Part shown: one piece after another, positions 1 through 49,674 of the stretch | How the letters are laid out: every line of letters starts with the position of its first letter | How positions within the stretch are numbered: the stretch's first letter is position 1 | Origin: Acidimicrobiales bacterium | GTDB taxonomy: Bacteria > Actinomycetota > Acidimicrobiia > Acidimicrobiales > JACCXE01 | Reading direction: 5' to 3' | Assembly (NCBI GenBank): GCA_035546775.1 | Contig: DASZWD010000016.1 | Span: 1-49,674 of the forward strand | Length of the DNA stretch: 49,674 nucleotides | Notes under the pieces: model-generated | The model's database searches: none | What the model was told of the DNA's origin: nothing | The model's input: the letters and a program-made list of their open reading frames with translations, nothing else | Translations under genes and position numbers: made by a program

Positions 1-330
1 ACGGTGACGCAGTCGATCACCAACCACGGCAGCGTCGGCGTGCCGTCGGGGTTGGCGGACCTGCAACTCCCGAACGGCTTCCAGGTCACCTCCGTCAGCA
101 CCAGTCAGGGCACCTGCCCCGTCCAGACGCGGGCGCACTGCGACCTGGGCATCGTCGCCCCGGGCGCGACGGCCCAAGTCACCTACCAGCTCCGGGCGAG
201 CTCGACGATCGGCGGGTACTTGATCAATGCCACGACCGCCGGCGGCCTGTCGGACCCGAACACGTTGAACAACCGGGCCACACAACCAGTGATCGTCACC
301 GGCGGCATCAGCCAGATCGTCGGGATCGTG
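1..330 (+). repeat. Direct repeat copy 1 (matches 2161-2490)
   Basis: By eye, bases 1-300 differ from 2161-2460 at 12 positions (about 96% identity). The match then decays after about base 330. The repeat encodes the C-terminal beta-sandwich domain of two neighbouring paralogues and lies in the same frame in both. Confidence 0.9.
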
Positions 331-396
331 ACCCGGTTACTCGGCGCCGTCCTGGGGCAACCGCCGAGCGGAGCCTTTCAAACGCAACTGCGATGA
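1..396 (+). CDS. C-terminal fragment of a secreted repeat-type protein (5' end outside window)
   Basis: The reading frame is open from base 1 and stops at the TGA at 394-396, so only the last 131 codons of a longer gene are present. The visible part looks like a DUF11/CARDB-type beta-sandwich: it has the phrase SITNHGSVGVPSGLADLQLP and two cysteines (GTCPVQ and HCDLG). It ends in a hydrophobic stretch followed by a polar tail. It is almost identical to the C-terminus of the next gene, so the missing upstream part is probably also a CSLREA/beta-helix exoprotein. That is inference. Function is unknown; a cell-surface or secreted structural or adhesive role is plausible. Confidence 0.75.
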   Translation, partial: TVTQSITNHGSVGVPSGLADLQLPNGFQVTSVSTSQGTCPVQTRAHCDLGIVAPGATAQVTYQLRASSTIGGYLINATTAGGLSDPNTLNNRATQPVIVTGGISQIVGIVTRLLGAVLGQPPSGAFQTQLR

Positions 397-507
397 CAGA
401 GAAGTCGCCTGCCCCGTCTTGAGCGCGCCGTGGCGCTGGCGAAGGCATCGGCAAGGATCTGGCAAGGCGCGTTTCGTACGGTCCGTCGCATGGTGAATCG
501 GGGAACG

Positions 508-2514
508 ATGAGGCGGAGCGCGGTCGTGGCGGTATGCGGGCTTTTGGTCGCGGCCGGGGCGGTTGTGGGGGCGTCGGGGGCGGCGGCGGCGAACGCGCCG
601 ATCGTGGTCACGACGGCGGCGGACCACGACGACGGGGTCTGCGGCGTGCAGAGCGACTGCACGTTGCGGGAGGCGATCAAGAAGGCCAACGCGGATGTAG
701 GTGCGGACCAGATCAACTTCGCCATCGACAACGGCGGGCCCGCGACGATCGTCCTGTCGGGTACCACGTTGCCGCCGATCACCGACGCCGTCACCATCGA
801 CGGCAGCACGCAGCCGGGCTATGCCGGCACACCGCTGGTCGTCATCGACGGCAGCCAGGCGACTGAACACCCCTATGCGACGGTCGGCCTGGACGTACGC
901 GCCGCGGGCAGCACGATTCGCGCGCTGAGCGTGTGGCGGTTCAGCCTGTACGACGTTTTGCTCGAGGGCGGCAACGATCGTCTCGAAGCCAGCTACATCG
1001 GCACCCTCGATGGCACGACCCCGGAGGATTGGTCGTCCGGGGCGACGTTCGGCGTCGTGGTGTCGGGGCCGGGTGACGTGGTCGGCGGCACCGACGCGGG
1101 CGCGGGGAACGTGATCAACGGCGGGGTCAGCATCGGCGGCGCGCATGCGAGCGTCACGGTGGAGGGGAATCTGATCGGTACGGACGCGTCGGGTCATCAC
1201 CGCCTCGGCGACGGGGGCTCGATCCGCGTCTTGGGGACCGGTATAGGTACAGACGCGATCCGGCGCAACGTCGTCATCGGTTGCTTCGGTATCGGTCTGG
1301 ACGGGGACGCCGCCATGGTGACGGACAACTACGTCGGCACCGAGGCTGACGGCGACGCGTTTCGGCCGCCATTCGACGCCTGCGGGTATGACGGTGCCGT
1401 GGGGATCGCAGCCGATGGCTCCTCGCCCGCGACTATCGGTGGTCCGGGTCACGGCAACGTGATTGTCGGCTACTCGACGGGAATCAGCGTGACGGGCGGC
1501 TCGACGGTGCTGGGGAACTTCGTCGGCACCAACCGGCTCGGCACCGCGCAGCTGGGCAACGGGATCGGGATCGACTCGTATTGGTACAACGAGATTGGGG
1601 ACGGCTCTGCTGCGGGCGCGAATGTGATCGCGTTCAACGGCACCGGCGTGCGCGTCGGGGGCTCGGACGGCGACGCGCGGGTGCTTCGCAACGTCATCCG
1701 CAACAACGACGGCTTGGCCATCGACGTCCTGAACTACGACAATCAGCCGGGGGTCACCCCGAACGACAGTCTCGATGTGGACGGCATCACGAACTTCCCG
1801 GTGCTGTTGGCGTCTTCCGACAACGGGGGCCGCGTCGTGGGGCAACTCGACGCCGACACCGACGCTCACTACAACGTCGATATCTACTCGAACGCCACGT
1901 GTGACCCGTCGGGCCACGGCGAGGCCGAGACGTGGCTGGGCACGGTGCCGGTCACGACCGACGACCACGGTCACGCGGTCTTCGACGCCCACGGCCTCGC
2001 GGTGGCGCGGTCGCGTTATCTCACCGCGACGGCCACTGGCCGCCGGGGCACGAGCGAACTGTCGGCGTGCATGGCGACGCCGGGCTTCGATCCCAACGAC
2101 GGCGACCTTTCCACCGCCGTGACCAGCAGCACGTCGACCATGCAGGTCGGCGCGAGGTTCACGGTGACGCAGTCGATCACCAACCACGGCAGCGTCGGCG
2201 TGCCCTCGGGGTTGGCGGACCTGCAACTTCCGGATGGCTTCCAGGTCACCTCCGTCAGCACCAGCCAGGGCACCTGCCCCGTCCAGACGCGTCCCCACTG
2301 CGACCTGGGCATCGTCGCCCGGGGCGCGACGGCCCAAGTCACCTACCAGCTCCGGGCGAGCTCGACGATCGGCGGGTACTTGATCAACGCTACGACCGCC
2401 GGCGGCCTGTCGGACCCGAACACGTCGAACAACCGGGCCACACAACCAGTGATCGTCACCGGCGGCATCACCCAGATCGTCGGGATCGTCATCCGACTGA
2501 TCGGGCTGCTCTAG
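508..2514 (+). CDS. Secreted CSLREA-domain right-handed beta-helix protein
   Basis: This is a predicted exported protein of 668 residues. A signal peptide (RR, hydrophobic stretch, AAAANA) occupies about residues 1-29. A CSLREA-type motif, CTLREAI, lies near residues 51-57. The middle has many G/N/I-rich repeats such as VIGCFGIGLDG and GNGIGI, typical of right-handed parallel beta-helix proteins. The last about 110 residues are a DUF11/CARDB-like sandwich duplicated in the preceding gene. The ATG at 508 has GGGGA shortly upstream and starts a canonical signal peptide. Earlier in-frame starts exist at 490 (ATG) and 430 (GTG). The function is unknown; beta-helix proteins are often adhesins or polysaccharide-active. 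It converges on the XRE gene, sharing the CTAG at the stop. Confidence 0.8.
   Translation: MRRSAVVAVCGLLVAAGAVVGASGAAAANAPIVVTTAADHDDGVCGVQSDCTLREAIKKANADVGADQINFAIDNGGPATIVLSGTTLPPITDAVTIDGSTQPGYAGTPLVVIDGSQATEHPYATVGLDVRAAGSTIRALSVWRFSLYDVLLEGGNDRLEASYIGTLDGTTPEDWSSGATFGVVVSGPGDVVGGTDAGAGNVINGGVSIGGAHASVTVEGNLIGTDASGHHRLGDGGSIRVLGTGIGTDAIRRNVVIGCFGIGLDGDAAMVTDNYVGTEADGDAFRPPFDACGYDGAVGIAADGSSPATIGGPGHGNVIVGYSTGISVTGGSTVLGNFVGTNRLGTAQLGNGIGIDSYWYNEIGDGSAAGANVIAFNGTGVRVGGSDGDARVLRNVIRNNDGLAIDVLNYDNQPGVTPNDSLDVDGITNFPVLLASSDNGGRVVGQLDADTDAHYNVDIYSNATCDPSGHGEAETWLGTVPVTTDDHGHAVFDAHGLAVARSRYLTATATGRRGTSELSACMATPGFDPNDGDLSTAVTSSTSTMQVGARFTVTQSITNHGSVGVPSGLADLQLPDGFQVTSVSTSQGTCPVQTRPHCDLGIVARGATAQVTYQLRASSTIGGYLINATTAGGLSDPNTSNNRATQPVIVTGGITQIVGIVIRLIGLL
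2161..2490 (+). repeat. Direct repeat copy 2 (matches 1-330)
   Basis: This is the second copy of the sequence at 1-330, offset by exactly 2160 bases. It encodes the C-terminal domain of the beta-helix protein. The differences are a mix of silent and amino-acid-changing substitutions with no gaps. Confidence 0.9.
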
Positions 2515-3284
2515 GAGACCGTCACCCGCGTGAGCGCGGACGCCGTTGCCTCGTCGGCGGGCAGAAAGGTTTCGATCGCGAGTTCCGAGGTGGTGGCGTC
2601 GACGGCGCTGCCGAACGTTGCAATCAAGTTGACGAAGCGCAGCGTGTCGCCGCCGCGCTCGAGTTCCATCGTGACCGCGAGTCCGGTGTCGCCTTCGGGG
2701 GCGTCGCCGAGGCGGTCGCCGGCGTACCCGCGCAACTCGTCGGCCAACGCGACGAGCACCGGGTCACCCAGCGCGTCGATCTGGCGTTGCAGGTTGTTCA
2801 GCACGTGATGGGCCATGACACCGAGGTTGGTGATGCGCGGCGCCATCCCGTCGGGGTGCAGGCACACGCGCAGCACGTTCAGCGGCGGCTCGAGGAGCTG
2901 CGGCGCGACGTCTTCGCTGAAGATGAGCGACGCCTTGTTGGCGAGCACCAGGTTCCAGTGCCGGTCGACCACCAGCGCCGGCCACGGCTCGTGCGCCGCC
3001 AGCACGCGCTCGATCGCCGCGAGGGTGTCGCGCTGTTCGGGCGCGTCGAGCGGCGCGTCGCCGAAGACGGGCGCGAACCCCGCGGCGAGCAGCAGGTGGT
3101 TGGTGTCGCGCATGGGCACGTCGAGGGCGCGGGCGAGGTGGAGCAGCAACTCACGGCTGGGCTGGGCGCGTCCCGTCTCGACGAAGCTGAGGTGGCGGGT
3201 CGACACGCCCGCCTTGTTGGAGAGTTCGAGTTGGCTCAAGCGACGATGGTTCCGCCACTGGCGCAGCAACGTCGGTGCGGTCAT
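2511..3284 (-). CDS. XRE-family regulator with MmyB-like ligand-binding domain
   Basis: This is a 257-residue DNA-binding regulator. Residues 6-60 form an XRE helix-turn-helix (RRLSQLELSNKAGVSTRHLS). Residues about 88-250 match the MmyB-like ligand-binding domain, with the typical phrase HEPWPALVVDRHWNLV and a later LRVCLHPDG. The ATG at 3284 gives the usual family N-terminus MTAPTLLRQWR. A longer upstream frame is arginine-rich and looks spurious. In actinobacteria such regulators often control an adjacent oxidoreductase gene. Here the divergent neighbour is an MDMPI-family enzyme, 86 bases away, which is a plausible target. The ligand is unknown. Confidence 0.88.
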   Translation of the reverse strand: MTAPTLLRQWRNHRRLSQLELSNKAGVSTRHLSFVETGRAQPSRELLLHLARALDVPMRDTNHLLLAAGFAPVFGDAPLDAPEQRDTLAAIERVLAAHEPWPALVVDRHWNLVLANKASLIFSEDVAPQLLEPPLNVLRVCLHPDGMAPRITNLGVMAHHVLNNLQRQIDALGDPVLVALADELRGYAGDRLGDAPEGDTGLAVTMELERGGDTLRFVNLIATFGSAVDATTSELAIETFLPADEATASALTRVTVS

Positions 3285-3370
3285 GGAACGCAAGGTAATG
3301 AAACTCTTACACCGCGACCATGACGTGACAGGTAATTGGATCCGTGACGCCGCCGGCGCACGGTGGCCGC

Positions 3371-4039
3371 ATGGCACCCATCCAATCCCGTGAAGAGCTC
3401 CTCGACGCGTTCGAGCAAGGACTCGCCCGCTTCTCCGCGCTCGTACGTCCCCTGACCGCCGGGCAACTGACGACGCCCAGCCGATGCGACGGCTGGACCG
3501 TCGGCGACGTCGCCGGTCACTTCGTCGGATCGATCGTCGAGATCGCCGCCGGCCAGGTCGAAGGGCAGGGCACGCCCGAGGTGACCCAGCGTCAGGCCGA
3601 AGAGCGGCGCGGCCGTAGTGGCGCACAGCTCGCCGACGAACTCGACGGCGTGCGCGCCGCCGCCCCGGCGCTCGTCGCCGCCTTCCCGCCCGACGCGTGG
3701 GATGCGCCGCTGCCCAACTTCGACGGCACCCTCGCCGAAGGCGTCGAAGCCCTCGTGTTCGACGGCGCCGTCCACGCCGACGACATCGACGACGCCCTCG
3801 GCCTCGGCCACCATCCGTCGCCGGCCGAACTGCTCGCCGCGCTCAGCCACGTGGCGTTCCATCTCGAAGCGCAGGGTTGGGGTCCGGCGACGCTGGCCCT
3901 CGACGGCGTGCCTGAGATCGACGTCAAGGGCGGCGGCGAGCGCATCACCGGCAATCCAGGCCTGTTCGTCCTGGCGGCGACGGGTCGCGGCAATCCTGCC
4001 GATTTCGGCTGCGACGCCACGCTGAACATCTACCGCTGA
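3371..4039 (+). CDS. Mycothiol-dependent maleylpyruvate isomerase family protein
   Basis: This is a 222-residue DinB/MDMPI-fold protein. The N-terminal helix bundle has the family hallmark CDGWTVGDVAGH, with His50 as the likely first metal ligand. A DxxxH pair (Asp131, His135) in VFDGAVHADD stands where maleylpyruvate isomerase has ExxxH. Family members use mycothiol or bind metal and act in detoxification or aromatic catabolism; the substrate here cannot be told. The ATG at 3371 follows GGTGG at a suitable distance. A GTG at 3344 is an alternative start adding nine residues. The gene lies divergent to the XRE regulator and just upstream of an SDR gene. Confidence 0.8.
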   Translation: MAPIQSREELLDAFEQGLARFSALVRPLTAGQLTTPSRCDGWTVGDVAGHFVGSIVEIAAGQVEGQGTPEVTQRQAEERRGRSGAQLADELDGVRAAAPALVAAFPPDAWDAPLPNFDGTLAEGVEALVFDGAVHADDIDDALGLGHHPSPAELLAALSHVAFHLEAQGWGPATLALDGVPEIDVKGGGERITGNPGLFVLAATGRGNPADFGCDATLNIYR

Positions 4040-4078
4040 GTAGGCATCCATACCGCGCGGTATCTAGGCTGCCGCCCC

Positions 4079-4972
4079 ATGTCTGACCTCTCTTTTGACG
4101 GCAAGGTGGCAATCATCACTGGCGCGGGTGGCGGTCTCGGCCGCTCGCACGCCCTCGAGTTGGCGCGTCGCGGTGCGCTGGTCGTGGTCAACGACCTCGG
4201 TGGCGCCACCGACGGCACCGGGTCCTCGCAGACCGCGGCGCAGACCGTCGTCGACGAGATCAAGGCGGCGGGCGGCGAAGCCGTGCCGAACTACGACAGC
4301 GTGGCCACGCCCGAGGGCGGCGAGGCAATCGTGCAGACGGCGATCGACGCCTTCGGCCGCATCGACATCGTCGTCAACAACGCCGGCATCCTGCGCGACA
4401 AGTCGTTCCACAACATGACGCCCGACCTCGTCGACCCCGTCATCGACGTGCACCTCAAGGGTGCGTTCAACGTGACCCGCCCGGCGTACATCCGCATGAA
4501 GGAGCAGGGCTACGGGCGCATCGTGAACACGTCGTCGCCCGCCGGCGTCTTCGGCAACTTCGGCCAGACCAACTACGGCGCCGCCAAGATGGGTCTCGTC
4601 GGCTTCACCCGCGTGCTCGCCGTCGAAGGGGCGAAGAACAACATCAAGGCCAACGCCATCGCGCCCGTCGCCAAGACGCGCATGACCGAGGACCTGCTCG
4701 GCCCGATGGCCGACAACCTGCTGCCCGAGCACATCACGCCGATCGTGGCCTTCCTCGCCCACGAGGACTGCCCGGTGACGGGCGAGCTGTATTCGTGCGG
4801 TGGCGGCCGCGTCGCCCGCATCTTCATCGCCGTCGGTCCGGGCTACACCAACAAGGAACTGACGCTCGAAGACGTGCGCGACAACTTCGACCAGATCCGC
4901 AGCGAGGACGATTACATCGTGCCGTCGAGCATCAGCGAGGACACGATGCTGATGATCAAAGCGCTTAGCTGA
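4079..4972 (+). CDS. SDR dehydrogenase, MFE-2-type (3R)-hydroxyacyl-CoA dehydrogenase
   Basis: This is a 297-residue short-chain dehydrogenase. It has the NAD(P) motif TGAGGGLG (residues 14-21), NNAG (100-103), the catalytic Ser153 in NTSSPAG, and Tyr166/Lys170 in NYGAAK. The phrases VVNDLGG, GNFGQTNYGAAK and NAIAPVAKTRMTE, and the extended C-terminus, resemble the dehydrogenase unit of peroxisomal multifunctional enzyme 2. That enzyme oxidises (3R)-hydroxyacyl-CoA in beta-oxidation of long-chain or sterol side-chain acyl-CoAs. No hydratase domain is fused. It overlaps the convergent lipoprotein gene by eight bases. Confidence 0.88.
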   Translation: MSDLSFDGKVAIITGAGGGLGRSHALELARRGALVVVNDLGGATDGTGSSQTAAQTVVDEIKAAGGEAVPNYDSVATPEGGEAIVQTAIDAFGRIDIVVNNAGILRDKSFHNMTPDLVDPVIDVHLKGAFNVTRPAYIRMKEQGYGRIVNTSSPAGVFGNFGQTNYGAAKMGLVGFTRVLAVEGAKNNIKANAIAPVAKTRMTEDLLGPMADNLLPEHITPIVAFLAHEDCPVTGELYSCGGGRVARIFIAVGPGYTNKELTLEDVRDNFDQIRSEDDYIVPSSISEDTMLMIKALS

Positions 4973-6335
4973 CGACGATCTGGCCGATCATCTGCGGGTG
5001 CACCAAGCACGCGTAGTTGTAGGTGCCCGGTTTCGTGATGCGCAGGGTGTAATCGAGCTCGCTGTCGTTGCCGACGAGGCCCGATGACCAGAACCCGGTG
5101 CCGTCGTAGGTGCCCCCGTCGATCTTCTTCGTCGCGCTCTGATCGGCCGGCGGCGGCGTTGCCCCGCCGGCAGCGCGGCGTGTCTTCGGGTTGAAGCGCA
5201 CTTTGTTGGCGCTGAACTCGAGGATGGGGAAGTAGGCCGGCACGTCGAAGCTGATGGTGTGCGCGCCTGACACCTTCCAGGTGATGGGCGCGCCAGCCTT
5301 CACGTGCAGGGTGCGCGGCACGAACTCGTTGACTGATCCGTGGATATCCGTGGGAAGGCCGGCGAAGGGACCCTTGATCTTCGAACCATGGAAGCGAGCG
5401 GCATTGCTCTGAACCGCAGTGCGGTACGCCGCCACCATCGGTGCCACTACCGCCTCTGCCTCCTGCCGGCCTTGATGCGCGACCGTTGACGCTGACGGGG
5501 TTTTCGTGCCGGGCTTGACGACGTCGACCTCCACGCTTTGGTCGGGTCCGTGGATCGCGCAGTAGAAGAAGTACTTGCCCGGCTTCGTGGTGGTGGCGAT
5601 CTTCATCCGGTAGGTGTTGCCGCGCGGGCCGTCGTACGGGATCACGCCGCTGTTGTAGAAGGCGTACTTCCCGTCGAACGCGGGCTGGTGACGCTGCGCC
5701 GCCGTGCACGACTGGTTGGGGTCCTCGGGCGGCGCGCCGGTCTTGAGGTAGCACGGCCGCGCCACGTTCTGGTTGATGTTGTCGTTGTCGTCGGTCGCGC
5801 TCGGGAGCGACCCGAACGAACTGGCCGACAAACGGTCGACCAGATCGTTCACCTCACTGAACGGCATGTCCGGCGGGTTGTCGATGTCGGGCAGATCGGG
5901 GTACGCGGCGCGCAGCCCGCGCCAGTCGGCGAGCACCTTGTCACGCGTCGCGGCCGGCTTGGCGGCCTTGAGTGCGGCGGCGAACTGTTGGAAGGTGGCG
6001 TCGCCGGGGTCGTCGGGATTGACCATCGACGTGTTCTTGGCCGCGAGCTCGGTGTAGCTGTCGAACAGCGCGAACCACTGCTTCGACTTGCGCAGCGCCT
6101 CGCTGGGGAACGCGCCGCCGGTGATGGTGTGCGGCTCGCCCGTCCACGTCTGGTGAAACGCGACGGTTTGTCCGGGCGTGACCGTGACCTTGGCCGGGAA
6201 GTACTTCGCGACGAACACGGCGACGTTGTCCGGGCTGAAGTCGACTAGCACCTGGCGTTCGTCGCCCCCACCGCTTGTACTGCAGGCGGAGAGAAGTGTT
6301 ACGAATGCGGCGACCACCGCGAACTTGCGAAGCAT
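4965..6335 (-). CDS. Two-cupredoxin-domain lipoprotein (copy A)
   Basis: This is a 456-residue exported lipoprotein with lipobox LLSAC (Cys18). It contains two plastocyanin-like halves. The first has His69 in GEPHT, but its C-x2-H loop (Cys259, His262 in FFYCAIHG) comes about 190 residues later, so the domain is split by a long helical insert. That loop has no Met nearby; Gln266 could be an axial ligand. The second half has His359 and an amicyanin-like loop, CLVHPQM (Cys443, His446, Met449). Cys195 and Cys210 may form a disulfide. It is a likely extracytoplasmic electron carrier or copper-binding protein. A homologue lies at 20383-21630. The start is only 11 bases from the divergent flavoenzyme gene. 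Confidence 0.82.
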   Translation of the reverse strand: MLRKFAVVAAFVTLLSACSTSGGGDERQVLVDFSPDNVAVFVAKYFPAKVTVTPGQTVAFHQTWTGEPHTITGGAFPSEALRKSKQWFALFDSYTELAAKNTSMVNPDDPGDATFQQFAAALKAAKPAATRDKVLADWRGLRAAYPDLPDIDNPPDMPFSEVNDLVDRLSASSFGSLPSATDDNDNINQNVARPCYLKTGAPPEDPNQSCTAAQRHQPAFDGKYAFYNSGVIPYDGPRGNTYRMKIATTTKPGKYFFYCAIHGPDQSVEVDVVKPGTKTPSASTVAHQGRQEAEAVVAPMVAAYRTAVQSNAARFHGSKIKGPFAGLPTDIHGSVNEFVPRTLHVKAGAPITWKVSGAHTISFDVPAYFPILEFSANKVRFNPKTRRAAGGATPPPADQSATKKIDGGTYDGTGFWSSGLVGNDSELDYTLRITKPGTYNYACLVHPQMIGQIVVS

Positions 6336-6346
6336 GGATTGACCTT

Positions 6347-7609
6347 ATGACAGGTGTACTGCGGACGCCGCTGACCATCGGATCGATGACGGTGCGCAAC
6401 CGCCTCTACCGCGCCCCGGTGCTCGAGGGCGTGGGCGACGGCCCCGACGCCGGCGACAAGTACGCCGCGCACTTCGTCGAGAACGCGCGCCACGGCGTCG
6501 GCATGATCGTGCAGGGCTCGACGTGCATCGCCCGCGAAGGCCGCACTGGGCCGGGCATGTCATGCGCCGACACGCGCGAAAAGGTGATGAGGTTCGCCCC
6601 CATGGTCGACGCGGTGCACGCGGCGGGCGCGGCGATCGTGCTCCAGCTGGGCCACGGAGGGCTCTACGCCATCGAGGCGTGGCAGGAGCCGTACGCCTCG
6701 CAGCGCCAAGGTCCCTTGCTGGCGGCGTCGAAACCACCGTGGCCGATTCGGGCGGCGTTCCGCGGCGTGCCGGTGCACGCGCTCACCACCGACGAAGTGC
6801 GCCAGCTGGCGACGACGTACGGACGCGCCGCCGCCTGGGGCCGCGAAGCCGGTTACGACGCCGTCCAACTCGGCAACGCCAATGCCAAGTTGCTCGACCA
6901 GTTCCTGTCGCCGTTCTACAACCGTCGCACCGACGAATTCGGCGGTTCGCTCGACAACCGCGCCCGCGTGCTGCGGCTCATTCGCGAGGAGGTGGCGCGC
7001 CACGCCGGCGCCGACTACCCCTGCCTCGTGAAGGTGCCCTGCGAGTTCGGCGGCCTACCCGGCACGAAGCACATCGGCTTCGACGACGCCCTGCGCCTGG
7101 CGACGCTGTTCGAAGAATGGGGCTTCGACGCGGTGACGCCCGTCGAAGTCGGCGTGTTCCCCGACACGATCCTGTGCCGCGGCGGCGTGCCCGACGGTCT
7201 GTGGACCAACAACGGCATGAAGAACCGCTTCGAGAAGACGGCGCCGAAGCGCTTCCGGCGTGCCGTGGTCAAAGCCGGTGCGTGGTACGGCGGCAAGCGG
7301 GCCCCGTTCGAGCCCGTGTGGAACCGCGAGCTGTTCCGTGCCGTCAAGCAGCGGGTGCGCATTCCGGTCTTCGCGGTCGGCGGCATCCGCACGGCCGACG
7401 AGGTCAACGCCATTCTCGACGCCGGCGACGCCGACGTGGTCGGCATCGGCCGTCCGTTCTACGCCGAGCCCGACTTGGCCGAACGCATCCTCGGCGGCGA
7501 CGCCACGCCCCGGCTGTGCCTCAACTCCAACAAGTGCGTGTCGGCTCAGATGCTCGGCATGCGCGGCGTCTGTTACAACCCCGCGGTCACGAAGAAGCCG
7601 AGTCGCTGA
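6347..7609 (+). CDS. Old Yellow Enzyme-family NADH:flavin oxidoreductase homologue with altered active site
   Basis: This is a 420-residue TIM-barrel flavoenzyme with N-terminus LRTPLTIGSMTVRNRLYRAP, LLDQFLSPFYNRRTDEFGGS, and the FMN-phosphate segment VFAVGGIRTADEV followed by VGIGRPFYAEPDLA. Where family members have a conserved H-x-x-[HN] after the fifth strand (EIHGAHGYL), this one reads QLGNANAKL, so the first His is Gly176 and the second position is Asn179. A C-x5-C-x11-C set near the C-terminus recalls the Fe-S site of 2,4-dienoyl-CoA reductases but lacks one cysteine. The substrate is therefore uncertain. The ATG at 6347 gives the standard N-terminus. The 3' end overlaps the convergent ABC gene by 23 bases. 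Confidence 0.82.
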   Translation: MTGVLRTPLTIGSMTVRNRLYRAPVLEGVGDGPDAGDKYAAHFVENARHGVGMIVQGSTCIAREGRTGPGMSCADTREKVMRFAPMVDAVHAAGAAIVLQLGHGGLYAIEAWQEPYASQRQGPLLAASKPPWPIRAAFRGVPVHALTTDEVRQLATTYGRAAAWGREAGYDAVQLGNANAKLLDQFLSPFYNRRTDEFGGSLDNRARVLRLIREEVARHAGADYPCLVKVPCEFGGLPGTKHIGFDDALRLATLFEEWGFDAVTPVEVGVFPDTILCRGGVPDGLWTNNGMKNRFEKTAPKRFRRAVVKAGAWYGGKRAPFEPVWNRELFRAVKQRVRIPVFAVGGIRTADEVNAILDAGDADVVGIGRPFYAEPDLAERILGGDATPRLCLNSNKCVSAQMLGMRGVCYNPAVTKKPSR

Positions 7610-8288
7610 CGATCTTGCCGTCGCGCAGCGCCACGCGGCGTTTGGCGCGTTCGGCCACTTCGACGGCGTGGGTGATCAGCACGACGGTCACTTCGTCTTC
7701 GCCGAGCGTGCCGAGGATCTCGACGATCTCGTTGGTCGTGGCGGTGTCGAGGTTGCCCGTCGGCTCGTCGGCCAGCAGCACGCGCGGCCGGTTCACCAAG
7801 GCGCGGGCGATGGCGACGCGCTGCTGCTCGCCGCCCGACAGCGTCGAGGGCAGGTGGTCGAGACGATCGCCAAGGCCAACCTGCTGCAACATCGACGTGC
7901 TGCGCGCCAGCCGTTCCTGCTTCGACACGCCGCTGGGTGCCAGCGCCAGCGCGACGTTGTCGACCGCGGTCAATGTCGGGATGAGGTTGAAGTGCTGGAA
8001 CACGAAGCCGATCGCCTTGTTGCGCAGCGCCGTGAGTTCGGTGTCACCCAGCGTGCCGAGGTCTTCACCGTCGAGTTCGACGCGTCCACTGGTTGCCCGT
8101 TCGAGCCCGCCGATCAGCTGGAGCAGCGTCGACTTGCCCGAGCCGCTCGGTCCTTCGATGGCGATGAATTCGCCCGGAGCGATCGACAGCGTGATGCCGT
8201 CGACGGCCCGCACGTCGCCGCCGCCCGTCTTGTAGACGCGCGAGACGTCGTCCAGCAGGTAGCGCGGCTGCGTGGTGACGATGCTCAT
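7587..8288 (-). CDS. ABC transporter ATP-binding protein, LolD/MacB type
   Basis: This is a 233-residue ATPase with Walker A GPSGSGKS (residues 46-53), the Q-loop FVFQHFNL, signature LSGGEQ (150-155), Walker B VLLADEP (170-176) and the His switch in LITHA. These features and its length match the LolD/MacB/YknY family, which powers mechanotransmission-type exporters with an FtsX-like permease. Its start overlaps the stop of the permease gene by four bases (ATGA at 8285-8288), so the two genes are translationally coupled. The cargo is not indicated by the sequence. Confidence 0.92.
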   Translation of the reverse strand: MSIVTTQPRYLLDDVSRVYKTGGGDVRAVDGITLSIAPGEFIAIEGPSGSGKSTLLQLIGGLERATSGRVELDGEDLGTLGDTELTALRNKAIGFVFQHFNLIPTLTAVDNVALALAPSGVSKQERLARSTSMLQQVGLGDRLDHLPSTLSGGEQQRVAIARALVNRPRVLLADEPTGNLDTATTNEIVEILGTLGEDEVTVVLITHAVEVAERAKRRVALRDGKIVSDSASS

Positions 8289-10030
8289 CCGAGGTTCCTC
8301 AGCGCTTCGGCCGGCTGCAACCGGCTCGCCCGCCATGCACCGATGCCGCCGGCGAGCAGGCCGCCGAGCAGCGCCAGGAACACACCGAGCACGATCGTGG
8401 TGACGTCGACGGGCACGGTGAGGTGCAACGTGCGCGTCGCGTTGGTCGCCGCGGCGTTGCGGCTGGTGGCGCCGACGGCGGCGAGCAGTCGCGCCGAGCT
8501 GTTGACCGTCGGCACCGTCGCGCTCAGCGACGGCGACGCCTTTCCGATGACGAAGCCGCCGAACAAGCCGAGGGCGACGCCGAGCACGGCACCGATGACG
8601 CTGATGCCGAGCGTTTCCACGAGGATCTGGCGCATCACCATCTTGCGCGGCCACCCGACGGCGCGCAGGGTGCCGATCTCACGCACGCGCTTGCCGATCG
8701 ACGACAGCGTCAACAGGGCGGCGAGGGCGAAGGCCGATCCGAGCACGATGATCGCCAGGACACCGCCGAAGCGGTCGGCGAGCTTCTTCGTGTCCTTGAG
8801 ACTGCCGGTGACCTGGGACGCGAGCGACGCCGTCGTGACCACCTGCGCCTCGCTGCCGAGCTGCTTGCGGATCGCCGCGGCGACCTTGTCGACGTTGCCC
8901 GAGCTGTTGGCCTTCACCAGCACCGTGTTGATGCGGCCCTGCCGACTCGAGAGATCCTGCAGCGTCGACAGGGGGAAGTACACGTCGGCCGCGCTGCCCT
9001 GCACGGCGGGCTGCACGATGCCGACGACCTTGAACGTCTTGCCGTTGATGGCGAGGGTCTTGCCGAGGTCCAGGTTGTTGGACTTGGCGTAGCTCGCCGC
9101 CACCATCACTTCGTCGGTGGCGGAGCTCGACAGGTAGTGGCCCTTCACGACCTGGCTGGCGGTCACGAGGCCCGAGTCGGGATGCTTCGGGTCGACACCG
9201 CCGGCGGTGTACGTGGTCGACGTGATGTCGGTCTGGGGTGGGTTGAGTGCTTGCGTCAGCGTTTGCTGCGGGATGCGGAACTGCTGGAACCGCTGGGGCA
9301 GGCACTGCAGGAAGGCTTGGCCGCCGACGCCGCGGAACCCGCGCCCGCCGCCGCCGCCCCCACCGTTGTCACCCGGGGCCGGCGCGGTCTGCTGCCCGCC
9401 ACCGTCGTTGCCGAAAGTCACGCCCTGCTTCTGGAGACACGCCTGGATGTCGGCGCGTTCCTGCTCGGTCGGCGGCGCGGGCTGCACGGTCTGTTCGGGC
9501 TGGTTGATCGTGGCCACGATTTGGGGGACGGTGCCGGTCTGGTGCGTGGCGACCATGGTCAGGCCGGGCACCACCGCCGCCACTCCGCTGACCTTCTGCA
9601 ACTGCGTGAGGACGCTGGTGTCGAACGTGACGCCGCCCGACGCGACGAAGAAGTCGTGTGTGAACTTGTCGCCGGGGTTGCCGAGTTTCGACAGGTCGGT
9701 CTTGATGGCGTTGGTCTCTTCGGCTGTGGCGGCCTGATCCTGGCCGAAGCCGCGGCGCGCGCCCGGCCCGTTCGCCGCCGCCGTGCCGCCGTTGCCGTTC
9801 GCGTTGTTGGTGGCGTTGGCGTCGGCCGCGGTCTGGCGGGTGACGAGGATGTCCGTCCCGACCGACGACAGCGGCGTCAGCACCCGGTTCTGCGCGTCCG
9901 CGAGTCCAGCGGACGCTCCGACGATGGACAAAACCAGCGCCACGCCGCCGGCGAGCCCGAGAGCCGTCACGATGGTGCGCCCCTTGCGGCGCACCAATTC
10001 GCTGCGCGCGTATGACCCCACGAATCCCAC
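8285..10030 (-). CDS. ABC transporter permease, FtsX/MacB-like, with a Gly-rich Cys-pair insert
   Basis: This is a 581-residue permease. One membrane helix lies at about 20-45, followed by a large extracytoplasmic domain of about 350 residues. The C-terminal FtsX domain has three more helices and the phrases KRVREIGTLRAVGWPRKMV and WRASRLQPAEALRNLG. The outer domain holds two low-complexity stretches: an Asn/Gly/Ala run near 70-95 and a poly-Gly run near 223-237. Two cysteines, Cys198 (ACLQKQGV) and Cys243 (LQCLPQ), flank the poly-Gly segment. It works with the downstream ATPase. A role in exporting lipids, peptides or drugs, or in envelope remodelling, is possible. Confidence 0.9.
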   Translation of the reverse strand: MGFVGSYARSELVRRKGRTIVTALGLAGGVALVLSIVGASAGLADAQNRVLTPLSSVGTDILVTRQTAADANATNNANGNGGTAAANGPGARRGFGQDQAATAEETNAIKTDLSKLGNPGDKFTHDFFVASGGVTFDTSVLTQLQKVSGVAAVVPGLTMVATHQTGTVPQIVATINQPEQTVQPAPPTEQERADIQACLQKQGVTFGNDGGGQQTAPAPGDNGGGGGGGRGFRGVGGQAFLQCLPQRFQQFRIPQQTLTQALNPPQTDITSTTYTAGGVDPKHPDSGLVTASQVVKGHYLSSSATDEVMVAASYAKSNNLDLGKTLAINGKTFKVVGIVQPAVQGSAADVYFPLSTLQDLSSRQGRINTVLVKANSSGNVDKVAAAIRKQLGSEAQVVTTASLASQVTGSLKDTKKLADRFGGVLAIIVLGSAFALAALLTLSSIGKRVREIGTLRAVGWPRKMVMRQILVETLGISVIGAVLGVALGLFGGFVIGKASPSLSATVPTVNSSARLLAAVGATSRNAAATNATRTLHLTVPVDVTTIVLGVFLALLGGLLAGGIGAWRASRLQPAEALRNLG

Positions 10031-10100
10031 GAAGGGGGAGTCTTGTCCTCAAACCATCAAAAGGGCATTCAGGTCGGTTGTGAGTTGGCTGTGAGTCGGT

Positions 10101-10406
10101 TTACCGGCCGGCGGTAGCGAATCGGTTTTCGGGCTCCGAACCATTCTTGGTTTCGGCGGCCGGCTGCTGGCGCGGTGTGAACGACGGCTCCTCGGCCGTC
10201 GGGCGCACCATGCGGTACAGCGCATAGACGGCGCCGGCGCCGGCGAGAACGAGCATGATCATGCCGAGCTTGCTGTGCTTCTTTTCGGGCTCGGGCTTTC
10301 GCAGAGGTCGCGTGACGAGCTCGAGTGTGCGCAGCTTCTCGCCCTCGTGCTTGAGCCTTTCACCCAGGTCGGTCGCAAATTCGGTGGCCATCTGTGTCGC
10401 GCTCAT
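10101..10406 (-). CDS. Small single-pass membrane protein, unknown
   Basis: This is a 101-residue protein that I do not recognise. It has an amphipathic, charged N-terminal part (residues 1-45), one hydrophobic helix at about 47-66 (GMIMLVLAGAGAVYALY) and a polar, Pro/Glu-rich tail. The N-terminal part may be a short coiled coil. It is the last gene of a three-gene set read leftward: TetR regulator, 121-residue protein, then this. The gap to the preceding gene is nine bases, so co-transcription is likely. The about 70 bases to its left, up to the ABC permease start, show no clear terminator. Confidence 0.65.
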   Translation of the reverse strand: MSATQMATEFATDLGERLKHEGEKLRTLELVTRPLRKPEPEKKHSKLGMIMLVLAGAGAVYALYRMVRPTAEEPSFTPRQQPAAETKNGSEPENRFATAGR

Positions 10407-10415
10407 GTGTCGCGG

Positions 10416-10781
10416 CTACCCGTTGTCGGCGAGCGGTATGCGCAACCACGACACCATCTGCTTGAGCGCGTCGTAGGCGGCCAGGCGGGCGTCGTCGGTC
10501 CCGGCGGCTTCGGCGGTCTCGACGTGCTCCCACAACCGGTCGATCATCGACGGGCCCATCTCGAGCGCGGCGGCGCTCCCGGCGCTGGCCCAGCGAGCGA
10601 GGACGTAGTGGACGAGGCCGCCTACCGGGACCCCGATGGCGCGGCTGAGGTTGTCGAGGGTGCTGAGCGGGTCGCTGTGCTTGTACAGGACGATGTCGGC
10701 CTTGAAGTTGGCGTCGCCGTCGTCAGCGGGCCACTCGCCGTCCCACGGCGCGACGTGGACGTCGCGGCCGGGTGTGGTCAT
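10416..10781 (-). CDS. Conserved-looking hypothetical protein, 121 aa
   Basis: This is a small soluble protein with the phrases ADIVLYKHSDPLSTLDNLSR, GVPVGGLVHYVLARWASAGS and MIDRLWEHVE. The middle looks helical and could bind another protein or a metal. No catalytic motif stands out and I do not recognise a family. The ATG at 10781 overlaps the stop of the TetR gene by four bases (ATGA at 10778-10781), so the two are translationally coupled. It may assist or be controlled by the regulator. Confidence 0.7.
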   Translation of the reverse strand: MTTPGRDVHVAPWDGEWPADDGDANFKADIVLYKHSDPLSTLDNLSRAIGVPVGGLVHYVLARWASAGSAAALEMGPSMIDRLWEHVETAEAAGTDDARLAAYDALKQMVSWLRIPLADNG

Positions 10782-11359
10782 CGGTGGACGGCGCGCAATC
10801 CTGCCCACGCGAGGTCGGCGACGCGGCTGGCCGCGGTGCTTGCCGACTCCGTCGCACCCGAAGCCACCCAACGCCGGCTGGCGCTCTCGGCCATGCCCAC
10901 AATGGCGTGGGCGAGGAGTTGGCGGTGAGCGTCGTCGAGGCCAGCGGCGATCAGGGCGGCTACGAAGTCGGCGATCGTGTTCTCCACGCCGTTGACCGCC
11001 GAGGCGAACTCCTCGTCGCGACGGGTGCCGTCGCCGAAGAGCAGCACGAATGACGAGTGGTGGTCGGCGACGAACTGGAAATAGGCGGTGAGGCCGAGTT
11101 CGACCTGCTGGCGCGGCGAGGTGGCGTTGGCGGTCGCCGCCGCGATCGCGGACAGAAGTTGCCGGCCCACTTGGTCGAGGAGTTCGAGGAACAGGGCGCG
11201 CTTGGAGCGAAAGTGCTGGTACAGCACCGGCTTGGTGACGCCCGCCGCCTCGGCGATGTCGTCCATCGACGTGCCGTGCAGCCCTTTGGCCGCGAACAGG
11301 TCGAGGGCGGTATCGACGAGCTGTTGCCGGCGTTCCGCCGCGGGAAGTCTGACGGCCAT
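10778..11359 (-). CDS. TetR-family transcriptional regulator
   Basis: This is a 193-residue regulator. Residues about 5-55 form the TetR DNA-binding domain, with the phrases ERRQQLVDTALDLFAAKG, TSMDDIAEAAGVTKPVLYQH and FRSKRALFLELLD. The remainder is the helical ligand-binding and dimer domain. The ATG at 11359 is preceded by AGGTGA with an eight-base spacer. A GTG at 11371 inside that ribosome-binding site is a less likely start. It begins a three-gene operon and is divergent from the VOC gene 68 bases away, so it may control both directions. The ligand is unknown. Confidence 0.9.
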   Translation of the reverse strand: MAVRLPAAERRQQLVDTALDLFAAKGLHGTSMDDIAEAAGVTKPVLYQHFRSKRALFLELLDQVGRQLLSAIAAATANATSPRQQVELGLTAYFQFVADHHSSFVLLFGDGTRRDEEFASAVNGVENTIADFVAALIAAGLDDAHRQLLAHAIVGMAESASRRWVASGATESASTAASRVADLAWAGLRAVHR

Positions 11360-11427
11360 AGGAGGAGTCACCTGACAGTAACCGCCGCGCCCTTTTACGC
11401 GTTACACCCTCGGCGTATGTTGAACGC

Positions 11428-12195
11428 ATGCCAAAGCGAACGAGCTACGCACCGGGGACCCCGTCGTACGTCGACATCGGCAGTCCGGATCCCGCCGCCA
11501 CCGCCGCGTTCTACAGCGCGCTGTTCGGCTGGAAGGTGAACGACCTCGGTCCCGACGCCGGCGGCTACAAGATGGCCCAGATCGACGGCGACGACGTGGC
11601 GGGCATCGGCCCGCAGCAGGCACCCGGGCCGCCGTTCTGGACCACGTACTTCACCGTCGCCGACACCGACGCCGCGGCGAAGAAGATCGAGGCGGCGGGC
11701 GGAACGGTGATCGTGGCCCCGATGGACGTGATGGATGCCGGGCGCATGGCGGTGTGCATGGACCCGAACGGCGCGGCGTTCAGCATCTGGCAACCCATGG
11801 CGTCGATCGGCTCCTACCGCGTCAACGAGCACGGCACGCTGTGCTGGAGCGAGCTGAACACCCGCAACCTCGAACCGGCCAAGCAGTTCTACAGCGAGGT
11901 GTTCGGCTGGACGTGGGGCGGCGGTGAGGACTACGCGGAGTTCGCCCTCGACGGGCGCGAGATGGGCGGCGCCATGCCGATGACGCCCGATCGCTTTCCG
12001 CCCGAGGTGCCCGAACACTGGCTCGTGTACTTCGCCGTCGACGACGTGTTCGCCGCCGCGGCCAAGATCAAGGAGCTCGGGGGTACCACGATGATGGAGC
12101 CTTTCGACGCCGGCGACGCCGGCAAGATCACCGTTGCCATGGATCCGCAGGGCGCGGTGTTCGCCATCATCCAGCTCAACCAGCCGGGCACCTGA
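11428..12195 (+). CDS. Two-domain VOC (glyoxalase/bleomycin-resistance fold) protein, Cfp30B-like
   Basis: This is a 255-residue protein made of two VOC domains (about residues 10-122 and 135-250). Each begins with a SPDPAATAAFYSALFGW- or LEPAKQFYSEVFGW-like helix and ends in a DPNGAAFSIWQ or DPQGAVFAIIQ strand. The arrangement and phrases resemble the 27-kDa antigen Cfp30B family of mycobacteria. VOC proteins bind metals and small electrophiles, and the specific activity cannot be told here. The gene lies divergent to a TetR operon. Its stop overlaps a possible CTG start of the serine hydrolase. Confidence 0.88.
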   Translation: MPKRTSYAPGTPSYVDIGSPDPAATAAFYSALFGWKVNDLGPDAGGYKMAQIDGDDVAGIGPQQAPGPPFWTTYFTVADTDAAAKKIEAAGGTVIVAPMDVMDAGRMAVCMDPNGAAFSIWQPMASIGSYRVNEHGTLCWSELNTRNLEPAKQFYSEVFGWTWGGGEDYAEFALDGREMGGAMPMTPDRFPPEVPEHWLVYFAVDDVFAAAAKIKELGGTTMMEPFDAGDAGKITVAMDPQGAVFAIIQLNQPGT

Positions 12196-13121
12196 GCGCC
12201 GCGCACGCGTTCGTCGACTTCGTCCGGGCGGCGAACTCGGTCGACCTGTGCGTCATGCACCGCGGCGAGGTCGTCGTCGACGAACAATGGGCCGCGCCCG
12301 TCGACGTGGCCTCGACGCAGAAGTCGATCGTGTCAGTGCTCGTCGGCATCGCGGTGGCGCGCGGCGACCTGAGGCTCGACGATCGGGTCACCGACCACCT
12401 CGGCGCCGGATGGACCGGCCGCGCCGAGGTGGCCACCGAGGGTGACATCACGCTGCGGCACCTGCTGTCGATGACCTCGGGGCTCGGCGACGCGCTCGAG
12501 TTCGTCACCGCGCCCGGGGAGCGGTGGGACTACAACCTCGTCGTGTACCCGACGGTCAAGCGGGTGCTGCGCGCCGCCACGAACCGCGACCTCGACGCCA
12601 TCACGGCGGAGTGGGTCACGGGGCCCCTTGGGATGACGGCCAGCCGGTGGCAGCCCCGCGTGTGGAACGACCGGCTGCCGGCGATCTTCAAGGGCGCGTT
12701 CTTCTATCCCGACGGCACGCCGATGGAAGCGTTGGTCTCGCCGGCGCGCGACCTCGTGCGCTTTGGCGACGCGGTGATGCGCGGCTGCGCCGGACTCGGT
12801 GTGGACGACGCGTACCGCCAGGCGATGACGCGACCGAGCCAGCAACTGAACCCGGCGTACGGACTGCTGTGGTGGGTCAACGGCTCACCGTTCTTCTTCG
12901 CGCCCCGCCTCGCCGTGCGGGTCGAAGGGCCGTTCTTTCCCGGGGTGCCCGCTGATGCCTTCGCGGCGCTCGGCGCCGGCGATCAGTGCTGCGTCGTGGT
13001 GCCGAGCCTCGAACTCGTCGTCGCCCGCACTGGCGGACCGGCGGGCGAGGCCAGCGCCGCGGGCAGCGGCTTCGTACGCGAGCTGGCGCGGCGCGCCGTC
13101 AGCCTGTTCACAGACCGGTGA
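12192..13121 (+). CDS. Serine hydrolase, beta-lactamase/DD-peptidase fold
   Basis: This is a beta-lactamase-fold hydrolase with the catalytic SxxK motif STQK in VDVASTQKSIVSVLVG, plus RHLLSMTSGLGD and a late VVARTGG that stands for the KTG box. The YxN box region reads WDYNLVVY, so the usual second Asn appears to be Leu. The first ATG in this frame, 12255, cuts into the first strand (the reading AFVDFVRAANSVDLCVMHRG is continuous above it). No ATG, GTG or TTG lies upstream in frame. The CTG at 12192 overlaps the VOC stop as CTGA and is the likely start, giving 309 residues. It probably acts as an esterase or peptidase; no signal peptide is visible. Confidence 0.72.
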   Translation: MSAAHAFVDFVRAANSVDLCVMHRGEVVVDEQWAAPVDVASTQKSIVSVLVGIAVARGDLRLDDRVTDHLGAGWTGRAEVATEGDITLRHLLSMTSGLGDALEFVTAPGERWDYNLVVYPTVKRVLRAATNRDLDAITAEWVTGPLGMTASRWQPRVWNDRLPAIFKGAFFYPDGTPMEALVSPARDLVRFGDAVMRGCAGLGVDDAYRQAMTRPSQQLNPAYGLLWWVNGSPFFFAPRLAVRVEGPFFPGVPADAFAALGAGDQCCVVVPSLELVVARTGGPAGEASAAGSGFVRELARRAVSLFTDR

Positions 13122-13130
13122 CGTACGCGA

Positions 13131-13161
13131 CGAGGCCCGCCCCCTTGTGGGGCGGGCCTCG
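13131..13161. terminator. Bidirectional intrinsic terminator
   Basis: There is a perfect 13-bp inverted repeat: CGAGGCCCGCCCC at 13131-13143 and its complement at 13149-13161, with the five-base loop CTTGT. On the plus strand it is followed by GTTTCG. It sits between the ends of two convergent genes (serine hydrolase and alcohol dehydrogenase), so it can stop both. Confidence 0.85.
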
Positions 13162-13179
13162 TTTCGCGTCTGGGCTGCG

Positions 13180-14289
13180 TTACTTGTATTCGATGACCGA
13201 GCGGGCAACCTCGCCGGTCTTCATCGCTTCGAAAGCCTCGTTGACGTCCTCGAGCGGGATGGTGCGGCTGATCAGCTCGTCGAGCTTGAGCTCGCCCTTC
13301 TTGTAGAGCTCGACCAGCTTCGGCACGTCCTTCTGCACGTTGGACGAGCCGTACCAGCAACCCTTGATCGTCTTCTCGGCCAGCACGATGCCGAAGAAGG
13401 CCGGCTGGGTAACCATGACGTCCATCTTCGGCACGCCGACGAGGATCGCCTGGCCGCCGCGGCGGGTCATGTTGATCGTCTGGTCGATCGTGGCCTGGAG
13501 GCCGATGACCTCGAACGCGACGTCGGCGCCGCGGCCGCCCGTCATCTCCATGACCTGGGCAACCGGATCGCCCTGGCCGGCGTTGACGGTGGCGGTGGCA
13601 CCGAATTCCTTGGCCAGCTGGAGCTTCGACTCGACCATGTCGATGGCGATGATCTCCTTGGCGCCCTTGATGCGGGCTCCCTGGATGACGTTGAGGCCCA
13701 CGCCACCGCAGCCCACGACGGCGACGGTGTCGCCCGGCTTGATGTCGGCGGTGTTCATCGCCGCGCCGGTACCGGTGAGCACGCCGCAGCCGATGAGCGC
13801 CGCGACCTTCATGTCGACGTCGTCGTCGATCTTGACCACGGCGACATCAGGCAGGATCGAGACCTCCGAGAACGTGCCGGCGCCGGCCATCTGCGGCAGG
13901 GGAGCGCCTTCGGACGTGGCCCGAGTGGTGCCGTCCATCATCGTGCCCATCGCGAGCGCGCCCGACGCCGCCTCACACAGGTAGCCCTGGTCATGCTGGC
14001 AGAAGAAGCACTCGCCGCACTGGGGCACCCAGGAGATGACGACGTGGTCGCCGACCTTGACGTTGGTGACGCCTTCACCAACCGCTTCGACGACGCCCGC
14101 GCCCTCGTGGCCGAGGATGATCGGCGGGAACGCCATCATCGTGCCGTTGGTCATCGACAGGTCGGAGTGGCACACACCCGACGCGCCCATGCGGACCTTC
14201 ACTTCGTGCGCGTGCGGCGCCTCGACTTCAACATCGGTACGAATGACGAGGGGCTGGTCCTGCCCAACGAAAACGGCAGCCTTTGCCAT
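13180..14289 (-). CDS. Zinc-dependent alcohol dehydrogenase, NDMA-dependent/class III-like
   Basis: This is a 369-residue medium-chain dehydrogenase. The catalytic zinc ligands are Cys40 (GVCHSD) and His61-Glu62 (GHEGAG). The structural zinc cysteines are 91, 94, 97 and 105 (CGECFFCQHDQGYLC). The NAD fold carries GCGGVGLN, and Asp in IAIDM is consistent with NAD(H) preference. Actinobacterial relatives include the mycofactocin-linked NDMA-dependent dehydrogenases, but no mycofactocin genes are seen in this window. A strong Shine-Dalgarno (AGGGAGGG) precedes the ATG. It follows the LPRTG esterase on the same strand after 37 bases and may be co-transcribed with it. Confidence 0.9.
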   Translation of the reverse strand: MAKAAVFVGQDQPLVIRTDVEVEAPHAHEVKVRMGASGVCHSDLSMTNGTMMAFPPIILGHEGAGVVEAVGEGVTNVKVGDHVVISWVPQCGECFFCQHDQGYLCEAASGALAMGTMMDGTTRATSEGAPLPQMAGAGTFSEVSILPDVAVVKIDDDVDMKVAALIGCGVLTGTGAAMNTADIKPGDTVAVVGCGGVGLNVIQGARIKGAKEIIAIDMVESKLQLAKEFGATATVNAGQGDPVAQVMEMTGGRGADVAFEVIGLQATIDQTINMTRRGGQAILVGVPKMDVMVTQPAFFGIVLAEKTIKGCWYGSSNVQKDVPKLVELYKKGELKLDELISRTIPLEDVNEAFEAMKTGEVARSVIEYK

Positions 14290-14326
14290 GTGTCCCTCCC
14301 TATCTGGATCTGACGGAAGGCCGACC

Positions 14327-15937
14327 CTACTCCGCGGTACGGAGCCGATTCACAACGCGACCAGCGAGCGCCAAGGTCAGCAGGAGCGCACCGATCTCCA
14401 GCGGTTCCGCGGAACCGCCGGTACGGGGGAGGGCGTCTGTGCCGCTTCGAGCTTCGACGGCGGCGCGCACGATCGGGATCGGACGGATGGCGATCTCGCG
14501 GGTGGCGAAGGCGTAGGTGCCAGCGGCGTCTTCGGCCCGCGCCGGAGGCGAGTACTCCTCGGCGTCATGCGACGGGCCGAGGTCGACGGAGAAGGTGAGG
14601 CGTCCGTCGCGGCCAGCCTTGACCAGGGCGTCGCGGTCGACACCGTTGGCGCGGGTCGTGACTGCATAGGCGGCGCCGGGGACGTAGCGCGCCGCGGTGG
14701 TGATTGTCGCCGTACCGGTGCCGGTCACGGTGAGGCCGCCGGCCGACACGTTGGCGAGGTCGAGGAACTCCGGGTGGGCGCGGGTGACGGTGACGTCGTA
14801 GCCGTAGACGCTGAAGCGCGACGCGATCGACCGGTAGCGGAACGACGCCGGCAGCGGCGAGGTCGTCGGTGTGTGCGCCGGTTGGGCGAGGCGTTGGTAG
14901 ATAAAGGGCAGTTGCCGCTCGCGGAACCATGTCGTCCACCACCGCCACTCGTGTTCGCCCTCGCTCTCGCGGTACTCGAACGCTCCGACGTGTTCGACCT
15001 TCGCCATCGCGTCGCGGAACGCTTCGTTGTCGTAGCGGAACGCGGTGTCGACGGCGACGAGCAGGCACAGGTTGGTGCTGAGGTCCTGCTGGTTGGAGCA
15101 CCCGTTGGCGAGGTCCATCGTGACCGCGACGTTGTCGAGATTCGACGCCAACGGCGTGGGCGTATTGCCGTAGTAGAAGGCGCCGAACTCCTCCGGGTTC
15201 CCGAAGCCGGACATGTCGCGCCCGCCGACGTTGGACGACATGCCGCCGGCGGCCACGAACAGGTCCGGCGCCTTCGCCGCGAGTTCCAGCGCTCCGTAGC
15301 CGCCGTTCGACAAGCCGTCGACGGCGCGACCGCGTCGATCGGCGATCGTGCGGAAGTGCCGGTCGACGTAAGGAATCAGGTAGCGCAGTACGTACGTCTC
15401 GATCATGAACGAGCCGTCGGCGTAGTCGTGCCAGTTGCCGTCGTTGCCGTCGGGCATGACGGCGATCACTGCGTGCGACGCGTCGGCGGCGTAGAAGTCG
15501 TCGAGCGTCTTGCGGATATCGCCGTCGTGCGGGTTGGCCCAGTCCTGCTCGTCACCTCCGCCACCGTGCAGCAGGTACAGCACCGGGTAGTGGAGTCCGC
15601 TGGTGGCGTAGCCCGGCGGCAGATAGACGCAGGCGCCGGAGATGAACGCCAGCGAGTTGTCGGCGCGGCGCGGTCCGTTGGGCAGGATGCGCGTGATCGT
15701 CGAGCCCGACGGCGCGACAGTGGTCTTGCACTCGTCGATCGGCGCCACGTGGTTGGCGTCGTCGAAGTTGTTGCGCCCCTGGGCGCCGCATTGGCTCGAA
15801 TTGCCGAACCCGGCGGTCGTGCACCCCGGCGGGTTGTCCTCCGCCGGCGTGACCTCGTCCGGCGCCGCGCCGGCGCGCGGTGCAATGGTCATCAACACGA
15901 AGCACGCCGCGAGCAGCGCGCCGATCCGCTTCCCCAA
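14327..15937 (-). CDS. Secreted esterase with C-terminal LPRTG sorting signal
   Basis: This 536-residue protein starts at TTG 15937, preceded by GGGGGGA at a good distance. A signal peptide covers residues 1-25. The alpha/beta-hydrolase domain of the esterase-D/FrmB/antigen-85-like type has LYLLHGGGGDEQDW, the nucleophile elbow GLSNGG (Ser210) and a late GEHEWRWW (His329). A beta-rich domain with TVTGTGTATITT follows. The last 34 residues are a cell-wall sorting signal: LPRTG (503-507), a hydrophobic helix and an Arg-rich tail. It is therefore probably anchored to the wall by a sortase, and one is encoded at 29297-30151. The substrate is unknown. Promoters for this gene and the divergent ABC gene must share 43 bases. 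Confidence 0.85.
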   Translation of the reverse strand: MGKRIGALLAACFVLMTIAPRAGAAPDEVTPAEDNPPGCTTAGFGNSSQCGAQGRNNFDDANHVAPIDECKTTVAPSGSTITRILPNGPRRADNSLAFISGACVYLPPGYATSGLHYPVLYLLHGGGGDEQDWANPHDGDIRKTLDDFYAADASHAVIAVMPDGNDGNWHDYADGSFMIETYVLRYLIPYVDRHFRTIADRRGRAVDGLSNGGYGALELAAKAPDLFVAAGGMSSNVGGRDMSGFGNPEEFGAFYYGNTPTPLASNLDNVAVTMDLANGCSNQQDLSTNLCLLVAVDTAFRYDNEAFRDAMAKVEHVGAFEYRESEGEHEWRWWTTWFRERQLPFIYQRLAQPAHTPTTSPLPASFRYRSIASRFSVYGYDVTVTRAHPEFLDLANVSAGGLTVTGTGTATITTAARYVPGAAYAVTTRANGVDRDALVKAGRDGRLTFSVDLGPSHDAEEYSPPARAEDAAGTYAFATREIAIRPIPIVRAAVEARSGTDALPRTGGSAEPLEIGALLLTLALAGRVVNRLRTAE

Positions 15938-15980
15938 AATCGTTCCCCCCAGTGCGGCCCAAACTCTAGGTTGGCTCGCC

Positions 15981-16913
15981 GTGTCAAAGGAGCCGATGAT
16001 CGTGGGTCGGGAAGTGACGAAGCGCTTCGGCGCGTTCACCGCCGTCGACGCCATCGACTTCACCGTCGAGCGGGGCGAGACCTTCGGCTTCCTCGGTCCG
16101 AACGGCGCGGGCAAGAGCTCGACCATGCGCCTGATCGGCTCGGTGTCGCCGATCTCGAGCGGGCACCTGTCGATCCTCGGCATGGATCCTGCCGTCGACG
16201 GGTCGCGTATCCGGGCCCGCCTCGGCGTCGTGGCGCAAGACGACAACCTCGACACCGAACTCACGGTGTGGGAGAACCTCGTCATCTACGGCCGGTACTT
16301 CGGGCTGCCGATGTCGGAGATCCGGCCGCGCGCTGAGGAACTGCTCGACTTCGTGCAGCTGCGCGACCGGCGCAACGACAAGGTCGACCCGCTGTCGGGC
16401 GGCATGAAGCGGCGCCTCACCATCGCCCGCTCGCTCATCAACCGACCGGAGTTGCTGCTGCTCGACGAACCGACGACGGGCCTCGATCCCCAAGCCCGCC
16501 ACTTGCTGTGGGAGCGGTTGTGGCAGCTCAAGTCCGAGGGCGTGACCATGGTGTTGACGACGCACTACATGGACGAAGCCGAGCAGCTGTGCGACCGGCT
16601 CGTGATCATGGATCAGGCGCGCATCGTCGCCGAGGGCTCGCCGCGTGAATTGATCGAGCGCTACACCCGCCGTGAGGTCGTCGAGCTGCGCTATCACACG
16701 GCCGCCGATCGTGAATCGGCGCTACCGCGACTGCGCGACGCCTACGACCGCGTCGAGGGCCTGCCGGATCGCATCCTCATCTACTCCGACGACGGCGACG
16801 GTGTGTCGTCGCACCTCAACGGCGGTGGCCCGGCGCCGGCGTCGGTCTTCGTGCGCCGCAGCTCGCTCGAAGACGTCTTCCTCACCCTCGCCGGCCGCAC
16901 GCTGGAGGACTGA
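15981..16913 (+). CDS. ABC-2-type exporter ATPase (DrrA/NodI-like)
   Basis: This is a 310-residue ATPase with Walker A GPNGAGKS (39-46), Q-loop VVAQDDNL, signature LSGGMKRR, and Walker B LLLLDEPTTGLDP. The C-terminal about 90 residues form the extra domain typical of DrrA/NodI/CcmA-like drug, polysaccharide or lipid exporters, ending in SLEDVFLTLAGR. The GTG at 15981 gives an N-terminus like that of the family. An ATG at 15996 follows AAAGGAG but with only about three bases of spacing. It is the first gene of a three-gene exporter operon. Confidence 0.9.
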   Translation: MSKEPMIVGREVTKRFGAFTAVDAIDFTVERGETFGFLGPNGAGKSSTMRLIGSVSPISSGHLSILGMDPAVDGSRIRARLGVVAQDDNLDTELTVWENLVIYGRYFGLPMSEIRPRAEELLDFVQLRDRRNDKVDPLSGGMKRRLTIARSLINRPELLLLDEPTTGLDPQARHLLWERLWQLKSEGVTMVLTTHYMDEAEQLCDRLVIMDQARIVAEGSPRELIERYTRREVVELRYHTAADRESALPRLRDAYDRVEGLPDRILIYSDDGDGVSSHLNGGGPAPASVFVRRSSLEDVFLTLAGRTLED

Positions 16914-16914
16914 C

Positions 16915-17691
16915 GTGGCAACGCCTGGCTCGGTGCGCGTGTTCGAACGCCAGGTGCGCGTGTACCGCACGCTGTGGCGCGGGTCGGTGCTGTCGCACTT
17001 CGCCATGCCGCTGTTCTTCCTCGGAGCGATGGGCGTCGGTCTCGGCCCGATCGTCGACGCCCGCACCAAGTCCGTCGGTGGCGTCGACTACCTCACGTTT
17101 ATCGCTCCCGGTCTGCTGGCGTTCCTGATCGCGCAGTCGTCGGCCGCCGAAGCGTTGTGGCCAGTGATGGCGGGACACAAGTGGCTCGGCTTCTACCACG
17201 CCACCGCGGCCACGCCGATCGAGGCGACGGAGATCTTCTCGGGCTACATGCTGTGGCTGGCGGCCTACACCGCCGGGATCGCGGCGCTGTTCGTGCTCGC
17301 CGCCGCCGTGCTCGGCGGCGTCGCGTCGTGGTGGGCGCCCCTCGCCGTTCCCGCGGCGGTGCTCGGTGGACTGGCCTTCGCCGTGCCCTTCTCGGGCTTC
17401 TCGATGAACCGGGAGAACGACTTCGCCTTCTCAGCGTTGCTGCGCCTCGTCGTGATGCCCGCCGCGATGTTCTCGGGCACGTTCTTCCCTGTCAGCCAGC
17501 TGCCGTCGTGGCTGCGCCTCGCGGTGCAGGTCTCACCGCTGTACCACGCCATCGAGTTGTGTCGCGCCGCGACGACGGGTCACGCGCGCTCGGGCGCGGC
17601 CGTCGTCGCTCACGTCGCGTTTCTCGTCGTGCTGATCGGCGTCACGTCGCTGCGGGCGCGCGTGGCGTTCCGGCGGAGGTTGGCGCTGTGA
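16915..17691 (+). CDS. ABC-2-type permease 1
   Basis: This is a 258-residue membrane protein with about six predicted helices and the ABC-2 phrases YLTFIAPGLLA, FSGTFFPVSQLPSWL and VQVSPLYHAIELCR, as in NodJ/DrrB. The GTG at 16915 sits one base after the ATPase stop and is preceded by GGAGG at six bases. It pairs with the next gene to form a heterodimeric channel driven by the upstream ATPase. The cargo is unknown. Confidence 0.9.
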   Translation: MATPGSVRVFERQVRVYRTLWRGSVLSHFAMPLFFLGAMGVGLGPIVDARTKSVGGVDYLTFIAPGLLAFLIAQSSAAEALWPVMAGHKWLGFYHATAATPIEATEIFSGYMLWLAAYTAGIAALFVLAAAVLGGVASWWAPLAVPAAVLGGLAFAVPFSGFSMNRENDFAFSALLRLVVMPAAMFSGTFFPVSQLPSWLRLAVQVSPLYHAIELCRAATTGHARSGAAVVAHVAFLVVLIGVTSLRARVAFRRRLAL

Positions 17692-18458
17692 CCTCGACGT
17701 TGCTGGCGCGCCGCGTCGTCGAGCGCAACGCGTTGGCGTACCGCCGCATGTGGCTGTCCTTCGCCGCGGCGTTTGTCGAGCCGTTGCTGTACTTGCTGTC
17801 GGTCGGCATCGGCGTGGGTGCGCTCGTCGGCAAGCTGCCCGGACCGGGCGGCCACATGCTGAGCTATCGCGAGTTCGTCGCTCCCGGCCTGCTCGCCGCC
17901 TCGGCGATGATGGGATCGATCTTCGACACGACGATCGCCTTCTTCGTCAAGTACAAGTACCTGAAGACGTACGACGCCATGCTGGCGACGCCGATCAGCA
18001 TCGCCAACATGTCGGTGGGCGAAGTGGTGTGGGGTCTGCTGCGCGGTGCGATCTACGCCGGCGGCTTCCTCGTCGTGATGCTCGGCTTCGGCATGCTGCA
18101 CTCGTGGTGGGCCCTGCTGTGCCTGCCGGTGGCGTCGCTGGTCGGCTACGCCTTCGCCGGCGTCGGCCTGGCGGCGGCGGCGTTCATGCGCTCGTGGACC
18201 GACTTCGACTACGTCAACGGCGCGGTGTTTCCGATGTTCCTGTTCTCGGCGACGTTCTTCCCGCTGTCGCGCTATCCCCACAGCGTGCAGTCGATCGTGA
18301 GCTGGACGCCGCTGTACCAGGGGGTGGCCCTCGAGCGTGCCCTGATCGTCGGCGCCGTCGGCCCGGGCCTCGTCGTGCGCGCCGTCTACCTCGTCGTCAT
18401 GGGCGCCGTCGGCCTGCGCATCGCCGTCAGCCGCCTCGGCAGACTCCTCCAGCCCTAA
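17688..18458 (+). CDS. ABC-2-type permease 2
   Basis: This is a 256-residue permease, partner of the previous one. It has about six helices and the phrases YREFVAPGLLAASAM, KTYDAMLATPI and SATFFPLSRYPHSVQ, typical of the NodJ family. The GTG start overlaps the stop of permease 1 (GTGA at 17688-17691) and has GGAGG upstream. Two different permeases plus one ATPase suggest an export complex. The gene ends 15 bases from the convergent leuA stop, and no hairpin lies in that gap. Confidence 0.9.
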   Translation: MTSTLLARRVVERNALAYRRMWLSFAAAFVEPLLYLLSVGIGVGALVGKLPGPGGHMLSYREFVAPGLLAASAMMGSIFDTTIAFFVKYKYLKTYDAMLATPISIANMSVGEVVWGLLRGAIYAGGFLVVMLGFGMLHSWWALLCLPVASLVGYAFAGVGLAAAAFMRSWTDFDYVNGAVFPMFLFSATFFPLSRYPHSVQSIVSWTPLYQGVALERALIVGAVGPGLVVRAVYLVVMGAVGLRIAVSRLGRLLQP

Positions 18459-18473
18459 CCCATACCGGATCGG

Positions 18474-20294
<1,821 letters not shown>

Positions 20295-20295
<1 letters not shown>

Positions 20296-20348
20296 TACGT
20301 AAGGAGAAGGAGGCTGGCTACAGCAACGTTGTACGTGGTGGCACGCAT
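20295..20348 (-). CDS. leuL: leuA leader peptide (leucine attenuation)
   Basis: This is a 17-codon open frame, MRATTYNVAVASLLLLT, ending in TAG at 20295-20297. Four consecutive leucine codons (CTC CTT CTC CTT, 20301-20312) lie just before the stop. A strong hairpin, then a U-tailed terminator hairpin, then leuA follow on the same strand. This is the classical layout of ribosome-mediated leucine attenuation, which is known for leuA in several actinobacteria. No clear Shine-Dalgarno precedes the ATG, so the transcript may start close to it or be leaderless. The symbol is given by analogy. Confidence 0.75.
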
Positions 20349-20382
20349 GACCACACCAGCGTACACGCATAGGGTCGAGCTG

Positions 20383-21630
20383 ATGGCAAGAATCATGCGT
20401 CTCGGGGGAGCGGTCGCGATCGCGGCGGGGGTGCTCACGGCTTGCGGTGGCGGCGGCAGCACCGCGACGCGCACCGTGCGGGTCGACTACCGCGCCGACG
20501 AGTTCCCCTCGTCGTTTCTCGGTTACTACCCGCGCAACGTGATCGTGCACCCGGGCGACACGGTGGTGTTCAAGCAGACGTGGTCGGGCGAACCACACAG
20601 CGTGACGATGGGCACCGTCGTCGACAACTTCATCAAGTACGAACCGCTGATGGAGAAGTACGACTCCAGAGAGGCAGCCCTGGCGGACGGGGTGCCGCAG
20701 TCGACGGTCGATGCCGTCGACGCCGCTGCGGCCAAGGTGCCGGGGATGGTCGACGACGATCGCAAGATCTACGAGGGTGGGGCGCGGCCCTGCTACGTCG
20801 CCAAGGTCGCCGACGTCCCGACCTACACCGACAGCCACGACAACGTCATCACGGGACCGAGTACCACGTGCCCGACGCAAGGGCAGCCGCAGCCGCAGTT
20901 CACCGGCCGCCAGGCGCTCTACAACAGCGGCTACATCCCCTGGCAGGGCAGCGGGGCGAACTCCTACACCGTGAAGATTGCCAAGAACGCAACGCCGGGG
21001 ACCTACAGCTACTTCTGCAACTACCACTGGGTGTCGATGAGCGGCACGGTCAAGATCGTTCCGCGCAAGACCTCCATCCCTTCCAACGCCGCGGCGAATC
21101 GCGAGGCGCTCAAGGAGATCCGCAAGGCGGAGCGCAAACCGGCGGAAGCGGTGCGCAAGGCCACTCGCGCCTCGACGCGCGCACCGAGTGCGGTCCTCGC
21201 CGGAGCGAACACCGGCGATCTGTTCTCACCCGGCTACGTGTCGGCGAACGAGTTCTTCCCGACGAAGGTCACGGCGAAGGTCGGCCGTCCGGTCACGTGG
21301 AGCTTCAAGGGGCTGTCGCACACCGTCAGCTTCAACGTGCCGGCGTACTTCCCGGTCTTCACCGTCGACAAGACGGGCGACGTGCACTACGACCACCGAG
21401 CGCAGGATGCCGTGCAGTGGAAAGTGCCCGAAGCGGTCTTCGACGAGAACGGCGACCCGGAGCCCCGGCATGTCGATGCAGGCGACTGGGACGGATCGGG
21501 CGGCTTTCATTCGTCCGGACTGTTGAACGAAGGCGACACGTTCTCGGTGACGTTCACCAAGCCGGGCACGTATCCGTACGCGTGCGCCATCCACCCCCAG
21601 ATGATCGGCCAGGTCGTCGTCACGGCGTAA
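20383..21630 (+). CDS. Two-cupredoxin-domain lipoprotein (copy B)
   Basis: This is a 415-residue lipoprotein with lipobox LTAC (Cys21), paralogous to the protein at 4965-6335. The first cupredoxin half has His72 in GEPHS and a loop FCNYHWVSM (Cys212, His215, Met219), again separated by a long insert of about 140 residues. The second half has His313 (SHTVSF) and an amicyanin-like CAIHPQM (Cys401, His404, Met407). Cys137 and Cys163 may pair. Unlike copy A, both halves show a Cys/His/Met set, so two type-1 copper sites are likely. A charged helical linker (about 238-265) joins the halves. It probably carries electrons or copper outside the membrane. It is divergent from leuA. Confidence 0.83.
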   Translation: MARIMRLGGAVAIAAGVLTACGGGGSTATRTVRVDYRADEFPSSFLGYYPRNVIVHPGDTVVFKQTWSGEPHSVTMGTVVDNFIKYEPLMEKYDSREAALADGVPQSTVDAVDAAAAKVPGMVDDDRKIYEGGARPCYVAKVADVPTYTDSHDNVITGPSTTCPTQGQPQPQFTGRQALYNSGYIPWQGSGANSYTVKIAKNATPGTYSYFCNYHWVSMSGTVKIVPRKTSIPSNAAANREALKEIRKAERKPAEAVRKATRASTRAPSAVLAGANTGDLFSPGYVSANEFFPTKVTAKVGRPVTWSFKGLSHTVSFNVPAYFPVFTVDKTGDVHYDHRAQDAVQWKVPEAVFDENGDPEPRHVDAGDWDGSGGFHSSGLLNEGDTFSVTFTKPGTYPYACAIHPQMIGQVVVTA

Positions 21631-21655
21631 TGACGACGACCGGGCCGACGCATCG

Positions 21656-22141
21656 TCAGTCCTGCAGGGACTTGCCCGACTCCAGGAGCGACTTGAGGTC
21701 GCTGAGGATGAACGGGAAGCCGCCGCCGCCTTCGGTGAGCTTGCCTTCGCCCCCGGTGACAATGGCGAACGTATGGGGTGAGTTGTTCTCGTCGGTGACG
21801 ATCGTCAGCCGGGTCAGGCCGTTGTCCTCGGGCTCGATCAGGTAGGTGACGATGATGCCGGGCTCGGCCGCCTGCTCGGGGCTGAAGAAGGCGTGGAAGG
21901 TGTGCACCAGCTTCTTCGGCGGGTCGGCTTCGCGCACCTCGCCGTCGATGACGATCTCGGGCATGCCGAAGCCGCGCATCTCGGCGGTGGCGTGTCACTT
22001 GTACGCGCCGCCGGCGTGCAGCTCGTACTCGCCCTTGCTCTTGTAGCCGTAGCGGTCGTTCCAGTCAGGTGAGGTGATCGCCTCCCAGATCGCCTCGGGG
22101 GTGGCCTTGATGTACACGCGGAACATCTGGGTCGTGCTCAT
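21656..22141 (-). pseudogene. SRPBCC/AHSA1-domain protein interrupted by an in-frame TGA
   Basis: The frame from ATG 22141 to the stop at 21656 would encode 161 residues, but codon 49 (21995-21997) is TGA. Before it the protein reads FRVYIKATPEAIWEAITSPD and GEYELHAGGAYK. After it, HATAEMRGFGMPEIVIDGEV and VTYLIEPEDNGLTRLTI continue without a frame change, exactly as in intact SRPBCC proteins. A GGA to TGA change would explain it. The gene overlaps the ArsR stop as ATGA, the usual ArsR-SRPBCC operon. Possible explanations are a recent nonsense mutation, read-through, restart at ATG 21979, or a sequencing error. Confidence 0.8.
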
Positions 22142-22470
22142 GCGTTCTTCTCCAATTCGTGTTTGAGGTCGGCGAGCGCGGAAACCCGGCGCTCGGTGTA
22201 CTTGTCGATCCAGCGGTCGTGGAGGAGCCGGATCGGGACGGGGTTCAGGTAGTGCAACTTCTCGCGGCCCACCTTTTCGGTGATGACGAGATTGGCGTCC
22301 TCGAGCACCCGCAGGTGCTTCATCACGCCGAACCGCGTGAGGTGCGGCAACTCGGCTTCGAGGCTGATGAGGGTGCGACCGTCTTGCTCGAAGAGGCGGT
22401 CGAGCAAGAGCCGCCTCGACGGATCGGCGAGTGCTTTGAAGACCGAATCGTCTGTCTCCTCCGCACTCAC
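22138..22470 (-). CDS. ArsR-family transcriptional regulator
   Basis: This is a 110-residue winged-helix repressor with the phrases VFKALADPSRRLLLDRLFEQ, LPHLTRFGVMKHLRVLEDA and EKVGREKLHYLNPVPI. No metal-binding cysteines are present, as is common for the ArsR members paired with SRPBCC proteins. The start is GTG at 22470. A perfect 16-bp palindrome lies 14 bases upstream and is the probable autoregulatory operator. Its partner SRPBCC gene begins within its stop codon. Confidence 0.92.
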   Translation of the reverse strand: MSAEETDDSVFKALADPSRRLLLDRLFEQDGRTLISLEAELPHLTRFGVMKHLRVLEDANLVITEKVGREKLHYLNPVPIRLLHDRWIDKYTERRVSALADLKHELEKNA

Positions 22471-22483
22471 GACTCCAAGATAC

Positions 22484-22499
22484 GTGACTAATTAGTCAC
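22484..22499. promoter_or_regulatory. Probable ArsR operator (16-bp perfect palindrome)
   Basis: GTGACTAATTAGTCAC is a perfect inverted repeat, AT-rich against a GC-rich background, placed between the divergent ArsR gene (start 22470) and the protease gene (start 22543). It is well placed to control both. Confidence 0.75.
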
Positions 22500-22542
22500 C
22501 TGTCAAGATCACGTGGCGTACGCCGATGGGACGAATCCCGAG

Positions 22543-24471
22543 ATGTCCAAGCCGCTTCGCCTCACCCTCTTCGTGGCGTTCCTCGCCTTTGTCTGCGCCG
22601 CGGTCAGGCCCGCGCCGTTCGGCCCGGAAGTCGACGCGACGCCGCTGCCACCCAAGCGCCCGGCGACGTACGCGGCGCAGACGACCTCGCCCCTGTTCCC
22701 CTACGCCGACACGTTCAAGCTGCACAGCCTTCCCGGCGCGTCGCGGACGATCTATCTCGACTTCGTGGGCGACACCGTCACCGGCACCGCCTGGAACGAC
22801 AGCTACACGAACGGCGCGCCGTTCTACGCGTCGCCGTTTGACACCGACGGCAACCCGTCGTCGTTCAGCGACGGCGAGATGGACTCGATTCAGGGCGCGT
22901 GGGCCCGCGTGGCGGAGGACTACGCGCCGTTTGCCGTCGACGTGACCACCGAAGCGCCCGCGTTGTCGCTGCTCGACCGCGTCGGTTCGAGCGACCAGCT
23001 GTACGGCACGAAGGCGCTCATCACCAACACGTCGACGATCTACAGCGGCTGCGGCTGCGCCGGCGTCGCGTACGTCGGCACGTTCGCCGTGACGTCGAGC
23101 CATCAGTACTACGAGCCGGCCTTGATCTTCAGCCAAGCGCTCGGCGGCTACGACAAAGACCTCGCCGATGCCATCGCGCACGAAGTCGGCCACAACCTGG
23201 GCCTGAGCCACGACGGCAACGCAACCTCCGCGTACGACTTTGGCCATGGCGACTGGGCGCCGATCATGGGCGCCGGCTACTACCACCCGCTGACGCAGTT
23301 CAGTGATGGCGACTACGGCGCCGCCAACAACACCGAAGACGACTTCGCCGTCATGCAGCACAACGGCGCGCCGCTGCGCGCCGACGACTACGGCAACACC
23401 ACAGGCACCGCCACCCCCTTCCCGGCGAGCGGGACGGTGAGCGGCATCATCGGCACCGATGCCGACGTCGACGTGTTCTCCCTGAACGCTGGTGCGGGTC
23501 CGCTCAGCTTCGCCGCCAATCCGGCGCCGGTCGGTCCGAACCTCGACATCAAGCTCGAGCTGCTCGACGGCGCCGGCAACGTCGTCGCCAGCAACGACCC
23601 GCCGTCAATGCAGGGCGCCACGGACGATTCCGTGTCGGGACTCAACGCGTCGATCGTCACCACCGTCGCGGCCGGCAGCTACTACGTGCGGGTGCAGGGT
23701 GTGGGTTCGGGCGATCCGCTCACGACGGGGTACTCCGGATACGGCAGCGTCGGCCAGTACACGCTGACTGGCTCGGTCAGCGCGCCGGTCGCCGTGCCGA
23801 CCGTTTCGGTCAACAACGTCGCCGTGGCCGAGGGCAACAGCGGTACGACCAACGTCACGTTCTTGGCATCGTTGTCGGCGCCGTCCGCTACGCCGGTGTC
23901 GGTGAACTGGACGACGGCTGACGGCACCGCCGTCGCCGGTTCGGACTACACGGCCGCGAGCGGGACCGTCACGATTCCTGCCGGACAGCCGAATGCAACC
24001 TTCGTCGTGGCGGCCAACGGCGACACCGCACCGGAGCCGAACGACCGCTTCTACGTGACGCTGTCGAATCCCGTCGGCGCCACGATCCTCAAGGCGACGG
24101 GCGCCGGGACCCTGCTCAACGACGACGGCATCGGGATCCGCATCGCCGACGTGTCGAAGTACGAAGGCACGACGACGACGGCCAACACGATGTTCAAGTT
24201 CACCGTCTCTCTCACCGCGGCGTCGACCTCGCCGGTGAGCGTCAGGTTGACCACAGGCAACGCCAGCGCGCTCGCCGGCGGTTCCGACTACTGGACCAAG
24301 TCGCAGACGATCACCATCCCGGCGGGACAGAAGACGGCGACGTTCACTGTGTCCGTCCGCGCCGACGCGATCAAGGAGGCCGACGAGACGTTCGTCGTGA
24401 ACCTCAGCAATGCCACCGGCGCAACCATCACCGACGCGCAAGCCGTCGGCACCATCCGCAACGACGACTAG
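22543..24471 (+). CDS. Secreted metzincin protease with PPC and two Calx-beta domains
   Basis: This 642-residue protein has a signal peptide (RLTLFVAFLAFVCAAVRPA). The zinc site is HEVGHNLGLSH (residues 213-223), with a Met-turn IMGAGYY around Met242, so the catalytic domain is a metzincin-type metallopeptidase. A pre-peptidase C-terminal-like domain follows (DVDVFSLNAGAGPLSF, about 300-405). Two Calx-beta domains come next (about 410-640), with VAVAEGNSGTTNVTF and EADETFVVNLSNATGAT and DD-containing calcium-site motifs. It probably digests proteins outside the cell. The ATG at 22543 gives the signal peptide; a GTG at 22513 would add ten residues. The stop shares CTAG with the convergent gene. 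Confidence 0.88.
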   Translation: MSKPLRLTLFVAFLAFVCAAVRPAPFGPEVDATPLPPKRPATYAAQTTSPLFPYADTFKLHSLPGASRTIYLDFVGDTVTGTAWNDSYTNGAPFYASPFDTDGNPSSFSDGEMDSIQGAWARVAEDYAPFAVDVTTEAPALSLLDRVGSSDQLYGTKALITNTSTIYSGCGCAGVAYVGTFAVTSSHQYYEPALIFSQALGGYDKDLADAIAHEVGHNLGLSHDGNATSAYDFGHGDWAPIMGAGYYHPLTQFSDGDYGAANNTEDDFAVMQHNGAPLRADDYGNTTGTATPFPASGTVSGIIGTDADVDVFSLNAGAGPLSFAANPAPVGPNLDIKLELLDGAGNVVASNDPPSMQGATDDSVSGLNASIVTTVAAGSYYVRVQGVGSGDPLTTGYSGYGSVGQYTLTGSVSAPVAVPTVSVNNVAVAEGNSGTTNVTFLASLSAPSATPVSVNWTTADGTAVAGSDYTAASGTVTIPAGQPNATFVVAANGDTAPEPNDRFYVTLSNPVGATILKATGAGTLLNDDGIGIRIADVSKYEGTTTTANTMFKFTVSLTAASTSPVSVRLTTGNASALAGGSDYWTKSQTITIPAGQKTATFTVSVRADAIKEADETFVVNLSNATGATITDAQAVGTIRNDD

Positions 24472-24731
24472 TGCCCCGTCCGGCCGGTGCGTTCCTCGCG
24501 CTCGGCGGCCTTGGCGGCGTAACCGAGGATGATCGCCGGGCCGAGGACGACCCCGGCGACGGCGAGGCAGACGACGACGACGGCCGTCTCTGTGCCGTTC
24601 AGGTCGGTCGCCATGCCGAAGACGAACACCACGAGCGCGATGCCCAGCAGCGCGTAGCCCACCCGCTGGCCCAGCGCCGCCAGCCGGGCTGCTTGGGCCC
24701 GTTGGCGCAGGATGCGCTCGTCGTCGTCCAC
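24468..24731 (-). CDS. Small two-helix membrane protein, unknown
   Basis: This is an 87-residue protein with a charged N-terminus (DDDERILRQRAQAARLAAL), two hydrophobic helices at about 24-42 and 48-71, and a basic, acidic and Gly-rich tail. No family is recognised. Start is GTG at 24731. It lies four bases after the glycosyltransferase gene on the same strand and is probably in its operon. Confidence 0.65.
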   Translation of the reverse strand: MDDDERILRQRAQAARLAALGQRVGYALLGIALVVFVFGMATDLNGTETAVVVVCLAVAGVVLGPAIILGYAAKAAEREERTGRTGH

Positions 24732-24735
24732 GCGC

Positions 24736-25734
24736 TCAGTCTTTCAGTACTTCGGCGATCGCTTGCGGGAGATCGCGCAAGTTGAAGTGCCGCGCCGCCA
24801 CTTCGTAGTTGTGCTCCAGCGCCTTGTGGTCGTCGAGTTCGACGGTGTCGATGTCGTACCAGTGGAAACCGAAGGCGCGTAACTCCTCGAGTACGGGATA
24901 CGAGGCGACGACGAGGGGCTTGCGGTGAATCGCGGACTCGACGGTGGGGTTGCCGAAGCCTTCCCATGTCGAGGGAAAGGTGACGAGGTCGCACGCTTCG
25001 TAGGCATCGGCGATCGAGACACCGGACGGCATGCCGCGGATGGTGGGGACACGGCGCGCGTCGAGCAAGGCGTCGAGGGTCGCGCCGTAGCCCTCTTCGG
25101 CGGGCCCGGCGAGCCAGAGGGTGGCGCCGACCTTCTCGGCGATGCGGATCGACTCGGGGATGTTCTTGCGGGCGATGGCTCGGGTCGGTTGCAGCGCCAG
25201 CAGGCCGTCTTCGCCCAACGCGTCGCGCGCGCTTGCCGCGCTGCCGATGGGCGTCACGTCGAAGTGGTTGTAGACGACGCGCGCCTCGATGCCGCGGGCG
25301 GCGAGTTCGCGCTGCGTGAGCTGGTTGATGCACACGTGGGTCCAGTGCTCGTCCGTCGGCAACGGCTCGTTCCAGTGGGCGAAGCGCTCGCGCTGCCAGG
25401 GCACGTCGTGATGGCGCAGGACAGCGCGCCGGCCGCGCAGGGCGTCGGCCACCGCGCGCCCGGCGCGCGGGTTGAGCGGCAGCGAGCAGATGTTCTCGGC
25501 GATCACGACCTCGGCGCCGCCGAAGGCGTCGGTGAGCTCCGCGCGCGCCGGAGCGGCGACGTCGTCGGGCGCGTAGTAGGCGAGCCCGGGCAGGATCACG
25601 TCGGCCGCGCCGGCGCCGGCGACGGTGTGCACGTCGTAGCCCAGGCGACGCAGCGCGCCGATCCATTTGGCGGCTTCGACCGACACGCCGTCGGCGTGAC
25701 CGAGGCGATACGAGACGACGGCGGCGGCGGGCAT
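24736..25734 (-). CDS. Glycosyltransferase, GT4-like (GT-B fold)
   Basis: This 332-residue protein has the GT-B pattern. An N-terminal half begins AVVSYRLGHADGVSVEAAKW, as in retaining glycosyltransferases that act on nucleotide sugars. The C-terminal half has LQPTRAIARKNIPESIRIAE, then FPSTWEGFGNPTVESAIHRK, which carries the GT4 E-x7-E-type donor-binding motif. The role may be glycolipid or glycan synthesis. It is divergent from an enoyl-CoA hydratase only 28 bases away. Confidence 0.85.
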   Translation of the reverse strand: MPAAAVVSYRLGHADGVSVEAAKWIGALRRLGYDVHTVAGAGAADVILPGLAYYAPDDVAAPARAELTDAFGGAEVVIAENICSLPLNPRAGRAVADALRGRRAVLRHHDVPWQRERFAHWNEPLPTDEHWTHVCINQLTQRELAARGIEARVVYNHFDVTPIGSAASARDALGEDGLLALQPTRAIARKNIPESIRIAEKVGATLWLAGPAEEGYGATLDALLDARRVPTIRGMPSGVSIADAYEACDLVTFPSTWEGFGNPTVESAIHRKPLVVASYPVLEELRAFGFHWYDIDTVELDDHKALEHNYEVAARHFNLRDLPQAIAEVLKD

Positions 25735-25762
25735 GGTGCGCAGACGGTACTTTCGGCCGCCG

Positions 25763-26542
25763 ATGGCACCCGAACTGCTCTACGACGTCGCCGACGGGGT
25801 TGCGACGCTGGCGATCAACCGGCCCGAGCGGCGCAACGCGCTGTCGTGGGACGTCGTGGGACAGATGCGCGCCCGACTCGCCGACGCGAAGGCCGACGAC
25901 GCGGTGCGCGTCGTCGTCATCACCGGTGCGGGCGACAAGGCGTTCTGTGCCGGGGCGGATCTCGGCAACATGGCCGACGGCGCCGGCTATCTCGAACTCC
26001 ACGAAGGGCGCGGTGGCATGGCCGCGTTGTTCCAGGACTTGTGGGCTCTGGGCAAGCCGACGATCGCCCGCGTGCACGGGTACGCGCTGGCCGGGGGCTT
26101 CGGGCTGGCGCTGGCGTGCGACCTCGTGATCGCCGCTGACAACTCGGTGTTCGGTACGCCCGAGATCGACGTCGGCCTCTGGCCGTACATGATCACCGTG
26201 CCCTTGACGCGGTCGATGCCGCCGAAGAAGGCGCTGGAACTCATGCTCACCGGCCGCCGCGTCGACGCCGCCGAGGCGGAGCGGATCGGCTTCGTCACGC
26301 GCGTGGTGCCCGTCACCGAACTCGACGCCGCCGTGCGCGAGCTGGCGACCACGCTGGCGGGTAAGTCACCGGCGATCGTGAAGCTCGGCCGCGACTCGTT
26401 CTACGACGTGTGGGACCGGGCGGCGGCCGACGCGCTGGCGCTGCTGCACCCGCTGCTGACACTCACCACGCTGACCGAGGACGCGCAGGAGGGCATCGCC
26501 GCGTTCGCCGACAAGCGGCCGCCCGAATGGAAGGGCCGCTAG
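25763..26542 (+). CDS. Enoyl-CoA hydratase/isomerase family protein (1)
   Basis: This is a 259-residue crotonase-fold protein. It has NRPERRNALSW, the first oxyanion-hole segment AGDKAFCAGADLGNM, and the second segment VHGYALAGGFGLALACDLVI. The position equivalent to the second catalytic Glu lies in FGTPEIDVGLWP, which has Glu next to Ile, so hydratase activity is plausible. The ATG at 25763 gives the standard N-terminus; an upstream GTG would overlap the divergent gene. Beta-oxidation is the likely pathway. Confidence 0.88.
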   Translation: MAPELLYDVADGVATLAINRPERRNALSWDVVGQMRARLADAKADDAVRVVVITGAGDKAFCAGADLGNMADGAGYLELHEGRGGMAALFQDLWALGKPTIARVHGYALAGGFGLALACDLVIAADNSVFGTPEIDVGLWPYMITVPLTRSMPPKKALELMLTGRRVDAAEAERIGFVTRVVPVTELDAAVRELATTLAGKSPAIVKLGRDSFYDVWDRAAADALALLHPLLTLTTLTEDAQEGIAAFADKRPPEWKGR

Positions 26543-26558
26543 CGCCGCCGGCTCTTGA

Positions 26559-27817
<1,259 letters not shown>

Positions 27818-27834
27818 GCGTAAGTTCTACGCCT

Positions 27835-28560
27835 GTGAGCGACGTTTCAACCAGCATTGACGGCCGCGTCGCCACCATCACGCTCGATCGTCAGGCGCGC
27901 CGCAACGCGGTGAACGAAGCGGCGTGCGACGCCATCGGCGCCGCGGTTCGCCACAGCGTGGGCGCGGGCGCCGGTGCGATCGTGTTCACCGGCTCCGGCG
28001 GGCACTTCTGCAGCGGCGCCGACATCAACGAGGCCGAGCGCGTGCGCTTCGCTATCCGGGCGTGTCTCGACACGTTCCGCGCTGCGCCGGTCGTCACCAT
28101 CGCGGCCGTCGACGGGTTCGCTCTTGGTGCCGGCGTCCAGTTCGCCGCCGCCTGCGATTTGCGCGTCGCCACGACCGCGGCGCGCTTCGGCGTCCCGGCG
28201 GCCAAGCTCGGCGTGGCGGTGGACCACACCACCGTGCAGCAGGTGGCGATGCTCGTCGGGGGAAGCCAAGCGCGGGCGATGCTGCTGGCGTCCGAGGAGA
28301 TCGACGGCCAGCGCGCCTACGACCTCGGCTTCGTCAACCGCATCGGCACGCTCGCCGATGCCCAGGCGTGGGCGGCCGAGATCGCGGCGCGTGCGCCGCT
28401 GACGATCGCGGCCCACAAGCTGGCGCTGAACCGCCTCGAAGTCGAACTCACCGACGCGGACGTGGTCGACGCCGTCGACCGCGCCTGGTCGAGTGCGGAC
28501 CTGCAGGAGGGGCGCGCCGCCTTCGCCGAAAAACGGACACCCAACTTCAGCGGCAACTAA
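27835..28560 (+). CDS. Enoyl-CoA hydratase/isomerase family protein (2)
   Basis: This 241-residue crotonase-fold protein starts at GTG. The oxyanion segments are GGHFCSGADINEAE and AVDGFALGAGVQFAAACDLR. Where hydratases carry a catalytic Glu in the ExGxxP region, it reads VPAAKLGVAVDH, so the catalytic residues may differ and isomerase or another crotonase activity is possible. It is followed two bases later by ccdA on the same strand, which is probably chance operon linkage. Confidence 0.86.
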   Translation: MSDVSTSIDGRVATITLDRQARRNAVNEAACDAIGAAVRHSVGAGAGAIVFTGSGGHFCSGADINEAERVRFAIRACLDTFRAAPVVTIAAVDGFALGAGVQFAAACDLRVATTAARFGVPAAKLGVAVDHTTVQQVAMLVGGSQARAMLLASEEIDGQRAYDLGFVNRIGTLADAQAWAAEIAARAPLTIAAHKLALNRLEVELTDADVVDAVDRAWSSADLQEGRAAFAEKRTPNFSGN

Positions 28561-28562
28561 TC

Positions 28563-29300
28563 GTGGCCGACCCCAGCATCCCCGCGGCCTTCGGCGCCGG
28601 CGTGCTGTCGTTCCTGTCGCCCTGCGTGCTGCCGCTCGTGCCGGGCTACCTGGCGATGATGTCGGGCCTGTCGGGCGAGCAACTCGCCGACCCGCAGGGC
28701 GCCGACCAACGCGTGGTGCTGCGCACCACGCTCCTGTTCGTCGCCGGGTTCTCCGTGGTGTTCGTCGCCCTCGGCGCGTCGGCCAGCGCCGTCGGCGACT
28801 TCCTGTTCAACCACAAGGTGGTGTTCGACCGCGTCGCCGGCGTCGTCGTCGTGGTGATGGGATTGTTCCTCGCCGGCGTCGCGTCACCGAGCGTGCTCGA
28901 GGCCGAGAAGCGCTTCCACGTGTCGCCGCGGCGGCTCGGTCCGTACGCCGCGCCCGTCATGGGCATGGCCTTCGCCTTCGGATGGACGCCGTGCCTCGGG
29001 CCCATTCTCGCCGCGCTGCTCGTGCTCGCCAGCAATGAGGGCACGGTCCTCAAGGGCGCCGCGCTGCTGCTCGTCTACTCGCTCGGCCTCGGCGTCCCGT
29101 TCATCCTCAGCGGCATCGGACTCGCGCGGCTCGAGGGCACGTTCCGCTGGGTGAAGCGGCACTACCGGGTGCTCAACGGCGTTGCCGGCGCGTTGCTCGT
29201 GGTGTTCGGCGTGCTGCTGTTCACCAACCGCCTCACGCTGATCGCGTCCGACCTCGTCAACTTCTTCGACACCCACGGACTGGGCTGGGTGATCCGCTAG
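28563..29300 (+). CDS. ccdA: Cytochrome c biogenesis protein CcdA
   Basis: This is a 245-residue, six-helix thiol-disulfide transporter of the DsbD/CcdA family. The two redox cysteines are in SFLSPCVLPLVPGYL and GWTPCLGPILAAL. It passes electrons from cytoplasmic thioredoxin to the outside to keep apocytochrome c, CcmG and CcmH reduced. The GTG at 28563 follows the enoyl-CoA hydratase stop by two bases. The ccm operon begins 926 bases further on, after the sortase on the other strand. Confidence 0.93.
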   Translation: MADPSIPAAFGAGVLSFLSPCVLPLVPGYLAMMSGLSGEQLADPQGADQRVVLRTTLLFVAGFSVVFVALGASASAVGDFLFNHKVVFDRVAGVVVVVMGLFLAGVASPSVLEAEKRFHVSPRRLGPYAAPVMGMAFAFGWTPCLGPILAALLVLASNEGTVLKGAALLLVYSLGLGVPFILSGIGLARLEGTFRWVKRHYRVLNGVAGALLVVFGVLLFTNRLTLIASDLVNFFDTHGLGWVIR

Positions 29301-30151
29301 ACGTTGGCGGGCAGCAGACGGGCGAAGTTCTCGAAGAACAAGAACAGTGTGACGCCCATGGGGATCAGGGCCACCGGCCACACGATCCACTTGTGACCGA
29401 GCCAGCGGCGGATCCCGTAGGCCGCGGCCCACACGGCGGCGAAGGCGAGGCCCCACAGCACGGCTGGGGCCCGGGCGGTCGTGCCGCCACTGAGACCGGC
29501 GACGTCGGCCTCGGTGAGCGCCGGCGTGTTGGGGTCCTGTTTCGGTGCGGGGAGCGCGACGCCGATGAGCTTGGCCGATACCACCATGCGCGAGCTCGCC
29601 GAGAAGCGGGGGTGGCACGTTGTGAGCGTGAGCCGGTTGTCGGGCGTGTTGTCGAGCACGGCCACCTGACTCGGCTTCACGATCTGCGTGCCGGTCACCT
29701 CGTAGCGGAAGCTGCCCTGGAGCGTCGTGATGAGGATCGGATCGCTCGGTTTCAGCTGATCGAGGTTGTAGAAGGGCGCGCCGTACGTCGTGCGGTGCCC
29801 GGCGATCGCGGCGTTGCCCGCCTGTCCTGGCATCGGGGTGTTGGGGTAGTGGCCCGGGCCCTTCTTCAGATCCTCCACGCCGACGCCCTGCACGACGGTC
29901 TTCTCGACACCGATCTTGGGAATCTTGATGATGGCGACGGCGCTGCCCGTCGGCATGGCCGGTGGGTTGAGGTCGTACTGCTCGGGGGTCGTCGCCGCTT
30001 TCGCCGCCGTGAACTGGTGCGACAGCGACTTCTGGCTCTTGGCCGCGGAGATACCCGTGCCCCAGAGTTCGTAGGCGACGAACAGCAGCATCAGCGTGCC
30101 CGCCGCCATGAACACGCGGCCGATCGCCGACACAATCGGTCGCCATCCCAC
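29297..30151 (-). CDS. Class E sortase
   Basis: This 284-residue sortase has an N-terminal membrane helix (about 13-29) and the catalytic triad His119 (IAGHRT), Cys179 (TLTTCHP) and Arg188, plus two C-terminal membrane helices (about 230-247 and 254-273). The C-terminal helices and the sequence TLTTCHPRFSASSR are typical of actinobacterial class E enzymes, which anchor proteins bearing LAxTG or LPxTG signals. The GTG at 30151 is chosen; an in-frame start at 30214 would add 21 residues. The LPRTG esterase at 14327 is the only visible candidate substrate. It lies in the cytochrome c maturation locus but on the opposite strand. Confidence 0.9.
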   Translation of the reverse strand: MGWRPIVSAIGRVFMAAGTLMLLFVAYELWGTGISAAKSQKSLSHQFTAAKAATTPEQYDLNPPAMPTGSAVAIIKIPKIGVEKTVVQGVGVEDLKKGPGHYPNTPMPGQAGNAAIAGHRTTYGAPFYNLDQLKPSDPILITTLQGSFRYEVTGTQIVKPSQVAVLDNTPDNRLTLTTCHPRFSASSRMVVSAKLIGVALPAPKQDPNTPALTEADVAGLSGGTTARAPAVLWGLAFAAVWAAAYGIRRWLGHKWIVWPVALIPMGVTLFLFFENFARLLPANV

Positions 30152-30225
30152 GCAACGAAAGGTAGTTCCGACGACCGCCCTGCTTGGTATCAGGGTCGGA
30201 GCCGCCCGTACCATTGGTGCCTCCC

Positions 30226-30930
30226 ATGGAGCCCCGCCACCCGCCCGAGCACATCGGGCTCGCCGCCGGCGAGCCAGCTGTCCGTCTCCGATCCGTCGTC
30301 GCGCTGCTGGGCGGCTTCCCCGCCCTGGCGGGTGCTGACCTGACGGTCGAAACGGGAGAGGTCGTCCTGTTACGCGGCCCCAACGGTGCCGGTAAGTCCA
30401 CCGTGCTGCGGGTGTGCGCCGGGCTCGTGCCCGTGGCGCAAGGCGAGGCCAGCGTCCTCGGCGTGGACATCGTGCGGGACCGCACTGCCGTGCGCCGTCG
30501 CGTCGCCATGTTGGGCCACGCCGGCTTCCTGTACGACGACTTGACCGTGCGCGAGAACGTCACGTTCGCGGTGCGCGCCGCCGGCGGCGATCTCGCGTCG
30601 GTCGACGGTGCCCTCGAGCGCCTTGGTCTCGCCGGCCGGTTGGCCACGACGCGCGCCGCCGCCCTCAGCGCCGGTCAGCGCCGGCGGACCTCGCTCGCCG
30701 CGCTCGTCGCTCGCGGCGCCGAGCTGTGGTTGCTCGACGAGCCGCACGCCGGTCTCGACGAGGAGGGTCGCGACCTGATCGACGGCGTCGTGCGCGACGC
30801 CACCGCGGCGGGCGCGACCGTGCTCATCGCCAGCCACGACACCGACCGCGCCACCGCCCTGTCGACGCGGGTGCTCACCGTCGCCGGTGGCATGGTCCAT
30901 ACGAACGTGGGGCGCGTCCGTGTTCCGTGA
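30226..30930 (+). CDS. ccmA: Heme exporter ATPase CcmA
   Basis: This is a 234-residue ABC ATPase with Walker A GPNGAGKS, signature LSAGQRRR and Walker B LWLLDEPHAGLD. The signature with AGQ rather than GGQ and the small size match CcmA, which with CcmB and CcmC releases holo-CcmE. First gene of a ccmABCDEFGHI run. The 3' end overlaps ccmB by 11 bases. Confidence 0.88.
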   Translation: MEPRHPPEHIGLAAGEPAVRLRSVVALLGGFPALAGADLTVETGEVVLLRGPNGAGKSTVLRVCAGLVPVAQGEASVLGVDIVRDRTAVRRRVAMLGHAGFLYDDLTVRENVTFAVRAAGGDLASVDGALERLGLAGRLATTRAAALSAGQRRRTSLAALVARGAELWLLDEPHAGLDEEGRDLIDGVVRDATAAGATVLIASHDTDRATALSTRVLTVAGGMVHTNVGRVRVP

Positions 30931-31588
30931 TGCCGCGCTCGTCGCCGGCAAGGACCTGCGCATCGAGCGGCGCTCGAAGGTGACGACACAGCAGATCGCC
31001 CCCTTCGCCGTGCTCGTGCTCGTGCTGTTCGCCTTTGCCCTCGACCCCGATCGCGGCGTGTTGACCCGGGCGTCGGCCGGTCTGTACTGGCTGGCGGTGT
31101 TGTTCTGTACCGTGCTCGCCGTCCAGCGCTCCGCCGCGGTGGAGGTCGCCGACAAAGCGGGAGAGGGCCTGCGCCTCGCCGGCCTCGAACCGGGCGGCGT
31201 CTTCCTGGGCAAGGCGGTGGCCGTGGGGGCCCAGCTGGCGCTGCTCGAGGTGCTGCTGGGAGCCGGCATCGTCGTGCTGTACGGAACGCGGCTCCACGAC
31301 CCGTTCATCCTGCTGCTCACCGCCTTGCTGGCCACGGCGGGCCTCGCGGCGGCCGGCACGGCGTACGCGGCGGTGGCTGCCAGCCTGCGCGTCGGCAGCA
31401 CCCTGCTGCCGTTGCTCCTTTTGCCCGTCTTGGCCCCTGTGTTGCTGGCCGCGACCCGCGCGTGGGAGGCCGGATTGGCGGGCGTGTCGGGCGACGCGAT
31501 TAGCTGGCTTGAGTTACTCGCCGCGTTCGCGGTGCTGTACGTCGCAGTGGGTGTCGTCGGGTACGGGACCCTTCAGGAGGAGTCATGA
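30920..31588 (+). CDS. ccmB: Heme exporter membrane protein CcmB
   Basis: This is a 222-residue, six-helix protein. The phrases RDAALVAGKDLRIERRSK, GLRLAGLEPGGVFLGKAV and LLLLPVLAPVLLAATRAWE match CcmB. The start is GTG at 30920, inside the end of ccmA. It forms the channel part of the CcmABCD complex. Confidence 0.9.
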   Translation: MFRDAALVAGKDLRIERRSKVTTQQIAPFAVLVLVLFAFALDPDRGVLTRASAGLYWLAVLFCTVLAVQRSAAVEVADKAGEGLRLAGLEPGGVFLGKAVAVGAQLALLEVLLGAGIVVLYGTRLHDPFILLLTALLATAGLAAAGTAYAAVAASLRVGSTLLPLLLLPVLAPVLLAATRAWEAGLAGVSGDAISWLELLAAFAVLYVAVGVVGYGTLQEES

Positions 31589-32301
31589 AGTCAGTGCGCG
31601 CGTTGGGGGCCCTCGCGGTCGTCACGCTCGCGGGCACGTTCGTGCTCGGTCTCGGCCTGCCTGCGACCTACGAGCAGCGCACGTATTCGCGCATGATCGC
31701 CCTTCACCCGCCGATTGCGTGGACGGCGTATCTCGCCTTCGGTGTGACCGCGCTGGCGTCGATGCTCTACCTGTGGCCGCGGACGCGCCGTTTGCGCTTC
31801 GACGCCATCGCGGCGGCATCGGCCGAACTCGGCGTGCTGTTCACCGGGCTCACGCTGATCACGGGCAGCCTGTGGGGTCGCCCGACGTGGGGTGTGTGGT
31901 GGACGTGGGACGCGCGCCTGACCACGACGGCGCTCATGTTCGTGATCTACCTGGGTTACCTCGCCCAGCGCGGCGTCGCCGACACGACGGCGCAACGGGC
32001 GAAGCGCTCGGCGATCATCGCCGTGATGGCCGTCATCGTCGTGCCGATCAACCACATGTCGGTCGAGTGGTGGCGCACGTTGCACCAGGGCCGCTCGCTG
32101 GCGTCGCTTGACCCGGGCAGCGAGCTCGACGGCGACTTCATCGCCGCCATGCTCCTCGGTTTCGTCGCCATGACGCTCACCTACGCCTGGCTGCTGATCG
32201 TGCGCGTGAAGGTGATGGAGGCGGAGGCGCACGTCGAAGAGGACGCGCTGACCGACGCCATCGAGGCGCGCCGCCGCGAAGCCGAAGTGGTCTTGCCGTG
32301 A
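31585..32301 (+). CDS. ccmC: Heme-handling protein CcmC
   Basis: This 238-residue, six-helix protein carries the tryptophan-rich WWD motif WGVWWTWD (102-109). Conserved histidines (His41 in ALHPPIAW and one in NHMSVEWW) flank it and bind heme. CcmC loads heme onto CcmE. It has an excellent ribosome-binding site (AGGAGG) and overlaps ccmB as ATGA. Confidence 0.93.
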   Translation: MKSVRALGALAVVTLAGTFVLGLGLPATYEQRTYSRMIALHPPIAWTAYLAFGVTALASMLYLWPRTRRLRFDAIAAASAELGVLFTGLTLITGSLWGRPTWGVWWTWDARLTTTALMFVIYLGYLAQRGVADTTAQRAKRSAIIAVMAVIVVPINHMSVEWWRTLHQGRSLASLDPGSELDGDFIAAMLLGFVAMTLTYAWLLIVRVKVMEAEAHVEEDALTDAIEARRREAEVVLP

Positions 32302-32414
32302 GCGGATACGTCGTGGCGTGTTACGCCATCACCATCGGCGCGCTGGGCGCATATTCAGGTTGGGCCTGGACGCGTCTGCGGGCCGTCACCAAGCGCGGGT
32401 CGGACACGAAGTGA
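32298..32414 (+). CDS. ccmD: Small heme-exporter protein CcmD
   Basis: This is a 38-codon gene with start GTG 32298 and stop TGA 32412-32414. It overlaps ccmC and ccmE by four bases each (GTGA both times). The peptide starts MSGYVVACYAITIGALGAYS and continues GWAWTRLR. It has one membrane helix followed by a basic tail, the form of CcmD, which helps release holo-CcmE. Identification rests on size, shape and exact position between ccmC and ccmE. Confidence 0.82.
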   Translation: MSGYVVACYAITIGALGAYSGWAWTRLRAVTKRGSDTK

Positions 32415-32815
32415 AGCGTGGGTACGCCGCCATCTTCTTGTCGGTAGCGGTCGCCGTCGCCGGTCTGCTGCTGTGGCAAGGACTCAGGAACGCCACCGTC
32501 TACTTCAAGACCGTGGACGAGGCCGTCGCTCAGCGCTCGTCGCTCGGGACGCGTCGCTTCCGCCTCGAAGGGATCGTGGCGCCCGGGTCGGTCCACGAGC
32601 GCGATGGCGGAGTCGACTTCGTGGTCGAGGAGAACAACGCCGAGATCCACGTTCACCACGTCGGTGACCCGCCTGAGCTGTTCAAGGCGAGTATTCCCGT
32701 GGTGCTCGAGGGGCACTTCGCCGGCGCGACCTACGAGAGCGACCGCATTCTCGTCAAGCACACCGCGGAGTACCGCAAGGCCAACCCCACGCGGGTCAAG
32801 GACTACAAGTCGTGA
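32411..32815 (+). CDS. ccmE: Cytochrome c maturation heme chaperone CcmE
   Basis: This is a 134-residue periplasm-side heme chaperone with an N-terminal anchor (about 5-24) and an OB-fold domain. The heme-attaching motif is H-x3-Y (His117, Tyr121 in LVKHTAEY), the classical histidine form rather than the CxxxY variant. The phrase VGDPPELFKASIPVVLEGHF is typical. The GTG start is coupled to ccmD and the stop to ccmF. Confidence 0.93.
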   Translation: MKRGYAAIFLSVAVAVAGLLLWQGLRNATVYFKTVDEAVAQRSSLGTRRFRLEGIVAPGSVHERDGGVDFVVEENNAEIHVHHVGDPPELFKASIPVVLEGHFAGATYESDRILVKHTAEYRKANPTRVKDYKS

Positions 32816-34797
32816 CGGCGATAGTCGGGCACAGCGCGGCGCTGCTTGGGTTCCTGGCCTCCGCGGTCGGGTGCAGCACGCTCGTCGTCGGTCTTGTGCG
32901 CAAGCGCAGCGCCATGCTGCGCGCCGCGTGGAGCTACGTGTGGTTCGTGCTCGCGGCGGCGATCATCGGCATGGGCGCGATGGAGTTCGCGCTCGTCCGG
33001 CACGACTTCTCGATGAAGTTCGTCGCCGACAACGGCAGCCGGCACACCCCTTTGCTCTACACCGTCGCCGGAGCGTGGTCGGCCCTCGAAGGCTCGATCC
33101 TGCTGTGGGTGCTGGTGCTGGCGATCTACCTCGCGGCGCTCGCCATCCGGCACCGATCACAGCGTGACGACCCGATCTTCGGCTGGGCGCTGGTCGTCAT
33201 GCTCGTCGTCTGCACGTTCTTCTTCCTGCTGCTGCTCGGTCCCGCCGATCCGTTCCACACGATCAAGGGCGCCATCCCTACCGACGGGCCGGGTCCGAAT
33301 CCGCTGCTGCAAAACCACCCGTTGATGGCGTTCCACCCGCCGATCCTCTACGCCGGCTACGTCGGCTTCACCGTGCCGTTCGCGTTTGCCGTGGCGTCGC
33401 TCATCACCGGGCGCGTCGACGAGGGCTGGGTGCTGGCCATGCGGCGCTGGACGCTGGTGGCCTTCGGTCTGCTGAGCGTCGGCATCATCCTCGGCGCCTG
33501 GTGGTCCTACGAGGTGCTCGGCTGGGGCGGCTTCTGGGCGTGGGATCCCGTCGAGAACGCGTCGTTCCTCCCGTGGCTGACGGCGACCGCGTACCTGCAT
33601 TCGGTGCTCGTGCAGGAACGCCGCGGCATGTTGCGCGTCTGGAACCTGTCGCTCGTCACCTCCACGTTCGCCCTCACCATCCTCGGTACGTTCCTCACGC
33701 GCTCGGGCGTCCTCGACTCCGTGCACAGCTTCACCGAGTCGGGCATCGGCCCGATGTTGCTCGGCTTCTTCGCCGTGATCGTGGTGGTGGTGTGCGGTCT
33801 GCTCGCCTGGCGCGGCGACGCGCTGCGTTCGCCCGGCATGATCGACTCGCCGGTGTCGCGCGAGGCCGCGTTCCTGATGAACAACCTTTTGTTCGCCGCG
33901 TTCGCTTTCGTGGTGCTGCTCGGCACCGTGTTCCCGCTCATCGCCGAGGCGATCAACAACGACCGGCTCACCATCGGCCGGCCCTACTTCGACCGCATGA
34001 CGGGACCGATCGGGTTGGCCTTGCTGTTCTTGATGGCGGTGGCACCGGCGCTGCCGTGGCGCAAGGCGAGCCGGGGTGTGCTGCGCGATCGGCTGATGGT
34101 CCCGGCGTGGGCCGGCGCGCTGACGCTCATGGTCCTCGTGTTGTTCGGCGTGCACAGCCTCGCCGCGCTGCTCGCCTTCGGTCTGGGCGCGTTCGCCGCC
34201 GCGGCCGCGCTGCGCCAGCTGGCCCTGGCCGCCCGCGCCGCCCGTCGTGCCGGGCAGCCCTGGTGGCGCGGCGTCATGGGCCGAGCCAACGGCGGCATGA
34301 TCGTGCACCTCGGCGTCGTCATCGTCGCCGTCGGGTTCGCGGCGTCGATGTCGTTCGTGCAGCGCGACGAGTTCCGCCTGAAGCCGGGCCAGTCGGCGCG
34401 GCTCGACGGTCACCGCATCACCTACGTCGGCGTGTCGCGCCAGAAGCACGAGAACCGCACGTCCGAGGTGGCCAACGTGCGCATCGACGGCGGCAAGATC
34501 TACCGACCGGCGCTGAGCAAGTATCCCTTCGCCACCCAGGCCATCGGCACACCGTCGGTGCACACCGGCTTGTTCGAAGACGTGTACCTCACCCTGGTGA
34601 CCACGCCGTCGTCGACGACGGGCTCGGCCGTGATCGGCGTGATCGTGACGCCGCTGGTGAGCTGGCTGTGGGCCGGTGGACTCGTGATCGGCCTCGGCAC
34701 CGTGCTGGCGCTCGTGCCGGGTAAGCGGCGGGTTCCGACGGCGCCGGCGTCGGCCGTGCTCGGTCCTGAGCCTGAACCGGAACCCGTGGCCGTATGA
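32812..34797 (+). CDS. ccmF: Heme lyase subunit CcmF
   Basis: This 661-residue polytopic membrane protein has the WWD heme-binding motif WGGFWAWDPVENASF (238-252). It also has conserved histidine regions (NHPLMAFHPPILYAGYVG and GMIVHLGVV) and TFLTRSGVLDSVHSF. It transfers heme from CcmE to apocytochrome c with CcmH and CcmI. The start (GTGA) and end (ATGA) overlap its neighbours. Confidence 0.95.
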   Translation: MTAIVGHSAALLGFLASAVGCSTLVVGLVRKRSAMLRAAWSYVWFVLAAAIIGMGAMEFALVRHDFSMKFVADNGSRHTPLLYTVAGAWSALEGSILLWVLVLAIYLAALAIRHRSQRDDPIFGWALVVMLVVCTFFFLLLLGPADPFHTIKGAIPTDGPGPNPLLQNHPLMAFHPPILYAGYVGFTVPFAFAVASLITGRVDEGWVLAMRRWTLVAFGLLSVGIILGAWWSYEVLGWGGFWAWDPVENASFLPWLTATAYLHSVLVQERRGMLRVWNLSLVTSTFALTILGTFLTRSGVLDSVHSFTESGIGPMLLGFFAVIVVVVCGLLAWRGDALRSPGMIDSPVSREAAFLMNNLLFAAFAFVVLLGTVFPLIAEAINNDRLTIGRPYFDRMTGPIGLALLFLMAVAPALPWRKASRGVLRDRLMVPAWAGALTLMVLVLFGVHSLAALLAFGLGAFAAAAALRQLALAARAARRAGQPWWRGVMGRANGGMIVHLGVVIVAVGFAASMSFVQRDEFRLKPGQSARLDGHRITYVGVSRQKHENRTSEVANVRIDGGKIYRPALSKYPFATQAIGTPSVHTGLFEDVYLTLVTTPSSTTGSAVIGVIVTPLVSWLWAGGLVIGLGTVLALVPGKRRVPTAPASAVLGPEPEPEPVAV

Positions 34798-35360
34798 CGC
34801 AGGCGGGTGGGTTGCGACGGCGCCGTACGGCGCCGTGGATCGCGTTGGGCGTCGCCGTCGTGTTGCTCGTCGTGATCGTCGTGGCGGCGAAGGCGAAGCC
34901 GGCGGAGCAGCGCACCGTCGACAGCCCGCTGCTCGGTCACATCTCGCCCTCGGTACAGGGCGACATCGTGTCGGGCCCGGCGCAGTCCTTGGACGAACTG
35001 CGCGGCAGGTACGTGCTGGTCAACTTCTTCGCCACGTGGTGCGTGCCGTGTCGCCAGGAGCATCCCGAGTTGGTGCGCTTCGCTGCCCACCACGCCCAGA
35101 TCGGCGACGCGGCGGTGATGCAGGTCGTCTACGGCGACCGCGCCTCGACCGTGCGTACGTTCCTGCACAACCACGGGGGCGACTGGACGGTTGTCGACGA
35201 CCCGAAGGGCGCGATCGCCCTCGACTGGGGTGTGCGCGGGCTGCCGGAGAGCTACCTCGTCGACCCGAACGGCTACGTGATCTACAAGATCACCGGCGGC
35301 GCCGACGCCGACGGGCTCGAAGCGTTGCTGCGGCAGGCCAAGGCGGGCGAAGCGAAGTGA
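34794..35360 (+). CDS. ccmG: Thiol:disulfide oxidoreductase CcmG/DsbE
   Basis: This 188-residue thioredoxin-fold protein has an N-terminal membrane anchor (about 15-33) and the active site WCVPC (82-86), preceded by VLVNFFAT. The cis-Pro region is RGLPESYLVDPNG. It reduces the haem-binding cysteines of apocytochrome c and receives electrons from CcdA. It is coupled to ccmF by ATGA. Confidence 0.93.
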   Translation: MTQAGGLRRRRTAPWIALGVAVVLLVVIVVAAKAKPAEQRTVDSPLLGHISPSVQGDIVSGPAQSLDELRGRYVLVNFFATWCVPCRQEHPELVRFAAHHAQIGDAAVMQVVYGDRASTVRTFLHNHGGDWTVVDDPKGAIALDWGVRGLPESYLVDPNGYVIYKITGGADADGLEALLRQAKAGEAK

Positions 35361-35384
35361 CCCAGTCGAAATGAAGCCGTCGAG

Positions 35385-35843
35385 ATGACACGGGCGCGCT
35401 TGGCGTGGCTCGCGCTCGCCATCGTGGTGATCGTCGCCATCGTGATCGCCACCACCGGCGGTGGCGCCAGCAAACCCAGCGCGGCCCAGCGCGCCGACGC
35501 CATCGCCCGTGACGTGCGCTGCCCGACGTGTCGCGGCCAATCAGTGGCCGAGTCGGCGGCGCCGGCGGCGCAGGCGATCCGCATCGAAATCCGCCGCCGC
35601 ATCGAGCTGGGCCAGTCGCGCGCCGAGATCGAGGCCTACCTCGAGGGCCGGTACGGCAGCGACATCATCCTCACGCCGCCGCGCAGTGGCATCGGCGGGG
35701 TGGTGTGGGTGTTGCCGGTGGTCGCCGTCGTGGCCGCCATCGCGGGGCTGGGAATTGCGCTCCAGCGCTGGTCGCGCCGCTCGCTCGAGCATCCGTCGGA
35801 TGAAGACCGCGCCCTCGTGGCGCGCGCGGAGCAGCCGACGTGA
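35385..35843 (+). CDS. ccmH: Cytochrome c maturation protein CcmH
   Basis: This 152-residue protein has the CcmH redox motif RCPTCRGQSV (Cys46, Cys49) between an N-terminal helix and a second helix (about 106-126). The IRRRIELGQSRAEIEAYLEG helix and YGSDIILTPP are typical. It works with CcmG on apocytochrome c. It overlaps the next gene by four bases (GTGA). Confidence 0.93.
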   Translation: MTRARLAWLALAIVVIVAIVIATTGGGASKPSAAQRADAIARDVRCPTCRGQSVAESAAPAAQAIRIEIRRRIELGQSRAEIEAYLEGRYGSDIILTPPRSGIGGVVWVLPVVAVVAAIAGLGIALQRWSRRSLEHPSDEDRALVARAEQPT

Positions 35844-36583
35844 CCGAGTTCGAGCACGCCGAACTCGTCGCCGAGCGTGACTTCCTGCTGCGCTCGATCG
35901 CGGACCTCGACGAGGAGCAAGCCGCCGGCGATCTCGCCGCCGACGACTTCGCCGCGTTGCGTGACGACTACGTCGCCCGGGCCGCCACCGTCATGCGCGC
36001 CCTCGACGGCGACGCTACGGCGACGCCGGCTGCGGTCGTCGCCGCGACGCCGCGCACCCGCAACCCGCGGCGCACGGCCCTGGTCGTCGTCGCCTGCTTG
36101 GCCGTCGCTGGGCTGGCCGGCGTCGCCCTCGCCGGGGCGGCCGGCTCGCGACCGGCCGGTGGACCGCTCACGGGTTCGCTGCCGCAGAACACCGCCGATC
36201 AGCTGGCGCAAGCGACCGAACTCATCGGCGCCGGCAAGCCGGTCGACGCGCTGAAGCTGTACGACACCATCCTGAAGAAGGATCCGCAGAACGCCACCGC
36301 GTTGGCCTACAAGGGCTGGCTGCTGCGCCTCGCCGGTGCTGACGACAAGTCGCTCCAGGAGAAGGGCCTCACCTACGAGGACCAGGCCGTCGCCGCCGAC
36401 CCGACGTATCCCGATGCTCACTTCTTCCGCGGGATGATGCTGTGGCAGGACAAGGGCGATCCGGCGGGGGCAGTTGGGGAGTTTCGTCTGTTTCTTGCGA
36501 ATCGTCCACCGCAGGCGATGGTCTCGCTCGTCGAGGACGCGTTGAAACGCGCCGCGGCCGAGGCCGGCATCCCCGTCGACTAG
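35840..36583 (+). CDS. ccmI: CcmI-like TPR protein
   Basis: This 247-residue protein begins with a CcmI-like coiled segment (AERDFLLRSIADLDEEQAAG) and one membrane helix (about 78-98). A TPR-type region follows (about 115-240), with DALKLYDTILKKDPQNATAL and QAVAADPTYPDAHFFRG. CcmI chaperones apocytochrome c to CcmF/H. Last gene of the operon by overlap; the symbol is given for architecture and position. Confidence 0.8.
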   Translation: MTEFEHAELVAERDFLLRSIADLDEEQAAGDLAADDFAALRDDYVARAATVMRALDGDATATPAAVVAATPRTRNPRRTALVVVACLAVAGLAGVALAGAAGSRPAGGPLTGSLPQNTADQLAQATELIGAGKPVDALKLYDTILKKDPQNATALAYKGWLLRLAGADDKSLQEKGLTYEDQAVAADPTYPDAHFFRGMMLWQDKGDPAGAVGEFRLFLANRPPQAMVSLVEDALKRAAAEAGIPVD

Positions 36584-36714
36584 ATCGTGCTCGCAAAAGT
36601 TGCTCTTTACGCGGCCGTCAGGTCGGCGTAGCTTTCCGGAAACCTTGAATCGCCGGTCGGGCTGTGGTGGGGGTGGTCCGGCCGGAGATTCGGGGGTTTT
36701 TCGCGTCAGGGGTC
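36584..36714. other. Intergenic gap between convergent ccmI and desulfurase homologue
   Basis: This is a 131-base gap without a convincing gene. It has a 10-bp palindrome, TTTCCGGAAA (36633-36642), but no clear terminator stem with a T-run. Confidence 0.4.
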
Positions 36715-37833
36715 TTACGACGTGCGCAGCGCGCGCAGCTTGTCGACCACCGAGCCAAAACTGTTGGCGAACGCGGCGACGTCGTCGTCGGTGGTCGACC
36801 ACCCCACGCTGAGGCGCAGGCTGCGCTGGGCGTCCACTCCCATGGCCTCGAGCACGGGAGACGGTTCGAGCGCCTCGGACGAGCACGCGCTGCCGGAGTG
36901 CGCGGCGATGCCCGCTTGGTCGAGACCGAGCAGCACCGCTTCGGACTCGACGCCGCCGATGCCGAAGCACACGATGTGCGGAACGCGCCCAACCGGATCG
37001 CCGTACTGCACTACCCCGTGGACGGCCAGCGCGGCGTCGGCGAGCGCGCACGTCTGCGCGAAGTTGTCGTTCGCCTCGCGGGTCTGCGCCACCGTGAGGC
37101 CGTCGGTTACCGCCGCCATCGCCTCCACGAGAGCGACGGCTTCGAGCCCGGCGCGTCGGGCTCGCTCCTGGTCGCCGCCGAGAAGCAGCGGATCGATGCG
37201 CAGCCCGCGCCGCACGAGCAGGGCGCCGACTCCGACGGGCCCGCCGAACCTCGAGGCGCTGATCGACAACAGATCGACGCCGAGGTCGTCGAAGGCGATC
37301 GGGACGTGGCCGGCGGCGGCGGCCGCGTCGACGTGCAGTAGCACGCCGCGTTCCTGGCACAGCGCCGCGATCTCGGCGACGGGTTGCAGGGTCGCCACTT
37401 CGTGATTGGCGAACTGGCAGTGCACCAGAGCGACGTTGCGCTCGAGCAGGGCGCGCACGCTGTCGACGGAGATGCGGCCGCAGCTGTCGACCTCGGGCAC
37501 CAGTAGATCGCCGTGGCGCGCCGAGGCCTCGCGCACCGCCGAGTGCTCGACGGCGGCAGCGACGAACGCGCCGTCGGGCCGGCGCGATGCAGCACCGAAG
37601 CACGCGGCGTTGATCGCCTCGGTGGCGCCGCTGGTGAACACGACCGATCGCGGTCGCGCCCCGAAGAACGCGGCGACGCGGGTGCGGGCGTCCTCTAACG
37701 CGACGCGCGTCATGCGCCCTTCGGTGTGCACGCGCCCGGGATCGCCGGTCACGTCGAGCCACTCGACCAGCGCTGCCTTCGCCTCCGGGCGCAGGGGAGA
37801 GACCGACGCGTGGTCTAGGTAGGCACGAGCCAC
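36715..37833 (-). CDS. Cysteine desulfurase homologue lacking the PLP lysine
   Basis: This is a 372-residue class V aminotransferase-fold protein of the NifS/IscS type. TSGATEA, VEHSAV (His97), LHVDAAAAAGH (Asp169) and the active-site loop SGSACSSE (Cys317) are in place. The PLP-binding SxHK is SASR, with Ser194 and Arg195 (codon AGG at 37249-37251) where His-Lys belongs. The Gln usually seen after Asp169 is Ala172. Without lysine no internal aldimine can form, so normal desulfurase activity is doubtful. It may be a degenerate paralogue, a binding protein, or use another lysine. It lies four bases after the SufR-like gene in one operon. Confidence 0.85.
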   Translation of the reverse strand: MARAYLDHASVSPLRPEAKAALVEWLDVTGDPGRVHTEGRMTRVALEDARTRVAAFFGARPRSVVFTSGATEAINAACFGAASRRPDGAFVAAAVEHSAVREASARHGDLLVPEVDSCGRISVDSVRALLERNVALVHCQFANHEVATLQPVAEIAALCQERGVLLHVDAAAAAGHVPIAFDDLGVDLLSISASRFGGPVGVGALLVRRGLRIDPLLLGGDQERARRAGLEAVALVEAMAAVTDGLTVAQTREANDNFAQTCALADAALAVHGVVQYGDPVGRVPHIVCFGIGGVESEAVLLGLDQAGIAAHSGSACSSEALEPSPVLEAMGVDAQRSLRLSVGWSTTDDDVAAFANSFGSVVDKLRALRTS

Positions 37834-37837
37834 GTTG

Positions 37838-38542
37838 CTACGACAGGGAGGTGACGCAGGCGTCGCCGCCCATGGCGCGCGAGCTTTCGGTGACGGGCAC
37901 CGTGTCGCCGTAGAGCCCGCCGAGCATGCCTCGGACCATGCCGCGGTCGACGGCGCACATCACCGGGTGTTCGTGGGCGGCGCTGCCGAACGGGCACTGG
38001 TCGTTGATGATCCGCAGCGACGTGCCGCGGGCCTCGGCGTGGGCGGCGAAGCCGTGGGCCGTCAGCGCGTCGGCCACCGCCGCGAGCGCTGAGCGGAACG
38101 AGCGATGCACGTCGCCGGGCGACATGCGCTCGGCCAGGGAGCGGCCGTACTCCTCGCCGACGCTTTCGGCGAGTTCCTCGGCCTGATCAGCCGGGAGGAG
38201 CGACAACGCCCGCCCGAGCAGCGTGGCGAGGAGGTCGTCGCGACGGCTGTGGACCTCGAGGGGCTCGACGACTGCCGAGGCCTTGTAGTGCTTCGAGGGC
38301 CGGCCGGCACCAACCTGCGCACTGCGCTTCACGGTGACCTCGAGGTACCCGCCGGCGGCGAGCTTGTCGAGGTGGTGGCGGGCGACGTTCGGGTGGAGGG
38401 CGAACTTCTCGGCGACCGCGGTTGCCGTCACCCCGTCGTCGGCCGACTCGCGGGCGAACAGGTAGATGGCCCGCCGGGTGGGGTCGCCGAACGCTGAGGT
38501 GACGGCCGAGACCGCCGCGGCAAATTCGGCATCCGTGGACAC
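37838..38542 (-). CDS. SufR-like Fe-S-sensing transcriptional regulator
   Basis: This is a 234-residue ArsR/DeoR-type winged-helix protein: SAFGDPTRRAIYLF, then ATAVAEKFALHPNVARHHLD as the recognition helix. The C-terminus has Cys183-x12-Cys196-x32-Cys229, close to the cysteine spacing of SufR-type Fe-S repressors. In actinobacteria SufR controls suf genes. Here it is the first gene of an operon with a desulfurase homologue and is divergent from mrp across 36 bases. A palindrome at 38555-38568 is its likely operator. Confidence 0.85.
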   Translation of the reverse strand: MSTDAEFAAAVSAVTSAFGDPTRRAIYLFARESADDGVTATAVAEKFALHPNVARHHLDKLAAGGYLEVTVKRSAQVGAGRPSKHYKASAVVEPLEVHSRRDDLLATLLGRALSLLPADQAEELAESVGEEYGRSLAERMSPGDVHRSFRSALAAVADALTAHGFAAHAEARGTSLRIINDQCPFGSAAHEHPVMCAVDRGMVRGMLGGLYGDTVPVTESSRAMGGDACVTSLS

Positions 38543-38554
38543 ACCGATATTCTA

Positions 38555-38568
38555 CCTATGCAGATAGG
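38555..38568. promoter_or_regulatory. Probable SufR-like operator between regulator and mrp
   Basis: CCTAT-GCAG-ATAGG is a perfect 5+5 inverted repeat. It extends imperfectly to TCTACCTAT and ATAGGAGA. It lies in the 36-base gap between the divergent regulator and mrp starts and overlaps the mrp ribosome-binding site, so binding could block mrp translation or transcription. Confidence 0.5.
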
Positions 38569-38578
38569 AGAAATCCCC

Positions 38579-39715
38579 GTGAGCCTTTCCGAACAGCAGA
38601 TCATCGAAGCGCTGCGCCCCGTCCAGGACCCGGAGCTGCGCCGCAGCATCGTCGACCTCGGCATGGTCAAGAACGTCGTGATCGACGGCGACGCCGTCGC
38701 CGTGACGGTCGCGCTGACCATCGCGGGTTGCCCGCTGCGCGCCGAGCTGACCACCCGCGTCACCGACGCCGTCACCGCCCTCGGTGCGACCAACGTGACG
38801 GTCGACTTCACCGTCATGACCGACGAGGAGCGCGCCAAGGTCTCCGAGATCATGGGCGGCGCCGGTCATGGAGCGCACGCGCAGGGCCACGAGGGTCACT
38901 CGCACGCGCCGGCCAAGCCACTGCCGTTCCGCGAGGGCAGCCGCACCCGCGTCATCGGGGTCAACTCGGGCAAGGGTGGCGTAGGCAAGAGCTCGGTCAC
39001 GGTCAACCTGGCGATCGCGCTCAAGCAGCTCGGCTACGACGTGGCCGTGCTCGACGCCGACGTGTACGGGTTCTCGGTGCCGGCGATGCTCGGCGTCGAC
39101 AGCCCGCCGACTGTCATCGACCAGATGATGGTGCCGCCCGAAGCCAATGGCATCCGCTGCATCTCGATGGGCTTTTTCATCGACGAGGACCAGGCCGTCA
39201 TCTGGCGCGGCCCGATGCTGCACAAGGCGCTCGAGCAGTTCCTCACCGACGTGTACTGGGACGAGCCCGACTTCCTCGTCGTCGACATGCCGCCGGGCAC
39301 CGGCGACGTCTCGCTGTCGATGGCGCAGTACCTGCCGCGCACCGAGATCTACGTGGTGACGACGCCGCAGGCCGCGGCGCAGCGCGTCGCCCAGCGCACC
39401 GCCGCGATGGCGAAGAAGCTCAACCTGCCGGTGCGCGGCGTCATCGAGAACATGTCGTGGTTCACCGGCGACGACGGCAAGCGCTACGAACTGTTCGGGG
39501 CGGGCGGTGGTCAGATCCTCGCCGAGGACATCGACGCACCGCTGCTCGGCCAGATCCCGCTCGTGCCCGAGTTGCGTGAGGGCGGCGACCACGGCGAGCC
39601 GATCACGGTGAGCAACCCCGACAGCGAAGCGGCACAGGCGTTCCGTGCCCTGGCGCAGCGCGTCGTGGACCTCGGCGCCACGCGGGTCTACCGCAGCGAA
39701 CTGAAGCTGGGCTGA
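38579..39715 (+). CDS. mrp: Mrp/ApbC-family Fe-S carrier ATPase
   Basis: This is a 378-residue protein. An N-terminal DUF59 (MIP18) domain (ALRPVQDPELRRSIVDLGMV, GCPLRAEL) precedes a P-loop domain with GVNSGKGGVGKSS and DFLVVDMPPGTGDVSLS. Mrp/ApbC proteins bind and hand over Fe-S clusters. A histidine-rich linker (HGAHAQGHEGHSH) joins the domains. The C-terminal CxxC of enteric ApbC is absent; the region reads ENMSWFTGDDG, which resembles actinobacterial Mrp. GTG 38579 with AGGAG upstream is preferred to ATG 38558. Confidence 0.9.
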   Translation: MSLSEQQIIEALRPVQDPELRRSIVDLGMVKNVVIDGDAVAVTVALTIAGCPLRAELTTRVTDAVTALGATNVTVDFTVMTDEERAKVSEIMGGAGHGAHAQGHEGHSHAPAKPLPFREGSRTRVIGVNSGKGGVGKSSVTVNLAIALKQLGYDVAVLDADVYGFSVPAMLGVDSPPTVIDQMMVPPEANGIRCISMGFFIDEDQAVIWRGPMLHKALEQFLTDVYWDEPDFLVVDMPPGTGDVSLSMAQYLPRTEIYVVTTPQAAAQRVAQRTAAMAKKLNLPVRGVIENMSWFTGDDGKRYELFGAGGGQILAEDIDAPLLGQIPLVPELREGGDHGEPITVSNPDSEAAQAFRALAQRVVDLGATRVYRSELKLG

Positions 39716-39718
39716 GGC

Positions 39719-40765
39719 TCAGGCGCCGCGCGGCAGCTTGGCTGGGTCCCAGCCGAGGTGCTCGACGGCGAGGCTCAGCGCGTACCGATCCGTCATCCCG
39801 CTGACGTGTTGCACCGCGCTGGCGACGATCTCGGACTCGCGGCTGCCGGGGTCGAGGCCGAGTGCGGTCGGCCGGGCGATGAACCAGTCGGTCAGCGCCC
39901 GCAGCAGTTCGATGACGCGCTCGGCCTGGTCGACGGAGTCGGGGCGCAGGTAGATGCGCTCGAAGTTGAACGACCGGAACGCGGCGAGCGCTTCGGCTTC
40001 GGCGGTCTGCATGCCGATCACGCCGTGGTCCTCGATCGTGCGCAGCACCGAGGTGATGAACGCGTCGAGCTGGCGCGAGCGGCGCACGCCCACCACGTCG
40101 GCCACCTCGTCGGGGAGATCGGTGGCGCGCACGATGCCAGCGCGCACGGCGTCTTCGAAGTCGTGGCACACGTAGGCGATGCGGTCAGCCCACGCCACCA
40201 CTTCGCCTTCGGGCGTGACCGGCGCCGGGCGGTTCCAGCTGTGGTTGCGGATGGCGTCGAGTGTCTCGGCACAGAGGTTGAGCGGCCGCAGCACGACGTC
40301 GGCGCCGTAGACGGCGTGGTGGTAGCCGCCGACGGCGTAGGGCGACAGCGCCTCTTCGGACGCGTGGCCCGCCGGGCCGTGGCCGCAGTCGTGGCCGAGC
40401 GCCGCGGCCTCGGTGAGGGCGACGTTCAACCCGGCGGGACGGGCGATGCCGACCGCCACCTGGGCGACCTCGATGGCGTGGGTGAGCCGGTTGCGCAGGT
40501 GATCGTCGTCGGGGGCGATGAATACCTGGCATTTACCGGCAAGCCGGCGAAACGGACGGCTGTGCTTGATGCGGTCGAGGTCGCGTTCGAAACAGGTGCG
40601 GAAGCGGTCGGGATCCTCGGCCACGGCGCGGTCGCCGGCCCCGTCGGCCCGGGTGGCGAAGGGCGCCAGCGCCACCGCCTCGGCGTCTTCTCGCGCCGCC
40701 CGCTCGACCAGCGGCCACTTCCCGTTGGCCACCCGAAGCGCCGAGTGCGCCTGCGCATAACTCAT
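39719..40765 (-). CDS. dgt: Deoxyguanosinetriphosphate triphosphohydrolase-like HD protein
   Basis: This is a 348-residue HD-domain dNTPase. It has RDLDRIKHSRPFRRLAGKCQ, RNRLTHAIEV (first metal-binding His) and ALGHDCGHGPAGHASEEAL (His125-Asp126 plus the next His), then RNHSWNRP and WADRIAYVCHD. It hydrolyses dNTPs to nucleoside and triphosphate and helps control nucleotide pools. Start is ATG at 40765. It converges on mrp with a three-base gap. The symbol follows family naming; substrate preference is not certain. Confidence 0.9.
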   Translation of the reverse strand: MSYAQAHSALRVANGKWPLVERAAREDAEAVALAPFATRADGAGDRAVAEDPDRFRTCFERDLDRIKHSRPFRRLAGKCQVFIAPDDDHLRNRLTHAIEVAQVAVGIARPAGLNVALTEAAALGHDCGHGPAGHASEEALSPYAVGGYHHAVYGADVVLRPLNLCAETLDAIRNHSWNRPAPVTPEGEVVAWADRIAYVCHDFEDAVRAGIVRATDLPDEVADVVGVRRSRQLDAFITSVLRTIEDHGVIGMQTAEAEALAAFRSFNFERIYLRPDSVDQAERVIELLRALTDWFIARPTALGLDPGSRESEIVASAVQHVSGMTDRYALSLAVEHLGWDPAKLPRGA

Positions 40766-40807
40766 GGCGATGAGTATGGCAACAGGGTGTGGCACTAAAC
40801 ACTGCAC

Positions 40808-41650
40808 GTGCTCGCTCTGCTGGCGTACATCTCGTACCACCCGCTGGTCCATATCGACATCGGGCCGTTTCGGCTGTCGCCGCACGGGATGGGCATCGCC
40901 ATCGGCTTCCTGATCGGCGCCCGGGTCATGTTGCCGGCCGCGGAGAAAAAGGGGATCACGGGCGACGACGTCAGTGCACTGCTCGTGCGCGCCGCCATCG
41001 GCGCCATCATCGGCGCCCGAGTCGCCTACGTCCTCAACCACATCGGCGATTACACGAGTTCACCGCTCGAGATCTTCAAGATCTGGCACGGCGGCATCTC
41101 GTTGCTCGGTGGCTTTGCCGGGGCGATCCTCTTGGCGCTGCCCGAGATGCGCAAACGGAAGCTGTCGTTCTGGCAGACGATGGACGCCGCCGCGCCGGGC
41201 ATGGCGGTGGGCGTCATCATCGGGCGCGTCGGCGACCTCATCGTGTGGGACCACCTCGGCAAGGCGACGCACTTCTTCCTCGGTTACAGGTGCCCGGCGG
41301 CGAACGTCGCCACGGCCGTGCCCTGCATCGCCGGTCCCGGCCACGCCGTGCACGAACCCGCGCTGTACGACCTCGTGCTCACGCTCGTGGTCCTGGCCGT
41401 GCTGCTGTGGCTGCGCCGCACGCCGCGTTACGACGGCTTCCTCATCCTCGTGTTCGGCGTGTTCTACGGGTTCAACCGCTTCGTCGAGGACTGGTTCCGC
41501 GTCGACGTCACGCACGGCACCGGCCTCACCGGCAGTCAGTGGACGGCAGTCGCGACGATGCTGGTGTGTGCCAGCTGGCTGGCCTTCCGCCGACGAACGC
41601 CGGGGTGGGGGCGATGGAATAGCGTGGCTGTTCCGGTAGACGAGGAGTAG
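40808..41650 (+). CDS. lgt: Prolipoprotein diacylglyceryl transferase
   Basis: This 280-residue, seven-helix membrane enzyme transfers diacylglyceryl to the lipobox cysteine of lipoproteins; two of those are the cupredoxins in this window. It has PFRLSPHGMGIAIGFLIGAR, ARVAYVLNH, HGGISLLGGFAGAI, GVIIGRVGDLIVWDHLG, an actinobacterial variant of the Lgt signature, and RFVEDWFRV. Start is GTG at 40808, and DUF3107 follows after five bases. Confidence 0.92.
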   Translation: MLALLAYISYHPLVHIDIGPFRLSPHGMGIAIGFLIGARVMLPAAEKKGITGDDVSALLVRAAIGAIIGARVAYVLNHIGDYTSSPLEIFKIWHGGISLLGGFAGAILLALPEMRKRKLSFWQTMDAAAPGMAVGVIIGRVGDLIVWDHLGKATHFFLGYRCPAANVATAVPCIAGPGHAVHEPALYDLVLTLVVLAVLLWLRRTPRYDGFLILVFGVFYGFNRFVEDWFRVDVTHGTGLTGSQWTAVATMLVCASWLAFRRRTPGWGRWNSVAVPVDEE

Positions 41651-41655
41651 AGGTC

Positions 41656-41889
41656 GTGGACGTCCGCATTGGTGTCATCTACACAGGCAAGGAGCTCGAG
41701 GTCGAGCTGCCCGACGAGACGAACCGCGACGAGATCTCCAAGCTGATCGACGCGGCCGTGTCGGGCACCAACCCGGTGCTGTGGCTCACCGATCGCAAGG
41801 GCAAGACCGTCGGCGTGCCCTCCGACCGCATTGCCTACGTCGAGCTCGGTCGGTCGAACGCGGACCGGAAGGTCGGCTTCGGCGCCTAA
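41656..41889 (+). CDS. DUF3107 protein
   Basis: This 77-residue protein begins DVRIGVIYTGKELEVELPDE and contains VPSDRIAYVELG, matching the small actinobacterial family DUF3107. Start is GTG. It lies between lgt and the Get3-like pair and overlaps the next gene by one base. No function is known for the family. Confidence 0.88.
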   Translation: MDVRIGVIYTGKELEVELPDETNRDEISKLIDAAVSGTNPVLWLTDRKGKTVGVPSDRIAYVELGRSNADRKVGFGA

Positions 41890-42845
41890 TGCCAGCACCC
41901 GCTGATCTGCTGGATCGGCGCCTGCTCATCGTCACCGGTAAGGGTGGCGTGGGCAAGACCACTACGGCCGCGGCGCTGGCGCAGCTCGCCGCCGACCGTG
42001 GCAAGCGCACGCTTGTGTGCGAGCTTGACGCCAAGGGCAACCTTTCGCATTTTCTCGAATGCGGCCCGACCAAATTCGAGCCACGCGAGGTCAGCCCCAA
42101 CCTCTTCGCCATGTCGATGGACAGCGAGGAGTCGCTAAAGGAGTACTTGAGCCTTCAGCTGCGCCTGCCGCTCCTGGTGCGCATCGGCCCGCTCAACCGC
42201 ATCTTCGAATACGTGGCGACCGCCGCGCCCGGCGTCCGCGAGATCCTCACCATCGGCAAGATGGTGTGGGAGGTGCGCGAGCAGCACTGGGACCTCATCG
42301 TCGTCGACGCGGTCGCGTCGGGCCACATCGTCGGCCAACTCACCGCGCCGCAATCGATCAACGAGCTCGTGTCCGTCGGCCTCATCCGCCAGCAGACGGA
42401 CTGGATGCTCGAAATCCTCGGTGATCCGGCGATCACCGGACTCATCGTCACGGCGACGCCCGAGGAGATGCCGGTCAACGAAACGCTCGAGCTGGCGGCG
42501 CGGCTGGACACGGAAACCAACGTCGACCTCGCGGCCGTCGTGATCAACCGCGTGCTGCCCGAGTTGTTCGGTCGGCGCGAGGAGGAGTTGTTCGACGCCC
42601 TCAACACGCCCGAGCGTCGCGCCGAAATCGGGGCAGCGGCCGGCGGCTCGGTCGACTACCTGATGGAAGGCGCGTCGCTGGCCGTCGCCCTACGCCGCGG
42701 AAGTGCCGAACACCTCGAGCGCCTGCGTTCGGAACTCGACCGCCGCGTGCCGATGCTGTACGTGCCGTATCTGTTCATGCGCACCCACGGCATGCGGGCG
42801 ACGCGCATGGTCGCCGCTGCCTTGTCCGCGGAGTTGGGCTACTGA
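41889..42845 (+). CDS. Get3/ArsA-like ATPase (BagA/BagB type, 1)
   Basis: This 318-residue SIMIBI ATPase has the deviant Walker A TGKGGVGKTTTAAALAQLAA and DLIVVDAVASGHIVGQL as the switch region. TATPEEMPVNETLELA is typical. It resembles the first gene of the mycobacterial Rv3679-Rv3680 pair of Get3-like ATPases, which have a putative role in handling membrane proteins or metals. The stop TGA overlaps the start of gene 2 by one base, consistent with a heteromer made at fixed ratio. Confidence 0.88.
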   Translation: MPAPADLLDRRLLIVTGKGGVGKTTTAAALAQLAADRGKRTLVCELDAKGNLSHFLECGPTKFEPREVSPNLFAMSMDSEESLKEYLSLQLRLPLLVRIGPLNRIFEYVATAAPGVREILTIGKMVWEVREQHWDLIVVDAVASGHIVGQLTAPQSINELVSVGLIRQQTDWMLEILGDPAITGLIVTATPEEMPVNETLELAARLDTETNVDLAAVVINRVLPELFGRREEELFDALNTPERRAEIGAAAGGSVDYLMEGASLAVALRRGSAEHLERLRSELDRRVPMLYVPYLFMRTHGMRATRMVAAALSAELGY

Positions 42846-43996
42846 TGGCGCGCGCCGGATCGATCGAACAGCTCCTGGCGGCCAAGGAGATCGTCGTGTG
42901 CTGCGGGTCGGGCGGCGTTGGCAAGACGACGACGGCGGCGGCGCTCGGCGCGCTGGCGGCGACACGTCATGGCGGCAAGGTGCTGGTCCTCACTGTCGAT
43001 CCGGCGCGCCGCTTGGCCAACGCCCTCGGCCTCCAGGGGTTCGGCAACGTGGAGCGGCGCGTGCCCGAATCGGCGTTCGAAGCGGCAGGGGTGAAGCCGC
43101 GCGGCGAGCTGTACGCCGCCATGCTCGACACCCGTCAGAGCTGGGACGACCTGGTGAAGCGACACGCGCCGGACCGCGCCACCGAGCACGCGATTCTCGA
43201 GAACAAGCTCTACCAAAACTTCGCCGGTCGCTTCGTGCAGAGCCACGACTACATCGCCATGGAGCGGCTCTACGAGATCCATGCCAGCGGCACCTACGAC
43301 CTCGTGATCGTCGACACGCCGCCGACGCGCAACGCCGTCGACTTCCTCGACGCCCCCGAGCGCATGGCGGAGTTCTTCACCAGCCGCTTCCTGCGCCTGC
43401 TCATCGCGCCCTACCGGTCGCGGTTGGTGAGCATGGCGAGCAAGCCGTTCTACCAAGTGGCCGACCGGATCCTCGGCACGCAGTTCCTCCAGGACATCGC
43501 GGAGTTCTTCATCCTCTTCCAGTCGATGTACGACGGTTTTGTCGAGCGCGCCCGCGCGGTGTCGGCGCTCTTGCGCGACAGGCGCTCGACGTTCGTCGTC
43601 GTGTCGACGCTCGAAGCGGCACCACTCGACGAGGCCGAGTTCTTTCTCGAACAACTCGGCGCGCGCAAGCTGCACCTCGGCGCCATCGTGTTGAACAAGG
43701 TGCTGCCGGCGTACTTTCTCGATCCCGAGTCGTACCGGGTCGCCGAGCGCATCCCGGGCGAGGCGAAGCAGCTGGCGGCAGCCGTGGTGAAGGACGGCGA
43801 GGACGACGCCGACGTGGCGCGGGTGCTCGACGAGATCGCCGATAGCTACCTTCGGTTCTCGGTGGTCGCCCAACGCGAAGCCGAACAGCGCGCCGAGTTG
43901 GCCGCGTCGCCCGACGTGGTCGCCGCGGTGCCCTACTTCGAGACCGACATCACCGATCTCGGCGGCCTGCTGCACCTCGGCGAGAAGATCTGGTAA
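42845..43996 (+). CDS. Get3/ArsA-like ATPase (BagA/BagB type, 2)
   Basis: This is a 383-residue partner of the previous protein with Walker A CGSGGVGKTTTAAALGALAA. It also has LTVDPARRLANALG and the switch LVIVDTPPTRNAVDFLDAPE. TLEAAPLDEAEFFLEQL matches the ArsA/Get3 A-loop region. The neighbourhood (DUF3107, lgt, Get3-like pair, histidine kinase) suggests membrane-protein or envelope homeostasis. The co-operonic kinase starts three bases after its stop. Confidence 0.88.
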   Translation: MARAGSIEQLLAAKEIVVCCGSGGVGKTTTAAALGALAATRHGGKVLVLTVDPARRLANALGLQGFGNVERRVPESAFEAAGVKPRGELYAAMLDTRQSWDDLVKRHAPDRATEHAILENKLYQNFAGRFVQSHDYIAMERLYEIHASGTYDLVIVDTPPTRNAVDFLDAPERMAEFFTSRFLRLLIAPYRSRLVSMASKPFYQVADRILGTQFLQDIAEFFILFQSMYDGFVERARAVSALLRDRRSTFVVVSTLEAAPLDEAEFFLEQLGARKLHLGAIVLNKVLPAYFLDPESYRVAERIPGEAKQLAAAVVKDGEDDADVARVLDEIADSYLRFSVVAQREAEQRAELAASPDVVAAVPYFETDITDLGGLLHLGEKIW

Positions 43997-43999
43997 TCG

Positions 44000-45454
44000 G
44001 TGGCCACGCTCGCCGAATTGGCCCGCGCGCACACCAAACTCAGCGACGACGCCATCGACCATCTCCAGCGTCTGATCCGCGGCTGGGGCATGCTCGCCGA
44101 CCTGTGTTTCGGTGACCTCGTACTGCTGGCCGAAGCAACCGACGACGACTTCGTCGTGCTGGGCCAGATGCGCCCGAGCACGAGCCAGACGCTGCACCAC
44201 GACGACCTCGTCGGGCGCAGGATCCCCGAGGCCGACCGGCCCGTCGTCGCCCGCGCGTTCCGCTCCGGCGAGATCGTCGAGGGCGAGGTCGGACTCGGAG
44301 AGCTCGCCGACCGCGTGCGCATGCAGGGCATCCCGGTGCGCCGCGACGGCAACGTGATCGCCGTGATGACCCGCGAGGCCCCCCTGTCGGCGACGCGGCG
44401 GCCGGGGGCGCTCGAGCGCGTCTACGGCGACACGTTCGAGCGTTTCGCCCGCATGATCGTGCGCGGCGAGTACCCCTTCGCCACCGAGGACGACGTGGGC
44501 GAGGACACGCCCCGCGTCGGCGACGGCGCCATCGTGCTCGACGCGTCGGGCCGCATCGAATACGCGTCACCCAACGCCGTCAACGCGCTGCACCGCATGG
44601 GCATCCACGCCAACGTGACGGGCAGCCGTCTCGACGACGTCGGCGTCGAAGAGACCGCCGTCAGCCGCGCCTTCTTCGCCGGCAAGCCCGTAACCGAAGA
44701 AGTCGAGCGGGCACCCGACGTGGTCGTGCAGTTGCGCTGCTTGCCGTTGCTGCATCGCGGTGACGTGACCGGTGGGCTGGTGTTGTTGCGCGACGTCACC
44801 GATATCCGCCGCCGTGACCGCCTGCTGCTCTCGAAGGACGAGAGCATTCGCGAGATTCACCACCGCGTGAAGAACAACCTCCAGACGATCTCGTCGCTGC
44901 TGCGGCTGCAGGCGCGCCGCTTGCCGTCGCCCGATGGCAAGGCGGCGTTGAAGGAAGCGGAACGCCGGATTCGTTCGATTGCGCGCGTCCACGAAGTGTT
45001 GTCGATGGACCCGGGGGACCAGGTGGCCTTCGGCGACGTCGTGCGCGACCTCGTGCGCATGGCCGAGGAGTCCGTCGTCGGCGGTCGCCACGTCGAGTTC
45101 CGGATCGAAGGCGACGCCGGCGAGTTGCACGCCGAGGTGGCGACGCCGCTGGCGGTGGTCATCTCGGAACTGCTGCAGAACGCCAGCGAGCACGCCTTCC
45201 CCGAAGACAGTGGCGACGACGACGCCTACGGGCTCGTCACGCTCAAGCTCCACAACGACGGGCACGACCTCGACGTCGAGGTGCGCGACAACGGCGAGGG
45301 ACTGCCCGAGGGCTTCACCCCGGAGTCCACCGACAGCCTCGGCTTGTCGATCGTCACCAACCTTGTTACGAGCCAGCTGAAGGGGACGATCGACATTCGC
45401 TCGGACAACGGAACCGTTGTCGAACTTCGCATCCCGCTGCTGAACACGCGATGA
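44000..45454 (+). CDS. PdtaS-like sensor histidine kinase
   Basis: This is a 484-residue cytosolic kinase. An N-terminal GAF-like sensor (about 1-150) and a PAS domain (about 175-270) are followed by a HisKA_2 helix with IHHRVKNNLQTISSLLRL (phosphoacceptor probably His288). A HATPase domain follows, with LLQNASEHAF (N-box), EVRDNGEGLPEGF and LGLSIVTNL. This is the PdtaS type, which signals to an RNA-binding ANTAR response regulator (PdtaR). None is encoded here. Start is GTG 44000; the stop overlaps the next gene as ATGA. Confidence 0.88.
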   Translation: MATLAELARAHTKLSDDAIDHLQRLIRGWGMLADLCFGDLVLLAEATDDDFVVLGQMRPSTSQTLHHDDLVGRRIPEADRPVVARAFRSGEIVEGEVGLGELADRVRMQGIPVRRDGNVIAVMTREAPLSATRRPGALERVYGDTFERFARMIVRGEYPFATEDDVGEDTPRVGDGAIVLDASGRIEYASPNAVNALHRMGIHANVTGSRLDDVGVEETAVSRAFFAGKPVTEEVERAPDVVVQLRCLPLLHRGDVTGGLVLLRDVTDIRRRDRLLLSKDESIREIHHRVKNNLQTISSLLRLQARRLPSPDGKAALKEAERRIRSIARVHEVLSMDPGDQVAFGDVVRDLVRMAEESVVGGRHVEFRIEGDAGELHAEVATPLAVVISELLQNASEHAFPEDSGDDDAYGLVTLKLHNDGHDLDVEVRDNGEGLPEGFTPESTDSLGLSIVTNLVTSQLKGTIDIRSDNGTVVELRIPLLNTR

Positions 45455-46128
45455 AGATTCTCGGACACCGCGGTGCGTCGGCGGAGGCGCACGAGAACAC
45501 GCTCGAAGCCTTCACCCGTGCGTTCGAACTCGGCGCCGACGGGGTCGAACTCGACGTGCGCCGCACCAAGGACGGCGCGCTGGTCGTGCACCACGATGCC
45601 GCCGTCGTGACGGGACGACTGATCGTCGAGTCGAACGAGATGGAAGTGCCGCTGTACGTGCCGCACCTCGAGGCGGCGCTGGAAGTGTGCCCGGGCTTGG
45701 TCAACATCGAGATCAAGAACGTGCCGATCGACCCGGACTTCGACCCCGAAGAGCGCGTCGCCGCCGGCGTCGTGGCGCTGGTACGCCGCCTGAAGATCGC
45801 CGATCGCGTCGTCGTGTCGAGCTTCGGTCTCGCCGCCATCAACGCCGTGCGTGCCGCCGATCCGTCGATCGCCACGGGCTGGTTGACGATCTCTGCCTAC
45901 GACCAACTGCAAGCGCTCGGCACCGTCGTCGAGCACGGCCACGGCGCCATCCATCCGCACCACACGACGGTCACGGCCGAGTTGGCCGACGCGGCCCGCG
46001 ACGCCGGCGTCGTGATCAACACCTGGACGGTCGACGACCCGGTCGAGATGCGCCGCCTCGCCGACCTCGGCGTGAATGCCATCATCACCAACGACGTGGC
46101 GTTGGCGGTGCAGACGGTGCGTCCTTAG
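45451..46128 (+). CDS. Glycerophosphodiester phosphodiesterase
   Basis: This is a 225-residue TIM barrel of the GDPD family: LGHRGASAEAHENTLEAF (His6, Arg7, Glu in HENT), GVELDVRRTKDGALVVHHD, then NIEIKN and WTVDDP. It splits glycerophosphodiesters to glycerol 3-phosphate and alcohol. It is translationally coupled to the kinase gene upstream. Confidence 0.9.
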   Translation: MKILGHRGASAEAHENTLEAFTRAFELGADGVELDVRRTKDGALVVHHDAAVVTGRLIVESNEMEVPLYVPHLEAALEVCPGLVNIEIKNVPIDPDFDPEERVAAGVVALVRRLKIADRVVVSSFGLAAINAVRAADPSIATGWLTISAYDQLQALGTVVEHGHGAIHPHHTTVTAELADAARDAGVVINTWTVDDPVEMRRLADLGVNAIITNDVALAVQTVRP

Positions 46129-47042
46129 GGGACCACGAGGTCGAGGCAGTCAGGCTGGTAGCGCAATTCGAGGCGGTCGACTTCACCGACGAACTCCCCG
46201 TCGAGTTGGTACGGGAACTTGCGGTGGCCGACGAGGGTGAGCGAGTCGACGTCGACGCGGCGGTCGATGCGGTGCGACCGCCGGAGGTGGCGGCCCGACC
46301 CCATCGCCGAGCCGGCCGCGCCGATGATCGTCGCGAAGCTCATCGAGCGCAGCGTCGTGACGGCGAGTCCCGAGTCGAGCGTCGCTTCAGGCGCTAGCGA
46401 CAGCGGCCGTCGTCCGAGGTACGTGTAGGGGTCGGTCTTCTGACAGATCGAGAAGTACCCGTCGTCGATGATCGTGCCGTCGGCGTGGTGGACGGCGAAC
46501 GCCGGCGTCTTGTGGTCGAAGCCGCGAAACCACGTGCGGAACGCCGCGTACACGAACAGCGGGTTGCCGGCGTAGCGCTTGAGCGACGAGCGCTTCTCGA
46601 CCTCCTCGACGACGGCGGCGTCGAAGCCGGCGCCGACGTGGAACGTGAAGTAGCGGCCGTTGGCGTTGCCGAGTCCAACGCGCTTGCGCTTGCCGGCGCG
46701 CAGCGCCTCGATGAGTGCGCCCGTCGCCTCGATCGGGTCGTTGGGCAAGCCGATGGTGCGGGCGAACACGTTGGTCGACCCGCCCGGCAGCGCCGCGAGT
46801 GCCGTCGCCGAGCCGACGAGTCCGTTGGCCGCCTCGTTGAGGGTGCCGTCGCCGCCGAGCACGACGACGACGTCGGTGCCGTTCGCCGCCGCGCCCTGCG
46901 CCAGCCGCGTGGCGTGGCCGCGACGACTCGTCTCGGCCACCGTGACGTCGGCCTCGGCGCCGAACGCCGCCTGGATGACGACGCGAGCGCGCGGGGTGAC
47001 CGACGACGCGGACGGGTTACACAGCAGGAGGACGCGAGGCAT
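46125..47042 (-). CDS. Diacylglycerol/lipid kinase-family protein
   Basis: This is a 305-residue DAGK-like kinase with the nucleotide motif VVVLGGDGTLNEAANGLVG, then ALPGGSTNVFART and VGAGFDAAVVEEVEKRS. It phosphorylates diacylglycerol or a related lipid. Convergent on the glycerophosphodiesterase with a four-base overlap; it overlaps the SDR gene by 26 bases. Phospholipid turnover is a plausible joint theme. Confidence 0.9.
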   Translation of the reverse strand: MPRVLLLCNPSASSVTPRARVVIQAAFGAEADVTVAETSRRGHATRLAQGAAANGTDVVVVLGGDGTLNEAANGLVGSATALAALPGGSTNVFARTIGLPNDPIEATGALIEALRAGKRKRVGLGNANGRYFTFHVGAGFDAAVVEEVEKRSSLKRYAGNPLFVYAAFRTWFRGFDHKTPAFAVHHADGTIIDDGYFSICQKTDPYTYLGRRPLSLAPEATLDSGLAVTTLRSMSFATIIGAAGSAMGSGRHLRRSHRIDRRVDVDSLTLVGHRKFPYQLDGEFVGEVDRLELRYQPDCLDLVVP

Positions 47043-47838
47043 CGGTCTCCGATGCTTTCACGTCGACGCCGGCGAGGAGGACTCGCCCCAGTTGGCGCGG
47101 CACCGTCGCGATGACGGGGAAGGCGGCGGCGCGCTTGGGCATCCGCAGGTAGGTGTCGTCGCGCTCGACGGCGCGCACGATGGCGCGGGCGACGCGCTCG
47201 GGTGGCAACTCCTTCACCAGGCGCAGCGCCCGCAGCCGATCGAGGGACCGGTGCATCGGGCCGTGGGCGTCGAGGCTGTTGCCCATCTCGTTGTCGACGG
47301 GGCCGAGCTCGACGAGCGTGGTCGACACGCCGGTGCCGGCGAGCTCGGCGCGCATGTAGCCGTTGAAGTGACTCAAGCCCGCTTTCGTCGCGCCGTAGAC
47401 CGCGACGCCGGGGAGGCAGGACGAGCCCGCCATCGACGAGATGTCGACGATGCGCCCGGTGCGCCGCGCCAGCATCCCAGGCAGCGCAGCACGGGTCAGC
47501 TGGATCGGCGCGTGGAGGTTCACGTCGATGAGCGCGTCGATCGAGGCCGGATCCATCGCGTCGAACGCGGTCGTGTCGAGGAGACCGGCGTTGTTGACGA
47601 GCACGTCGATCGGCCCGTGCGCCTCGATGCGCCGAATGAGGCCGTCGCGCTGCGTACGGTCGCCGAGGTCGCACGGGTGGGCCTCGCCGTCGAGATCGGC
47701 CGCCAGCTTTTCGATCGCGTCGGCTCCGCGAGCGACCAGGACGACGCGAGCACCGACCGACGCGAATCGGCGGGCGAGATCGGCGCCGATGCCCCGCGAC
47801 GCTCCGGTGACGACGACCCGCTTTCCGCGCACGTTCAC
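47017..47838 (-). CDS. Short-chain dehydrogenase/reductase
   Basis: This is a 273-residue SDR with TGASRGIGADLA, VNNAGLLDTTAF, ISSMAGSSCLPG and YGATKAGLSHF (Tyr and Lys of the catalytic set). The C-terminal part (RAVERDDTYLRMPKRAAAFP) suits a membrane-associated SDR acting on lipids or hydrophobic substrates. Its 3' end overlaps the lipid kinase start, so the two are co-transcribed. Confidence 0.88.
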   Translation of the reverse strand: MNVRGKRVVVTGASRGIGADLARRFASVGARVVLVARGADAIEKLAADLDGEAHPCDLGDRTQRDGLIRRIEAHGPIDVLVNNAGLLDTTAFDAMDPASIDALIDVNLHAPIQLTRAALPGMLARRTGRIVDISSMAGSSCLPGVAVYGATKAGLSHFNGYMRAELAGTGVSTTLVELGPVDNEMGNSLDAHGPMHRSLDRLRALRLVKELPPERVARAIVRAVERDDTYLRMPKRAAAFPVIATVPRQLGRVLLAGVDVKASETDASRPPAV

Positions 47839-47906
47839 GGCTCGACGCTACCGGCAAGTAACCCGGTTTGGTGCGGCCCACCGAGAATCGGCAAGACTCC
47901 TGCCCC

Positions 47907-48683
47907 ATGAACGTCGTTGTCTGCGTGAAGCAGATCCCGGACCCCGCCAATCCTGGCTCGTTGGGTCCCGATAACTTCCTTGACCGTTCCGGCAAGCTCA
48001 TCATCGACGACTCGGACATGTACGGCGTCGAGATGGCCCTGCAGCTCGTGACGGCCGCCGGTGGCGGCTCGGTGTCGCTCGTGTCGATGGCGCCGAACGG
48101 CGAGACGGCCGGTCTGCGCACCGCCCTCGCCATGGGCGCCGAGAAGGCCACGCTGGTCTCCGACGATGCGCTCAAGGGCTCGGACGCGCTCGGCACCGCC
48201 AAGGTCCTCGCTGCCGCCATCAAGCGCAACGAATACGACCTGATCCTGGCGGCCACCGAGTCGACCGACGGCTACACCGGCACCACGCCGGTGCAGATCG
48301 CCGAGCTGCTCGACCTGCCGGCGGTGACCTTCGCCAAGCACATCGAGGTCGACGGCTCGAACGTCAAGGTGCAGCGCCAGACCGAAGCCGGCTACGACGA
48401 AGTCACCTGCCCGCTCCCGGCGCTGGTGACCGTGACCGCCGGCGTCGTCGAGCCCCGCTACCCGTCCTTCAAGGGCATCATGGCCGCCAAGGGCAAGCCG
48501 CTCGACCAGCTGACCGTCGCCGACCTCGGGGTCGACGCCGGCGCGGTTGGCGCCGCCGGCTCGGGTCAGAACATCACCAACGTGGCCGCAGCCGAAGAGC
48601 GCAAGGCAGGCGAGATCGTCGTCGACGAAGGCGACGCCCACGAGAAGATCATTGCGTTCCTCGACCAGCTGAAGGTGATCTAA
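47907..48683 (+). CDS. etfB: Electron transfer flavoprotein beta subunit
   Basis: This is a 258-residue protein: NVVVCVKQIPDPANPG, DMYGVEMALQLV, AMGAEKATLVSD, ESTDGYTGTTPVQIAELL and the recognition loop area MAAKGKPLDQLTVADLGV. EtfAB collects electrons from acyl-CoA dehydrogenases in beta-oxidation and passes them to the quinone pool. The ATG at 47907 gives the family start; an earlier GTG at 47868 is improbable. It directly precedes etfA. Confidence 0.95.
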   Translation: MNVVVCVKQIPDPANPGSLGPDNFLDRSGKLIIDDSDMYGVEMALQLVTAAGGGSVSLVSMAPNGETAGLRTALAMGAEKATLVSDDALKGSDALGTAKVLAAAIKRNEYDLILAATESTDGYTGTTPVQIAELLDLPAVTFAKHIEVDGSNVKVQRQTEAGYDEVTCPLPALVTVTAGVVEPRYPSFKGIMAAKGKPLDQLTVADLGVDAGAVGAAGSGQNITNVAAAEERKAGEIVVDEGDAHEKIIAFLDQLKVI

Positions 48684-49640
48684 GTGGCGAAGGTTTGGGT
48701 GCTCGCGGAGGCGGCGAACGGCAAGGTCTCGTCGCTCTCCCTCGAACTGCTCACCAAGGCGCGTGAGCTCGGCGACGTCGAAGCCGTCGCCTGGGGCGCC
48801 GATGTGGCGTCGCTGGCCGGCGACCTCGGCGCCCACGGTGCGTCGGTTGTCCACGACCTCGGCGACCTCGGTCAGTCGCTCGCCGGCGTGCCGGTGGCTG
48901 CGGCGATCGCTGCGGCCATCGAGGCCGGCAACGGTCCTGACATCCTCCTCATCGGCCAGTCCTACGACGGTCGTGACGTCGCCGGTCGCCTGTCGGCCAA
49001 GCTCGACAAGCCGGTGCTGACCAACGTCGTCGGCCTCGACGCCGGCGATCCGCCAGTGGCGTCGCACGCCATCTTCGGTGGCTCGACGATCGTGCAGGCG
49101 ACCTTCACCGGCAGCGGCCCGTTCATCTACCTCGTGCGGCCCAAGTCGTTCGCGGCGGAGCCGAACGGGGGCAGCGCCACGGTGCAGAGCCTCGCCGTTC
49201 CCGAGACGGGGGCGACCAACGCACCCGTCGTCAACGAGCGCCACGTCGAAGAGCGCACCGGACCGCAGCTCGACGAGGCCGCGGTAGTCGTGTCGGGTGG
49301 CCGTGGCCTCGGCGAGGCGGCGAACTACCAGATGGTCGAAGACCTGGCGAAGCTGCTCCACGGTGCGCCCGGCGCGTCGCGTGCCATAGTCGACGCCGGC
49401 TGGGTGCCCTACGCCTACCAGGTCGGCCAGACGGGCAAGACCGTCAAGCCGACGCTGTACATCGCCTGCGGTATCTCGGGCGCCACTCAGCACATGGTCG
49501 GCATGAAGGGCTCGAAGAACATCGTGGCGATCAACAAGGACCAGGAAGCGCCCATCCTCCAGATCGCCGATCTCGGCATCGTGGGCGACGTCCACAAGGT
49601 CATGCCCAAGCTCATCGAAGCATTGAAGGCCCGCGGCTAA
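48684..49640 (+). CDS. etfA: Electron transfer flavoprotein alpha subunit
   Basis: This is a 318-residue protein, starting at GTG immediately after the etfB stop. The FAD-binding C-terminal domain has [53 protein letters not shown] and [12 protein letters not shown]. The protein binds FAD and interacts with dehydrogenases through EtfB. Complete within the window. Confidence 0.95.
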
Positions 49641-49674
49641 CCCCGCAAACCGAAAGCACACGCCGAACTGGGCG

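Follow-up and report, generated by a model that had tools for sequence, protein, structure and literature searches.

The closest described counterpart of the gene studied here is the IscS of Archaeoglobus fulgidus. In one paper (PMC7585200, which cites Marinoni 2012 and Pagnier 2014), this protein is described as having Asp in place of the PLP lysine, as lacking desulfurase activity, and as coordinating the [2Fe-2S] cluster of IscU with a cysteine of its own. The IscS1 of Methanosarcina acetivorans also lacks the essential lysine (PMC7585200), and the K206A variant of Escherichia coli IscS binds some PLP without having desulfurase activity (PMC9978102). Among regulators, Mycobacterium tuberculosis SufR (Rv1460) requires exactly three cysteines, C203, C216 and C244 (PMC6034842), and ArnR holds a [4Fe-4S] cluster with three conserved cysteines and a fourth ligand that is unknown (PMC12343034). 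We found no description, in the literature searched, of lysine-less desulfurases that are encoded with SufR or that occur in Acidimicrobiia.

We analyzed a stretch of 49,674 nucleotides from an Acidimicrobiales bacterium (contig DASZWD010000016.1), called the window below, in which an uninterrupted frame with a GTG start encodes an IscS-like protein (Table 1). The original prediction gave the coordinates of this gene correctly, but the gene lies on the minus strand, unlike the forward strand on which the DNA was presented. The protein has the class V aminotransferase fold by profile search (PF00266, 176.4 bits against a cut-off of 21.5), and its top profile matches are NifS and IscS. It falls short of the NCBIfam equivalog cut-offs for NifS, IscS and DndA (best TIGR03402, 276 against 531 bits), which do not discriminate here because the canonical IscS-like copy of the same genome also scores below them (351 bits). 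The predicted structure (pLDDT 88.6) superposes on M. tuberculosis IscS (4isy; Z 47.3, rmsd 1.8, 355 aligned residues) and on A. fulgidus IscS (4hvk; Z 45.7, rmsd 1.8, 350 aligned).

Table 1. Features of the desulfurase-homologue locus, in window positions
Feature	Positions	Strand	Basis or remark
IscS/NifS-type desulfurase homologue, 372 aa	36715–37833	minus	PF00266, 176 bits; Lys replaced by Arg195, Cys317 kept
Codon of Cys317, loop HSGSxC[SA]SE	36883–36885	minus	invariant in 241/241 family members
Codon of Cys289, a further Cys particular to the family; canonical IscS-like copies have His	36967–36969	minus	in 29/32 Lys-less members
Codons TCG AGG, Ser194 (37254–37252) and Arg195 (37251–37249); CAC AAG, His-Lys, in orthologues	37249–37254	minus	codon comparison
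SufR-like winged-helix regulator, first gene of two-gene operon	37838–38542	minus	profile matches; three invariant Cys
Palindrome CCTAT-N4-ATAGG	38555–38568	none	overlaps first codons of annotated Mrp frame
Mrp/ApbC-type Fe-S carrier ATPase, N-terminal FeS_assembly_P domain	38558–39715	plus	profile matches; divergent

PLP pocket and cysteine loop of the window protein

Where a desulfurase has its Schiff-base lysine following a histidine, the window protein has Ser194-Arg195. Residues 191–199 read I-S-A-S-R-F-G-G-P, against SAHK-FGGP in the closest orthologues, and the codons AGC GCC TCG AGG TTC GGC align with AGC GCC/GCT CAC AAG TTC GGC. The original prediction of an arginine (AGG) in an SASR site is thus borne out. 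Four bases differ within the six bases of the two codons, and the difference is therefore not one miscalled base. The cysteine that forms the persulfide in a mobile loop is present as Cys317 in the context HSGSACSSE, again as predicted, and residues 318–321 of this loop have low pLDDT in the model. Alanine at position 172, which the original prediction had set against a common Gln, occurs in 112 of the 209 lysine-bearing family members and in the genome's own canonical IscS-like copy, and it is no sign of lost function. As the lysine that defines the class was looked for and an arginine found, we do not classify the window protein as a cysteine desulfurase; judged from its sequence, it has likely lost the activity.

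To see how far the remainder of the protein departs from its family, we left out each of 58 family members in turn and counted the alignment columns invariant among all others (37–46, depending on the member removed). About 44 of the 58 break no such column. For the window protein the count is two of 39, and these are exactly the adjacent changes H194S and K195R.

The best sequence matches in the PDB are to A. fulgidus IscS (2e-56 to 4r5f, 7e-56 to 4eb5). A. fulgidus IscS2 (PDB 4eb5, 4eb7 and 4hvk; D199K mutant 4r5f) shares the IscS fold with the window protein, and in both the PLP lysine is replaced and the catalytic cysteine kept. The A. fulgidus protein differs in being archaeal, in having Asp rather than Arg at the site and in its partner IscU, whereas the window family belongs to bacteria, shares an operon with a SufR-like regulator, and has its own H312, E320 and C289. 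No IscU-like gene adjoins the desulfurase homologue, whose neighbors are the SufR-like, Mrp and TPR/CcmH genes, and because an encoded IscU partner is not there we do not assign the window protein to the A. fulgidus type. M. acetivorans IscS1, compared by its description only, is an IscS orthologue that likewise lacks the lysine and differs in being encoded with IscU. By analogy, the window protein may work most like A. fulgidus IscS, perhaps also as the donor of a Cys ligand.

Repeated loss of the lysine in one family

Orthologues of the window gene are spread through its order and other orders of the class. We sampled 241 non-redundant full-length members across the class, with membership decided by similarity, His312 and length, and not by Cys317. 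Lys195 is absent from 32 of them, replaced by Thr (8), Arg (6), Gly (6), Leu (6), Ser (4) or Met (2); this fraction is not a prevalence, since sampling went by best match and the one family searched in depth was oversampled. Cys317 is present in all 241, and Asn143 and Asp169 are likewise universal among the sampled members. Since 209 of 241 keep the lysine, the original function of the family may still depend on PLP.

On a family tree built without the pocket columns, at least ten changes between lysine and another residue are needed, nine when the deep lysine-less clade is left out. A single origin of the loss was rejected, as grouping all lysine-less sequences cost 578 units of lnL (p-AU 5.3e-6). 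The original prediction had looked to conservation of Arg195 for a new subfamily, and to His-Lys throughout the close homologues for its own undoing. Aligned, the nearest homologues of the window protein all carry His-Lys, which rules out a conserved-arginine subfamily; the wider reading stands all the same, as elsewhere in the family the lysine disappeared independently on at least ten occasions and the cysteine on none.

The lysine-less members differ in depth. In the shallow cases, the window protein among them, the change is confined to the His-Lys site. There are also pairs of species that share a replacement of the lysine (Arg in L218 and L224, Thr in L131 and L147). The deep clade (n=15) has Arg in place of His97 throughout (15/15) and Glu in place of His194 in 14/15, and Thr71 and Ser98 are mostly gone. 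This clade keeps D31, P32, R34, R43, E47, R50, E72, N143, E145 and D169 throughout, together with QERxRR (Q222-E223-R224/R226-R227), H312, G314, C317 and E320 (15/15), as well as S325; the QERxRR segment (222–227) is retained in all 32 lysine-less members. The uniformity of Arg97 and Glu194 suggests that the pocket was filled and did not simply decay. Several other members keep the lysine and have lost the preceding histidine, with Ala-Lys in L209, L232 and L349, Pro-Lys in L210 and L347, and Tyr-Lys in L307 and L314, and these are perhaps intermediate stages. The most diverged lysine-less members, L162 and L163 (genomes G215 and G236, small at 1.6–1.9 Mb), have a HAGSACSGE loop, ERL, and Asp-Glu-Thr at 169–171, and still adjoin a SufR-like gene.

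The family is distinct from canonical desulfurases of the same genomes. Relative to their IscS-like copies, H312, S313 and E320 around the catalytic cysteine are fixed or nearly so in the family, as are Cys289, D31, R34, H144 and P326. The Thr of the GGxQE..RxGT motif, present in 27/27 canonical copies, is mostly Leu, Met or Ile in the family. In E. coli IscS this Thr extends to the phosphate of the PLP bound by the partner subunit, and with its loss the family may have bound PLP less tightly all along. The canonical desulfurases of IscS and SufS type, among them copies from lysine-less genomes, have His-Lys in 32/32. The original prediction had asked whether a normal sufS or iscS lies elsewhere in the genome, and both kinds do: a SufS over its cut-off (499.5 bits) and a canonical IscS-like copy 47% identical to the window protein, along with SufB. 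This IscS-like copy (C58) and Mycobacterium IscS (4isy) have the same fold as the window protein at 34–47% identity; C58 differs in having His-Lys, the motif Thr, and Ser/Gly where the window family has His312/Glu320.

We estimated selection from species pairs (NG86). Lysine-less pairs give dN/dS values of 0.09–0.23, against 0.14–0.32 for lysine-bearing pairs, and are under purifying selection. For the window gene and its nearest orthologue the value is 0.36, compared with 0.20–0.24 in neighboring lysine-bearing pairs, and its end branch on the family tree is long, so that mild relaxation of this gene is possible. The entire locus, the Mrp orthologue included, is missing from the sole other genome of the same genus, which is 77% complete; this makes the same-genus comparison uninformative and leaves the window protein as one sequence only.

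The SufR-like gene, Mrp and a palindrome

The predicted coupling to a SufR-like regulator holds: that gene lies directly upstream of the desulfurase homologue, in the same direction and with a 4-bp gap. The arrangement recurs across the family, with the SufR-like gene immediately upstream in 101 of 109 lysine-bearing and 20 of 21 lysine-less loci, and Mrp divergent in 114 lysine-bearing and 21 lysine-less loci.

The regulator scores 35.8 bits to the winged-helix model HTH_20 and has ArsR-type matches to its N-terminal part, and Cys183, Cys196 and Cys229 are invariant in all 121 aligned copies (102 from lysine-bearing and 19 from lysine-less loci). Its sequence thus has the winged helix and three Cys ligands of a SufR-like protein, with cluster binding predicted, and it misses the cut-off of TIGR02702, a model named for cyanobacterial SufR (26.8 against 178.8 bits). 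It resembles Rv1460 in the winged helix, the three invariant cysteines and the C-X12-C spacing found between C203 and C216 (PMC6034842), and differs in the spacing to the third cysteine, X32 against X27. The predicted C-terminal half of the regulator superposes on the sensor domains of Bet3/TRAPP and PoxR/MopR (V4R-type; Z about 11–15). If this superposition is true (the model has a pLDDT of only 69), SufR-like cluster sensors would belong in the V4R fold. The same genome has a second, paralogous divergent pair (C14:88771-90474) of Mrp (48%) and SufR-like (33%) genes.

The annotated starts of Mrp and the regulator are 15 bp apart, and the true Mrp start is perhaps the GTG at 38579. The palindrome sits just upstream of a -10-like TAGAAT for the regulator (38554–38549, minus strand), and the regulator's GTG start, downstream of this hexamer, is nearly leaderless. 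CCTAT-N4-ATAGG has its sole match in the window here and none in 100 shuffles, and the sequence CCTAYNNNNRTAGGTA has a single occurrence in the whole genome (3.75 Mb). Its placement here and not at the suf operon is a further difference from SufR. Because the palindrome is unique in the genome, the regulator looks local, acting on its own gene, the desulfurase homologue and Mrp. Across the family, the strict palindrome is found in 30 of the 135 intergenic regions, and in one of the 21 lysine-less ones, as against 0.04% of shuffles; it is clear in the window and variable in the family. A sigma-70 scan of the Mrp/SufR-like intergenic region gave no match at the default threshold. The palindrome and the adjoining TAGAAT are probably an operator and a leaderless promoter.

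On the other side, cytochrome-c-biogenesis-like, thioredoxin-like, CcmH and TPR genes (32812–36583) run toward the desulfurase homologue, and thioredoxin-like, CcmH-like and TPR-like neighbors are apparently present in locus L053 too.

Possible roles of the lysine-less protein

Without the lysine there would be no internal aldimine and no proton transfers, so that, by homology and from the published mutants, no release of sulfur from cysteine would be expected. Selection would then keep the fold and the mobile loop H312-S-G-S-x-C317-x-S-E320, with Cys317 acting directly in Fe-S chemistry for the operon partner. Cys317 might coordinate a partner's cluster from outside, the arrangement described for A. 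fulgidus IscS, or it might accept persulfide sulfur made by SufS or IscS and pass it on. Among candidate clients, the nearest would be the SufR-like regulator, with no more than three conserved Cys ligands, and the divergent Mrp Fe-S carrier, the two apparently under one shared operator. We hold with about even confidence that the window protein is a desulfurase homologue that works without PLP and, in the manner of Archaeoglobus IscS, uses its Cys loop to provide a ligand or convey sulfur when Fe-S clusters are sensed or assembled; its exact role we infer. Counting against this reading, SufR proteins elsewhere bind their cluster without a desulfurase-homologue partner. A more specific proposal, which we consider tentative and rather unlikely, is that of a PLP-free co-sensor, arisen repeatedly, in which Cys317 would complete the partner's three-Cys cluster or feed sulfur to it and the pair would report cluster supply and control Mrp through a dedicated operator.

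The lysine-less chain might instead be a regulatory subunit, tuning or targeting an active IscS-like or SufS chain with which it forms a heterodimer, much as in serine palmitoyltransferase, where LCB1 is the partner of LCB2. In fold type I enzymes the active sites lie at the dimer interface, QERxRR is kept in every lysine-less member, and the genome supplies both a 47% identical active IscS-like copy and SufS. But the genes for such partner chains are not adjacent, the family's change of Thr to Leu, Met or Ile removes the residue expected at the partner's PLP phosphate, and the deep clade rebuilt the pocket within its own chain; we regard a heterodimer as unlikely. The next in order of probability, and also unlikely, is a rhodanese-like relay and nothing else, in which SufS or IscS would persulfidate Cys317 and the sulfur would pass to Mrp or the regulator without cluster ligation. 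The invariant Cys loop with its family-specific H312 and E320, and the availability of active SufS (over its cut-off) and IscS-like copies, agree with this, although a fold of 372 residues is large for a carrier.

The same recurrence of lysine loss could reflect relaxed constraint, with SufS and IscS sufficing, the lysine drifting and the window copy an early pseudogene, as its slightly long branch and higher dN/dS would allow. We think this quite improbable, as frames are intact over many genera, Cys317 is universal, lysine-less pairs stay at 0.09–0.23 and the deep clade was rebuilt uniformly; general decay of the window copy is disfavored by its two broken columns of 39 and by the constraint on lysine-less pairs. 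An error of sequencing or assembly, chimeric assembly included, is very hard to credit: the source genome, 97.5% complete in 75 contigs, was probably assembled from a metagenome, but the four base differences are clustered in an open frame, and the same residue is changed in many other genomes, including species pairs that share the change. The PLP-independent reading remains the best explanation. The observation behind the original prediction is confirmed and its interpretation partly supported: of the three roles it suggested, a PLP-free one endures and a generic decoy is the least supported.

Lysine-less IscS was previously known from a few archaea; here it appears in one orthologous bacterial family with at least ten losses. 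The papers searched hold no description of such repeated loss in a single regulator-coupled family. Because the lysine was lost at least ten times and the cysteine always kept, some of the family probably have a function that is not enzymatic, and the label ‘cysteine desulfurase’ is probably wrong for its lysine-less members. The family would separate two tasks of a desulfurase, the production of sulfur and the presentation or transfer of a thiol at a cluster. For the thiol task it offers natural replicates, some with two codons altered and others with the whole pocket rebuilt. It also suggests that this class of bacteria has a dedicated three-gene Fe-S circuit.
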